A DNA stretch of 64,000 bases from Acidimicrobiales bacterium (GTDB lineage: Bacteria > Actinomycetota > Acidimicrobiia > Acidimicrobiales > Iamiaceae). A model generated the notes under the pieces. The model was not told the origin of the DNA. It saw nothing but the letters and a program-made list of their open reading frames with translations, and did not search any database. Shown in pieces: positions 1 to 64,000 of this stretch; positions within the stretch are counted from its first letter, which is position 1, and each line of letters starts with the position of its first letter. The stretch is taken from assembly GCA_035547835.1 (NCBI GenBank), contig DASZTW010000005.1:806001-870000 (forward strand). Reading direction: 5' to 3'. A program made the position numbers and the translations under genes.

Positions 1-532
1 ACCCCCACCGTCGACGGCACGTGCTCGAACCCCACACCCTCGAGCGCCCGCGCCACTTCGATGTCGGGGTTCGGGCCGGGTTGGACCTGGCGGAACACCT
101 TGAGGATCCACTCCTCGTCGAACACCACCGACGTGTTCGACTGCTCCACCGCGAGCGGCCGCATGGTGGTGGCGCCGAGGCCGGGGGCTACCCGGTCGAG
201 CACCAACCGCGAAAGCTCCGAGTCGACGAACGCGTCGTACGCCAGGCCTTCGCCGGCGTCGGTCACGACGTCGCCCAACAGCCAGCGACCCTTCCCGTCG
301 AGGAACTCGGCCCGCTCGCCGAGCGGCCGCAGGCCCACGAACACCTGACACCGGATCGGCGGCCGTTCGTCGACGAACGCGTCGACCAGCGCCCACACCA
401 GGCCGGGCCACTCGTCGCGCCACACTTCGTGGGCCACGGTCCGGACCTCGCGCAGCTCGCCGCCGCCACCGGAGAACCAGCGCTGGCGTGGCAGGTACGG
501 CACCATCAGCCGGGCGACGTAGTCGGCGTCGA

Positions 533-536
<4 letters not shown>
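1..536 (-). CDS. mak: Maltokinase, N-terminal part (runs off the left edge)
   Basis: Phosphorylates maltose to maltose 1-phosphate with ATP, the donor for GlgE. The translated part (about 178 residues) opens VIDADYVARLMVPYLPRQRW, and further on has NTSVVFDEEWILKVFR followed by GPNPDIEVARAL, the N-terminal cap and first kinase-lobe strands typical of actinobacterial Mak/Pep2. The GTG start at 536 overlaps the treS stop as GTGA, so the two are translationally coupled. The catalytic kinase lobe lies outside the window. The in-frame ATG ten codons downstream is a less likely start because it loses the overlap. Confidence 0.9.
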
Positions 537-2259
<1,723 letters not shown>

Positions 2260-2263
<4 letters not shown>

Positions 2264-4227
2264 GAAGCGCCGCCCGCCGCGGGCCCGCACGGACGCAACG
2301 TCAGCACGTGCGCGGACTCCACCGCCGGGTCGAGCTGCACCCACGGGTCCGGCCCACGCCACGTGAACCGCGCGCCCGAGATGGCGTCGTGCCACACGAC
2401 GTCGGCAGTAGCCGGCAGGCCCAGCGCGCCGAGGTCGAGGCCCAGCGTCGCGGACTGCCGTGCCGAGGGGTCGAGGTTCACGACCACCACCACGGGGTCG
2501 GAGCCGTCGGGACGGGTCTTGGACCACACGATGATCTGGTCGTTGTCGGCCCAGTGGAAGCGGATGGTGCGCAGCTCCTGCAACGCCGGGAACGAGCGCC
2601 GCACCTCGTTGAGGCGAGCGAGGTAGGACGCCAGCGAGTCGGACCGGCCCCAGTCACGGTGCTTGATCTCGTACTTCTCTGAGTGGAGGTACTCCTCGTT
2701 GTCGTCGCTCGCCGGCTCGTTCTCCAACAGCTCGTAACCCGAGTAGATGCCCCAGCTCGGTGACAGCAGCGCCGCCAGGGTGGCCCGCAACTTGAACGCC
2801 GCGCGGTTCCCGCGGCGCAGCACACCGCCGAGGATGTCGGGCGTGTTGGGCCAGAAGTTCGGTCGCAGCCAGTCGGCCAGGTCACCCGACAACTCGACCA
2901 GGTAATCGGTCAGCTCGTCTTTGGTGTGGCGCCACGTGAAGTACGTGTAGCTCTGCGTGAACCCCACCTCGGCGAGCTTCGCCATCACTTTCGGTCGGGT
3001 GAACGCCTCCGACAGGAACACCACGTCGGGTTGCTCGGCGCGCACCGCGGGCAACAGCCACTCCCACAACGCCATCGGCTTGGTGTGCGGGTTGTCGACG
3101 CGGAAGATCCGCACGCCCCGCTCGATCCAGACGTCGAGGATCTCCTTACAGGCCACCCACAGCTCCTGGCGGGCGGCTTCGTCGGGCGTGCCATCGGCCG
3201 ACGAGGGCCAGAAGTTGATCGGGTAGATGTCCTGGTACTTCTTGGGCGGGTTCTCCGCGAAGCGGATCGAACCGTCGGGCCGGTGGTGGAACCAATCGGG
3301 GTGCTCGGTGACCCATGGGTGGTCGGGCGAGCACTGCAGTGCGTAGTCGAGCGCCACCTCCATGCCGAGGTCGTGGGCGCGGGCCACCAACGCGGCGAAG
3401 TCGTCGATCGTGCCGAGGTCGGGGTCGAGGGCGGTGTGACCGCCGAGTGGGCTCCCGATCGCCCACGGGCTGCCCGGGTCGTCGGGCGCAGCCGTCAAGG
3501 TGTTGTTGGCGCCCTTGCGGGCCGTGGTGCCGATCGGGTGCACGGGCGGCAGGTACACGACGTCGAAGCCCATCGCCGCGACGTCGTCGAGCCGTCCGGT
3601 GGTGCCGACCAGCCCACCTTCGGAGCGCGGGAACAGCTCGTACCAAGCGCTGAAGCGGGCGCGGGGCCGGTCGACCCACAGCTCAACCGGCGCCGACACT
3701 GCGCGGTCGTGCGGGTCGGGCAGGGAGGCGCCCAGCGCGACCAGCGCCGGCTCGGTGCCCACGTCGACCCGGACTCGGTCGGCGCACTCCGTGCGCTCCA
3801 ACGCGGTGGCGGCGTCGCGCAGCAGGTCGGCCGCAGGTCCGGGACCGGCCACCGGCAGCAACCGGCGGCAGCGACGGGCGCCGTCGACGAACTCCGGCGC
3901 CAAATCGTCGCCCGCCCCGGCGCGCACCACCAGCTCGCGCGCCCACGTGCCGAGATGGTCGGCCCACGCCTCGATGACCAGCTCGTGCAAACCCAGGTCA
4001 TCGGCCACGAGCTCGCCCGCCCACTCGTCGTTGCCGAGCTCGCGCAGCGGCGCGGCATGCCACGGCCCGTCGACCCGGTGCCACAGCACCCGGGCCGCGA
4101 GCTGGTCGTGACCGTCGCGGTGGATCCATGCCCGGACCGGGACGACCTCGCCCACCGTCGCCTTGGCCGGGTGGTCACCGTCGAGCGCACGGGGTCGAAC
4201 CCTGTCGATCACCAGTCGGCCGAGCAC
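2260..4227 (-). CDS. glgE: Alpha-1,4-glucan:maltose-1-phosphate maltosyltransferase
   Basis: Extends alpha-1,4-glucans with maltosyl units from maltose 1-phosphate. The 655-residue product starts VLGRLVIDRVRP and PAKATVGEVVPV, matching the usual GlgE N-terminus. An N-terminal beta domain (about 1-110) is followed by the GH13 barrel with GFDVVYLPPVHPIGTTARKG, the nucleophile motif IFRVDNPHTKP, the acid motif FLSEAFTRP, then WPNTPDILGG. The GTG start at 4227 has GGAGG just upstream but very close, so GTG at 4212 (VIDRV) is possible. A much longer upstream extension would run into divergent glgP and is rejected. It heads a coupled operon with treS and mak; its promoter must lie in the 126-bp gap to glgP. 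Confidence 0.95.
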
Positions 4228-4353
4228 CCCTCCACCCTTGCACGCGCCCGCCGCCCCGCGCGCCGACCGGCGACGCACGTCGAGCGCCCCGGCGCGCCAC
4301 CGGCGAGGCCCGACCGGCATCGCACCCGTGTGGGAGTCGCTACCGTCGCGGCA

Positions 4354-7044
<2,691 letters not shown>

Positions 7045-7054
7045 CGTCGGCCTC

Positions 7055-7849
7055 ATGAGCACGGACACGGCCTCGGACGAAAACCTTGTCGCGCTGGAGC
7101 GGCGAGATGATGGGGTCGCGGTCGTGCGGCTGCAGAACGGCAAGGTCAACGCGCTGTCGAGCGAGGTGTTGCGCCAGCTGCGCGACGTCGCCCGGTCGCT
7201 CACCGACGACCCGACCGGCGCGGTGGTGGTGTGGGGTGGCGAGCGGGTGTTCGCGGCCGGCGCCGACATCAGCGAGTTCGGTGGGCCCACCGAGGCACGC
7301 ACGATCGGCGGCTTGTTCCTCGAGGCGCTCAACGCGGTGGCCGACATCCCCCGCGCCACCATCGCCGCAGTGTCGACGTTCGCGCTCGGCGGCGGGTGCG
7401 AGCTGGCGCTGGCGTGCGACTTCCGGTTGGCGTCCACCAAAGCCAAGTTCGGCCAGCCCGAGATCCTTCTCGGCATCATCCCGGGCGGCGGCGGCACGCA
7501 GCGCCTCGCCCGCCTCGTGGGCCCGGCGCGCGCCAAGGACCTCGTGTTCAGCGGCCGCCAAGTCGGCGCCGACGAAGCACTGGCCATGGGACTCGTCGAC
7601 GAAGTGGTCGACCCCGATCAGCTCCTCGACCGTGCGATCGACAAGGCCGCCGAGCTGGCCCGCGGCGCGGTGGCCGCCCAATCCCTCGCCAAGCGGGCGA
7701 TCGACCGTGGGCTCGACATCACGCTCAACGGCGGCCTCGACCTCGAGCAGCAGCTGTTCGCCGAGGTGTTCGCCACCGACGACGCCCGCATCGGCGTGGC
7801 GTCGTTCCTCGAGCACGGCCCCGGCAAGGCGACCTTCACCGGCCGCTGA
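7055..7849 (+). CDS. Enoyl-CoA hydratase/isomerase family protein
   Basis: Crotonase-family enzyme of 264 residues, expected to hydrate trans-2-enoyl-CoA in fatty-acid or related acyl-CoA breakdown. Both glutamates of classical enoyl-CoA hydratases are present: one in FALGGGCELALACDF, the second in FGQPEILLGIIPGGGGTQRL. The oxyanion-hole segment FAAGADISEF is intact, and the C-terminus LFATDDARIGVASFLE-type helix is present (here LFAEVFATDDARIGVASFLE). The ATG is 10 bp after glgP without a strong ribosome site. The acyl chain specificity cannot be read from sequence. A long hairpin follows the stop. Confidence 0.9.
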   Translation: MSTDTASDENLVALERRDDGVAVVRLQNGKVNALSSEVLRQLRDVARSLTDDPTGAVVVWGGERVFAAGADISEFGGPTEARTIGGLFLEALNAVADIPRATIAAVSTFALGGGCELALACDFRLASTKAKFGQPEILLGIIPGGGGTQRLARLVGPARAKDLVFSGRQVGADEALAMGLVDEVVDPDQLLDRAIDKAAELARGAVAAQSLAKRAIDRGLDITLNGGLDLEQQLFAEVFATDDARIGVASFLEHGPGKATFTGR

Positions 7850-7864
7850 CCCCCACCCCCACTT

Positions 7865-7918
7865 CCGTTCTGGGCTGAAAATTACGCGCCCCAACGCGTA
7901 GAAAGCAGCCCAGAACGG
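7865..7918. terminator. Nested hairpin between convergent genes, likely bidirectional terminator
   Basis: Perfect 13-bp outer arms, CCGTTCTGGGCTG at 7865-7877 and its complement at 7906-7918, enclose a second perfect stem TACGCG/CGCGTA (7883-7888, 7895-7900) with loop CCCCAA. The two stems are separated by small purine-rich internal loops. It sits in the 80-bp gap between the convergent hydratase and dioxygenase genes, where a two-way terminator is expected. No U-tract is seen. Confidence 0.7.
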
Positions 7919-7929
7919 GGTTGTTGGGG

Positions 7930-8781
7930 TCAGGCCGGGGGGACAGGAGAGCCGGCACGCAGGACTTCGTACTGGCGGTCGGGGTCGTCGGCCGGGACGC
8001 GGCCGGTGGCCGGACCGGCCTGGGGGTCGCCTCGCAGCACCGTGGCGTCGCTCGGCGAGTACTGCAGGATGTACGCCTTGCGGACCTGGTCGGTGGTGTT
8101 GGGACCGGTGAGGTGCGGCGTGAGCGACGAGAACACCACCGCACCACCCGCGGGCACCTCGGCCGGCACCGCGCCGGCGGGGTCGCGCAGGCACTCGTAG
8201 CCCAACGGGTCGACGTACTCATGGCGCAACGTGCCCCGCAGGTGCGCGCCCGGCACGACCCACGGGCAACCGTTGTCGACGGTGGCGTCGGTGAGCGCGA
8301 CCCACACCGTGAGGTACTGCTGCGGCTCGACGTACGCGTAGCCGTTGTCCTGATGCCACGGGAAGCGGCGGGGCTTCTCGGGCTTCTTGTACACGGCCTG
8401 GTCCCAGTAGAGGCGCACGTCGGGCCCGATCAGGTCGGCCCCGAGGTCGACCAGCCGAGGGTGGCGGCTGAAGGCGGCGAGCTCGGCCGAGCGGGTGACC
8501 AGGTGGGTCGAGAACGTGATCGCACCGGTCTCGGCAATGGCAATGCGACCGCCCTCCACACCTTGCAAGCCGGCGTCGACCTCGGCCTCGAACCGGTCGG
8601 TCTCCGCCCGCACCGACTCGACCGTGGCCGCGTCGAACAGGTCGGGGACCACCACGTAGCCGAGGTCGTCGAACTGGGCCGTCTGCGCCTCGCTGAGGTA
8701 CCGGGACGGCCCGCGCCGGCGCTCCCAGACGAACCCCTGGTTCCAGGGGTGCAGCTCGGCCTCACGCACCTCGTCACCCAC
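7930..8781 (-). CDS. Phytanoyl-CoA dioxygenase (PhyH) family oxygenase
   Basis: Non-haem Fe(II)/2-oxoglutarate-dependent oxygenase family protein, 283 residues. The metal-binding facial triad is recognisable as His and Asp in PWHQDNGYAYV and the distal His in SSLTPHLTGPNTT, with Arg in DQVRKAYILQY as the likely 2-oxoglutarate anchor. The start is GTG at 8781, preceded by AGGGGAG with suitable spacing. The start overlaps by 8 bp the end of a possible small repeat-peptide frame (8774-8935). The substrate is unknown; family members hydroxylate phytanoyl-CoA, ectoine or other small molecules. The nearest gene upstream on the same strand is meaB, separated by tandem repeats. Confidence 0.88.
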   Translation of the reverse strand: MGDEVREAELHPWNQGFVWERRRGPSRYLSEAQTAQFDDLGYVVVPDLFDAATVESVRAETDRFEAEVDAGLQGVEGGRIAIAETGAITFSTHLVTRSAELAAFSRHPRLVDLGADLIGPDVRLYWDQAVYKKPEKPRRFPWHQDNGYAYVEPQQYLTVWVALTDATVDNGCPWVVPGAHLRGTLRHEYVDPLGYECLRDPAGAVPAEVPAGGAVVFSSLTPHLTGPNTTDQVRKAYILQYSPSDATVLRGDPQAGPATGRVPADDPDRQYEVLRAGSPVPPA

Positions 8782-8935
8782 GATCAGCTCCCCTTTCCCA
8801 CTCGACGGCCCGGCCCGCGCCGCGACCGGCAGCTCCCATCACCATCTCACCGACGACCCGGTCCGCGCCGCGACCGGCAGCTCCCATCACCATCTCACCG
8901 ACGGCCCGGCCGGCACAGCGACCGGCAGCTCCCAT
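8774..8935 (-). CDS. Possible 53-residue repeat peptide upstream of the PhyH-type gene
   Basis: The minus strand of the 48-bp repeat array is an open frame from ATG at 8935 (or GTG at 8938) to TGA at 8774. It encodes units of 16 residues beginning MGAAGR and ending GEMV, repeated twice, then a 21-residue variant tail. Its stop overlaps the GTG start of the dioxygenase gene by 8 bp, the geometry of a coupled leader peptide. The unit length is a multiple of three, so the frame could be open by chance. No strong ribosome site is seen before the first ATG. I do not recognise the peptide. Confidence 0.25.
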   Translation of the reverse strand: MGAAGRCAGRAVGEMVMGAAGRGADRVVGEMVMGAAGRGAGRAVEWERGADRG

Positions 8936-8995
8936 CACGCGCCATCACCCACTCGACGGCCCGGCTGGCGCGGCGACCACCCGCCCATCACGATC
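8782..8995. repeat. Tandem 48-bp repeat array between meaB and the PhyH-type gene
   Basis: Units begin GCGACCGGCAGCTCCCATCA at 8822, 8870 and 8918, an exact 48-bp period. Degenerate flanking copies lie at 8782-8821 and from 8973 into the end of meaB, and the third unit carries an insertion. The array fills the whole gap and supplies the sequence just upstream of the dioxygenase start. On the minus strand each unit carries GAGATGGTGATG and GGGAGCTG, so ribosome-site-like and start-like signals are repeated. Confidence 0.9.
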
Positions 8996-9943
8996 TCAGC
9001 CGCCATCGAGCAGCCGATCGGCGGCGGTGTAGGGGTCGATCTCACCTGCGTCGAGCGCGGCCTCCACCGCCGCCACCCCCTCGGCGCCCAGCACCGCCTC
9101 GGCACGGGACCGCAACCGCTCGACCAGCACCGAACGGAGCTCGTCGCGCCCTCGGCGCCGGCGGCGGGCCGCGAGCTGGCCGGACGCCTCGAGGAACGTG
9201 CGGTGCGCGGCGAGCGCCACGCAGAGCTCCTCGACCCCTTCGCCAGTGGTGCCGACCGTTGCCAGCACCGGCGGGCGCCAGCCGTCGGTGTCGTCACGCA
9301 ACTTCAACAGGCCGGCCAGGTCGCGTCGGGTCTTCGTCGCGCCGTCGCGGTCGGCCTTGTTCACCACGAACACGTCGGCGATCTCCATCAGGCCGGCCTT
9401 GTTGGCCTGCACGCGGTCACCCCAGCCCGGGTTCAGGACCACCACGGTGGTGTCGGCGGTGCCGGCCACCTCGACCTCGACCTGCCCGACCCCCACCGTC
9501 TCGAGCAGCACCAACTCGAAACCCGCCGCGGTCAACAGGCGGACTGCCTCGGGCACGGCCAGCGCCAGCCCGCCGAGGTGGCCGCGGGTGGCCATGGAGC
9601 GGATGAAGACACCCGGGTCGAGGTCGTGGTCACCCATGCGGATGCGGTCGCCGAGCAGCGCGCCACCGCTGAACGGTGAGCTCGGGTCGATGGCCAGCAC
9701 GGCGACCCGCCGGTCGTCGCGGCGCAGCACGTGGACCAGCGCGCTCGCAAGGGTGGACTTGCCGGATCCCGGGGCGCCCGTGAGGCCGACGGTGTAACCC
9801 TCCCCCCGATGCTCTTGCGCGGCGAGCGCCGCCGCGCGGGCATGGTCACCGCCGCGCTCCACCATCGTGAGGAGCTGCGCGAGCGCGCGTCGGTCGCCGT
9901 CCCGTGCGGCAGCCAACCGGGTACTCGCGTCGGGTCTGGCCAC
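8996..9943 (-). CDS. meaB: MeaB/ArgK-type G3E GTPase (methylmalonyl-CoA mutase chaperone)
   Basis: P-loop GTPase of 315 residues that in this family protects or reloads the B12 cofactor of methylmalonyl-CoA mutase. Motifs in order: Walker A TGAPGSGKSTLASAL near residue 55, switch segment AIDPSSPFSGGALLGDRIRM, GVFIRSMATRGHLGGL, Walker B LVLLETVGVGQVEVEV, and the base-specificity motif FVVNKADRDGA. The length and C-terminal helical tail (DPYTAADRLL) fit MeaB. The start is GTG at 9943. No mutase gene is in the window, so the partner must be elsewhere. An unknown membrane-protein gene is divergent 154 bp away. Confidence 0.92.
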   Translation of the reverse strand: MARPDASTRLAAARDGDRRALAQLLTMVERGGDHARAAALAAQEHRGEGYTVGLTGAPGSGKSTLASALVHVLRRDDRRVAVLAIDPSSPFSGGALLGDRIRMGDHDLDPGVFIRSMATRGHLGGLALAVPEAVRLLTAAGFELVLLETVGVGQVEVEVAGTADTTVVVLNPGWGDRVQANKAGLMEIADVFVVNKADRDGATKTRRDLAGLLKLRDDTDGWRPPVLATVGTTGEGVEELCVALAAHRTFLEASGQLAARRRRRGRDELRSVLVERLRSRAEAVLGAEGVAAVEAALDAGEIDPYTAADRLLDGG

Positions 9944-10097
9944 CGGTCAGCCGCCCACGCCCGCCGTCGGCGCCGACACGGGCGCGAGAACGGCGGCGGT
10001 CTCTCCGAGAGGGCCCATGGCGCCCGATTGTGCTCGGGCACGACGCTGCGGACAACCCACGACGTGGCCCGGCGGCCGCCTCCACGTACGATGTCTC

Positions 10098-11480
10098 GTG
10101 CCTCCTGCCTCGGTTTTCGCACACGCCAACGGACTCGGCCTGCCCCTGTCGCGCGGGGCGTTGGCCTACTTGGGCCTGGCAGTGGTGGCGCTGACCACGC
10201 TGGCGTTGCGCGTCGCGTGGGTGGCGCCGAGGCTGGCCACGCGGACCCGCGGCCTGCTCCCCTCACCCGGGTCGATGCCGGCGCGCGCGGGCGCGGCGGT
10301 GGCCGGGCTGATCGGCCTGGTGATCGATGTGACCCTGGTGGTGGTCGGCCTCACCGGCGATCCGGCAGCCGGCGCCAACCTCACGCCGTGGGCCGTGTTC
10401 TTCGTGTTCTGGCTGGGCGTGACGATGGCCAGCGTCTTCATCGGCGAAGCCGCGACCTGGTGGTGCCCGTGGCTGGGTGCTGCGCGCTTCGCCGACCTCG
10501 TGCGCGCCCGTCGTGGCCACGAGCCCGGCACCGGCCACGACCGGGCCGGCAGCGACGCCGCTGACGCACGCCGGGGACCGCATCTCCCGTGGCTCGCCCC
10601 GTTGGCGCTGTGGAGCCTCCCCGCGCTGTTTCTCGCCACCGACGGCGGCAACGGGCCACGCCAGATCGGCTGGTGGCTGCTCGCCCACGGCGTGCTGTTC
10701 ACCGCAGGCGGGGTGGCGTGGGGCGCCGACTGGCTGCGCGACCACGAACCGCTGCTCGCCACCTCGCGGGCCATTGGCTCGCTCAGCCCGTTCGGGCGCG
10801 ATCCGGCCGGACGCTTCGGCGTCCGCCGTCCCCTCGACGACGGCGGCGGCGGTGTGCCGGCGCCGGTCGTGCTCGGTGTCGCCGCAGTCCTCGCGGGCAC
10901 GGCCGTGTTCAGCCGGGTGCAGATCTCACGGTGGTGGGGCCAGCACGCCATCAACCAGAGCCTGCGGGTGCGCGACATCGCCCACCTCGGTGGGTTGGCC
11001 TGGTTCGTCGGTCTGATCGCCGCCATCTGGGCCGCGGTGTCCAACGCCGTCTACCAGAGCCCGCCCGACGGCAGCCCCGCAGCGAGCTGGTCGCGCCGAG
11101 GAGTCGACGACGCGCCAGCGTTCCGCTTGGCGTGGGCGGCGCTGCCGGTCGCCGTCACATTGGTGACCGTGCGGTTGTTGGAGCAGTTCGTGGTGCAGGT
11201 GCAGAACGTGATCATCTTGGCGTCCGACCCGTTCTCGAAGGGCTGGAACCTGTTCGGCACGTACGACTGGACCTTCTATCCGAGACCGTTCAGCCCCACC
11301 GGGCGCTCCACCACGCAGCTCGCGCTGATCCTGATCGGTTTCGTGGCGTCAGCCGTCGTGGCGCACGACCGCATGGTGGCCGACTTGGGTCCGGTCACCG
11401 CCCGCCGCCGCCAGCCGCTGGTGGCCGCCGTGCTGGCCGCCGGCTGCGTTGCGTCGTGCATCGCGCTTCTGGGACCCTGA
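10098..11480 (+). CDS. Polytopic membrane protein, function unknown
   Basis: I do not recognise a characterised function. From the GTG at 10098 the 460-residue product starts VPPASVFAHANGLGLPLSRG and has roughly nine or ten hydrophobic segments, e.g. ALAYLGLAVVALTTLALRVA, AVFFVFWLGVTMASVF, WLLAHGVLFTAGGVAWGA and LALILIGFVASAVVAHDR. Conserved-looking features are an N-terminal Ala-His, EAATWWCPW, FGTYDW and a final VVAHDRMV motif. It resembles a family of actinobacterial membrane proteins often labelled fenitrothion hydrolase; that label is an inference from memory and says little about role. A small membrane gene follows after 4 bp. Upstream frame extensions overlap meaB and are rejected. Confidence 0.7.
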   Translation: MPPASVFAHANGLGLPLSRGALAYLGLAVVALTTLALRVAWVAPRLATRTRGLLPSPGSMPARAGAAVAGLIGLVIDVTLVVVGLTGDPAAGANLTPWAVFFVFWLGVTMASVFIGEAATWWCPWLGAARFADLVRARRGHEPGTGHDRAGSDAADARRGPHLPWLAPLALWSLPALFLATDGGNGPRQIGWWLLAHGVLFTAGGVAWGADWLRDHEPLLATSRAIGSLSPFGRDPAGRFGVRRPLDDGGGGVPAPVVLGVAAVLAGTAVFSRVQISRWWGQHAINQSLRVRDIAHLGGLAWFVGLIAAIWAAVSNAVYQSPPDGSPAASWSRRGVDDAPAFRLAWAALPVAVTLVTVRLLEQFVVQVQNVIILASDPFSKGWNLFGTYDWTFYPRPFSPTGRSTTQLALILIGFVASAVVAHDRMVADLGPVTARRRQPLVAAVLAAGCVASCIALLGP

Positions 11481-11484
11481 AGGC

Positions 11485-11727
11485 ATGGCTGTCGACGCCG
11501 CGATGACCGTTTTGGCCCACCAGGGCCAGTGGGACGAAGTGTTGCTCGTGGCCATCCCGCTCGCCTTGTTCGCGTGGGTGCTCCACTCGGCCAACCGGCG
11601 CGCCGACCGCGCCAACCGCCCGACCGGCCAGCCGAGCGCCCCGGACACCCCCGCGGCCTCCTCGAGCCCCGCTTCGTCGCCGTCGGCCCCAGCGACCCCG
11701 TCGACGCCACCGACCGACGAGCACTGA
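11485..11727 (+). CDS. Small single-pass membrane protein
   Basis: An 80-residue product from ATG at 11485, with one hydrophobic segment (VLLVAIPLALFAWVL, about residues 18-32) followed by a basic stretch (NRRADRANR) and a Pro/Ser/Thr/Ala-rich tail. It starts 4 bp after the stop of the unknown polytopic membrane protein and is probably co-transcribed and perhaps a partner subunit. No known domain is seen. The second ATG, six codons in, is an alternative start. Confidence 0.6.
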   Translation: MAVDAAMTVLAHQGQWDEVLLVAIPLALFAWVLHSANRRADRANRPTGQPSAPDTPAASSSPASSPSAPATPSTPPTDEH

Positions 11728-11810
11728 CACCCGGTGGCGCCCCTGGCGTCCACTGGTGTCCACCGACGGAACAGGTGGCTGGTGGGCTGGCGCCGCGTCG
11801 GCCGCAAGCC

Positions 11811-13091
11811 TCAGATCCGCTCGATGCCGACCCCGATGCCACGGAGCTTGTCGACGAACCGCTCGTAACCGCGGTCCAAGTGACCCGCGCCGGCCACCAC
11901 CGTGTCGCCTTCGGCCCGCAGGGCGGCCACGACCAGCGCGGCGCCGGCACGGATGTCGGGCGCCCGCACCGGCGCGCCGGACAGCTGGGGCTTGCCGCGA
12001 ACCACTGCGTGGTGCCCTTCGGTGCGGATGTCGGCGCCCATGCGCACCAGCTCGTCGATGTAGCGGAAGCGACCCGAGAAGATGTTCTCGGTGACGATCC
12101 CGACCCCGTCGCTCACGCTCAACATGGCCACCAGCAACGGCTTGTAGTCGGTGGCCACGCCGGGATACGGCAGCGTGGACACGTCGACGGCCCGGAGGCG
12201 CTCGGGTGCCATCGCCCACAGCCCACCCGCGTCGTGGGAGATCCTCATGCCCATCTCGGCGAGCTTGGCGATCAGCATGTCCATGTGGTCGGCCCGCGCC
12301 CGTTCGATGGTGATCTCGCCGCCTGCCACCCCGAGCGCAGCGAGGAACGTGGCCGCTTCGATCCGGTCGGGGATCACCGTGTGCTCGACCGGGCTCAGCC
12401 GCTCCACCCCCTCGACGCGGATGGTCGACGACCCGGCGCCCAACACCCGGGCGCCCATGCGGTTCAAGAAAGCGGCGAGGTCGGCGATCTCGGGCTCGCG
12501 GGCGGCGTTGTCGATGACGGTCGCGCCTTTGGCCATGACGGCGGCCATCAAGGCGTTCTCGGTGGCCCCCACACTCGGGTACTCGAGCAGCAGGCGCCTG
12601 CCGAACAGCTGCTCCGCCCGCCCCTCGATGTAGCCGTGGGACTGCGTGAAGGTGGCGCCGAGCTCCTCCAACGAGCGGAGGTGGAAATCGATCGGCCGTG
12701 ACCCGAAGTCGTCGCCGCCGGGCAGCGCGACCCGAGCCCGCCCGAAGCGGGCCAGGAGCGGCCCGAGCACCACGATCGAGGCCCGCATGCGTTCGACCAG
12801 CTCGTAAGGCGCCACCGGGTCGAGCTGCGCTGGTTGGTCGATCGTGAGGTCAGAACCGCTGCGACTCACCGCGGCACCCATCGACTCGAGCAGCTCGGCC
12901 ATGAGCGCCACGTCGACGATCTCGGGTACCTCGTGCAACACGAACGTGCCCTCGGCCAGCACCGAGGCGGCCATGAGCTTCAGAACGGAGTTCTTGGCGC
13001 CGCCGATCGTGACGGTGCCCGACAGCGGACCCGACGGGTGGACGAGGAGCCGCCCGTCGGCTTCCGCACGTGAGGTCCCCACACCCGTCAT
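11811..13091 (-). CDS. murA: UDP-N-acetylglucosamine 1-carboxyvinyltransferase
   Basis: First committed step of peptidoglycan synthesis: transfers enolpyruvate from PEP to UDP-GlcNAc in the cytoplasm. The 426-residue product has the N-terminal GGAKNSVLKLMAA motif with the active-site Lys about 33, and EYPSVGATENALMAAV in the second domain. The loop that normally carries the nucleophilic Cys reads LPGGDDFGSRPIDFH, so residue 127 is Asp at the Cys115 position of the E. coli enzyme. Mycobacterial and some other MurA enzymes share this change and are intrinsically fosfomycin-insensitive. The start is ATG at 13091, only 35 bp from the divergent transporter gene. Confidence 0.95.
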   Translation of the reverse strand: MTGVGTSRAEADGRLLVHPSGPLSGTVTIGGAKNSVLKLMAASVLAEGTFVLHEVPEIVDVALMAELLESMGAAVSRSGSDLTIDQPAQLDPVAPYELVERMRASIVVLGPLLARFGRARVALPGGDDFGSRPIDFHLRSLEELGATFTQSHGYIEGRAEQLFGRRLLLEYPSVGATENALMAAVMAKGATVIDNAAREPEIADLAAFLNRMGARVLGAGSSTIRVEGVERLSPVEHTVIPDRIEAATFLAALGVAGGEITIERARADHMDMLIAKLAEMGMRISHDAGGLWAMAPERLRAVDVSTLPYPGVATDYKPLLVAMLSVSDGVGIVTENIFSGRFRYIDELVRMGADIRTEGHHAVVRGKPQLSGAPVRAPDIRAGAALVVAALRAEGDTVVAGAGHLDRGYERFVDKLRGIGVGIERI

Positions 13092-13126
13092 TATGGTGCG
13101 GGCCTCGCCTTGGGGCCGACGAACCG

Positions 13127-14806
13127 ATGCCGACCCTCACCTGCACCTCCGAGGTGGGCCCTGAGGGCCTTGCCGAGCTCCGCCGCAGCCGCGACGGCCT
13201 CATCGTGGAACGTGCGCTCGACGGCGACGAGTTCACGCTCGACCGGGGCCCGTTCCGCACTTGGCACCGGCGACTGCACGTCGCCGGTGTCGGCCCGGCG
13301 CGGTTCCGGGTCACCGAGACCATCCGCTACCACTTGGCGATCCCGGTGTGGGGCCCGCTGTTCGTGTTGCCCATCAACTCGTTGTTGCGCCGCGAGCACA
13401 AGCACCGGGCGGCGGCACGGCCGAGCGACGCCAGCGGCTCCGCCGACCGGGTGGTGCCGTTCTGGGCGCCACCCGACCAGTTCGACGCCCGCGCCTCGCA
13501 CGTGCTGGCGTTGGTGTGCGCCCTGTCGCTCGTCACCGGCTACGTCAGCACTGCGATCACGCAGACCGTCACGTACGCCGCCAGCGAGTTCCACCGCAGC
13601 ACCGGCGACCAGGGCGCGGCGCTCGCGCTGGTGCGGGTGGGCGTGCTCATCGCCTTCGTGGTGACCGCCGCGGCCGACCAGCGAGGGCGCCGCCGCCTGT
13701 TGCTGGTGTCGCTGTACGTCGCCTGCCTCACGGCCGCGCTCGGCGCGGTGGCGCCAGGGTTGTGGACGCTCGGCGCGAGCCAAGCCGTGGCACAGGGGTT
13801 CGCCACCGGCGGCAGCTTGTTGATCGGCGTGTACATCGCCGAAGAAGTGCCGGCCGGCGCGCGTGCCTGGGCGATCGGGCTGTTGGCGATGGCCACCGCG
13901 CTCGGCGCCGGCATGTGCATCTGGGTGCTCCCGCTGGCCGACCTCGGCACGGCTTGGTGGCGGGCGATCTACGTCGTGCCGTTGCTCGGCATCCCGTTCG
14001 TGGCGTGGGCCGGACGCCACTTGCCCGAGACGCATCGCTTCCTCGCCCACCACGCTGCGGAGCGATCGGCCCGCGCCGAGCGTGGGGACCCAGCCGAGCG
14101 CACCGGCGACGCGCCCTCCGGCGACGGCGCGGGCAGCGCAGACACACGCAGGCCGGCGGCGCGGCGTGACCCGAGGCGGCGCATCAGCGCCAGCCAAGCG
14201 CATCGCCGGCGGTTCTGGCTGCTGGCGATCGGCTCGTTCGGCATCGCGCTGTTCGTCGCCCCGATGTTCCAGCTCCAGAACAACTTCCTGCGCCACGAAC
14301 GCCACTTCTCGGCCGCCAAGATCTCGCTGTACACGATCCTCACGTCGACCCCGGGCGGCATCGGGATCCTCGTCGGTGGATGGCTGGCCGACGTGCGAGG
14401 GCGGCGCATCGTCGCTGCCACCGGCATGCTCGGCGGGTCGCTGCTGGCCGTCGCGGTGCTGTTCGCCCACGGCTGGCCGATGTGGGGGATCTCGATGGTC
14501 GGCTCGGTCGTCGCCGCCGTGGCAGTGCCGGCGTTCGGCGTGTACGGGCCCGAGTTGTTCCCCACGCTGTTGCGCGGCCGGGTCAACGGGCTCTTGCAGG
14601 TCGTGACCGTCGCGGGCTCGAGCGCCGGGCTCTTGGTGGCGGGCTGGCTGACCGACACGTTCGACCGGTTCGGCCCGGCCATGTCGGTGCTGCTGGTCGG
14701 GCCGCTGCTGGTGGCCGTGCTCGTGGCCGTGGCCTATCCGGAGACGTCCGGCCGCCACCTCGAGGATCTCAATCCCGAAGACCGCGTGGCCGAGTCCGGC
14801 ATGTGA
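13127..14806 (+). CDS. MFS transporter with N-terminal extra domain
   Basis: The 559-residue product starts MPTLTCTSEVGPEGLAEL. Residues 1 to about 120 are soluble and look like a SRPBCC/polyketide-cyclase-like fold ending RYHLAIPVWGPLFVLPINSL. An MFS permease follows: six helices with the loop motif ADQRGRRRLLLVSLY after helix 2, a cytosolic charged linker (about residues 310-360), then a second half with GGWLADVRGRRIVAATG. This makes a soluble domain-transporter fusion. The substrate is not predictable. Starts upstream of 13127 would overlap murA. The next gene, a lipoprotein, begins 50 bp downstream. Confidence 0.8.
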   Translation: MPTLTCTSEVGPEGLAELRRSRDGLIVERALDGDEFTLDRGPFRTWHRRLHVAGVGPARFRVTETIRYHLAIPVWGPLFVLPINSLLRREHKHRAAARPSDASGSADRVVPFWAPPDQFDARASHVLALVCALSLVTGYVSTAITQTVTYAASEFHRSTGDQGAALALVRVGVLIAFVVTAAADQRGRRRLLLVSLYVACLTAALGAVAPGLWTLGASQAVAQGFATGGSLLIGVYIAEEVPAGARAWAIGLLAMATALGAGMCIWVLPLADLGTAWWRAIYVVPLLGIPFVAWAGRHLPETHRFLAHHAAERSARAERGDPAERTGDAPSGDGAGSADTRRPAARRDPRRRISASQAHRRRFWLLAIGSFGIALFVAPMFQLQNNFLRHERHFSAAKISLYTILTSTPGGIGILVGGWLADVRGRRIVAATGMLGGSLLAVAVLFAHGWPMWGISMVGSVVAAVAVPAFGVYGPELFPTLLRGRVNGLLQVVTVAGSSAGLLVAGWLTDTFDRFGPAMSVLLVGPLLVAVLVAVAYPETSGRHLEDLNPEDRVAESGM

Positions 14807-14856
14807 CGTCGAGGTGGCGGCCTATGCTCACCCGACCCACAACCACGGAGAGCGAC

Positions 14857-15627
14857 ATGTCACGCCCGTCACGCATCTGCTCCATCGCGTTGTCCCTGCT
14901 CATCGTTGCCGTGCTCGCGGCCGCTTGTTCGAGCGGCGGGAGCGGGGGTCTCAGGACCAGCACGACGAGCGCCACGACCGACACCTCCTCGACCGACACC
15001 GGCGCCACCGACACCGGGTCCAGCGGGTCGCTCCCGAGTGAAGCCGACCTGAAGTCCGCGCTGCTCAGCGAAGACGACCTGCCGAGCGGGTTCACCAAGG
15101 ACACGTCGAGCGACAGCAGCGACAACAGCAACACCGACGTCCACGCCAAGGGTGCGACCTGCGACGCCGCGTTCCAGAAGCTGCAACAGAAGGCCACCAA
15201 GCACAAGGTGACCGTCGACTTCAAGCACGACGACACCGAGTTCGTCAGCCAGGAAGTGGCGGCTCGCAGCGACGCCTCGTCGCACTTCACCGACGTGCTG
15301 CACACGCTGAAGGACCAGTGCGGCTCGAAGGTCCAGCTCGAGAGCAGTGGCAGCCTGAAGTCCGGCACGCTCGAGGTCCTGTCGGACCCCGGCATCGGCG
15401 AGCACTCGGCGCTGATCCGGATCACCTTCTCGGGCACGTCGCAAGGTGTCGACTTCACGTCGGAGGGCTACTTCGTCGCCGTGCAGCGAGGCCCGGTCAC
15501 CTCCACCATCGAGGCCTACTCGGTGAGCGCGCCCCGCGCGGGGGTGCAGGGCACCCCGCCCGACGAGTCGGATGCCACTGCGCTGGCCGAGTCGGCCGAC
15601 TCGAAGATCAAGGACCTGGTCGGCTGA
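14857..15627 (+). CDS. Secreted lipoprotein, function unknown
   Basis: A 256-residue product with a type II signal peptide: basic MSRPSRICS start, hydrophobic ALSLLIVAVL and lipobox LAAAC with Cys about residue 22. A Ser/Thr/Gly-rich spacer of some 40 residues follows, then a globular part starting SEADLKSALLSEDDLPSGFT, which resembles the sensor-like domains of actinobacterial lipoproteins. CGGAG lies 7 bp before the ATG. No enzyme motif is seen. It may share a transcript with the preceding transporter gene. Confidence 0.75.
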   Translation: MSRPSRICSIALSLLIVAVLAAACSSGGSGGLRTSTTSATTDTSSTDTGATDTGSSGSLPSEADLKSALLSEDDLPSGFTKDTSSDSSDNSNTDVHAKGATCDAAFQKLQQKATKHKVTVDFKHDDTEFVSQEVAARSDASSHFTDVLHTLKDQCGSKVQLESSGSLKSGTLEVLSDPGIGEHSALIRITFSGTSQGVDFTSEGYFVAVQRGPVTSTIEAYSVSAPRAGVQGTPPDESDATALAESADSKIKDLVG

Positions 15628-15663
15628 CGAAGAGCGCAGCCGCCGTCGCCGCTCGAACCGCCG

Positions 15664-16230
15664 TCAGGCGATCGTCGCCAACCAGGCGCTGACCGCGTCG
15701 ACCACGACCGGGTCGGTCACGGCCTTCGGGTCGTGGCGCTGGCCGGCCAACCAGACCGTCGTGACGGGGCCCACGATCGCGGCGACGTGGTCGTCGATCT
15801 CGTCGGGGCTCCCGAACGGGTCGCGGTCGCCGGCGACGAACAGGCACGGCACGTGCAGGTCGGCAAAGTGGTCGACCCGCATGCGGTCGGCCTTGCCCGG
15901 CGGATGCAACGGATAGCTCAACAACGCGAGCCCGGCGGCCGGCAAGCCCTCGGCCACCGCCATCGAACACATCCGCCCACCCATCGAGCGGCCGCCCAGC
16001 ACCAGCCGTTCGGGCGACGACCCGATCCGTGCCGCGAACGCCTCGGCTTCGGCCACCACCGATGCGATCAGCTTCGGCGCGCGGTCGGGGGCCTTGCGGC
16101 CTTCGCGCCGGTACGGGAACTCCATGCGGTGCACCGGCAACGGCGCGAGCGCGGCTTCGAGCGCGAGGAACACGTGGTGGTCCGCACCGCCGCCCGCGCC
16201 GTGCGCGAGCAGCAACCCGTCGACGCTCAT
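15664..16230 (-). CDS. Alpha/beta hydrolase of the KANL3/Tex30 type
   Basis: A compact 188-residue alpha/beta hydrolase with oxyanion segment LLLAHGAGGGADHH, nucleophile elbow LGGRSMGGRM, acid in FVAGDRDPFG and late His in LAGQRHDPK. The size and elbow match the small dienelactone-hydrolase-like proteins related to Tex30/KANL3. The substrate is unknown. The ATG at 16230 lies 13 bp after the gltD stop, so it is probably the last gene of the gltBD transcript. It converges with the lipoprotein gene. Confidence 0.8.
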   Translation of the reverse strand: MSVDGLLLAHGAGGGADHHVFLALEAALAPLPVHRMEFPYRREGRKAPDRAPKLIASVVAEAEAFAARIGSSPERLVLGGRSMGGRMCSMAVAEGLPAAGLALLSYPLHPPGKADRMRVDHFADLHVPCLFVAGDRDPFGSPDEIDDHVAAIVGPVTTVWLAGQRHDPKAVTDPVVVDAVSAWLATIA

Positions 16231-16243
16231 CGCGCTCGGGCCT

Positions 16244-17704
<1,461 letters not shown>

Positions 17705-17718
17705 TTCGCTCGAATCCC

Positions 17719-22323
<4,605 letters not shown>

Positions 22324-22670
22324 GGTTGCGTGGGTTCCCGTGGGGCGGAGTACGAGGCTCCTGCCGCGCCCGGGACGACGCTGGCCCAATCGGCAGGGTA
22401 CGTCATCTTACTGCGGATCCGGCGAGACCCTCCAAGCTGGTTTCGCGGGCCCTCCGGTTCAAGGAACGCGCGGTGCTTCGGAGGTGGGCGCGTTCGACAG
22501 TCGCGCCCGCCGCCGGAGCAGCTGGAGCTCCTCGTGGCGGGCGCCTGCCTCTCGCGTGGCCCGACGCGTAGACCGGGAACGCGAGAAGCGACCCCGGGCG
22601 GGACGGTCGGCCACCTGCTGCGACACCGGCGGCCGCGAGCCGTTGTAGGCCGCCCGCGGCGCGACCCGAC
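22324..22670. other. Non-coding gap upstream of gltB
   Basis: This gap of 347 bp lies between the gltB start and the stop of the DUF839 gene on the same strand. On the minus strand a weak promoter-like pair is seen, TTGGAG (22430-22435) and TAAGAT (22405-22410), 19 bp apart and about 80 bp before the gltB start. I see no riboswitch, RNA gene or convincing small frame. The part near 22671 should hold the end of the preceding transcript, but I see no strong hairpin. Confidence 0.4.
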
Positions 22671-24080
22671 TCAGTACGTGCGCCGCCAGGGGCCGGTGAT
22701 GGCGAAGACGTAGCCCTGGTCCTGCACGTTCGCGAACAGGACCTTGCGGTCGGGCGAGAACACCGGCCCGGTGAACTCGCTGTAGCTGCCGTCGCCGGCC
22801 TGGATCCGGTTGCGCGCGAACGGGGTGGCGTCACCGTGACGGTCGACGGTCAACAAGTGCTGCCAGCCCTCGCCGTCTTCGGCCAGGATCAGCCCGCCAT
22901 AGGGCGACACGGTGATGTTGTCGGGCCCATCGGGTGTGTCGCTGGGGGGCGCGGTGTTCACCGGGAAATGGACCTCGAGGGCGAGGGACTTGCTCCACGG
23001 GTCGTAGCTCCAGACCTGGCCGTCGTGCTCGGCGGCCGAGCCGTCGCTCAGACGGGCGAACGAGCAGACGATCCATGCCCGGCCCTCGCCCCACCACATC
23101 CCCTCGAACTTGCGGCTCCGGGTGACCGCACCACCGGGACCGCGGACCGCGACACCGTTCGAGCCTACGTAGTCGAACTGCTTGCGCACCGAGGTGGTGG
23201 CCGCCGACGGATCGGGCACGGCCTTCCACGTGGCCCGCAGGCGGGTGCCGACCTTGGCGTACACCGACAGGTCCGACACGCCCGGCACCGACAGGGCTTC
23301 GAGCGTGCCGCCGTCGCGCAGCGTGTGGAGCCGGTTGGGGCGGGTCTTCGGGGTGAACCGGTACAACAGGCCGTTGGGGCCGGCCGCGTCCTCGGTGAGA
23401 TACAGGTGACCCTGCACGGGGTCGACCACCACCGCCTCGTGGGCGAAGCGGCCGAGCGCCGTGAGCGGCTGGGGGTCGCGGTTGGCCACCTGATCGGTGG
23501 GGTGCACCTCGAACACGTACCCGTGGTCGCGGGTGATGCCCTTCGACGCGTCGACCCGTTGCTCGGTCTCCTCACACGTGAGCCACGTGCCCCACGGTGT
23601 CCGGCCACCCGCGCAGTTGCTGTACGTGCCGCCGAGGCTCGCGACCTGACTCAGGAGGTGGCCGTGGTGATCGACCGTGATGTTGGTCGTGCCGCCGTGC
23701 GCGCCCGGGTCGTACACCAGCGCAGAGTCGGCCACCACGGGGTTCGGGTCGCTGGTGCCGATCTCGTGGTTCTGCACCAGCACCGTGGTGCTGCGCGACC
23801 CCCAGAACGACGCGGTGCCGTCGGGCCGGCCGGGCACGGTGGCAGTGCCGAGGGCGTCGCCCGCCTTGGTGACCACGCGGTACTGGAAGCCGGCCGGGAG
23901 GTCGAGCAGCCCGTCGGGATCGGGCAGGAGGGGGCCATATCCCGCCGGGGTGGTGGGTCGGTGCAGGGGGCGGGCGAACGAGGGGGCGGCACGAACCAGC
24001 GAATCGGCTTGGGTGGCGAGCACGGCGCCCAGGCTGGCGAGCGCGCTGCGGTGCAGGAGTTGACGACGTGTGATCGGCAT
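22671..24080 (-). CDS. PhoX/DUF839-family exported protein (Tat substrate)
   Basis: The 469-residue product begins MPITRRQLLHRSALASLGAV, a twin-arginine signal peptide, so it is folded before export. The mature part is a beta-propeller of the alkaline phosphatase PhoX/DUF839 type, with FSTWGSR-like motifs: here SFWGSRSTTVLVQNHE, WGTWLTCEETEQ, GRFAHEAVVVDPVQGHLYLTED and KFEGMWWGEGRAWIVCSF. These include the Glu, His and Asp residues expected around the metal centre. Phosphatase activity is a family inference. ATG at 24080 is chosen for the signal peptide. Confidence 0.85.
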   Translation of the reverse strand: MPITRRQLLHRSALASLGAVLATQADSLVRAAPSFARPLHRPTTPAGYGPLLPDPDGLLDLPAGFQYRVVTKAGDALGTATVPGRPDGTASFWGSRSTTVLVQNHEIGTSDPNPVVADSALVYDPGAHGGTTNITVDHHGHLLSQVASLGGTYSNCAGGRTPWGTWLTCEETEQRVDASKGITRDHGYVFEVHPTDQVANRDPQPLTALGRFAHEAVVVDPVQGHLYLTEDAAGPNGLLYRFTPKTRPNRLHTLRDGGTLEALSVPGVSDLSVYAKVGTRLRATWKAVPDPSAATTSVRKQFDYVGSNGVAVRGPGGAVTRSRKFEGMWWGEGRAWIVCSFARLSDGSAAEHDGQVWSYDPWSKSLALEVHFPVNTAPPSDTPDGPDNITVSPYGGLILAEDGEGWQHLLTVDRHGDATPFARNRIQAGDGSYSEFTGPVFSPDRKVLFANVQDQGYVFAITGPWRRTY

Positions 24081-24254
24081 GCCGCAAACGGTGGCAAACC
24101 GAGGTGGCGAGGCCGAGACGACCGGGTGAACCTGAAAGGAAACCCCGGCGACGTTCGCGTGGGCCGCCGACGTGGGCCAACGCGGCGGTGGTCCGCCCGG
24201 CGGGCAGGTCGACCGCTGCGGGACGGCGAGGCCCGGCGGCGCAGGCCCGCTGGC

Positions 24255-24338
24255 TCGAGCTCCGGTGGCGTCAGCCAACAGCGGTGGGCCACCGGTTCGA
24301 GCTCCGGTGGCGTCAGCCGACGGCGGTGGGCCGCCGGG
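24255..24338. repeat. Two tandem 42-bp repeats
   Basis: Two copies beginning TCGAGCTCCGGTGGCGTCAG at 24255 and 24297 (exact 42-bp period, few differences). Each contains CCGGTGG and a complementary CCACCGG-type segment, so each can fold as a small hairpin. They lie just past the stop of the CHAP-domain gene and before the DUF839 gene on the minus strand, and may serve in termination. Confidence 0.8.
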
Positions 24339-24343
24339 TACAG

Positions 24344-25690
24344 CTAGCCGGGGAAGCGGGCGCTGTATTCGGCGCTGCGGCGGATCGCGTCCGCGACGTC
24401 GGCCATCGTGTGGTCGCCGTGCAGGTACGTCAGCCAGCTCGACAGGCCGCCGGAATCCGGGGAGCGCCGCAGCATCCCGAGGTACAGCCGGGTGATGCTG
24501 TTGGCGTCGTCGGTCTGCATCTTGAACTCGGTGGACTCCGAGAAGCCGGCCATCACCCGGCCACGCGTCCACCCCTCTTGGAGCTTCTGGATCCACATGG
24601 CGCGGCCCGCGGGGTCGGCGGTGCGGCCGAGGACGTTGTGGTACACGAGGTCGACGAACGACGGGTTGTCGAGGCTGCCGTACGTGATCTTGAACTCCTG
24701 CGACCCGGCGAACGCGTCGCCCACCCACGCAACCGAACGTCCGTTGGCGAGCTGCTGGCTCCAGAACTGGTAGCCGGCCGGGTCGGGGGGCCGGAGGAAG
24801 AACGCCCGATACAGCCGCACGACCGGCGCAGTCACGTCGAGGACCTGCGAGTTGGTGTCGACCATCCACTCCAGCAACCCGCCGGGGCTGTTGGACGACA
24901 GGTACGAGGTCCACAGCGACTGCTCGCCGGTCGTCGCCCCCCGCCCGGCGAAGTCGACGTACTGCTGGTCGATGAACGCGGCGGTCGACGCGAACGGCGA
25001 GATCGACGGTCCGGCGAGCTGCGCGGCGTCGGTTGAGATGCCCGGCACGTGGATGTAGCGCGGCGCCCGCACCTGGTGCACGAGGTACGTGCCGTTGCCG
25101 GTCCAGTTGTAGTCCTCGACCCACACCGACCCGTCGGCGTTCACTTGCTTGACCACCGCCACGTGGTTGCTCGCGCCGCCGGTGTCGCCCTTGCCCCACT
25201 GGGCGATCGAGCCAACGGTCGGCGTCTGGTCGACCGTCCAACCCATGGCCTCGGCCGCCGCGGCCCATTCATACGCATTGCCGAACTGGACCGTGCCGCC
25301 GGCCGGTGTGGCCATGAAGTTCTTGAACGCCCAGTAGCTCTCGTCGGTGCGGTGGTTGGCGAAGTCGCTCTTGCCGAGCAGGTCGTTGATCCGCCACGCC
25401 ACGAACGAGGTGCAGTACCGGATCGAGAAGCGCCAGACGCCGGTGTCACCTTTGGTCGCCGTGCGGTACGGATAGTCGTCGACGCCGATCGTCGACCGCG
25501 CCGACCCGACCTGTGGGCGGTCCGCCGCGGCCCCGTGGGCAGCCGAGGTGCCGGCAGCGGTGGCCGCGGGGCGGGCGCTGGCAGCGGCGGGGAGGCCGAG
25601 GAGCAGGACCGCCACGAGCCCGACGGCGACCGCGCCGAGCGAGCGCGCGGGCGTGCGGCGTGGGGAGTGCGGGATCCGGGAGGTGTCCAT
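24344..25690 (-). CDS. Secreted CHAP-domain amidase with DUF4214 repeats
   Basis: A 448-residue exported protein. The N-terminal signal peptide (basic MDTSRIPHSPRRTPARS, then LGAVAVGLVAVLLLGLPAAA) is followed by an Ala-rich spacer. The CHAP domain (about 70-190) carries its Cys in IRYCTSFVAWRIND, His in ASNHVAVVKQV and the polar partner in VWVEDYNWTGNG. The C-terminal half holds two or three DUF4214-like helical repeats (LYRAFFLRPPDPAGYQFW, VYHNVLGRTADPAGRAMW, LYLGMLRRSPDSGGLSSW), often found in secreted surface proteins. ATG at 25690 has GGAG 9 bp upstream; an ATG five codons earlier (25705) is possible. Cell-wall hydrolysis is the likely role. Confidence 0.85.
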   Translation of the reverse strand: MDTSRIPHSPRRTPARSLGAVAVGLVAVLLLGLPAAASARPAATAAGTSAAHGAAADRPQVGSARSTIGVDDYPYRTATKGDTGVWRFSIRYCTSFVAWRINDLLGKSDFANHRTDESYWAFKNFMATPAGGTVQFGNAYEWAAAAEAMGWTVDQTPTVGSIAQWGKGDTGGASNHVAVVKQVNADGSVWVEDYNWTGNGTYLVHQVRAPRYIHVPGISTDAAQLAGPSISPFASTAAFIDQQYVDFAGRGATTGEQSLWTSYLSSNSPGGLLEWMVDTNSQVLDVTAPVVRLYRAFFLRPPDPAGYQFWSQQLANGRSVAWVGDAFAGSQEFKITYGSLDNPSFVDLVYHNVLGRTADPAGRAMWIQKLQEGWTRGRVMAGFSESTEFKMQTDDANSITRLYLGMLRRSPDSGGLSSWLTYLHGDHTMADVADAIRRSAEYSARFPG

Positions 25691-25815
25691 CGGGGTGGGC
25701 TCCATCGTGACCGGCAGATCGGCCGGGACTGGGGCAACCCGAGCGCGCGCCCGGGTCCGTAACCGGATCGCAATGTTAGACGGGTCGTTGCACGCGCAGC
25801 CAGCAACCCCTCCGA

Positions 25816-25860
25816 GCTGTGAGCACTTGGCCACCCAGGACGTGGCCAAGTGCTCACAGC
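25816..25860. repeat. Palindromic element, copy 1
   Basis: Perfect 19-bp arms, GCTGTGAGCACTTGGCCAC at 25816-25834 and its complement at 25842-25860, with a 7-bp loop. It sits between the P450 gene and the CHAP gene. It is the same family as the elements at 25911 and 34315, and the flanking CACAACGGGG is also shared with copy 2. Confidence 0.9.
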
Positions 25861-25910
25861 ACAACGGGGTGGGGCGGGCACCACCGGGGGACGCGCGCCA
25901 ACCCCCCGAA

Positions 25911-25953
25911 CTGTGAGCATTTGGCCACCCAGGAGGTGGCCAAATGCTCACAG
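25911..25953. repeat. Palindromic element, copy 2, overlapping the P450 stop
   Basis: Perfect 19-bp arms, CTGTGAGCATTTGGCCACC at 25911-25929 and its complement at 25935-25953, with loop CAGGA. Relative to copy 1 one arm has C to T and the other the matching G to A, so pairing is kept. The P450 stop codon lies within the arm. It probably acts as a terminator. Confidence 0.9.
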
Positions 25954-27306
25954 CACAACGGGGGTGGGGCGGCGGGGGCGGGGCGGCGGGGGCGGGGCGG
26001 CGGGCGTGTAGCGGACGGGGACGTGGCGGATGCCGGAGATGAAGTTCGAGCGCATGCGCTCCACGGACCCGTCGATCTCGAGGTCCGGCAGCCGCTGGAG
26101 CAGCTCGCCGAGCAGCGAGCGCAGCTGCAGCCGGGCGAGGTGCGACCCGAGGCAGAAGTGGGGGCCGATGCCGAACGCCACGTGCGGGTTCGGGTCGCGG
26201 GCGAGGTCGAGGCCGTGCGGGTCGGTGAACACGGCAGGGTCGCGGTTGGCGGCGCCGTAGAAGATCACGACCTTGTCGCCGGCGCGGATGGCCTGGCCGC
26301 CGAGCTCGGTGTCGTGCGTGGCCGTGCGGCGGAACTGCATGACCGGCGACACGTAGCGGAGCAGCTCGTCGACCGCGGTGGGCATCAAGTCGGGGTTGTC
26401 GCGCAGCTCGCCCCACTTGTCGTGCTCGTGCAGGGCGACGACGGCACCCGAGAAGGAGTTGCGGGTGGTCTCGTTGCCGGCGATGACCAACAGCAACCAG
26501 AACATGCCGAACTCGACATCGGTGAGGCGTTGGCCGTCGACTTCGGCGTTCACGATCATCGAGACCATGTCGTCGCGGGGCTCGGCGCGGCGGTCGTCGG
26601 CGATGGCCTTGCCGTACTGCATCATCTCCATCAGCGCAGCCATGGACTCGCCGAGGTTGCCGCCGTACTCGGGGTCCTCGATGCCGATCAGCTTGTTCGA
26701 CCAGTCGAACATCAGGTGGCGGTCGTCGCGGGGCATGCCGAGCAGGTCGGCCAGCACCCGCAGCGGCATCTCGGCCGACACGTTCGGCACCAGGTCGCAT
26801 TCGCCGTCCGCGGCGATGTCGTCGACGATCTCCCGTGCGTTGCGCTCCACCGACTCCACCAGCCGCTGCACGGCCTTCGGGGTGAAGATCGGCTGGAGGA
26901 TGCGGCGCAACCGTGAGTGCTCCGGTGGGTCCATGTTGAGCATCATCTGGCGGGCCATCAGCAGGCTGTTCGGGTCGGGCGACGACATGAACACCCCGCC
27001 GAGCCACGACGAGAAGCGATCGGGGTTACGCGATACCTCGGTGACCTCGGCGTGGCTGGTGACGGCCCAGAACCCGGGGCTGTCCACGAGCATGCGCATC
27101 GCGCCGCCCGCTTGCGCGAGCAGCTCGGGCACCCGCTCGGTGTGCCAGGCCACCGGCGCCGCGGCCCGCAGGCGGTCAAAGGCCTCATGCGGCACGGCCG
27201 GCTCATACGTGGCGGGCCACGACAAGTCGGCGTCGATGTGGTCGGCGGCCATGGCCGCGCCCACGGGTGGTTCGCCCGGCTGGGCAACTTCCTCGAGCAC
27301 CGACAT
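25948..27306 (-). CDS. Cytochrome P450 (CYP124/125/142-like)
   Basis: Haem monooxygenase of 452 residues. The I-helix oxygen-activation motif is LLLVIAGNETTRNSFSGAV, the K-helix ELLRYVSPVMQFRRTA, and the haem ligand is Cys about 385 in FGIGPHFCLGSHLARLQL. N-terminal motifs such as NMDPPEHSRLRRILQPIFTP resemble actinobacterial P450s acting on sterol or alkyl side chains; that substrate is inference. The start at 27306 has GAGGAGG 6 bp upstream. The last 15 residues are Pro/Arg-rich and run into the palindromic element. It is divergent from a TetR gene across a perfect operator-like palindrome. Confidence 0.92.
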   Translation of the reverse strand: MSVLEEVAQPGEPPVGAAMAADHIDADLSWPATYEPAVPHEAFDRLRAAAPVAWHTERVPELLAQAGGAMRMLVDSPGFWAVTSHAEVTEVSRNPDRFSSWLGGVFMSSPDPNSLLMARQMMLNMDPPEHSRLRRILQPIFTPKAVQRLVESVERNAREIVDDIAADGECDLVPNVSAEMPLRVLADLLGMPRDDRHLMFDWSNKLIGIEDPEYGGNLGESMAALMEMMQYGKAIADDRRAEPRDDMVSMIVNAEVDGQRLTDVEFGMFWLLLVIAGNETTRNSFSGAVVALHEHDKWGELRDNPDLMPTAVDELLRYVSPVMQFRRTATHDTELGGQAIRAGDKVVIFYGAANRDPAVFTDPHGLDLARDPNPHVAFGIGPHFCLGSHLARLQLRSLLGELLQRLPDLEIDGSVERMRSNFISGIRHVPVRYTPAAPPPPPRPRRPTPVVL

Positions 27307-27368
27307 CGCGATCCTCCTCGTGCGGTGGCGTGACCGTCGAGCAGCGAAGCCCGGGTCGCTTGAGTCCA

Positions 27369-27396
27369 TTGAGACGATGTAATAGCATCGTCTCAA
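27369..27396. promoter_or_regulatory. Perfect operator-like palindrome between P450 and TetR genes
   Basis: Arms TTGAGACGATG (27369-27379) and CATCGTCTCAA (27386-27396) are perfect complements separated by TAATAG. It lies 62 bp before the P450 start and 80 bp before the divergent TetR gene, the usual place for a TetR-family autoregulatory operator. A 10-base match of the half-site recurs at 30599-30608 upstream of the amidohydrolase gene. Confidence 0.65.
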
Positions 27397-27475
27397 CAGA
27401 CTCGCAGGTTCGCGCCGATCCCTCGAGATGTCAAGACATCGGCGTCTCACCCACCCCACCTAGAATTGACCGCCA

Positions 27476-28096
27476 ATGGCCGCGACCGCCCGCAACCACA
27501 CCGGCGTGCCACCCCTGTCGCGGCTGCGTGCCTCGTTCGATCGGCTCATCGAGCGACCCGACCCGAAGCTCGACGAAGCGCTCAACGCGGCGACGGCGTG
27601 CTTCGCCCGTCACGGCCTCGCCCACACATCGGTGCCCGACATCGCCCGCGAGATGGGCGTGTCGAAGGCCACCGTCTACCGCCAGATCGGCTCGGTCGAC
27701 GACGTCGTCCGCTTGCTGCTGGCCCGCGAGGCCCACCTGCTCATCGACACGCTCGAGCACACGGTCGGCGACGCCACCGGACCCGACGCGCTGCTCGACG
27801 TGGTCACCGCCGGCATCGGCTTCGCGTCGGACCACCCGCTGATCACGAAGGTCCTGCGCGACGAGCCCGATCTCGCCGGTGAGCTGCTGCCGCTGCTGCC
27901 CGAGTTCGCCGGCGCGACCCGCGCGGCGCTGCAACCGGCGATCGTCGCGCTGCTCGATGGCGCCGACACCGTCTCGCCGCCGGGCGTGTTGGCCGATCTG
28001 GTGGTTCGCCTCACGTTGGCCGCGCTGCTGGTGACGCCACCCGACCTCGCCGCCCACGTGCGCCAGGCGTTCGAGCCCCACCTGCGCCCGACCTGA
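27476..28096 (+). CDS. TetR-family transcriptional regulator
   Basis: A 206-residue regulator. The helix-turn-helix is at about residues 42-85: ACFARHGLAHTSVPDIAREM and GVSKATVYRQIGSVDDVVR. The C-terminal ligand-binding domain is all helical and not assignable. It is divergent from the P450, with the palindrome between, so it probably represses itself and the P450. The target may include the amidohydrolase cluster downstream. It converges with a second TetR gene across a 103-bp gap with short GC-rich repeats. Confidence 0.88.
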   Translation: MAATARNHTGVPPLSRLRASFDRLIERPDPKLDEALNAATACFARHGLAHTSVPDIAREMGVSKATVYRQIGSVDDVVRLLLAREAHLLIDTLEHTVGDATGPDALLDVVTAGIGFASDHPLITKVLRDEPDLAGELLPLLPEFAGATRAALQPAIVALLDGADTVSPPGVLADLVVRLTLAALLVTPPDLAAHVRQAFEPHLRPT

Positions 28097-28199
28097 GCCC
28101 GGCCCACCTGCGCCCGACCGGCCCACCGGACCTGAGCCCGGCCCGCCGGACCTCAGCCCGGCCGGCGGCGGCCGACGGTGGCCGACGGCGGCGTGGGCA

Positions 28200-28823
28200 T
28201 CAGCGAGCGGCGTCGGGGACGAACGCCGGCACCAACATCCGCGCCAGGAACTCGCGCTCGCGGGCCCGCGGCCACTCGGGGGGCAGCCGCACCAGCGACT
28301 CGATCACGCGGGTGGTCCACTCGACGTAGTCGCGGACGTCGACGTCGGGTCGTAGCTTGCCGGCCTGGCGCGCGGCCTCCAGCCACGGCTTGCTGGCCCG
28401 TTCGAGGCGCCCGCGCAGCTGGTCCTCCATGCCCTTCAGGAGGCGACGGCCCTCGGGGAGGCGACCGGCCGCCAGGACCAGCTTCAGCAGGTCGTCGGAG
28501 CGGTAGTGCTCGATGGTGAACAGCACCGCTTCGACGATCTGGTCCTCGAACTCGTCGAAGCCCGCCACGTGCTCGACGAGCTGCGCCAAGAAGCGGTCGA
28601 GCTGGCGGAGGCTGACGGCCTCGACCAGCGCTTCTTTCCCGCCGGCATGGCGGTACAAGGTGGCACGGGGGACTTTGGCCACGCGGACCACGTCGTCGAC
28701 CGTGGTCTGCGCGATGCCGTAACGGGCGAAGCACAACTGGGCCGCGTCGAGCACCGCGTCGAGCGTGCTCGACGCCGCGGCGGCTTGGCGCGACCGACCC
28801 AGCGTGCCGACCCGGCGGCTCAC
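28200..28823 (-). CDS. TetR-family transcriptional regulator
   Basis: A 207-residue regulator with HTH in LCFARYGIAQTTVDDVVRVA and KVPRATLYRHAGGKEALVEA (about residues 32-70). The GTG at 28823 overlaps the amidohydrolase stop as GTGA, so regulator and enzyme are translationally coupled and share a transcript. That linkage suggests control of the same pathway, with the inducer possibly a substrate or product of the amidohydrolase. It is distinct in sequence from the TetR at 27476. Confidence 0.88.
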   Translation of the reverse strand: MSRRVGTLGRSRQAAAASSTLDAVLDAAQLCFARYGIAQTTVDDVVRVAKVPRATLYRHAGGKEALVEAVSLRQLDRFLAQLVEHVAGFDEFEDQIVEAVLFTIEHYRSDDLLKLVLAAGRLPEGRRLLKGMEDQLRGRLERASKPWLEAARQAGKLRPDVDVRDYVEWTTRVIESLVRLPPEWPRAREREFLARMLVPAFVPDAAR

Positions 28824-30559
28824 GCCCGGCGGCTCCGGAGCAGGTGGCCGGTGCGCTCGCCGGTGTCCGCGTCGTCGCGCCGGATCGTGGCGCCGTTGAC
28901 GATCGTGGCGAGGTAACCGGTGCCGGGCTGCAAGATGCGAGCCGCGCCCGTCGGGAGGTCGCGCCGCAAGTACGGCTCCTCGATGGTGAGACGCTCGAAG
29001 TCGATCACGTTGAGGTCGGCCTTCTTGCCGGCCTCGATCACACCGCGGTCGGTGAAGCCGTACATCTCCGCCGGCGCGCCGGTGAGCTTGTGCACGGCCA
29101 GCTCGACCGGCACGGTCGCCCCCTTGGTGCGGTCGCGCGCCCAGTGGGTGAGGTGGAAGGTCGAGGTGGAGCAGTCGGAGATCATCGTCACGTGCGCGCC
29201 GGCGTCGGACAGGCCGCTGACGGTGTTGGGGTCGGCGAGCATCTCTCGGCACGGCTCGAGCGTGCCGTCGGCGAAGTTCGACCCGAGCATGGCGAAGAAG
29301 GTACGCCCGCCGTTGTCGACCAGCAGGTCATACATGTGGTGGAGCGGGTCCTTGCCGAGCGCCTGGGCCTGCGCCTTGACGGACTCGCTGCCGTCGGGCT
29401 CGTAGTTCACCGGCGCAGCGAGCGAGAACATGCGGCCGAGGCCCCCACCCAGCCCAGCCGACACCAGCGCCGCCAGGCCGCCGGTGAACTCGTCGCCTTC
29501 GCCGAGGATCTGATCGCGCACTTCGGGCTTGCGCATCTCTGCCACGCGAGCCTCGAGCGGGAGCTCCGCGACCTTCTTGTACGTGGGCCGATTCCAGAAT
29601 GGGTGGTACGTGTCGAGGTTGCACATCACGGTGACCGACCGGGGGATGATCTGCGGCCGGAGCTGCGCACCCTTGGCGTTCCAGGCAGCCGAGCCGTCGA
29701 GCACGGCACGGAACACCATCGATTCCTTGCTGACTTGGAACGTGCTGAACGTGAGCGGGCGCCCCGCCGTGATCGACAGACCCGCGAGCATGTCGAGCTC
29801 GGGCATGCCGTCTTCGTGCTTGCCCGGCGCGATGGTGCCGTCGGCGATGGTCTGGATCAGGCCGTGGCCGGCGTCGCCCACCGCTTGGGCGAGCGCGCCC
29901 AGCTCCTCGAGCGGCGCGAACGTGCCCGGCACGATCTTCCCCGAGCGCGACATGTGGGCCCGGAAGCGGTTGCTGGAGAAGCCGGCCGCGCCGGCGTCGA
30001 ACGCGTCGCGCACCAGGCGGGCCATCTCGGCCACTTCGTCGGGGGTGGCGTCGTGGTCGTCGTAGGCCCGCTCCCCCATCACGTAGTACCGGATCGGGCC
30101 GTGCGAGACGTGGCACGCCACGTTGGCCGAGAAGCGCCGGCGGTCGAGGAAGTCGAGGTACTCGGGGAACGTCTCCCACTCGCCCCAGGGCATCCCCACC
30201 GACAGGGCGCTTCCGGGGATGTCCTCGACGCCCTCCATCATGTCGATCAGCGACTCGTGGTCCGCGGGACGGACGGGCGCGAAGCCGACGCCGCAGTTGC
30301 CCAACACGATGGTGGAGATCCCGTTGGTGGCCGACGGCTCGAGCGCGTCGTCCCATGTGACTTGGCCGTCGTAGTGGGTGTGCAGATCGAAGAAGCCCGG
30401 GGTGACCAGGGCGCCGTCGGCGTCGATGACCTCGTGTGCGGCTTCGTCGACGTCGCCGACCGCGACGATCTGGTCGCCGCGGATCCCGACGTCGCCGGTG
30501 AACCCCGCACGGCCAGTGCCGTCGATGATCGTGCCGCCCCGGATGACCTTGTCCAGCAT
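28820..30559 (-). CDS. Amidohydrolase of the N-acyl-D-amino-acid deacylase type
   Basis: Metal-dependent hydrolase of 579 residues (amidohydrolase 3 family). It starts MLDKVIRGGTIIDGTGRAGF, with the composite beta-sandwich then the metal-binding DLHTHYDGQVTWDD near residue 60, GNCGVGFAPVRP, and the C-terminal AGHVTMISD-like segment (here SDAGAHVTMISDCSTSTF) plus GVIEAGKKADLNVIDF. Actinobacterial members act on N-acyl-D-amino acids or other cyclic or amide substrates, so the substrate here is open. The ATG at 30559 has GGGGAG 8 bp upstream. It is coupled to a TetR gene and is divergent from the FAD oxidoreductase. Confidence 0.85.
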   Translation of the reverse strand: MLDKVIRGGTIIDGTGRAGFTGDVGIRGDQIVAVGDVDEAAHEVIDADGALVTPGFFDLHTHYDGQVTWDDALEPSATNGISTIVLGNCGVGFAPVRPADHESLIDMMEGVEDIPGSALSVGMPWGEWETFPEYLDFLDRRRFSANVACHVSHGPIRYYVMGERAYDDHDATPDEVAEMARLVRDAFDAGAAGFSSNRFRAHMSRSGKIVPGTFAPLEELGALAQAVGDAGHGLIQTIADGTIAPGKHEDGMPELDMLAGLSITAGRPLTFSTFQVSKESMVFRAVLDGSAAWNAKGAQLRPQIIPRSVTVMCNLDTYHPFWNRPTYKKVAELPLEARVAEMRKPEVRDQILGEGDEFTGGLAALVSAGLGGGLGRMFSLAAPVNYEPDGSESVKAQAQALGKDPLHHMYDLLVDNGGRTFFAMLGSNFADGTLEPCREMLADPNTVSGLSDAGAHVTMISDCSTSTFHLTHWARDRTKGATVPVELAVHKLTGAPAEMYGFTDRGVIEAGKKADLNVIDFERLTIEEPYLRRDLPTGAARILQPGTGYLATIVNGATIRRDDADTGERTGHLLRSRRA

Positions 30560-30598
30560 CGCTTCGCTCCCCTGTTGCGTCGTGGCCAACATCGCAGA

Positions 30599-30608
30599 TT
30601 GAGACGAT
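30599..30608. promoter_or_regulatory. Candidate TetR half-site upstream of the amidohydrolase
   Basis: TTGAGACGAT here repeats ten of the eleven bases of the left arm of the perfect palindrome at 27369-27396. It lies 40 bp before the amidohydrolase start. Only one half-site is present, so binding would need a degenerate partner. Confidence 0.35.
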
Positions 30609-30661
30609 CGACACAAGCCGTCCCACCGGTGGGTCCTGCTTGCTTGTCACGGGATCAGGGC

Positions 30662-30691
30662 TTGACATCGACCAACAAGATGTTCTAGTGA
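30662..30691 (+). promoter_or_regulatory. Candidate promoter for the FAD oxidoreductase gene
   Basis: TTGACA (30662-30667) and TAGTGA (30686-30691) are 18 bp apart and end 49 bp before the GTG start. The minus-10 is a weak match. CATCGTC at 30713-30719, a part of the operator arm seen at 27386, lies just downstream, where a repressor would block transcription. Confidence 0.4.
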
Positions 30692-30740
30692 GACTAAACA
30701 ACGATTTCATCTCATCGTCAACCCAGCGGGGAGCAAGCGC

Positions 30741-32246
30741 GTGAACGAGCCAACGACGAGCTCGGGGACCCACGCCCCTGGCCGGTCACTCCACGTCGCC
30801 GTCATCGGCGCCGGGATCGGCGGCCTCGGCGCCGCCCTCGCCTTCAGCCGGCAGGGCCACCGGGTGACCCTCATCGAGCGCGACGACACCCCGATGCCCG
30901 ACGACGTGGAAGGCGCGTTCGAGTGGCAGCGTCGCGGCGCGCCGCAAGTCCGCCACCCCCACGCCTTCCTCGGGCTGGCGCGCACCATCTTGCGCGACCG
31001 CTTCCCCGACGTGCTGGCCGACCTGCTCGACAACGGGGTGCACACCGTCGCCATGGGCTCGTCGCTGCCCGGCCTCGACATGTCGCCCGACCTCCGAGCC
31101 GTCGTGTCCGAAGACGACCTGCAGATCCTCGGCTGCCGTCGCACCACGTTCGAGTGGGTGCTGCGCCGGAGCGTGCTCGCGGAGCAAGGCGTCGACCTCC
31201 GGGTCGGCACCGGCGTGTCGGGCCTCGTCGTGGCCGACCGGCCCGGTCCCCACGGTGTGCCCGCAGTGGCCGGTGTGCAGATGGAGGACGCCTCGGTGGT
31301 CGGCGCCGATCTCGTGATCGCCAGCACCGGGCGCCGCAGCGACTTGCCGAGCTGGCTCGCCGCGCACGGCATCGACATCCCCGAGACCACCAGCGACGCA
31401 GGCGTCGTCTACTTCTCGCGCTTCTACCGCAACGACGAGCCCAACTACTTCGGGTTCCGCGCCGCGCTCAGCGGCGGGCTCGGAGTGGGCGTCATCGGCG
31501 CCGACGCAGGCACGTACTCGATCACCGCGGTCGTCGACAAGGAGGACAAGGAGCTCCGTTCGCACCTCAACGACTCCGACCGCTTCGACGCAACCATGCG
31601 GCTCATGCCCGAGATCGCCGACGTGATCGAGTTCGGCGGCAAGCCGATCCACCCGGTGCACCTGATGACCGGGCTGATCAACCGGATCCGCACGTTCACC
31701 GACAAAGCCGGCGATCCCCGAGTGACCGGCGTGCTGGCCGTGGGGGATGCGCACACGTGCACCAACCCGGCGTACGGACGGGGCCAGTCGCTGGCGCTGC
31801 TGCAGGCCACGCTGGCGGCCGACTCGGTCCGCGACGCCGACGACCTGTTGGACGCGGCTCGCCGCTACGAAGCCGCCAGCGCCGCCCAGGTCGAGCCCTG
31901 GTACCACTTCTCGGTAATGACCGACCAGATGCGGGCGCACATCCCCGGGGGCATCCGTTCCAAACCCGCACCCCAGCCGGGCGAGGCGGCGGCCGCTGCC
32001 GAGCAGCCGGGTCTCGGCAACTTCGACTTCTTCACCATCTTGACCAGCGGCTTCGCCGAGCCCGAGCTACTTCGGGTCGTGCTGCGGGTGATGAACTTGC
32101 TGGATCCGCCGCACACGTTGCTCACCCGCCTGGCGGACTTCCAGCGGATCGGCGAAGCGGCACGTCAACAGGCCGCGCGACGCCGCCGCGACGAGCCCCG
32201 GCCCCGCAGAGTGACCCGCGACGAGCTCTTGGCCGTAGTGGCCTGA
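30741..32246 (+). CDS. FAD-dependent oxidoreductase (aromatic hydroxylase-like)
   Basis: Flavoprotein of 501 residues. The FAD-binding Rossmann motif VAVIGAGIGGLGAALAFSRQ is at about 19-38, and the second FAD contact is GVLAVGDAHTCTNPAYGRGQ, the GD motif of class A monooxygenase and geranylgeranyl-reductase-like proteins. RRTTFEWVLRR marks the middle region. The GTG at 30741 has GGGGAG 8 bp upstream. The long helical C-terminus (about 380-501) has no clear match. It is followed by an epoxide-hydrolase-like gene 23 bp later, probably the same transcript. Together with the nearby P450 it suggests oxidation of a hydrophobic compound; the substrate is unknown. Confidence 0.82.
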   Translation: MNEPTTSSGTHAPGRSLHVAVIGAGIGGLGAALAFSRQGHRVTLIERDDTPMPDDVEGAFEWQRRGAPQVRHPHAFLGLARTILRDRFPDVLADLLDNGVHTVAMGSSLPGLDMSPDLRAVVSEDDLQILGCRRTTFEWVLRRSVLAEQGVDLRVGTGVSGLVVADRPGPHGVPAVAGVQMEDASVVGADLVIASTGRRSDLPSWLAAHGIDIPETTSDAGVVYFSRFYRNDEPNYFGFRAALSGGLGVGVIGADAGTYSITAVVDKEDKELRSHLNDSDRFDATMRLMPEIADVIEFGGKPIHPVHLMTGLINRIRTFTDKAGDPRVTGVLAVGDAHTCTNPAYGRGQSLALLQATLAADSVRDADDLLDAARRYEAASAAQVEPWYHFSVMTDQMRAHIPGGIRSKPAPQPGEAAAAAEQPGLGNFDFFTILTSGFAEPELLRVVLRVMNLLDPPHTLLTRLADFQRIGEAARQQAARRRRDEPRPRRVTRDELLAVVA

Positions 32247-32269
32247 GCGCACGGACCCCGAGGAGCACC

Positions 32270-33196
32270 ATGGCCGACACCGCCTCGATCGAGCGCTTCG
32301 ACATCAACGTCGGGCGGCTCACCTTCCAGGCCCGCCGAGCCGGGCCCACCGACGGCCGGGCTGTGATCTTGCTCCACGGCGTGCCGCAGTCATCTGCCAC
32401 GTGGAACCTGCAGCTGCCCGCGTTGGCCGCGGCTGGGTACCGGGCCGTGGCGTTCACCCAGCGGGGCTACTCGCCGGGGGCGCGCTTCGACGACGTCGAG
32501 GCGTTCACCATGGACAAGCTCGCCCAGGACGTGCTCGACGTCGCCGACGCGCTCGGCATCGGCCGGTTCGACGTGGTCGGCCACGACGCCGGCGCCGGAG
32601 TGGCGTGGGCGCTCGGCGCGTACCACACCGACCGCGTCACGACGCTGGCCATCGCCTCGGTCCCGCACCCCGCGGCCTTCCGCAGCTCCTACGAAGCAGG
32701 CTCCGCCAAGGCCGCCGACAACGGGGCCGCCGATCCCGAGGACGACCAGCACGAGCGCTCCGGCTACATGCGCCAGATCGTCGGCCAGCCCCGCGGCACC
32801 GTCGAGCAGATGTTCATCGCCAACGACAACCAGGTCATGAAGGCGCTGTTCACCGGGCTGCCCGACGACAGCGTCGCCGAGTACCTCGAGCTCCTCGGCA
32901 ACCCCGAGGGCATCCGCGGCTGCCTCGACTGGTACCGGGCGGGATCGCTGCGGAGCCCCGACGGCAAGCGGTTCATGCGCACCGACTTCCCCGCGATCGA
33001 GATCCCCACGCTGTACGTCTGGTCCGACCAGGACCCCGCGCTCGGCCCGAAAGCCGCGTATGCCACGGCCAACCACATCACCGGGCCGTACAAGTTCGTG
33101 GTCCTCGAGGGCGTCGGGCACTGGATCCCCGAGCTCGCCGCCGACCGCTTCAACGAGGAGTTGCTGGCCCACCTGGCGGCCCACCCGACACGCTGA
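32270..33196 (+). CDS. Alpha/beta hydrolase, epoxide hydrolase-like
   Basis: A 308-residue alpha/beta hydrolase. The oxyanion motif ILLHGVPQSSATW and nucleophile elbow VGHDAGAGVAWAL, with Asp rather than Ser at the elbow, are characteristic of epoxide hydrolases and haloalkane dehalogenases. The HGVP form favours the former. The acid is in YVWSDQDPALGP and the base His in EGVGHWIPELAADRF. Lid tyrosines of true epoxide hydrolases cannot be assigned with certainty. AGGAG lies 4 bp before the ATG. It could open an epoxide made by the P450 or the FAD enzyme upstream, which is inference from context. Confidence 0.85.
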   Translation: MADTASIERFDINVGRLTFQARRAGPTDGRAVILLHGVPQSSATWNLQLPALAAAGYRAVAFTQRGYSPGARFDDVEAFTMDKLAQDVLDVADALGIGRFDVVGHDAGAGVAWALGAYHTDRVTTLAIASVPHPAAFRSSYEAGSAKAADNGAADPEDDQHERSGYMRQIVGQPRGTVEQMFIANDNQVMKALFTGLPDDSVAEYLELLGNPEGIRGCLDWYRAGSLRSPDGKRFMRTDFPAIEIPTLYVWSDQDPALGPKAAYATANHITGPYKFVVLEGVGHWIPELAADRFNEELLAHLAAHPTR

Positions 33197-33283
33197 CCCC
33201 GCGCCGCGGGCGGCCCCGCAGGTGGCGCCGCGCGGTCCGCACGCGCCGGGTCGACCCCCGGCTGCCAACTACGGTGAACGGCC

Positions 33284-34294
33284 ATGACCGACGCATCGAC
33301 CGCGGCCTCCGAGAAGCAGGTACCCGACCGCAACCTCGCCATGGAGCTCGTCCGCGTCACCGAGGCGGCCGCGCTGGCCGCGTCGCGCTGGATGGGGCGC
33401 GGCGACAAAGAAGGCGCCGACGGCGCGGCAGTCGACGCGATGCGGATCGTGCTCAGCAGCGTGCCGATGGACGGCATCGTCGTGATCGGAGAGGGCGAGA
33501 AGGACGAAGCCCCGATGCTGTTCAACGGCGAGAAGATCGGCGACGGCACCCCACCTGCCACCGACATCGCCGTCGACCCGATCGACGGCACCACGTTGAC
33601 CGCCCTCGGCCGGTCCGGCGCCATCGCGGTCATCGCCGTCGCCGAGCGGGGCACCATGTTCAACCCGGGGCCGTGCGTCTACATGGAGAAGATCGCCGTC
33701 GGGCCCGAAGCGGCCGACGTGATCGACATCACCGCCAGCGCGACCGACAACCTCCTCGCGGTGGCCAAGGCCAAGAACGAGCCCGTGTCCGACGTGACTG
33801 CCGTGATCCTCGACCGTCCGCGCCACGCCGACCTCATCGCCGAAGTGCGCGCCGCGGGCGCCCGGATCCGGCTGATCCCCGACGGCGACGTCGCCGGTGC
33901 GATCTCGACCGCGTGGATCGAGTCCGGCGCCGACATCTTGTTCGGCATCGGAGGGACCCCCGAAGGCGTGATCGCCGCGGCCGCGCTCAAGTGCATGGGC
34001 GGCGCGATCCAAGGCCGGCTGTACCCTCGCGACGCCGCCGAGCGCCAGGCCGCCGAGGAGCTCGGCTACGACCTGAACCGGGTGCTGACCACCGACGACC
34101 TGGTCGCGGCCGACAACTGCTTCTTCGCCGCCACGGGCATCACCGACGGCGAGCTCATCAAGGGCGTCCACTACGACCAGCACGGCGCGACCACCCAGTC
34201 GTTGGTGATGCGCTCGAAGTCCGGCACTGTCCGTTTCGTCAGCGCCCGCCACCGCCTCAACAAGCTGAAGCGCTACGCCTCGATCGACTTCTGA
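33284..34294 (+). CDS. glpX: Fructose-1,6-bisphosphatase class II
   Basis: Hydrolyses fructose 1,6-bisphosphate to fructose 6-phosphate in gluconeogenesis; the GlpX type is the only FBPase in many actinobacteria. The 336-residue product carries the phosphatase metal motifs [16 protein letters not shown] and [16 protein letters not shown], then [20 protein letters not shown]. It starts [21 protein letters not shown] after a 16-residue leader, as in the family. The gene is followed after 20 bp by the palindromic element at 34315, which may terminate it. Confidence 0.95.
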
Positions 34295-34314
34295 CGCACC
34301 CACACCCTCCGAGG

Positions 34315-34355
34315 TGTGAGCACTTGGCCACCCATACGGTGGCTAAGTGCTCACA
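34315..34355. repeat. Palindromic element, copy 3, between convergent genes
   Basis: Arms TGTGAGCACTTGGCCACC (34315-34332) and GGTGGCTAAGTGCTCACA (34338-34355), loop CATAC. There is one G:T mismatch, which is a G-U pair in one RNA strand. Same family as 25816 and 25911. The odd base creates the TAG stop (34343-34345) of the convergent gene on the minus strand. Confidence 0.9.
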
Positions 34356-35272
34356 GCAGGGCGTGGGTCCGGCCCACCCCCGCCGAGATGGGGTGGGAAG
34401 TGGCGCAGGAGATGGGCGGCGACACCTTGTCGTCGATGGGGTTCGTCGACTGCCACCGCGTCGATGATCGACGCGCCACCGAGCGGGTCGATCCGGCCCA
34501 GTGCCACACCCAGCGCCTCGCCATCGCGACGGGCCGTGACCACCTGCTGACCAGTGGGTGCGTCGCGCCGGGGTCGGCGTTCGACCTCGACCGTCGCGAC
34601 CACCTCGCCACCGGCGCCGAGCACCTCACCCGTCGGGCCGAAGGCAGCCAGGAGGAGATCGATCGCGTCGTCGGGCACGACCGAGGTGACCGACAGCTCC
34701 ACCTGCAGGGGGCCGCGAGCCACGACCGTCGGCCCGCCGAACGGCGCTTCGTGGATCGGCGTCCAGATGTCGGGCGCCCCTGGCGGGTGCAGCAACTCGA
34801 GGAGCGTCAGGCGGTCGGCCACGAAAGTCGCCTCGTACTCGCCGAAGGCGGTGATGCCGGCGTCAATGCGGTACGGGGCATGCTTGGCACGGCCCAACGT
34901 CACATGGGGCACGAAGTCACGGCCAACCGGCCGCGCCAGTGGGGCGACGAACGCCCGGGCTCGTTGTCCGCCCAACTCTGCCCGGGCGTCGTCGCCACCA
35001 ACGTGCAGATACAGCACCGGCGTGACCGGAAGAAAGGTCTCGGGCGGCCCCAGCGTGACGTCGAACGGTTGGTCCCCGCGCACCGCCGCGTCGACGGCCG
35101 CGATCGCCGCGGGAACGTCGTCGGCGTCGACATTGACCGGCGGCACCAACGTGACATGCGGCGCGATGCGGGCGAGCGTGGTGTCGCCGAAGGCACGCCG
35201 GAGCACGTCGACTTCCGTGCGAACCGGGTCCGGTACGAAGAGCACCACCGCCAAGCGCCGTCGCCGACCCAT
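34343..35272 (-). CDS. 2H phosphoesterase (2'-5' RNA ligase-like) fused to a GNAT-like segment
   Basis: The 309-residue product has two 2H motifs, PHVTLVPPVNV (about 38) and PHVTLGRAKH (about 122), the paired HxT signature of the LigT/2'-5' RNA ligase superfamily, within residues 1-175. The C-terminal part (about 190-309) resembles an N-acetyltransferase core: TSVVPDDAIDLLLAAFGP, VTARRDGEALGVALGRID, then the CoA-binding segment AVDEPHRRQGVAAHLL. The segment stops soon after this, within the palindromic element. RNA repair or cyclic phosphodiester hydrolysis is a family inference; the acetyltransferase part may be incomplete. Confidence 0.75.
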   Translation of the reverse strand: MGRRRRLAVVLFVPDPVRTEVDVLRRAFGDTTLARIAPHVTLVPPVNVDADDVPAAIAAVDAAVRGDQPFDVTLGPPETFLPVTPVLYLHVGGDDARAELGGQRARAFVAPLARPVGRDFVPHVTLGRAKHAPYRIDAGITAFGEYEATFVADRLTLLELLHPPGAPDIWTPIHEAPFGGPTVVARGPLQVELSVTSVVPDDAIDLLLAAFGPTGEVLGAGGEVVATVEVERRPRRDAPTGQQVVTARRDGEALGVALGRIDPLGGASIIDAVAVDEPHRRQGVAAHLLRHFPPHLGGGGPDPRPAVST

Positions 35273-35458
35273 CGGCCCCCGAGGCTACCGCCCACCCGAC
35301 GTGCGCCACGCTCCGTCGCGTCCACGCACCCATCGACGCGCCCAGCCCCCACCGAACGGGGGGCACATGGCTGCCCGAGCGACCACGACCTCACCCGGTT
35401 CGGGAATGGGGAGGGGTGCAGCAGGCGGCTGCCGGGGTTGCCGGGGCGCGGGGAGGGG

Positions 35459-35941
35459 CTAGGACTGGGCGAGCTTGATGCGCGACTGGGACCAGGCCCG
35501 GTCGTCGAGGAGCTGCACGAACTCCTGGTCGCTGCCCGGGTGGGCCAGCTCGGCGTTGGTCTCGGCGAGGTCGGCCTCGGCGGCCGCCACGTCGACGCCC
35601 TCCTGCTGCAGGGCGGCGTCGACCAGGATCGTCACGACGTTGTCGGCGATCGAGACGAAACCGCCCCGCACCACGAACTGCTCGACCTGGTGGCCGGGCA
35701 GGCCGATCCGCAACGGTCCGCTGCCGAGGGCGGCCACCATGGCGACGTGGCGGGGCCACACACCGAACTGGCCGTCGACCCCGGTGAGGGTCACCCAGTG
35801 CGCCCGACCGTTGTAGAGCGGCCGTTCGGGCGACACGAGCGACACCTGCAGGTCGATCTGGCCGCGCGCGAGCTCGTCGGCCACACTCCCGGTGTGGATC
35901 GAGCCGTTGGGGTGCTCGGGGAGCAGGTCCGCAGTCGACAC
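35459..35941 (-). CDS. atpC: ATP synthase epsilon subunit
   Basis: Rotor stalk subunit of F1, regulating ATPase activity. The beta-sandwich is recognised from DLQVSLVSPERPLYNGRAHW and GVDGQFGVWPRHVAMVAAL, followed by a C-terminal helical part. The 160-residue length includes about 29 extra residues before the usual start. The GTG at 35941 is 2 bp after the atpD stop; an internal GTG (VADELARGQ) would give a more usual length. It is the last gene of the operon. No clear terminator is visible in the 186-bp gap downstream. Confidence 0.9.
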   Translation of the reverse strand: MSTADLLPEHPNGSIHTGSVADELARGQIDLQVSLVSPERPLYNGRAHWVTLTGVDGQFGVWPRHVAMVAALGSGPLRIGLPGHQVEQFVVRGGFVSIADNVVTILVDAALQQEGVDVAAAEADLAETNAELAHPGSDQEFVQLLDDRAWSQSRIKLAQS

Positions 35942-35943
35942 GG

Positions 35944-37422
<1,479 letters not shown>

Positions 37423-38295
37423 CTAGTTCTTGAGAGCTTCCGCGCCACCAAGGATCTCGGCGATCTCCTTGGTGATCACTGCTTGGCGGGCCTTGTTGTA
37501 TTGCAGGGTCAGATCCGTGACCATGTCGGAGGCGTTGTCGCTGGCGAGCTTCATGGCCGTGCGCCGAGCGACCTGCTCGGCCGCCACTGCCTCGGCGAGC
37601 ACGGCGAACATGAGCTGGCGGCCGTACAGCGGCAACAACCGCTGCAGGATCGCTTCGGCCGACGGCTCGAACAAGGGTGCCCGGCCAGTGGCGTCGCCCG
37701 CGTGTTCCGGGGCGATCGGGAACAGCCGCAACACCGTGGGGGGCTGGCTGCCGACGCTGATCCAGTGCGGGTACACCACCAGCACTTCGTCGACCTCGTG
37801 GTCGAGGAACGGTTTGGCGAGCTCGTTCAAGAAGAACTCGGCGTCGCTCGACGTGGGCCGGTCGACCAGCTCGTCGACGTACGTGCGCTCTGGGTCGAAA
37901 CCGGCGAACCGCAGCGCGCTCACGCCCTTCTTGCCCGCGGCGAACAGGCGCACGTCGTGCCCGTCGGCGACCTTGGCGTGGTAGGTGTCGCGTGCGAGCC
38001 GAACCAGGTTGGCGTTGAACGCGCCGCACTGGCCGCGGTTCGCGGTGACCACGAACAACAAGGTGCGCTTGCCTTCACGCACCTCGAAGTACGGGTACTC
38101 CGACACGTCGAGGCCGCTGGCACCGATGTCGCCCATGAGCTTGCGAAGGTTGTCGAGGTAGGGGCCCGACGACGCCACCGCGTCCTGTGCGGCGCGCAGC
38201 TTCGCCGTCGCCACCATCTCCATGGTGCGCGTGAGCTTCTGGATGGAGTTGACGCTCCGGATGCGCTTCCGGATGACCTTCGGCTGCTCTGGCAT
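37423..38295 (-). CDS. atpG: ATP synthase gamma subunit
   Basis: Central rotor shaft, 290 residues. The N-terminal coiled-coil helix starts with RKRIRSVNSIQKLTRTMEMV and KLRAAQDAV, the Rossmann-like middle has LLFVVTANRGQCGAFNANLV, and the C-terminal helix SDNASDMVTDLTLQYNKARQ and ITKEIAEILGGAEAL closes the coiled coil. It starts 17 bp after atpA. Confidence 0.97.
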   Translation of the reverse strand: MPEQPKVIRKRIRSVNSIQKLTRTMEMVATAKLRAAQDAVASSGPYLDNLRKLMGDIGASGLDVSEYPYFEVREGKRTLLFVVTANRGQCGAFNANLVRLARDTYHAKVADGHDVRLFAAGKKGVSALRFAGFDPERTYVDELVDRPTSSDAEFFLNELAKPFLDHEVDEVLVVYPHWISVGSQPPTVLRLFPIAPEHAGDATGRAPLFEPSAEAILQRLLPLYGRQLMFAVLAEAVAAEQVARRTAMKLASDNASDMVTDLTLQYNKARQAVITKEIAEILGGAEALKN

Positions 38296-38312
38296 CGGTC
38301 AGTGAGCCCCGT

Positions 38313-39854
<1,542 letters not shown>

Positions 39855-39869
39855 GATCTCCGTTACTCC

Positions 39870-40430
39870 TTATTGGGCAGCGGCGAGGAGGCGCCGCATG
39901 TCCGCGAGTCGCCGGCGGAGCGTCCCGTCGATGACCTCGTCACCGACGTCGACCCTGATCCCACCGAGGACGGCCGGGTCGAGTCGCTGCTGCAACACGA
40001 CTCGTCGTTGTGTCCGCTGTTCCAGTGCCGCCTGCAGGGCGTCGAGGACGTCCTGGCTGAGCGGCTTCGCCGAGGTCACACCGGCACGCACCTGGTTGCC
40101 TCGCTCGTCCATGAGCACGTCGAACTCCGCCACGATGCCGCCGAGCAGCGCCTCGCGCCGCTTGTCGACCAGCACGTGCAGCAGGCCGAAGACCGGGCGT
40201 GAGACTTTGCCCTCGAAGGCCTGGCTGACCACGCGCTGCTTGTCCTCGCGGCGGATCTGGGGCATCTCGAAGAAGCCGCGCAGCTCCGGCGCGAGCCCAT
40301 CGAGGGCTTGCTGCACGGCGTGCAGTTCGTCGGCGACCTGCTCGGGGGTGACGCCGCCGCCCGTCGGGGCCTCGGCGATGTCGAACAGGGCCCGTGCGTA
40401 CACGCGGGCGGCGGGGTGTGCGACGCTCAC
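39870..40430 (-). CDS. atpH: ATP synthase delta subunit
   Basis: Peripheral stator subunit linking F1 to the b subunits. The 186-residue product has the N-terminal helical domain from ARVYARALFDIAEA and the typical C-terminal segment ALQAALEQRTQRRVVLQQRL with DPAVLGGIRVDVGDEVIDGT. The GTG at 40430 overlaps the atpF stop as GTGA. Delta and b are separate genes here, not fused as in mycobacteria. Confidence 0.94.
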   Translation of the reverse strand: MSVAHPAARVYARALFDIAEAPTGGGVTPEQVADELHAVQQALDGLAPELRGFFEMPQIRREDKQRVVSQAFEGKVSRPVFGLLHVLVDKRREALLGGIVAEFDVLMDERGNQVRAGVTSAKPLSQDVLDALQAALEQRTQRRVVLQQRLDPAVLGGIRVDVGDEVIDGTLRRRLADMRRLLAAAQ

Positions 40431-40935
40431 AGCCGGCTGGCCACCTCCTCGACGACCTCGCGCGCCATGCGCTCGTGGTCGTCGTCGTGCAGCTCACGCT
40501 GCAGGAGGCGGGACGACGCGTCGAGGGTGAGCCCCACGGTGGCCGTCTTGAGCTCCTCGATGGCGTTGGCGCGCTCGAGCTCGATCTCTCGCTTGGCGCG
40601 TTCGCGCTGCGCGGCGATCTCGTCTTGCGTCGCCGCGAGCATCTCGTTGCGCGCGTGCTCAGCCGACTCGCGGCTCTCCGCGAGGAACTGCTGGGCTTCG
40701 CGGCGCGCCTCTTCGAGGATCTGCTCTTGGCGCTCGGCGAGCTCGCGGGCGTGCGCCTCGGCCTCCTCGGCCTTCTTCAGGCCTTCGGAGATCCGAACCT
40801 CACGCTCCTCCATCTTCTTGATGAGCATGGGCCACGCGATCTTGCTCAACAAGAACAAGGTCACCAGGAACACGCCCCACGTCCACAGCAGGGTGCCAAG
40901 CCGCAGCTTGGTGATGCTGTCGAGGGTCGCCAGCA

Positions 40936-40936
<1 letters not shown>
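40427..40936 (-). CDS. atpF: ATP synthase b subunit
   Basis: Membrane-anchored stator, 169 residues. One transmembrane segment (TLLWTWGVFLVTLFLLSKIA, about residues 15-34) is followed by a long charged coiled coil (KKAEEAEAHARELAERQEQI and onward) ending in the delta-binding C-terminus. The ATG at 40936 overlaps the atpE stop as TAATG, which is why it is chosen over the upstream in-frame ATG. Confidence 0.94.
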
Positions 40937-42021
<1,085 letters not shown>

Positions 42022-42025
<4 letters not shown>

Positions 42026-42405
42026 GCGTGCCCCGCCTTCAGGCGCTCGACCATGACGATCTCCGCAGCGACGTAGACGAAGAAGAAGGCGACGAACGCG
42101 AGGGCGAAGGCTGCTGCGCTCACCGCTGCGGTGTGTTGGAACACGAAGAACAAGATGACCAGCAGGGCGAGCCGGATGGCGAAGCCGCCCAACATGGTGC
42201 TGGTGGTGGTCTTGATGCCACCGGTCTGCAACGAGTGGCGGGTCACGAGCACGCCGGCCACCAGGTTGACGACTCCGAGCGCCACCCCGATGAGCACCCC
42301 CCGGCCGGCGGCGCTGTCGAACTTGACGAACGCCGCGGCGGCAGCGACCACGATGGCGACGAAGCCACCGGACAGCAACAAGGCCCGTTTGGCGATGGGC
42401 GTCAC
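42022..42405 (-). CDS. ATP synthase I-like small membrane protein
   Basis: A 127-residue product with four hydrophobic segments (LLLSGGFVAIVVAAAAAFV, GVLIGVALGVVNLVAGVLV, LGGFAIRLALLVILFFVF, FALAFVAFFFVYVAAEIVMV). The size and place directly before atpB fit the AtpI/UncI family, thought to help c-ring assembly or magnesium supply. The GTG at 42405 overlaps the previous stop (GTGA) and its own stop overlaps atpB (ATGA), so it is tightly coupled. Sequence identity in this family is low, so the symbol is left out. Confidence 0.75.
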
Positions 42406-42689
42406 AGGTCGTCGTCTCCCTTGTGCCAGAGCTGGCTGGGGCTGAACACGCTGCGCACGAGCATCCAGGTGGCGGCCGCGAAGCCAACGAGCGCCAACAC
42501 GATGGTGAACGTGGGGCTGGTGCCGAGCTTGCTGTCGACCCACACACCGAGGAACGTCAACACCGCGACGGTCGAGAAGAACTCGAGCCCCGAGCCGAGG
42601 TAGCGGAGATAGCTCCGCTCCGCACGCCGCTGCTCATCGCGGGAAGACATCAACGGGTCGCGCCAGTCGCGCAAGTCGAGAGTGTGCAT
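42402..42689 (-). CDS. AtpZ/AtpI-type small membrane protein, first gene of the ATP synthase operon
   Basis: A 95-residue product with a charged N-terminus (RDEQRRAERSYLRYL) and two membrane segments (LEFFSTVAVLTFLGVWVDSK and FTIVLALVGFAAATWMLVRS), the pattern of the AtpZ/AtpI putative ATPase subunit. ATG at 42689 has GGAG 10 bp upstream; the ATG 13 codons later has none. The 154-bp gap upstream should hold the operon promoter, but I see no clear minus-35/minus-10 pair there. Confidence 0.75.
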   Translation of the reverse strand: MHTLDLRDWRDPLMSSRDEQRRAERSYLRYLGSGLEFFSTVAVLTFLGVWVDSKLGTSPTFTIVLALVGFAAATWMLVRSVFSPSQLWHKGDDDL

Positions 42690-42843
42690 CGTCCTTTGGC
42701 TCCGGCCACCGCCCGGTGACCGTAACAGGGTGCTCCTACAGGAGTGCTCGTGAATGCACTCACAACTATGGTCGGAACCGGCGGCAGGGGCAAATCCGCG
42801 AGGTCAAAAATCTGGCCGTTTCGCAGGCGTCCGCAGCCGCCGG

Positions 42844-43989
42844 TCAGCCTCGCTCGCGGGGCTCCTCTTCACCCCCGGTCTGGTCGCCTCGCGCCCGGCG
42901 GACACCGGGGTGGAAGTACGTGTAGAGCAGCAGCCCGAACGCCGCGACGCCGATCGGCACGATCGCGTTGTTGCCCTTGCCGGTGTACGCCGGATACAGC
43001 ACGAACCCCGACAGCAGAGCGGTCCACGCCCACAGGATCAGCACGGCACGGCGTTGGCCGTGCCCGAGCCGGATCAGGCGATGGTGCAGGTGGTCCTTGT
43101 CCGCGGTGGCCATGCCCGATCTTCGGGTGGCGCGGCGGACGATCGCGAACGCGGTGTCGAGGATGGGCACGCCGAGGATGACCAACGGGATGAACAGCGG
43201 GGCGTAGAAGAAGAACGTGCGACCGGAGAAGGGGTCGTCGGTCTGGCCGCCGACGAGCATGGTCGACACCGCCATCAACAACCCGAGCAGCAGCGCGCCG
43301 CCGTCGCCCATCATGATCCGAGCCGGGTGGAAGTTGTGGGGCAGGAAGCCGAGGCACAGCCCGAGCGTGATCACCGCGATCAGCGAGCTCGGGTTGTCGG
43401 GCTTCACCACCCCGACCACCGCGAGCCGGTGGCCGTACAAGAAGAACGCCCCCGAAGCGATGGCCACGATGCCGGCCGCCAGCCCGTCGAGCCCGTCGAT
43501 CAAGTTGATCGCCTGCGCCATCACGAACACCCACACCACGGTGACGAGCGGTGCGAGGTCGGGCGACAGCACGAGGATCCCCGCGAACGGGACCTTGAAG
43601 AACACCATGCCGACGCCGAGCAGGTACAACACCGACCCGGCCAGCACGGTGCCCGCGGTCTTGGCCGGCGGCGACACCTCATGGAGGTCGTCGACGGTCC
43701 CCACGAGCCAGATGATCACGGCGCCACCGATGATCCCGAGCGGCAGCGTCGTGCCCTCGAACATCGGCCGGAACGACGGGATGAGGCGTGCTGCGGCGAG
43801 CGCGACCATGAATCCCGCCATCATGGCGGTGCCGCCCAACTCGGGGATCGGGCTGGTGTGGATCTTGCGGGGCCCCGGCGGCGTCACCCAGCCGCGGGCG
43901 TTGGCCACACGCCGCACGAGCGGCGTGACCCCGCACGTCACGGCGAACGCGACGGCGAAGACGATGGTGTAGTCGCCGATCGGCGGCAT
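42844..43989 (-). CDS. wecA: Undecaprenyl-phosphate N-acetylglucosaminyl-1-phosphate transferase (WecA/TagO type)
   Basis: Transfers HexNAc 1-phosphate to undecaprenyl phosphate, starting cell-wall polymer or arabinogalactan-type synthesis. The 381-residue polytopic protein of the MraY/WecA family shows WLVGTVDDLHEVSPPAKT, AQAINLIDGLDGLAAG with the catalytic Asp pair, HNFHPARIMMGDGGALLLG and ADKDHLHHRLIRLGH. The acidic Arg/Glu-rich tail is cytosolic. Location just upstream of the ATP synthase operon is common in actinobacteria. It follows glyA by 42 bp. Confidence 0.92.
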   Translation of the reverse strand: MPPIGDYTIVFAVAFAVTCGVTPLVRRVANARGWVTPPGPRKIHTSPIPELGGTAMMAGFMVALAAARLIPSFRPMFEGTTLPLGIIGGAVIIWLVGTVDDLHEVSPPAKTAGTVLAGSVLYLLGVGMVFFKVPFAGILVLSPDLAPLVTVVWVFVMAQAINLIDGLDGLAAGIVAIASGAFFLYGHRLAVVGVVKPDNPSSLIAVITLGLCLGFLPHNFHPARIMMGDGGALLLGLLMAVSTMLVGGQTDDPFSGRTFFFYAPLFIPLVILGVPILDTAFAIVRRATRRSGMATADKDHLHHRLIRLGHGQRRAVLILWAWTALLSGFVLYPAYTGKGNNAIVPIGVAAFGLLLYTYFHPGVRRARGDQTGGEEEPRERG

Positions 43990-44031
43990 CAGCTACCGGA
44001 TGGCGAGCCGGCGCGGACCATCGGCGGTGCC

Positions 44032-45300
44032 CTACTTCGACAACTCGGGGTACGGCGCGTGCTGAGCGCACAGGGCCCGAACGTCGGCGCGCACCGCGGC
44101 GAGCTCGTCGTCGAGCACGTCCTCGTCGCCGGTCCGCGCGACCAGCACCCGGTGGATCAGGTCGGCGATCTGGGCCATGTGAGGCTCGGTCATTCCTTGC
44201 GTGGTCACCGCCGGGGTGCCGATCCGCAACCCGCTGGTGATGTACGGCGGCCGTGGATCGTCGGGCACGGTGTTCTCGTTCAGCGAGATCCCGGCCCGAT
44301 CGAGCGCCAGGCGGGCCCGCTTGCCGGACATGTCCTCGTGGAAGCTGCGCAAGTCGACGAGCATGAGGTGGTTGTCGGTGCCCCCGGAGACCAGCCGGAG
44401 GCCGGTGGCCGACAGCGCGCGGGCCAGTGCGTCGGCGTTCGCCACGATCTGGCGCGCATACGCCGAGAACTCCGGCTGCGCCGCCTCGAAGAACGCCACC
44501 GCCTTGGCCGCGATCACGTGGTCGAGCGGGCCACCTTGCATGCCCGGGAACACCGCTTTGTCGATGGCGGCGGCGTGCGCTTCGCGCGACAGGATGCAAC
44601 CGCCACGGGGACCGCGCAGGGTCTTGTGCGTCGTGAAGGTGACGACGTCGGCGTACGGCACCGGACTCGGGTGCACGCCACCAGCGATGAGACCCATCAC
44701 GTGCGCGGCGTCGAACATGAACAGCGCGCCTACGTCATCGGCGATCTCGCGGAACGGGGCGGGGTCGATCGTCCTCGGATAGGCGGTCGCGCCGGCGACG
44801 ATGAGCTTGGGGCGCTCGGCCTTGGCGAGGTCGCGCACCTGGTCGAAGTCGATGCGTTCGTCGCTCGGCGTCACCCCGTAGGAGACGAACCGATAGAGGC
44901 GGCCGCTCGCGTTGACCGGCGAGCCGTGGGTGAGGTGGCCGCCTTGGTCGAGCCGCATGCCGAGCACGGTGTCGCCGGGCTCCAACAAGGCGTGGTACAC
45001 GGCCAGGTTGGCGTTGGCGCCCGAGTGGGGTTGCACGTTGGCGTGCTCGGCCCCGAACAGCGCCGTGACCCGCTCGCGGGCGAGGTCCTCGACTTGGTCG
45101 ATGACGTCGTTGCCGCCGTAGTACCGCTTGCCGGGGTAGCCCTCGGAGTACTTGTTGGTGAGGACCGTGCCCGTGGCTTCTAGCACCTGCGGCGACGCGA
45201 AGTTCTCCGACGCGATCAGTTGGAGGGTGCTGTTCTGGCGCTCGACCTCGGCGTCGATGATGTCGAACGTCGCGGTGTCGCGGGTGCTGGGCCAAGTCAT
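44032..45300 (-). CDS. glyA: Serine hydroxymethyltransferase
   Basis: Interconverts serine and glycine with tetrahydrofolate. The 422-residue PLP enzyme has [17 protein letters not shown] near residue 29, [29 protein letters not shown], and the PLP-binding Lys in [18 protein letters not shown]. The ATG at 45300 overlaps the rpiB stop as ATGA. Confidence 0.97.
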
Positions 45301-45821
45301 TGCTGGTCTCCGGATGGGGCCGAGCCGGCGGGGCCGGCGAGGAGTTGGTCGATGAGCGCATCTTGCGCCGCGGGGTCAGCGGCGGCCGCGTCGAGGGCGC
45401 TCAGCTGGTCGACCCGGCGAAGGTGCCGGCCGCCGTCGAACGGCGTGGTGAGGAACAGCTCGAGGATCTCGTCGGCCAAGCCCTCCCCCACCACCCGCGC
45501 GCCCATCGACAGCACGTTCGCGTCGTTGTGGGCACGGGCCATGCGCGCGGTGTAGAGGTCGTTGCACAGCGCCGCGCGCACGCCGGCCACGGAGTTGGCC
45601 GCGAGCTGCTCGCCTTGACCACTGCCGCCGACGACGACGCCGAAGTCGGCCTCGCCACGGGCCACTGACCGGGCCGCGGCCGCGCAATAGCCCGGGTAGT
45701 CGACCGGCTCGGTGGAACTGGTGCCGTGGTCGAACACCTCGTGCCCCGCGTCGCGCAGCACCTCGATCAAGTGCTGCTTGAGCGGGAACCCGGCGTGGTC
45801 AGAACCGATCGAGATCCGCAT
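45297..45821 (-). CDS. rpiB: Ribose-5-phosphate isomerase B
   Basis: Interconverts ribose 5-phosphate and ribulose 5-phosphate. The 174-residue RpiB/LacAB-family protein shows [34 protein letters not shown], the catalytic-loop motif [19 protein letters not shown] and [20 protein letters not shown]. In typical RpiB the GSG loop is preceded by Gly-Ile-Cys-Gly; here it is VVVGGSG, so the usual catalytic Cys is not at that place. About 20 extra C-terminal residues are Ala-rich. It starts 2 bp after the phosphatase stop. Confidence 0.9.
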
Positions 45822-45823
45822 GG

Positions 45824-46582
45824 TCAGCGCCGCCACCAGCGGGCCCAAGCCGAGGCCCGGGGTGGCCGTGGGACCTCGGAGCCGCCCGGCTCGGAGACAC
45901 CCGGCATCGAGCCGGCGCCCACCGCGACCGGCACGCTCACCTCGCGCCCGGCGAGCAGATCGGCGGCGGCGGTGCACAGCACGTCGAGCTCCTCGGCGGT
46001 GCGTTCGTACACGGCGAGCGAGGCGCCGAACGGGTCGGCGACCTCGTCGCTCGAAGCCTCGCCCACCAGGTCGACGGGTCGCCGGCCCTGGCTGAGCCGG
46101 GCCAGCCAGGGCGACAGCTCACCGCGGCAAGGCCCGGCGACGCCGGCGCGTCGGACGAACTCCGGCAAGGTGAACGAGCGCGGGAGCACCGAAGGCGACA
46201 AGAGGTAGGCCTCGCGCACGTGGCGACGCTCCATGCCGAGCACCAAGTCGGCGGCTTCGAGTTGCGAGGCGTCGATCACGCGACTGCGGTGGGTCGACAA
46301 GTCGATGCCCATCCGCGCCACCACTTCGGCGGCGTGATCGGTGGCCGGTCGATCGACGAGGCTCAGGCCCGACGAAGACACGCGGGCATCGACCCCGCGC
46401 TGTGCGAGCCGTTCACGCAAGATGCCTTCTGCCATCGGGGAGCGGCAGATGTTGCCGGTGCAGATCACGAGGATGTCGATCAGCCGAGTGTACGCGGACC
46501 ATGCCAGGCCTCTCGACGGGTGCGGGCACGCCGTCGGGGCCTGCGCCGTGGCACTCGAACGGCCAGCCAGCGCCGCTCGCAC
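45824..46582 (-). CDS. Low-molecular-weight protein tyrosine phosphatase family
   Basis: The P-loop motif is VICTGNICRSPMAEGILRER, i.e. C-X5-R-S, and the general-acid Asp is probably in ADPFGASLAVY near the C-terminus. Related actinobacterial proteins act as tyrosine or arginine phosphatases. The domain begins at LIDILVICTGN, but the only ordinary start codon upstream is GTG at 46582, giving 32 extra residues (252 total). CTG at 46483 directly before the domain is an alternative. The C-terminal 45 residues are Pro/Ser-rich. It heads the phosphatase-rpiB-glyA operon. Confidence 0.82.
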   Translation of the reverse strand: MRAALAGRSSATAQAPTACPHPSRGLAWSAYTRLIDILVICTGNICRSPMAEGILRERLAQRGVDARVSSSGLSLVDRPATDHAAEVVARMGIDLSTHRSRVIDASQLEAADLVLGMERRHVREAYLLSPSVLPRSFTLPEFVRRAGVAGPCRGELSPWLARLSQGRRPVDLVGEASSDEVADPFGASLAVYERTAEELDVLCTAAADLLAGREVSVPVAVGAGSMPGVSEPGGSEVPRPPRASAWARWWRR

Positions 46583-46663
46583 CCGCAGCGGTCGAGCGGT
46601 CGGCTGGCCGCCGCTCGAAGCGCAGAGTTGACCGGTTGGTCAAGCCTGTGGGAGAACGACGCC

Positions 46664-48196
46664 ATGTTGGATGCGCCCTCGTCGACCAACCTCGACCCTC
46701 GACTGCCGGTGGTCATCGGCGTCGGACAGCTCAACCAGCGGGTCGACCGCGGTGAGCCGGCACTCGAGCCGGTCGACCTGGTGGCCGAAGCCGCACGGCG
46801 CGCGGCAGCCGACAGCGGTGGCCGCGACGTGCTCGCCGCGATCGACTCGATCCGCATCGTCAGCATCTTGTCGTGGCGCTACCGCAATCCTGGCGCCCTG
46901 GTGGCCGACCGCATCGGCTGCAGCCTTCCCGACCGTCCCGGCACCTCGGTGTACTCGACGGTTGGAGGCAACCAGCCGCAGTCGCTGCTGAACCGGGCGG
47001 CGCTCGACATCGCAGCAGGCCGCAACGACCTCGTCCTGGTCGGTGGCGGCGAGGCGTGGCGCACCCGCACCCGGTTCCGCAAGGACGGCAGCCAGCCCGA
47101 GTGGACGGTCGAGCCCGACGACCAGCCCGCCGCAGAGGTGTTCGGCAAAGAGCTGCCGATGGCCTCGGACCTCGAGCTGTCGCGGGGGGTGATGATGCCG
47201 GTGCAGGTGTACCCGATGTTCGAGAGCGCGTGGCGCGCGGCCAACGGCTGGACGCTCGACGAACACCGCGACCGCCTCGGCCAGCTCTGGTCGCGCTTCA
47301 GCGAGGTTGCCGCCCACAACCCGGCTGCCTGGATCCAACAGGCCTACACCCCCGAACAGCTGATGACGGTCGGACCCGACAACCGCATGATCGGCCTGCC
47401 GTATCCCAAGCTGTTGAACTCCAACAACGCCGTCGAGCAAGGCGCGGCCGTGTTGCTGTGCTCGGTCGAAAAGGCCCGCGAGCTCGGCGTGCCGAGTGAC
47501 CGGTGGGTATTCCTGCACGCCGGGACCGACGGTGCCGACACGATCTACGTGTCGAACCGCCTCACGCTCGACGCCTCGCCGGCTGTGCGCCTGGCCGGAC
47601 GCCGGGTCCTCGAGCTGGCGGGCGTCGGAACCGACGACCTCGCGCACGTCGACGTCTACTCGTGCTTCCCGAGCGCCGTGCAGATCGCGGCCCACGAGAT
47701 CGGCCTCGGGTCAGGGATCGGCAGCGACCGCCCACTCACCGTGACCGGTGGGCTGAGCTTCGCCGGCGGCCCATGGAACAACTACGTCACCCATGGCGTG
47801 GCCACCATGGCCGGGCTGTTGCGTGACGCCGACGCTGGTGCCACCGGTCTGTGCACCGCCAACGGCGGGTTCATCACCAAGCACGCGTTCGGGGTGTACG
47901 GGAATCGGCCGCCCGCCGGCGGGTTCCGCCACGACGACCTCCAACCCGCCATCGACGCGCTGGGCAAGACCGAAGCGGCCACCGAGACCGCCGGTGACGC
48001 GTCGGTCGAGGCGTACACGGTGATGCACGACCGCGACGGCCAACCCGAGACCGGTTTCGTGGCGGCACGTCTGGCCGACGGCCGCCGGACGTGGGGTCGC
48101 CTCACCGAACCAGCGGACGTGAAGGCGATGGTCACCGCAGAGTGCGTGGGGCGCGGCGTCAGCGTCGGGTCCGACGGGACCGGCCACCTGGCCTGA
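46664..48196 (+). CDS. Thiolase-like acetyl-CoA acetyltransferase family protein
   Basis: A 510-residue thiolase-fold protein starting PRLPVVIGVGQLNQRVDRGE. The N-terminal active-site region reads VYSTVGGNQPQSLLNRAALD, so the usual nucleophilic Cys of thiolases is not present. The C-terminal half has HVDVYSCFPSAVQIAAHEIG and CTANGGFITKHAFGVYGNRP, typical of the mycobacterial-type acetyl-CoA acetyltransferase group. Classical acyl transfer is therefore uncertain. GGGAG lies 9 bp before the ATG. Its 3' end overlaps the convergent gene by 38 bp. Confidence 0.85.
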   Translation: MLDAPSSTNLDPRLPVVIGVGQLNQRVDRGEPALEPVDLVAEAARRAAADSGGRDVLAAIDSIRIVSILSWRYRNPGALVADRIGCSLPDRPGTSVYSTVGGNQPQSLLNRAALDIAAGRNDLVLVGGGEAWRTRTRFRKDGSQPEWTVEPDDQPAAEVFGKELPMASDLELSRGVMMPVQVYPMFESAWRAANGWTLDEHRDRLGQLWSRFSEVAAHNPAAWIQQAYTPEQLMTVGPDNRMIGLPYPKLLNSNNAVEQGAAVLLCSVEKARELGVPSDRWVFLHAGTDGADTIYVSNRLTLDASPAVRLAGRRVLELAGVGTDDLAHVDVYSCFPSAVQIAAHEIGLGSGIGSDRPLTVTGGLSFAGGPWNNYVTHGVATMAGLLRDADAGATGLCTANGGFITKHAFGVYGNRPPAGGFRHDDLQPAIDALGKTEAATETAGDASVEAYTVMHDRDGQPETGFVAARLADGRRTWGRLTEPADVKAMVTAECVGRGVSVGSDGTGHLA

Positions 48197-48872
48197 GCGC
48201 GCCGTCGCCACGGTCAGCTGGGCTCGGCGGCCCAGCCGCGCCGGCAGCGAGGACGGCGTCGAGCGAGACCGGGCCGGCGCGCAGCACCGACCACGGCTCG
48301 ACGGTCGTGTCGATGACCGTCGACGGTCGGTCGCGACACGGTCCGCCGTCGACCACCAAGGCCACTTGGCCGGCGAGGCCCGCGGCGGCATCGGCTGCCT
48401 CGTGGGGAGTCGGCTGGCCGTGGCGGTTGGCGCTGGTGGTGGCGACAGGGCCGACGGCCGCCGCGATCGCGCGCATGACCGGCGACGCAGGGCAGCGGAC
48501 GCCGATCGTCGCCGGGTCGCCGCCGAGGTCGAGCGCTCGGCTGGATGACCGGCGGGTCACCACGAGCGTGAGGGCGCCAGGCCACAGCCTCGCCATGACC
48601 CGGCGCTGACGGCCGTCGAGCTCGGCCAAGAATTCGACCTGCTCGATGCCGCCCACCAGCACGGCGAGCGGCTGGCGATCATGGCGTTGCTTGAGATCGA
48701 ACAGCTGCTGGACCGCGGCGGGATCGTCGGCTCGCGCCGCCAGCCCGTACACGGTGTCGGTGGGCACGACGATGGCGCGGCCGGCATCGAGGTCCTTGAT
48801 GGCCGCAGCGACCGCACGGTCGATGCTCGTCACGTCGCCCGCGTCGACCGCGCACCACTCGGGAGCGGTCAC
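48159..48872 (-). CDS. L-threonylcarbamoyladenylate synthase (Sua5/YrdC/TsaC type)
   Basis: Makes threonylcarbamoyl-AMP for the t6A tRNA modification. The 237-residue product has the YrdC fold with AIVVPTDTVYGLAARADD, FDLKQRHDRQPLAVLVGG, LWPGALTLVVTRR and GPVATTSANRHGQPTPHEA. It is single-domain, so TsaC-like rather than full Sua5. The GTG at 48872 overlaps the prmC stop as GTGA. An Arg-rich C-terminal tail (about 25 residues) overlaps the convergent thiolase-like gene and may be non-functional. The prfA-prmC-tsaC order is conserved widely in bacteria. Confidence 0.92.
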   Translation of the reverse strand: MTAPEWCAVDAGDVTSIDRAVAAAIKDLDAGRAIVVPTDTVYGLAARADDPAAVQQLFDLKQRHDRQPLAVLVGGIEQVEFLAELDGRQRRVMARLWPGALTLVVTRRSSSRALDLGGDPATIGVRCPASPVMRAIAAAVGPVATTSANRHGQPTPHEAADAAAGLAGQVALVVDGGPCRDRPSTVIDTTVEPWSVLRAGPVSLDAVLAAGAAGPPSPADRGDGALRPGGRSRRTRR

Positions 48873-49750
48873 GCCCGGTCCAGCCGGTCCGGGCCCTCAC
48901 CTTCGAGGCGGGCCACCAGGGCGCGCGGGCGACCGGCCAGGTCGGGTCGCACGGCGACGTCGCTGAAGCCGGCCGCGGTGGCCAACTCGGTCGCCGTCGG
49001 GCCTTGGGCTGCGCCGATCTCGATCACCACTGCGCCGCCGGGCGCCAGCCATCGGGGTGCCGAGGCAAGGATCACTTCGAGGGCCTCCAGCCCCGTCGCA
49101 CCCGGCTGGGGCACGAGGGCGTCGACGGGTTCCCAGTCGCGCACCGACGCCGGCAACTGCTCGTCGGCGCCGACATAAGGCGGGTTCGACACGATCACAT
49201 GGATCTGGCCCCGCAAGCGACGGGGCAACGCCTCGAACCACGATCCCTCCGACAACTCGACGCGCCGGCCCGCGGCGCCCGCAGTCGCGAGGTTGGCGCC
49301 CGCCACGTCGAGCGCGGCGCTCGACCGCTCGACCGCCCACACTTCGGTGGCCGGCCGCTCGGTGGCCACCGCGAGCGCGAGCGCGCCCGAGCCGGTGCCG
49401 AGGTCGACCACCTTGACGGTCTCCTCTCGCCCGGCCAGGTCGCCGGCCACCCGGTCGATCTCGTCGAGCGCGTAGCCGCACACCACTTCGGTCTCGGGAC
49501 GCGGGATCAGAACCCTCCGGTCGACCGCCAACTCGAGCGTGCGGAACGACCAGTGCCCCAACACGTACTGGACCGGCTCGCCGGCGGCGCGCCGGGCGAC
49601 CAGCGCGTCGAGCGACACGGGACGCGACGCGGCTTCCTCGACCAGCCACCGAGCTTCCTGCCGGGCGTTGTCGACGCCGGCGGCCGCGAGCTGGTCGGTG
49701 ACCCGCGCCACCTGCGCGGCGACCTGATCGAGCCCGGCAGGACCGTCCAT
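48869..49750 (-). CDS. prmC: Peptide chain release factor N5-glutamine methyltransferase
   Basis: Methylates the Gln of the GGQ motif in release factors. The 293-residue protein has an N-terminal helical domain, YVLGHWSFRTLELAVDRRVL, IPRPETE, the SAM motif VKVVDLGTGSGALALAVATE, and the catalytic IHVIVSNPPYVGADE. The start overlaps the prfA stop by one base (TGATG), so enzyme and substrate are translated together. Confidence 0.96.
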   Translation of the reverse strand: MDGPAGLDQVAAQVARVTDQLAAAGVDNARQEARWLVEEAASRPVSLDALVARRAAGEPVQYVLGHWSFRTLELAVDRRVLIPRPETEVVCGYALDEIDRVAGDLAGREETVKVVDLGTGSGALALAVATERPATEVWAVERSSAALDVAGANLATAGAAGRRVELSEGSWFEALPRRLRGQIHVIVSNPPYVGADEQLPASVRDWEPVDALVPQPGATGLEALEVILASAPRWLAPGGAVVIEIGAAQGPTATELATAAGFSDVAVRPDLAGRPRALVARLEGEGPDRLDRA

Positions 49751-50841
49751 CAGCCGTCGGCTTGCAACAAGCGGCGGGTCTGCTCGTCGGCGACCAGCGC
49801 GTCGACGACCTCACCGAGCTCGCCAGCCAGGACCTTGTCGAGCTTGTAGAGCGTGAGGCCGATCCGGTGATCGGTGACCCGGTTCTCCTTGAAGTTGTAC
49901 GTCCGCACCTTCTCCGAGCGGCCGCCGCCGCCGACTTGGCCTTTGCGCGCTTCGGAGGCCTCGGCCGCCTGGCGCTCCTGCTCGGCCTGCAGCAGCCGCG
50001 AGCGCAACACCCGCAACGCCTTCTCGCGGTTCTGGAGCTGCGACTTCTCGTCCTGCATCGCCACCACGATCCCGCTCGGGCGGTGCGTGATCCGCACCGC
50101 GGAGTCGGTGGTGTTGACCGACTGTCCACCCGGTCCCGAAGACCGGTACACGTCGATGTCGAGGTCGTTGGGGTCGATGTCCACGTCGACTTCCTCGGCC
50201 TCGGGCAACACGGTGACCGTGGCGGACGACGTGTGGACCCGACCCTGCGACTCGGTGACCGGCACACGCTGCACGCGGTGCGGCCCGGCCTCTTGGTGCA
50301 TGCGCGTCCAGACACCGTCGCCCTTCAACAAGAACGTGATGTCGCTGTAGCCGCCGAGGTCGGACGGCTGCGCGTCGAGGACTTCGCTGGTCCAACCCTC
50401 ATCGGCCGCGAAGGTGCGGTACATCTCGTAGAGGTCGCGGGCGAACAGGTTGGCTTCCTCGCCGCCTTCGGCACCGCGGATCTCGACGATCACGTTGCGG
50501 TCGTCGTTGGGGTCGCGGGGCAACAGCAGCAGCCGGAGCTGCTCGGTCAGCCGCTCGGTGTCGGCGTCGGCCGCTGCCAGATCCGCGCGCACCACCTCGC
50601 GCTCGTCGCCCGCATCGGGCAACAGCTCCCGCAGCGTGTCGGCGTCCTCGGCGCGGGTCCGCAGGTCGCGGCCGCAGGCCACGATCGGCTCGAGTTGCTT
50701 GTGGCGCCGAGCCAGCTCCTGGTAGCGGCGCTGCTCGCCGAACACCTCGGGGTCCGCCAGGCGAGCTTCGACGTCGGCGAGCTCCGCCTCGAGCGCCGCG
50801 ACCCTGCCGAGCAGGTCGGTGGGCTTGCGGTGATCGCTCAT
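49750..50841 (-). CDS. prfA: Peptide chain release factor 1
   Basis: Terminates translation at UAA and UAG. The 363-residue product carries the peptide anticodon PVT in VQRVPVTESQGRVHTSSATV, which defines RF1 rather than RF2, and the GGQ motif in YRSSGPGGQSVNTTDSAVRI. The N-terminal helical domain starts DLLGRVAALEAELADVEARL. The start is ATG at 50841, 92 bp after rpmE. Confidence 0.97.
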   Translation of the reverse strand: MSDHRKPTDLLGRVAALEAELADVEARLADPEVFGEQRRYQELARRHKQLEPIVACGRDLRTRAEDADTLRELLPDAGDEREVVRADLAAADADTERLTEQLRLLLLPRDPNDDRNVIVEIRGAEGGEEANLFARDLYEMYRTFAADEGWTSEVLDAQPSDLGGYSDITFLLKGDGVWTRMHQEAGPHRVQRVPVTESQGRVHTSSATVTVLPEAEEVDVDIDPNDLDIDVYRSSGPGGQSVNTTDSAVRITHRPSGIVVAMQDEKSQLQNREKALRVLRSRLLQAEQERQAAEASEARKGQVGGGGRSEKVRTYNFKENRVTDHRIGLTLYKLDKVLAGELGEVVDALVADEQTRRLLQADG

Positions 50842-50933
50842 TCAGCGGCGGGCGGCGACGAGGCGCAGCGGGTCAGGCGCGCCACCGCGCCGCAGCCAGA
50901 CGGCTCGCGGCGCGGTGCGGCGACGGAATGGGA

Positions 50934-51188
50934 TCAGGCGTCGGACGCAGGAGCGGCGTCGCCCGACTCGGCCGCAGCGCCCGCCTTGCGGCGCTTGCCG
51001 TAGCGGCGCTCGAACCGGTCGATCCGGCCACCCGTGTCCACCAGCTTCTGCTTCCCGGTGTAGAACGGGTGGCACTCCGCGCACAGCTCGACGTGGAGGT
51101 TGGGCACCGTCGAACGCGTGGTGAACGTGTGCCCGCACGAGCACACCACCTGCGTCTCTTGGTACTCGGGGTGGATTCCGGCCTTCAT
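50934..51188 (-). CDS. rpmE: Ribosomal protein L31
   Basis: A 50S subunit protein of 84 residues, [20 protein letters not shown] at the start. Cys in VVCSCG and [13 protein letters not shown] form the zinc site, so this is the zinc-containing form; such forms are often paired with a zinc-free paralogue, not seen here. The last 15 residues ([14 protein letters not shown]-like) are an extra acidic/Ala tail. rho lies upstream in the same direction, a common arrangement. Confidence 0.97.
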
Positions 51189-51267
51189 GGTCTCTCCGTT
51201 TCGCCGGGCCGGCTGTGGCCCGGGGGACTTCTACTGTACCGGTGGCCGCCAACCCGGCCCCAATGGG

Positions 51268-53229
51268 TCAGCCGGCAGCAGTGGGTGCCTTGGCGACCTC
51301 GGCGAGGAACTCCTCGTTGGTCTTGAAGGTCTTGAGGCGGTCAATGAGCATCTCGAGCCCAGCGGCCGAGGTGCCGCCGTCGCTCGCCAGGCCCGACAGC
51401 ACCCGGCGCAACCGCCAAGCCTGCTGGAGCTGCTTGCGCTCGAACAGCAGCTCCTCGTGACGGGTCGACGAGGCGTCGACGTCGATCGCGGGGTAGATGC
51501 GACGCTCGGCGAGCCGGCGGTCGAGCCGCAGCTCCATGTTGCCGGTGCCCTTGAACTCCTCGAAGATCACTTCGTCCATCTTTGAGCCGGTCTCGACCAG
51601 CGCAGTGGCCAAGATCGTGAGCGACCCGCCTTCTTCGAGGTTGCGGGCGGCACCGAAGAACTTCTTCGGCGGGTACAGCGCGCCGGTGTCGATACCACCG
51701 GACATGATCCGGCCGGTCGCCGGTGCCGCCAAGTTGTAGGCACGCGACAGGCGGGTGATGCCGTCGAGCATGATGACGACGTCCTGGCCGTCCTCGACGC
51801 GGCGCTTGGCCCGCTCGATCACCAGCTCGGCCACTTGCGTGTGCTCGTCGCTCGGGCGGTCGAAGGTGGAGGCGATCACCTCGCCGCGGGTGAGCGACCG
51901 GCGGAAGTCGGTGACCTCTTCGGGTCGCTCGTCGACCAGCAACACCATCAGGTGCACTTCGGGGCTGTTGAGCTCGATCGAGTGGGCGATCTGCTTCATG
52001 ACCGTGGTCTTGCCGGCCTTCGGGGGCGACACGATGAGGCCGCGCTGGCCCTTGCCGATCGGGCAGACCAGGTCGATGATGCGCGCCGTCATGTTGGTGG
52101 GGTCGGCGGGCGACTCCATCGTGAGGCGCTGGTCGGGGAACAACGGGGTGAGGTCCTCGAAGCGAGGCCGCTTGCGCATCACTTCGGGGTCGCCGGCATT
52201 GACCGTGTCGATCCGCAGCAACGCCGGGTTCTTCTCGTTGCGGGTGGCGGGCCGCGCCGCGCCCTTCAAGATGTCGCCCTTGCGGAGGCCGAACTGGCGG
52301 ACCTGCTTGACGGAGACGTAGACGTCGTCCTTGCTCGACAGGTAGCCCTTGAGCCGCAAGAAGCCGTAGCCCTCGTCGCGCAGGTCGAGCATGCCCTCCA
52401 CCTCGACGGGCTCGCCTTGCCACTCCTCGACCGGGCCGCGCTCGCGCTCGCCGCCACGCCCGCGCCGGCGCCGCCGCCGGTTGCCCGGCTCGGGCTCCTC
52501 GCCCCGGTTCTGGTTCTGGCCGCCTTGGCCTTGGCCACCCTGGCCGCCGCCTTGGCCGCCTTGGTTCTGGCCGTTGCGGTTGCCCTTGTTGCGGTTCTGG
52601 TTCTGGCCGCCCTGGTTCTGGCCACCCTGGTTCTGGTTGCGCTGCTGGCCCTGACCGCCCTGGTTGCCGCGACCGCCTTGGCCCTGGGAGTCGCCGCGGT
52701 CGCCGCGGTCGCCGCGGTCGTGCGAGCGGTCGCCGTCCTCGGCCGACGCGTCGCTGGACGCCGTGGCGCGCTCGTCGGCGTCACCCCCGTCGTCGCCCCG
52801 CGAGGAGGTCGAGCCGTTGGACGAGAAACGGGCACCTTCGCCCGCATCGTCGGCCGCCTCGTCGGCGCGGGACCCGTCGTGGCCGGGCTCGTCGTGATCG
52901 GACGCATCGTGGTTGGACGGGGCGCCCTCGGTCGCCGCGCCGTTGGTGGCAACGGAAGGAACGGCACCGTCGGTGTCGACGGCGCCATCGGCGGTGCCGT
53001 CAGCGGTGTCGTCCTTGCGGGCGCCGCGACGCGGCTTCACGGCCGCTTCGGGCGCGGCGTCGCCGGCTGGCTCCTCCACCCCTGCGAGTTGGAGGATCAG
53101 GTCGACGATGTCGCCCTTGCGGGCGCGCGACGGTGGCTTCTTGCCGAGGGCCTCGGCGATGCTCACCAGGGCCTCGCGCTCCTTGCGTTCAAGGACCGAG
53201 CGATCAAGCTCTTGGGACCCCACGCTCAT
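51268..53229 (-). CDS. rho: Transcription termination factor Rho
   Basis: Hexameric RNA helicase terminating transcription. The 653-residue product is much longer than the usual 420. An N-terminal Rho_N domain ([20 protein letters not shown] and DIVDLILQL) is followed by a disordered insert of about 200 residues, first acidic/Ser/Ala-rich, then Asn/Gln/Gly-rich (NQGGQ-type repeats) and finally an Arg block ([11 protein letters not shown]). The cold-shock RNA-binding domain has [13 protein letters not shown]; Walker A is [20 protein letters not shown], then [14 protein letters not shown] and [16 protein letters not shown] at 53229 has GAGG 6 bp upstream; an in-frame ATG 17 codons earlier lacks one. 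Confidence 0.96.
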
Positions 53230-53459
53230 CGGAACCTCGTTTTTCTCGATGCCGGTCGTGTGCTCACGCGTGGTTGCCACGTGTCGTCAGGACCAGCAGT
53301 TGCGATCCGGGAAGACCGGGAGGTGGGTGCAACACAGAACGGACCCACGATCCCGGAGGACCACCCTCCGACGCAGCGCATCGCAAGTCGATGCTGGTCG
53401 GGGAGGTGTCCTCGCAGTGTAGCGCGATCACAACGCGGCACCGCATTTCGCGGCGGGGT
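53230..53459 (-). promoter_or_regulatory. Leader region of rho
   Basis: A 230-bp gap between the PGM-like gene stop and the rho start. It holds a hairpin CGGAGG/CCTCCG (53354-53359 and 53365-53370) and two similar TCCCGGATC-type segments. Long leaders of rho often mediate autoregulation, which is known for other bacteria and only inferred here. A TACACT (53416-53421 on the minus strand) could be a minus-10 but has no good minus-35. The open frames in it look non-coding. Confidence 0.35.
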
Positions 53460-54620
53460 TCAGCGAACAGCGACCAGGCGGCCCATCAGCTCGTGACCAG
53501 GCACGAGTGGCCGATCGGCCACGCCGGCTTCGGTGTAGCGCCCGCCTTCCACAGGGGTCTGCGAGTCGAACAGCAGGTAGGGCACCGGGTCGGGGGTGTG
53601 GGTCTTGAGCTCGACCGGCGTGCCGTGGTCGGGCAGCAGCAACATCCGCCACGGACCGAGCTCGTCGAGCTCGCCGATCAACGGCGCGAGGATGCGGCGG
53701 TCCCAGTTCTCGAGCGCCTTGACCTTCTCTTCCACGTTGCCGGCGTGGCCGGCTTCGTCGGTGGCCTCCACGTGGATGATGAACAAGTCGGCGCCGTCCG
53801 CGAGCGCGTCGAGCGCGGCTTCACGCTTGCCTTCGTAGTTGGTGTCGTACCAGCCAGTGGCGCCCTCGACGTCGATGACCTCGACGCCCGCGAGCACGCC
53901 GAGCCCGCGCACGAGGTCGACGGCCGTGACCAACCCTGCGTCGAGACCCCAGCGCGAGGTGAACGACGGGAGCTGCGGGCGCGTGCCCTGGCCCCACAGC
54001 CAGATCTGGTTCGCGGCGAGCGAGGAACCGCCCACGATGGGCCGCGAGCGTTCCATCAGATCGGCGAGGCGTCCCGCGGCCGGTCCGGAGGGACCGATGA
54101 TCGCCTTGTCGGACAGGTCGTGCGGCGGCACGCACTCCGCGTCGGCCCACGATGCGGGGGCCACGACGATGTGGCGGTACTGCACGCCCGGGTGGAACGA
54201 CACCGGCCCGTCGGGGGTGTCGCCGCCGAGCGCGGCGTCGAGCTCCGCGATCACGTTGGCCGCGGCGTCGCTGTCGGGGTGGCCGCCGGCGAAGTCGACC
54301 ATGGTGCCGTCGTCGCCGACCGTCACCAGGTTGCAGCGGAAGGCGACTTGGTCGTCGGCCAGGTCGATGCCGAGCGCGGCCGCCTCGATGGGCGCGCGGC
54401 CGGTGTGGTACTCGGCGGGGTCGTAACCGAAGATCGACATGTTGCCGACGTCGCTGCCCGGCGGCAGCCCCGGAGGGATGACGCCGGCCCGTCCGATCTC
54501 GGCGCGGGCGGCCAAACCCTGCAACGTGGGCAGCTCGGCCGCCTCCAGCGGAGTCCGCCCGCCGAGCGCCGCCACCGGCTGATCGGCGCAGCCATCGGGC
54601 ACGCAGACGACGTACTTCAT
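53460..54620 (-). CDS. ApgM-type phosphoglycerate mutase homologue, putative homoserine kinase
   Basis: A 386-residue alkaline-phosphatase-superfamily protein of the archaeal cofactor-independent phosphoglycerate mutase group. Metal and nucleophile motifs are VCVPDGCADQPVAALGG at the N-terminus, PPGSDVGNMSIFGYDPAEY, FIIHVEATDEAGHAGNVEEK and LLLPDHGTPVELKTHTPDPV. It lies 43 bp after thrC in the hom-thrC cluster, and no GHMP-type thrB is in the cluster. A subfamily of these mutases in threonine operons has been proposed to be an alternative homoserine kinase. That role fits the context better than glycolysis, but it is inference. Confidence 0.8.
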   Translation of the reverse strand: MKYVVCVPDGCADQPVAALGGRTPLEAAELPTLQGLAARAEIGRAGVIPPGLPPGSDVGNMSIFGYDPAEYHTGRAPIEAAALGIDLADDQVAFRCNLVTVGDDGTMVDFAGGHPDSDAAANVIAELDAALGGDTPDGPVSFHPGVQYRHIVVAPASWADAECVPPHDLSDKAIIGPSGPAAGRLADLMERSRPIVGGSSLAANQIWLWGQGTRPQLPSFTSRWGLDAGLVTAVDLVRGLGVLAGVEVIDVEGATGWYDTNYEGKREAALDALADGADLFIIHVEATDEAGHAGNVEEKVKALENWDRRILAPLIGELDELGPWRMLLLPDHGTPVELKTHTPDPVPYLLFDSQTPVEGGRYTEAGVADRPLVPGHELMGRLVAVR

Positions 54621-54663
54621 CGCCCGAGCCTACGCGTCGCCCGGAGAAGTCCGGAACGGGCGC

Positions 54664-56052
54664 TCAACCGGCGACACGATCGAGGACGAACGACCGGACC
54701 TGGTCGAGGTCGTTGTCGAGGACGGAGACGCGCTCGGGTCGATCGTGGAGGTCGGCGAGCCACGAGGGCAGCTCCGGGCGCTCGCCAGTGGCCTGCTCGA
54801 CCGCATCGGGGAACTTGGCGGCCGACGCCGTGGCCAGGACCACCATCGGCACGTCAGGGTCGGTGTGCACCTGGCGCGCCGCCCCGAGCCCGACGGCCGT
54901 GTGGGGGTCGACGAACCTTCCGGAGCGGTCATGGAGCGAGCGGATCTCGGCGAGCGTGGCTTCGTCGTCGAGGCGCACGCCACGGAAGACCTCGCGGACC
55001 TCGGCCATTGCTTCGTCGGGCAGGCGCACCGCGCCTTCGGCCCGGAACTGCTCGAGCTGCCGCGCCACGGTCGCGCCGTCGCGGCCCGCCAGCTCGAACA
55101 GCAGGCGCTCGAGGTTGCTCGACACTTGGATGTCCATGCTGGGACTGAGCGTGGGCACCACGTCGGCGAGCGACATCGTGCCGCTGTCGAGCCAGCGGGT
55201 GAGGATGTCGTTGGTGTTGGACGCCACCACGAGCTGTTCGATCGGCAGGCCCATCTGACGAGCGACCCAGCCGGCGAACACGTTGCCGAAGTTCCCCGTC
55301 GGCACGGCGAACGAGATCGGCGCCATGCCACCCGACCCGTGCACCGCCCGGTGACTGGTCACGTAGTACACGGTCTGCGCCATCACCCGGGCCCAGTTGA
55401 TGGAGTTCATGGCCGACAGGCGGACCTTGTCGCGGAAGGCGACATCGGCGAACAACGCCTTCACGAGGTCCTGGCAGTCGTCGAACGTGCCTTCGATGGC
55501 GACGTTGTGGACGTTGGGCTCGTCGACCGTGGTCATCTGGCGCCGCTGCACGTCGCTGACGCGGCCGCGAGGGTGCAGCACCACGATGTCGAGCGACGAC
55601 CGGCCGCGGCACGCCTCGATCGCGGCCGACCCGGTGTCACCTGACGTGGCGACCACGATCGTGGCCCGCTCGCCCCGCCGGGTGAGCTCGTGGTCGAAGA
55701 GGCGGCCGACCAACTGCAACGCCACGTCCTTGAACGCCAACGTGGGCCCGTGGAACAGCTCGCACAGCCACAGCCCGTCCCCAAGGGGCGCGACAGGGCA
55801 GACGTCGCGATGGTGGAACGTGGCGTACGCGTCGACCACCATCGATGCGAAGTCGTCGCGACCGATCGCGCCGTCGACGAACGGCCACATCACGTCGGTG
55901 GCGACCTCGGCGTACGTGGCGCCTTCACCCGGCTGGTCGAGGCGAGGCCAGGCATCGGGCACGTACAGCCCGCCGTCGGGCGCCAGCCCGGTGAGCAGCA
56001 CGTCGGCGAACCCGACGGCCGGGGCCGCGCCGCGGGTGGAGACGTACTGCAT
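54664..56052 (-). CDS. thrC: Threonine synthase
   Basis: Converts O-phosphohomoserine to threonine with PLP. The 462-residue protein is of the longer class, starting MQYVSTRGAAPAVGFADVLL. The PLP Lys is in LFHGPTLAFKDVALQLVGRL, the phosphate/substrate site in VATSGDTGSAAIEA, and AVPTGNFGNVFAGWVARQM is intact. The ATG overlaps the hom stop by one base (TGATG). Its substrate must come from a homoserine kinase; the next gene is the candidate. Confidence 0.96.
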   Translation of the reverse strand: MQYVSTRGAAPAVGFADVLLTGLAPDGGLYVPDAWPRLDQPGEGATYAEVATDVMWPFVDGAIGRDDFASMVVDAYATFHHRDVCPVAPLGDGLWLCELFHGPTLAFKDVALQLVGRLFDHELTRRGERATIVVATSGDTGSAAIEACRGRSSLDIVVLHPRGRVSDVQRRQMTTVDEPNVHNVAIEGTFDDCQDLVKALFADVAFRDKVRLSAMNSINWARVMAQTVYYVTSHRAVHGSGGMAPISFAVPTGNFGNVFAGWVARQMGLPIEQLVVASNTNDILTRWLDSGTMSLADVVPTLSPSMDIQVSSNLERLLFELAGRDGATVARQLEQFRAEGAVRLPDEAMAEVREVFRGVRLDDEATLAEIRSLHDRSGRFVDPHTAVGLGAARQVHTDPDVPMVVLATASAAKFPDAVEQATGERPELPSWLADLHDRPERVSVLDNDLDQVRSFVLDRVAG

Positions 56053-57371
56053 CAGCGGTCGTCCTCGCTGGCCACCACCCGCAACATCGACCCGACGCGG
56101 TTCACCGGGTCGAGGCCGCGCAGGTCATGCAACGTGGCCTGGATGTCGGCCTCGCGGGCCGAGTGGGTGATGAAGATGATGCGGGCGCCGCCGCCGTCGA
56201 GCACTTCCTGCTCCATCGAGCGGATCGACACGCCGTGACGCTCGAACACCTCGGCGATCACCCGCAAGACGCCGGGCCGGTCGGCCACTTCGAGGTTCAA
56301 GTAGTACGGCGAGCGGGTGTCGTCGATCGGCCTGATGGCGATGCGGCCGAAGGAGCCGAGCGTGGCGTGCGTGCCCTTTTGGAGGTTGTGCGCGGCATCG
56401 ACCACGTCGCCCAACACCGCCGACGCGGTCGGCGAACCGCCCGCGCCGCGCCCGTACAGCATCAAGTCGCCCACGGCCTCGCCTTGGACGAACACCGCGT
56501 TGAAGCTCTCGCGGACGCTCGCCAGTGGGTGGTTCACCGGCACCATCGCCGGGTGCACCCGGACGGCGACGGTGGGATGGTCGAGGTCGACGATGCGCTC
56601 GGCCACCGCGAGCAGCTTGATCTCGTAGCCGAGGCGCTGCGCGAACCCGATGTCGGTGCGGGTGACGGTGGAGATGCCTTCGCGGTAGACGTCGCCGGCG
56701 ACCACCCGCGCGCCGAACGCGATCGAGGCGATGATCGCCGTCTTGGCAGCGGCGTCGAAGCCCTCGACGTCGGCGGTGGGGTCGGCCTCGGCGAACCCGA
56801 GCGACTGCGCTTCGGCGAGCGCTTCCGCGTACGCCACCCCGCCCTCGGACATGCGGGTGAGGATGTAGTTGGTGGTGCCGTTGACGATGCCGAGCACCCG
56901 GTGGATGCGGTCACCCGCCAGGGACTCGCGCAGCGGGCGGATGATCGGGATGCCGCCGCCGACCGCCGCCTCGAACAACAAGTCGAGCCCGCAACCGTCG
57001 GCCGCCGCGAACAGCTCGGTCCCGAAGTTGGCGAGCAGCTCCTTGTTGGCCGTGACCACCGGCTTGCCACCCTTGAGCGCGTTGATGATGAGCTCACGGG
57101 CCGGTTCGATGCCGCCGATCACCTCGACGACGAGGTCGATGTCGGGGTCGTCGACCACCGCCGCGGCATCGGTGGTGAGCACGCCGTCGGGCAGGCGGAC
57201 GGGTCGCTCGCGGGCCACGCTGCGCACGACGACCTTGGCGATCTGCAAGTCGAGGCCGGTGCGGGCGGCGATCGCATCGCGCTGCACGTCGACGAGCCCC
57301 ACCAGCGCGGCACCGACGTTGCCGCACCCCAGCAGACCGATGCGCACGGGTCGGGTTTCCTGTTGGCCCAC
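56052..57371 (-). CDS. hom: Homoserine dehydrogenase
   Basis: Reduces aspartate semialdehyde to homoserine. The product (about 439 residues) has the NAD(P) motif RIGLLGCGNVGAALVGLV, VVTANKELLANFG, the catalytic region VLGIVNGTTNYILTRMSEGG and ADPTADVEGFDAAAKTAII, and a C-terminal ACT domain (YYLNLEVADRPGVLRVIAEV) for feedback control by threonine. GTG at 57371 is given; GTG at 57347, directly before RIGLLG, has AGGA 10 bp upstream and is just as likely. lysA lies 91 bp upstream. Confidence 0.95.
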   Translation of the reverse strand: MGQQETRPVRIGLLGCGNVGAALVGLVDVQRDAIAARTGLDLQIAKVVVRSVARERPVRLPDGVLTTDAAAVVDDPDIDLVVEVIGGIEPARELIINALKGGKPVVTANKELLANFGTELFAAADGCGLDLLFEAAVGGGIPIIRPLRESLAGDRIHRVLGIVNGTTNYILTRMSEGGVAYAEALAEAQSLGFAEADPTADVEGFDAAAKTAIIASIAFGARVVAGDVYREGISTVTRTDIGFAQRLGYEIKLLAVAERIVDLDHPTVAVRVHPAMVPVNHPLASVRESFNAVFVQGEAVGDLMLYGRGAGGSPTASAVLGDVVDAAHNLQKGTHATLGSFGRIAIRPIDDTRSPYYLNLEVADRPGVLRVIAEVFERHGVSIRSMEQEVLDGGGARIIFITHSAREADIQATLHDLRGLDPVNRVGSMLRVVASEDDR

Positions 57372-57462
57372 CCCCAGATCGTAGTGGTGGGCCGTCGAGT
57401 GCTCCGCACCGGGTTTCCGGCTCGATCCGGGCCCCGAGAAGGCCTGAGGTTCGACCCGCGCG

Positions 57463-58767
57463 TCAGCCGACGTCGGTGGCGAGCAGGTCGTCGAAGGTCT
57501 CGCGACGGATGACCAGCCGAGCGTCACCGTCGGCGACGAACACCGCTGCGGGCCGCGGGAGCCAGTTGTAGTTCGACCCCATCGACCGGCCGTACGCGCC
57601 GGTGACCGGCGTGGCGATCACGTCGCCCACCGCCAGGTCGGCCGGCACCGCGGCCTCGTGGACCAGCACGTCGCCCGACTCGCAGTGCTTGCCGACCAGG
57701 CGCACGGACAGGCCGCGGGAGGCCGCGAGCGCACGGGGCAAGAACGTCTCGTAGCCGCTGCCGTACAGCGCGGGACGGGGGTTGTCGATGAACCCGCCGT
57801 CGCACGCGACGTACGTGCGGATGCCGGGCAGCTCCTTGATGGTGCCCGCGGTGTACAGCGTGACGGCCGCAGCTGCCGCGATCGCGCGGCCCGGCTCCGC
57901 CGACACCCGGGCCGTGATGCCGTGGTGCTCGCACGCGAGGCGCACGACTGTGCCCCACTCGGTGATCGACGGAGCCGTCTCGCCCGCGACGTACGCCACG
58001 CCGAGCCCGCCGCCGATCGACAGCTCCGGCAACCCCAGCGGCACCACGAAGGGGGCCAACGCTTCGACGGCCTGCTCGAAGAACCCGGCCACGAACACTT
58101 GCGAGCCGATGTGGGCGTGGATACCGACCAGCTCGACAGAGGCAGCGCCTTGCGCACGCTCCACCGCTCGGGCTGCGTCGCCGGACACCAACCCGAACCC
58201 GAACTTGGAGTCGTCCTGGCCCGTCCTGACGTACTCGTGAGTGTGTGCCTCCACGCCCGGCGTGACCCGCAGCAGCACGCGGGCGACCCGACCGTCGGAC
58301 GCGTGTAGCGCGTCGAGGCGGTCGAGCTCGTCGAACGAGTCGACCACGACGCGCCCGACGCCCGCCTCGCGCGCCGCGACCAGCTCGGCGGTCGCCTTGT
58401 TGTTGCCGTGCACGACGATGCGGTCGGCCGGCACCCCCGCCGCCAGCGCGACACCCAGCTCTCCCCCGCTCGCCACGTCGAGGTGCAGGCCCTCTTCGTA
58501 CACGAGCCGCGCCATCGCGCGGCACAAGAACGCCTTGGTGGCATACGCGACACCGTCGCCGAACGCGGCGAGCGCCTCGCGACAGCGGCTGCGGAGGTGG
58601 GCTTCGTCGTACACGAACAGCGGGGTGCCGAACTCGGCCGCGAGCTCGAGCGTGTCGCACCCGCCGATGAACAACTGCCCTGACGACCCGACGGCCGCCG
58701 TGTCGGGTAGCAGCTCCCGCGGCAGCGGCGTCCCCGACGGCCGAGACCCCGGCTGCGGGGCGCTCAC
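57463..58767 (-). CDS. lysA: Diaminopimelate decarboxylase
   Basis: Makes lysine from meso-diaminopimelate. The 434-residue fold-III PLP enzyme shows VAYATKAFLCRAMARLV with the PLP Lys, GVEAHTHEYVRTGQDDSKFG, ELVGIHAHIGSQVF, the glycine-rich LSIGGGLGVAYV, SAEPGRAI, and KHCESGDVLVHEA with the cross-subunit Cys-Glu. The GTG at 58767 overlaps the argS stop (GTGA). The order argS-lysA-hom-thrC is a standard actinobacterial cluster. Confidence 0.97.
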   Translation of the reverse strand: MSAPQPGSRPSGTPLPRELLPDTAAVGSSGQLFIGGCDTLELAAEFGTPLFVYDEAHLRSRCREALAAFGDGVAYATKAFLCRAMARLVYEEGLHLDVASGGELGVALAAGVPADRIVVHGNNKATAELVAAREAGVGRVVVDSFDELDRLDALHASDGRVARVLLRVTPGVEAHTHEYVRTGQDDSKFGFGLVSGDAARAVERAQGAASVELVGIHAHIGSQVFVAGFFEQAVEALAPFVVPLGLPELSIGGGLGVAYVAGETAPSITEWGTVVRLACEHHGITARVSAEPGRAIAAAAAVTLYTAGTIKELPGIRTYVACDGGFIDNPRPALYGSGYETFLPRALAASRGLSVRLVGKHCESGDVLVHEAAVPADLAVGDVIATPVTGAYGRSMGSNYNWLPRPAAVFVADGDARLVIRRETFDDLLATDVG

Positions 58768-60365
58768 AACGACTCCGGTGCGGACACCCCGAGGAGGTCC
58801 AGCCCGATCGCGAAGCCGACCCTCGCGGCCTCCACCAGCCACAAGCGTGCTTGGGTGACCTCGGCCGGGATGTCGTCGCCGACGACATAGCAGTCGTGGT
58901 AGAAGCCGTGGAACGCGCCGGCCAGCTCGCGCACCCAGGTCGTCACTTTGTGAGGTGCCCGCTCCTTGCAGGCGAGCTCCACCACGTCGGGCAGGTCGGC
59001 GAGCGACCGCAACACGTCGAGCTCACGCTCGTGGGTGAGCACGGCGAGCTCGACTTCCGCCAGCGGCGCCCGTGCCACGCCGGCCTCCGTCGCACGGCGC
59101 AAGATGCCGTGGATCCGGGCATGGGCCATCTGCACGTAGAAGACCGGGTTGTCCATGCCTTGGCTGACCACCACGGCCATGTCGACCGTCTGGCGCGAGT
59201 CGATCGACTGCAACAGGTACGTGAGCCGAGCAGCGTCGGTCCCGGCGATCTCGACGATGTCGCGCAGCTCGATGACCGTGCCGGCGCGCTTCGACAACTT
59301 CAGCGGCTGCCCGTCTTGGAGCAGGTCGACCATCTGCGTGATCTCGACATCGAGGGAGGCAGGGTCGTGGCCCAGCGCTTGCATCGCCGCGCGCATGCGG
59401 GCGACGTAGCCGTGGTGGTCGGCGCCCCACACGTTGATCAGCCGGCCGGCACGGGAGAACTTGTCACGGTGGTACGCGATGTCGGGCAGGAGGTACGTGA
59501 ACTCGCCGTCGCTCTTGATCAGCACGCGGTCCTTGTCGTCGCCGTAGTCCGACGACCGCAGCCACGTCGCACCGTCGGCTTCGTAGACCACGCCGTGGTC
59601 TCGCAAGTCGCGCAGCGTGTCGTCGATCGCGCCGGCGTCGACCATCGACTTCTCGCTGAACCACACGTCGAAGCGCACGTTGAACGAGTCGAGCACCGCC
59701 CGCTGGTCCGCGAGCGCGTGCTCCTCGCCCCACTCCGCGGGGTCGACCCCGTCGGGCATGTCGGCTGCCCAGTCGACGATGTACTGGCCCTGATAGCCGT
59801 CCTCGGGCGGTTCGGCGCCCGACTTCCGGGCGGCCAGCGACTCGCCGAAGCGCTGCATCTGGACGCCGCGGTCGTTGATGTAGAACTCCCGCGTCGCCGC
59901 ATACCCGCACCGGTCGAGGAGCCTGGCCACCGAGTCGCCGTGGGCGGCGCCGCGGGCGTGGCCTGCGTGCACCGGACCGGTGGGGTTGGCGCTCACGAAC
60001 TCGACGATCACCGTCGCGCCACCACCCAGATCGGGCGCCGCGTAGCGGTCCGGACCCGCGGTGACGACATCGGTGAGCACGTCGTGGAGCCACGACTCAC
60101 GCAAGTGGAAGTTGACGAAGCCGGGGCCGGCCAGCTCGACGCGCTCGACGTGCGGCGGCGGCGCGGCGTTCAGCGCGTCGGCCACTTGCTGGGCGAGCTC
60201 GCGGGGGTTTCGTCCGCCCCGTTTAGCCGTGGCCAGCGCGACGTTCGACGACCAGTCACCGTGCTCACGACGGGCTGGTCGCTCCATGCCGATCTCGTCG
60301 GGCGGCTCGACACCTGCCGATGCGAGCGCCACGCGCAGCTGCTCGACCAGATCGTCGCGGATCAC
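58764..60365 (-). CDS. argS: Arginyl-tRNA synthetase
   Basis: Class I synthetase of 533 residues. The ArgRS-specific N-terminal domain (VEQLRVALASAGVEPPDEIG) is followed by the HIGH motif in SANPTGPVHAGHARGA, FYINDRGVQMQRFGESLAAR, the DIAYHRDKFSRAGRLINVWG region, the KMSKS equivalent LKLSKRAGTVIEL and the anticodon-binding helical domain. The GTG at 60365 is chosen because AAAGGAG lies 6 bp upstream; a longer frame starting ten codons earlier has no ribosome site. Confidence 0.97.
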   Translation of the reverse strand: MIRDDLVEQLRVALASAGVEPPDEIGMERPARREHGDWSSNVALATAKRGGRNPRELAQQVADALNAAPPPHVERVELAGPGFVNFHLRESWLHDVLTDVVTAGPDRYAAPDLGGGATVIVEFVSANPTGPVHAGHARGAAHGDSVARLLDRCGYAATREFYINDRGVQMQRFGESLAARKSGAEPPEDGYQGQYIVDWAADMPDGVDPAEWGEEHALADQRAVLDSFNVRFDVWFSEKSMVDAGAIDDTLRDLRDHGVVYEADGATWLRSSDYGDDKDRVLIKSDGEFTYLLPDIAYHRDKFSRAGRLINVWGADHHGYVARMRAAMQALGHDPASLDVEITQMVDLLQDGQPLKLSKRAGTVIELRDIVEIAGTDAARLTYLLQSIDSRQTVDMAVVVSQGMDNPVFYVQMAHARIHGILRRATEAGVARAPLAEVELAVLTHERELDVLRSLADLPDVVELACKERAPHKVTTWVRELAGAFHGFYHDCYVVGDDIPAEVTQARLWLVEAARVGFAIGLDLLGVSAPESL

Positions 60366-60464
60366 GCTGGCTCCTTTGCCGTCGGGGACGCCCATGATCC
60401 CCGAGCGGGCACCACCGGCGAAATCCCATTCAGGACTCGCGCGGAGCCCTCGACCGCGGTGCCC

Positions 60465-60830
60465 TCAGGAAGCGAGGACCCGCTGCACGCGTTCGAGGAG
60501 ATCGAGCGGCTCGAACGGCTTGGTGATGTAGTCGGCCGCGCCCGCTTCGAGACCCGCCCGCACGTCCGCTGTCTGCGCCTTGGCCGACAAGAGGATCACC
60601 GGGATCTCCGCCAGCGCGCCGTCGGCCTTCAGGTCGGCAAGCATCTCGAGGCCGGACCGCCGGGGCATCATGATGTCGGTCACGATCACGTCGGGCCGGC
60701 CCTCCTTCGCCTGGGTCAGCCCTTCGAAGCCGTCCTTCGCCGTCACCACGGAGAACCCCTCGAGCTCGAAGTTGACCTCGAGCAGTTGCAGGATCACCGG
60801 GTCGTCCTCGACCACCAATACCGTCGCCAC
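60465..60830 (-). CDS. Single-domain response regulator
   Basis: A 121-residue CheY-like receiver without an output domain. The acidic pocket EDD is in VLVVEDDPVILQLLE, the phosphoryl Asp in DVIVTDIMMPRRSGLEML, the switch Ser in PVILLSAKAQTADV and the Lys in ADYITKPFEPLDLLERV. The start is GTG at 60830; the nearby ATG is out of frame. No kinase gene is adjacent, so its partner is unknown. It is the first gene upstream of argS on this strand, 99 bp away. Confidence 0.9.
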   Translation of the reverse strand: MATVLVVEDDPVILQLLEVNFELEGFSVVTAKDGFEGLTQAKEGRPDVIVTDIMMPRRSGLEMLADLKADGALAEIPVILLSAKAQTADVRAGLEAGAADYITKPFEPLDLLERVQRVLAS

Positions 60831-60923
60831 GCGGGCATCGTACCGTCCGCTCCGGTCAGGGGGCCTTCCGTGTCGTTCGGCGGATCGGCAGCGGACGGTG
60901 ACGCGGTAGCGTGTGACACCCCA

Positions 60924-60995
60924 GCCCTCGTAGCTCAGCGGATAGAGCATCGGCCTCCGGAGCCGTGTGCGCAGGTTCGAGTCCTGCCGAGGGCG
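60924..60995 (+). tRNA. tRNA-Arg (anticodon CCG)
   Basis: The acceptor GCCCTCG (60924-60930) pairs with CGAGGGC (60988-60994). The D arm is GCTC...GAGC, and the anticodon loop CTCCGGA (60955-60961) gives anticodon CCG. The T arm is GCAGG-TTCGAGT-CCTGC (60971-60987). The outermost anticodon-stem pair reads U-U. The CCA end is not encoded in full. It reads CGG codons, frequent in this GC-rich DNA. Confidence 0.94.
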
Positions 60996-61037
60996 CAGCT
61001 GCTAGCCCTGGCCTGCAGGTCAGCGGACTCCGGAACG

Positions 61038-61072
61038 CCACAAGGATCTCAAACGCACCGAGATCCTTGTGG
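61038..61072. terminator. 13-bp hairpin downstream of tRNA-Arg
   Basis: Perfect arms CCACAAGGATCTC (61038-61050) and GAGATCCTTGTGG (61060-61072) with a 9-bp loop, 43 bp after the tRNA. It is likely the tRNA transcript terminator, although no T-run follows. Confidence 0.55.
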
Positions 61073-61135
61073 GAGCGGTGTGGGAGCAACGCCGAACTGC
61101 GCGGTGCCGTTGTCATCGCTGCAGGCGGATGGGGC

Positions 61136-61155
61136 AACGGCCCGCGCGGGCCGTT
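61136..61155. repeat. 20-bp perfect palindrome
   Basis: AACGGCCCGCGCGGGCCGTT is a full 20-bp self-complementary sequence with no loop, between tRNA-Arg and the TetR gene. In the GC-rich context part of this may be chance. It could be a protein-binding site. Confidence 0.6.
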
Positions 61156-61230
61156 CCCGGCGAGCAACAGCGGACGTCCGTTGCGGTCGTAGGCCCCGGC
61201 CTCCCTGGAGATGCTCCGCCTTGTGAGATG

Positions 61231-61244
61231 AATGACGAGTCATT
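61231..61244. promoter_or_regulatory. Candidate TetR operator at the regulator's 5' end
   Basis: AATGAC-GA-GTCATT, perfect 6-bp arms, lies 14 bp before the ATG at 61258. Short AT-rich palindromes like this, directly before TetR-family genes, are often autoregulatory operators. If translation began at 61228 the site would be inside the gene. Confidence 0.45.
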
Positions 61245-61257
61245 TACTGTCACGGTC

Positions 61258-61863
61258 ATGGGTCGCGTCAAGGGGCTGAGGCCGGAGGACACCCGGCGCC
61301 GGGTGGTGGACGGCGCTGCCGACGCGTTCGCTGCGTTGGGGTACGAGGGGGCTCGGGTCACGGACATCGCCACCGCCGCCGGGCTGAGCAGCGGGGCGAT
61401 GTACAACCACTTCGGGTCCAAGGCCGAGCTGCTGGCCGCGGTGGTGGAGAGCCACGCGTGCAACCACCTGGGTGACTGGTTCGACACCGGTGCCGCGACG
61501 AGCGTGCTCGACATGATCCGGTCCTACGGGACCCAGCTCGGCAGCGGCTCCCAGCCGGCGGCACCCTTGCTCATCGAGGCAGCATCGACGGCCCGGCGGG
61601 ACCCGGAGGTGCTGGCCGTCCTCAGCGAGCAGGTGACGATTCGCGAAGCGGTCTTCGCCGAGGCGCTCGCCGAGGCTCAGGCCAACGGCGAGATCGCCGA
61701 GGAAGTCGACGCTCGCGCCGCGGCCCGGTTCATGTTCATGGTCCTCATGGGCTCTGCCCTCGTACAGGCGATGGAACTGCCGGTGCCCGCGCCGGCGAGC
61801 TGGGAATCGCTCATGGAGCGCGTCGTCGACGCGTTCCGACCCGAGGAGGAACCGCGACCATGA
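61258..61863 (+). CDS. TetR-family transcriptional regulator
   Basis: A 201-residue regulator starting MGRVKGLRPEDTRRRVVDGA. HTH region AFAALGYEGARVTDIATAAG and LSSGAMYNHFGSKAELLAAV at about residues 22-60; the C-terminal ligand-binding domain is helical. An in-frame ATG ten codons upstream (61228) is possible, but would put the operator-like palindrome within the gene. The stop overlaps the nitroreductase start as ATGA, so it probably controls that enzyme. Confidence 0.88.
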   Translation: MGRVKGLRPEDTRRRVVDGAADAFAALGYEGARVTDIATAAGLSSGAMYNHFGSKAELLAAVVESHACNHLGDWFDTGAATSVLDMIRSYGTQLGSGSQPAAPLLIEAASTARRDPEVLAVLSEQVTIREAVFAEALAEAQANGEIAEEVDARAAARFMFMVLMGSALVQAMELPVPAPASWESLMERVVDAFRPEEEPRP

Positions 61864-62558
61864 CCACCGACCCCTTCGTCGCCCCCACCCTCGAGGAAGC
61901 CCGCGAGCGGCTGCGGATGCCGATGGTCGACGCCATGCAGACCCAACGAGCAGTGCGCCGCCTTCACACCGATCCCGTCGACCTCGAGCTGATCTACGAG
62001 CTGCTCGAGCTGTCGATCAAGGCGCCGACGTCGTCGAACTCGCAGGACTGGGTGTACGTCGTAGTGACGGACCGGGCCCAGAAGGAACGCCTCGGTCGCG
62101 TTTATGTGCCGATCGCGAAGCGCGTGGGAGCGATCGTCGGCGAGCGGGCCAGCGAACAGGACCGCCGGGCCATGGCACCCGGACTCTGGCAGGCCGAGCA
62201 CTTCGCCGACATCCCCCTGTTCGTGATCCCCTGCTACCGCAGCAACCTCAAGCACCGCTCCGTTGGGTGGCCGCAGCTGTCGGTGTCCTCCTACTACGGG
62301 TCGGTCTATCCGGCAGTGCAGAACCTGCTGCTGGCCTGCCGGGCCGTAGGGCTGGGCGCATCGCTCCAGACCCTGCCCATCGCCTTCACGCCACTCGCCA
62401 AGCAGGTGCTCGGGCTGCCGAGGAACCTGAACCCGGTCTGCGTGATCCCCATCGGGTGGGCAAAGGGCAAGTACGGGTCCACGACCCGCGCGGCGATCGA
62501 GGACGTCGTCCACATCGACCGCTATGGCAACCAGCCCGCCCGCGCTGACCGGGGCTAG
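61860..62558 (+). CDS. Nitroreductase-family FMN oxidoreductase
   Basis: A 232-residue flavoprotein of the nitroreductase fold. The N-terminal FMN-binding region is AMQTQRAVRRLHTDPVDLEL, then SIKAPTSSNSQDWVYVVV, and the middle carries SYYGSVYPAVQNLLLACRAV and LGASLQTLPIAF. It ends with the usual IPIGWAKGKYG loop. Members reduce nitro groups, quinones or F420-like substrates, so the substrate is open. It is coupled to the TetR gene by ATGA. Its stop overlaps the decayed oxidoreductase on the other strand. Confidence 0.9.
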   Translation: MTTDPFVAPTLEEARERLRMPMVDAMQTQRAVRRLHTDPVDLELIYELLELSIKAPTSSNSQDWVYVVVTDRAQKERLGRVYVPIAKRVGAIVGERASEQDRRAMAPGLWQAEHFADIPLFVIPCYRSNLKHRSVGWPQLSVSSYYGSVYPAVQNLLLACRAVGLGASLQTLPIAFTPLAKQVLGLPRNLNPVCVIPIGWAKGKYGSTTRAAIEDVVHIDRYGNQPARADRG

Positions 62559-62790
62559 GAGACGAGGACGATCTTGCCGAGCTTGCCGCCGGCGGCGAAG
62601 TGCTCGCAGGCGGCGGCCGCCTCGGCCATCGGGTACGGCGTCGTGGGCCGTGGTGAACGCCTCGGGGAAGCCGCCCGCAGCGCGGCACCCCCGCCGTGCA
62701 GGCTGCCGCCGAGATCGGCGCCCACCACCTCGACTGCACCGGGGAGGGGCCGTTCATCCGCGACGGCTTCGAACGCTCGGGCCCGCTGAA
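62555..62790 (-). pseudogene. Remnant of a zinc-type/quinone oxidoreductase (MDR family)
   Basis: Pieces of a medium-chain dehydrogenase/reductase are readable on the minus strand in the right order but not in one frame: GAVEVVGADLGG (N-terminal, near 62730), AGGFPEAFTTAHDAV (near 62640-62680, the strand before the cofactor domain) and a C-terminal end PMAEAAAACEHFAAGGKLGK followed by IVLVS and TAG. The cofactor-binding middle, some 150 residues, is missing between the last two pieces. This is a deletion-decayed gene. The family assignment rests on these short matches. Confidence 0.55.
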
Positions 62791-62888
62791 CGCTCGGCGG
62801 CGAGCACGCTCTCGGCCAGACGTTCTGCCGGCGTTGCGGGCGCGACGCGAGCGGACACGCGAAATGATCGACTCGCCCGCATCCGGGT
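62559..62888. other. Non-coding gap holding only the oxidoreductase remnant
   Basis: About 330 bp between the nitroreductase stop and the LCP-family stop. Apart from the remnant up to about 62790, I see no gene, RNA or clear hairpin. The frames on both strands look non-coding. Confidence 0.5.
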
Positions 62889-64000
62889 TCAGCTGCAGCT
62901 GACACCGGCGGGGGCGGTGTCGGGGGGAACCCGGCCCAGCACCGTGGTCGACGTGGTCGTGGTCGAGGAGCTCGACGTGGAGCTGCTCGACGACTCCGAC
63001 CCCGACCCACCCAGGCCGCCGGCGGTCGTCGACGTGGCATCTGGTGCCACGGTGCTGGCCGACGAAGCGGCGCCGCCGGTCGTCGCGGCTCTGGGATGGG
63101 CCTCGACCGTGGTGAAGTCGGTGCCGGTGATCAGCGCGACGGTGCCTTCTGTCTGGCGCGAGTCGGGCACGAGCTGGGGCACCACCGTCAGCGAGCGAGC
63201 CAGCAGGTCGGCCTGCGCGCGGTCGTCAGGCGCGTAGCGGATCATGGTGTGCGACTGGATCTGCGAGTAGCCGAGCGTTGCGGCGTTGCCGACGCTCGTG
63301 ACACCGAACCCGACCTTCTCGAGCGCGCCCGCCACGTTCGACGCCTGCCCCGCCTGGCCCGTTCCGTTGTAGACGCCGACCGACAGGAACGAGGCCGACG
63401 ACTGCTGCTCGTCGTGGTTGCGGAACATGTTGAGGATCGGCTGCGCGGCGGCCTGGTCGATCTTCAGCGCGTCGGACCCGTCGGGCGCGGGATACCACCG
63501 CGTGGCGGGAACGGTGTACGACTTCAAGTGCTCGGCGTCGAAGGACTGGAAACGGTCCGCGAGGCTCTTGAGCGTGCCCAAGCTGAAGCCTTGGTCGACC
63601 GTGACGGTGGCGACGAACGCCGAAGCCAGGTGGTCGAGCTCGGCGGGGTGGGTCAGGTAGCCCTGGCTGTTCAGCCGCGCGATCGCGTGCCGCATGAGGA
63701 ACTGCTGTCGTTTGATCCGCCCGAAGTCATTGGCTTCGTCGCTCACCCAACGACCGTGGCTGTTCTGGTACTGCAGGTGCCGCGACCGGGCGAAGGCGAG
63801 CGCCATGTCGCCGTCGAGCTTGACGCAGCCCGGTTGTTCGACGTCGAGGCCGGTGTTGCGGTCGCGCATGGCGGTGTCGAAGTAGACCGGCAGCCCGCCG
63901 ATCGCGTCGACCAGGCGCTTGAAGCCCACGAAGTCGACTTGCATGAAGTGGTTGATGGAGATGCCGAACGTGGTGCTGATCGTGTCGGTGAGCACTTGCG
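62889..64000 (-). CDS. LytR-CpsA-Psr (LCP) family protein, C-terminal part
   Basis: LCP proteins transfer cell-wall polymers from undecaprenyl pyrophosphate to peptidoglycan outside the membrane. Visible are the end of the LCP domain (FMQVDFVGFKRLVDAIGGLP, LDGDMALAFARSRHLQ, DFGRIKRQQFLMRHAIARL), then a LytR_C domain (about SASFLSVGVYNGTGQAGQAS to ALITGTDF), then a Ser/Thr-rich tail. The N-terminal transmembrane segment lies beyond the right edge. The tail runs to the stop without a further domain. Confidence 0.9.
   Translation of the reverse strand, partial: QVLTDTISTTFGISINHFMQVDFVGFKRLVDAIGGLPVYFDTAMRDRNTGLDVEQPGCVKLDGDMALAFARSRHLQYQNSHGRWVSDEANDFGRIKRQQFLMRHAIARLNSQGYLTHPAELDHLASAFVATVTVDQGFSLGTLKSLADRFQSFDAEHLKSYTVPATRWYPAPDGSDALKIDQAAAQPILNMFRNHDEQQSSASFLSVGVYNGTGQAGQASNVAGALEKVGFGVTSVGNAATLGYSQIQSHTMIRYAPDDRAQADLLARSLTVVPQLVPDSRQTEGTVALITGTDFTTVEAHPRAATTGGAASSASTVAPDATSTTAGGLGGSGSESSSSSTSSSSTTTTSTTVLGRVPPDTAPAGVSCS

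Follow-up and report, generated by a model that had tools for sequence, protein, structure and literature searches.

The gene directly behind threonine synthase in the window (the whole stretch of 64,000 nucleotides of Acidimicrobiales DNA that was analysed) encodes a homologue of archaeal-type phosphoglycerate mutases (ApgM). This protein, here called ApgM-T together with its relatives, is likely to make O-phosphohomoserine for the adjacent threonine synthase, most plausibly as a phosphotransferase. The assignment is supported by its complementarity with the homoserine kinase ThrB, the exchange of the two genes in the same slot, and a residue signature. An earlier note on this DNA had proposed that the protein replaces ThrB and had implied that it uses ATP; the pathway step gained support, and the two other points are qualified below.

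That a subfamily of such proteins beside threonine genes has been proposed as homoserine kinase was already stated in that note; for the TIGR02535/ThrB2 family this idea is already in print, and unproven (PMC7311316 and PMC9026213, in the parts consulted). A literature search found no biochemistry for any ApgM-T or TIGR02535 member. According to excerpts of PMC7311316, homoserine kinase comes second of the two steps that GapMind most often scores with low confidence; it has this status in 29 of 148 organisms growing without amino acids, and TIGR02535 occurs in 15 of the 29. The ‘proposed homoserine kinase’ now becomes a sharply testable claim, through its complementarity with ThrB at class and phylum level, the exchange in one slot and the short residue signature. 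If it is true, the phosphoglycerate-mutase annotation would need correcting in many genomes.

On the minus strand, open reading frames and family scans give the order argS-lysA-hom-thrC-apgM-like-rho-prfA, with 43 bp between the thrC stop and the ATG of the apgM-like gene, as described before. The parts are lysA (diaminopimelate decarboxylase, a cluster neighbour; 57463–58842), hom (homoserine dehydrogenase with an ACT domain; 56052–57371), thrC (threonine synthase, 462 aa; 54664–56052; TIGR00260, 248 bits, cut-off 167), the gene for ApgM-T (386 aa, the proposed homoserine phosphotransferase; 53460–54620; placed by reading frame, family scans and tree) and rho (transcription termination factor; 51268–53280; TIGR00767, 567.5 bits, cut-off 509). 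The last of these is a conserved downstream neighbour of ApgM-T and fixes the slot. The longest hom frame (57527–56052) is overlapped by lysA; a start at 57371 fits, because the dehydrogenase profile match begins at residue 59 of the long frame and a GTG lies at 57371–57369. No Rfam match at gathering score, and thus no RNA regulator, was found between 53000 and 58000.

The genome assembly, 96.7% complete, has 3.70 Mb in 22 contigs and contains no TIGR00191 (GHMP ThrB) match at E 1e-3, so that the lack of thrB noted earlier for the cluster extends beyond it. Two GHMP-domain genes, sought as a hidden ThrB up to E = 10, are galactokinase-like and IspE-like and were rejected. HSK2 has no match, and the best match to the ThrH model TIGR02137 (HSK-PSP) in this genome is a fragment of 11.7 bits (E = 0.25; cut-off 223.4). 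A separate glycolytic enzyme, the other gene of interest in the earlier note, is present as a full cofactor-dependent phosphoglycerate mutase (dPGM; G000:C17:163711-164457, 340 bits). Both results are those that the earlier note's reading predicts.

Across the class, 31 of 114 genomes carry only ApgM-T, 71 only ThrB (called at 100 bits or more), 7 both and 5 neither; this count leaves out one small-genome family (34 of the 148 genomes sampled) that has neither gene. ThrB is thus also present in 7 of the 38 class genomes with ApgM-T, and 31 have no recognised ThrB. Elsewhere in the phylum, ThrB (E ≤ 1e-25) occurs in 8 of 65 ApgM-T genomes vs 205 of 249 others, leaving 57 of the 65 with no recognised ThrB; at E 1e-15 the figures are 19/65 vs 213/249. 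Both lists were compiled by hand from profile-search results, and Fisher tests on the co-occurrence ignore shared ancestry. The class set takes in one fragment (G060, 238 bits, with a gap of Ns), and the phylum set was cut at 300 bits, with shorter fragments (e.g. G270 and G389) counted as lacking ApgM-T. The 7/38 and 8/65 genomes with both genes speak against strict replacement, a part of the earlier proposal that is not supported.

Gene neighbourhoods of relatives point to the same pathway. Of the 38 class genomes with ApgM-T, at least 27 have a thrC no more than 6 kb away from it (counted by eye), a closeness beyond chance. In a genome of the same order (G075), the cluster reads hom-thrC-thrB-rho, with a GHMP thrB filling the ApgM-T slot; ThrB and ApgM-T, from unrelated families, share this place as well as the proposed pathway step. 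Two genomes depart from this pattern and count against the favoured reading: in G110, of the same family as the window's genome, ApgM-T stays beside rho and hom-thrC are elsewhere; in G123, rho is near ApgM-T and no Hom is found up to the contig end. Outside the class, Hom or ThrC accompanies ApgM-T at 31 of 46 loci. Neighbouring frames were taken by a simple rule at 45 of these 46 loci (L129 left out; 40 downstream and 32 upstream neighbours), and an aspartokinase-like frame lies directly downstream of ApgM-T in 11 of the 40. ThrB was found at none of 80 related loci (the best 80 of 586 relatives), a weak test, since the single ThrB query is divergent and many of the contigs are short.

Among the family models, the protein scores 414.3 bits with TIGR00306 (apgM, cut-off 320). 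Against the favoured reading, it reaches 428.9 bits with NF003242 (‘cofactor-independent phosphoglycerate mutase’), 3 bits over the cut-off of 426, and 420.5 bits with TIGR02535, below the curated cut-off of 446.3. This shortfall is common to 35 of the 38 class ApgM-T genomes; in the class, 3 of the 148 genomes have a protein over the TIGR02535 cut-off. Since a top TIGR02535 member (L159) scores still higher with NF003242 (604.6 bits), the latter does not separate ApgM-T from the classical clade. In the tree, a branch with a support of 100 divides 113 ApgM-T rows from 20 classical archaeal-type mutases; it is a quick tree with a midpoint root, and the program warns of long branches meeting at this split. 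Four phylum-sample proteins over the TIGR02535 cut-off (L159-L162) group on the window protein's side and have D235, E285 and E289 in common with it. The window protein therefore shares a clade with TIGR02535/ThrB2 proteins (BT2402 itself is outside the alignment), as well as the hom/thrC context and lack of thrB reported for that family in the consulted parts of PMC7311316 and PMC9026213. Unlike that family, the window protein falls under the cut-off, occupies a thrC-rho slot, and belongs to a genome that uses dPGM.

The predicted structure (pLDDT 96.4) has as its best solved match the archaeal-type mutase PH0037 (2zkt_B, Z 43.8, rmsd 2.5, 354 residues aligned). With this protein and its Thermoplasma acidophilum counterpart (3idd/3kd8), the window protein shares the fold and the metal and nucleophile residues at 25–28% identity. 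The alignment confirms the motifs seen previously: D9, S56, D288, H292, D331, H332 and H341 are all kept, and we take them, from family knowledge, to be metal ligands and the nucleophilic serine. Ser56, the predicted phosphoryl acceptor (AGC codon, 54453–54455, minus strand), is Ser in 112 of 113 ApgM-T rows (one Thr) and in 20/20 classical rows.

The surrounding site differs. In the window protein F110, W209 and E285 replace basic residues of classical mutases; Arg or Lys occurs at these positions in none of 113 ApgM-T rows and in all 20 classical rows (R, R/K and K, respectively), the two solved archaeal mutases having R, R and K in the alignments read. More broadly, the basic residues that 2zkt and 3kd8 have at 110, 111, 114, 209 and 285, as well as their His60, are replaced in ApgM-T. 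Position 209 (codon 53994–53996, minus strand) is W in 112 ApgM-T rows and F in one, vs R in 17 and K in 3 classical rows. Two acidic residues are specific to ApgM-T: Asp235 (53916–53918, minus strand), present in 113/113 rows, where classical rows have P (19) or V (1), and Glu285 (53766–53768, minus strand), three residues before Asp288 and also in 113/113 rows vs Lys in 20/20. Glu289 is invariant in ApgM-T and is found in 3/20 classical rows. The 113 rows comprise 112 different sequences, with the window protein present twice; loci with frames below 340 or above 470 aa, with X or duplicated were left out, and 7 of the classical rows come from the class, the other 13 having been chosen from the phylum sample. 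Of the ApgM-T rows, 68 came from a search with the patterns WLWGQG or GRAPIEAAA, which favours W207, W209 and Q211; among the 43 found by HMM, W209 occurs in 42 and D235, E285 and E289 in all 43.

These features suggest how the reaction may proceed. The fold is of the alkaline-phosphatase type, in which D9, D288, H292, D331, H332 and H341 would hold two metals that activate Ser56. This serine would be phosphorylated by a small phosphate donor and hand the phosphoryl group on to the hydroxyl of the homoserine side chain. Residues 110, 209 and 285 of classical mutases presumably bind phosphoglycerate; with these Arg/Lys lost and Asp235 and Glu285 gained, the site would have been remodelled, and these acidic residues, with the invariant Glu289, could hold the amino group of the amino acid. 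O-phosphohomoserine would thus probably be made via a phosphoserine enzyme, without ATP. There is about an even chance that the full reading applies, namely an ATP-independent homoserine phosphotransferase of many phyla, working through a phosphoserine enzyme with a glycolytic or other small phosphate ester as its source. Phosphoenolpyruvate is the foremost guess for the donor, if a tentative one; 2- or 3-phosphoglycerate and ATP or another nucleotide are each rather unlikely, and phosphoserine or any other compound less likely still. A literature search on the donor and on PhpG yielded nothing useful.

ThrB is an ATP kinase. An ATP-dependent homoserine kinase, which differs from the favoured reading only in its donor, would be the simplest account of ThrB replacement, and the fold matches include some nucleotide pyrophosphatases from the wider superfamily. 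The ATP dependence implied earlier is nevertheless unsupported, and such a kinase seems unlikely: family scans give no kinase match apart from TIGR02535's own proposal (and none to TIGR00191 or PF00288 at E 1e-3), and ApgM-T retains the two-metal site and nucleophilic serine. Its alkaline-phosphatase-type fold and nucleophile are those of phosphoserine-enzyme mutases. Moreover, ThrH, a phosphoserine:homoserine phosphotransferase of the HAD-like family, offers a precedent for phosphorylating homoserine independently of ATP (PMC1079889, in part), in its case presumably by way of a phospho-enzyme. An ATP-independent ApgM-T would extend the chemistries of this step beyond ATP kinases and ThrH.

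A role in threonine synthesis other than making O-phosphohomoserine, for example acting on threonine or on a regulatory or by-product phosphate ester, is doubtful. It would account for genomes in which ApgM-T and thrB stand together: of four phylum genomes with both genes that were opened, three actinobacterial ones (G165, G282 and G369) have the two side by side behind hom-thrC, a further argument against strict replacement, and in G268 the neighbour of hom is ThrB, the divergent ApgM-T lying next to thrC on the opposite strand. It would also fit Bacteroides thetaiotaomicron BT2402, the closest genetic test in print as far as the excerpts of PMC7311316 go: mutants are rescued by threonine, and BT2402 does not complement an E. 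coli thrB mutant. The Dehalobacter protein Dehre_1608 is likewise TIGR02535-like and has a hydroxy amino acid as its proposed substrate, being a suggested L-threonine kinase, but lies in a corrinoid operon rather than a hom-thrC cluster (PMC4285132, in part). Against this role, ThrC needs a source of O-phosphohomoserine in the ApgM-T genomes with no recognised ThrB (31/38 and 57/65), and the lack of complementation could simply stem from an absent donor, a badly folded protein or an unsuitable metal; if ApgM-T is ATP-independent, it would reflect donor or cofactor needs.

It is improbable that an unrecognised kinase elsewhere in this genome makes O-phosphohomoserine. The assembly is incomplete, and its searches covered GHMP ThrB, HSK2 and ThrH (the last in this genome alone), with shikimate-kinase-like homoserine kinases of the Desulfovibrio DvMF_0971 type (PMC5764234, in part) outside their scope. 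In addition, 39 class genomes, 34 of them from one family, have neither ThrB nor ApgM-T; a further route therefore probably exists, and absence of ThrB alone does not point to ApgM-T. The empty searches with the three models, the strong complementarity and the slot swap weigh against a hidden kinase. Weak thrB_alt matches in the 34-genome family (frames of 316–351 aa in 32/34) were dropped as kinase candidates; in the four genomes opened, none of them is close to a match for hom, thrC or lysA. In G091, which lacks both genes, the 296 aa frame right behind thrC proved to be a short-chain dehydrogenase.

Least probable of all, an ordinary archaeal-type phosphoglycerate mutase lying beside hom-thrC by chance would explain the NF003242 score, the fold match and the conserved catalytic residues, but a glycolytic role was rejected on the residue signature and on another phosphoglycerate mutase in every class ApgM-T genome, including this one, and NF003242 recognises a top TIGR02535 protein too. 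In the 38 class genomes concerned, the other enzyme is dPGM in 32 and classical ApgM in 6 (thresholds: dPGM E 1e-20, iPGM E 1e-30). Classical ApgM seems to do the glycolytic job itself, since all seven class genomes that carry it are without a dPGM match.

The window's minus strand carries, in order of transcription, argS, lysA, hom, thrC, the apgM-like gene (53460-54620; 386 aa), rho, prfA, prmC and a gene for L-threonylcarbamoyladenylate synthase, as named by family scans. The trio of hom, thrC and apgM-like gene described in the earlier note is borne out by the open reading frames (ORFs) and family scans; 43 bp separate the end of thrC (54664) from the ATG of the apgM-like gene (54620). The window lies in contig 5; the assembly spans 3.70 Mb in 22 contigs and is 96.7% complete.

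Within this assembly, and for the known models (ThrB, HSK2 and ThrH profiles), the supposed absence of thrB is confirmed. No match to TIGR00191, the model for the GHMP homoserine kinase ThrB, was found in the genome at E 1e-3; 14/14 control genomes gave matches. At E up to 10, a GHMP domain appears in two genes; these are ruled out as hidden ThrB, being galactokinase-like and IspE-like. HSK2 (TIGR00938) exceeded its cut-off in 0/148 class genomes and had no match in the window's genome at E 1e-3. ThrH, scanned within the class in this genome alone, gave only an 11.7-bit fragment. An annotated thrH is reported for one species of Ilumatobacter (PMC3910706), and a shikimate-kinase-like homoserine kinase for Desulfovibrio (PMC5764234). 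The separate glycolytic mutase that the earlier note suggested searching for is also present, as a cofactor-dependent enzyme (dPGM) of 340 bits at G000:C17:163711-164457, and glycolysis therefore need not rely on the apgM-like gene. There was no iPGM match in this genome at E 1e-30.

The AlphaFold model of the protein (pLDDT 96.4) has 2zkt_B as its top structural match (Z 43.8, rmsd 2.5, 354 residues) and thus the fold of archaeal-type mutases. In a tree of 133 rows, the clade of this protein (ApgM-T, 113 rows) and classical archaeal-type phosphoglycerate mutases (ApgM, 20 rows) are split by a branch with support 100, where, by the program's warning, long branches meet. Members over the cut-off of TIGR02535, the ThrB2 'proposed homoserine kinase' model, sit on the ApgM-T side. 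In both groups D9, S56, D288, D331, H332 and H341 are conserved, each with no more than one exception; ApgM-T also conserves H292, which occurs in 9/20 classical rows. The classical letters at positions 110, 209 and 285 are absent from ApgM-T: R at 110 (20/20) is replaced by F, Y or H (113/113), R or K at 209 (20/20) by W or F (113), and K at 285 (20/20) by E (113/113). Position 114 is R in 17/20 classical rows versus H in 102/113 ApgM-T rows. D235 is found in all ApgM-T rows and no classical row, and E289 in all ApgM-T rows and 3/20 classical ones. The W209 count is biased upward by the retrieval of 68 rows; among HMM-found rows alone it is 42/43. The archaeal structures 2zkt and 3kd8 carry the classical letters at 60, 110, 111, 114, 209 and 285 (alignments inspected by eye).

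Because the predicted nucleophile and two-metal site are kept, the reaction would most likely proceed through a phosphoserine enzyme, a course described for iPGM (PMC5382265). Judged from the residues, loss of the basic side chains would speak against mutase-like binding of phosphoglycerate as substrate; the acquired acidic residues may fit an amino acid acceptor. Homoserine is the likeliest acceptor, since hom adjoins and thrC uses O-phosphohomoserine, the product that would be passed to ThrC. As relayed by PMC7311316, TIGRFAM curators suggested a donor such as PEP. ATP-free homoserine phosphorylation has a precedent in ThrH, which transfers phosphate from phosphoserine to homoserine (PMC1079889).

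The homoserine kinase idea is already published at family level, unproven. For TIGR02535/BT2402, the GapMind paper reports mutants rescued by threonine and a failure to complement E. coli thrB (PMC7311316). A gut-genome survey uses the name ThrB2 and reports thrB absent from 278/300 genomes carrying it (PMC9026213); a 2022 tool paper describes BT2402 as an alternative homoserine kinase with conserved zinc sites (PMC9765024). The open-access literature searched yielded neither biochemical proof for the family nor a paper on the apgM-like gene in Acidimicrobiia. Added here are a clade member under the TIGR02535 cut-off, a same-slot swap, the dPGM paralogue control, genomes in which ApgM-T adjoins thrB, and the residue signature.

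Among the 17 class ApgM-T loci of at least 11 kb that were opened, 15 are flanked by Hom and Rho on opposite sides; G110 and G123 are the other two. The distance to thrC is 0 to ~5 kb in class loci listed with both genes on one contig, except in G110, a genome of the window's own family, where ApgM-T still adjoins rho and lysA-hom-thrC is relocated. In G123, rho is near ApgM-T and Hom is not seen as far as the contig end. In G075, from the window's order, a 268 aa GHMP protein (TIGR00191, 135.6 bits; cut-off 168.25) occupies the slot between thrC and rho, an in-place swap with ApgM-T. The class has two kinds of threonine synthase behind hom, a long one with a Thr_synth_N domain at its N-terminus (window) and a shorter one (380 aa, L053), which the window ThrC did not pick up as tblastn query at E 1e-8.

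Outside the class, 46 loci were drawn from the best 80 of 586 relatives, with titles including Nitrospirota, Omnitrophota, Deltaproteobacteria, Planctomycetota, Clostridia and one Gaiellales. Hom or ThrC is close to ApgM-T in 31/46 of these. The ORF immediately upstream encodes a PALP-domain protein in 12/32 and Hom in 7/32; that immediately downstream is aspartokinase-like (amino acid kinase and ACT domains) in 11/40 and a GlpX-type fructose-1,6-bisphosphatase in 8/40 (L113-L158).

In the class sample of 148 genomes, ApgM-T (at least 230 bits to TIGR02535) occurs in 38 and ThrB (at least 100 bits) in 78; seven genomes have both genes, 71 have ThrB without ApgM-T, 31 have ApgM-T without ThrB, and 39 lack the two. 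Of the 39, 34 belong to one family with genomes of ~1 Mb; without it, Fisher's test gives 4e-16, a descriptive value that ignores shared ancestry. Among another 314 phylum genomes from outside the class, ThrB is found in 8/65 ApgM-T genomes versus 205/249 others (4e-26, likewise descriptive and ignoring ancestry), or 19/65 versus 213/249 at the laxer E 1e-15. Classical ApgM (157-179 bits) occurs in seven class genomes, all devoid of a dPGM match, and all 38 ApgM-T genomes keep another mutase (dPGM 32, classical ApgM 6). For this reason, the classical paralogue seems to replace the glycolytic enzyme, whereas ApgM-T does not.

In the small-genome family, 0/34 genomes have ApgM-T or a ThrB of 100 bits, though 26 have thrC; the family therefore likely has another enzyme that phosphorylates homoserine, or takes up threonine. 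Weak thrB_alt matches (frames of 316-351 aa) occur in 32/34, with no hom or thrC match found close by in the four genomes opened. Three genomes of the window's order (G118, G091, G031) have hom-thrC and neither gene at the thresholds used. Among the ORFs listed for G118 and G031, none of 120 aa lies in the interval from thrC to rho; the gene behind thrC in G091 codes for a short-chain dehydrogenase.

Co-occurrence points the other way from the slot swap. G165, G282 and G369 have a single cluster, lysA-hom-thrC-ApgM-T-thrB, and in G268 ThrB adjoins hom while a divergent ApgM-T adjoins thrC on the opposite strand. In class genomes with both genes, no hom or thrC match adjoins ThrB in the four ThrB loci opened (L043, L045, L047, L077). 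The ApgM-T copies of the three single clusters (L163, L164, L165) have Glu at 114 and His at 110, unlike most of the clade.

NF003242 (PRK04200), a 'cofactor-independent phosphoglycerate mutase' equivalog, may label many ApgM-T proteins as mutases, since it scores both the window protein (428.9 bits) and a top TIGR02535 member, L159 (604.6 bits). Four metagenome bins are titled Bifidobacterium breve (three) or Klebsiella pneumoniae (one) (L085, L093, L096, L157); these titles look wrong, because in the tree L085 and L093 group with Acidimicrobiia-like rows and L157 with deltaproteobacterial rows.
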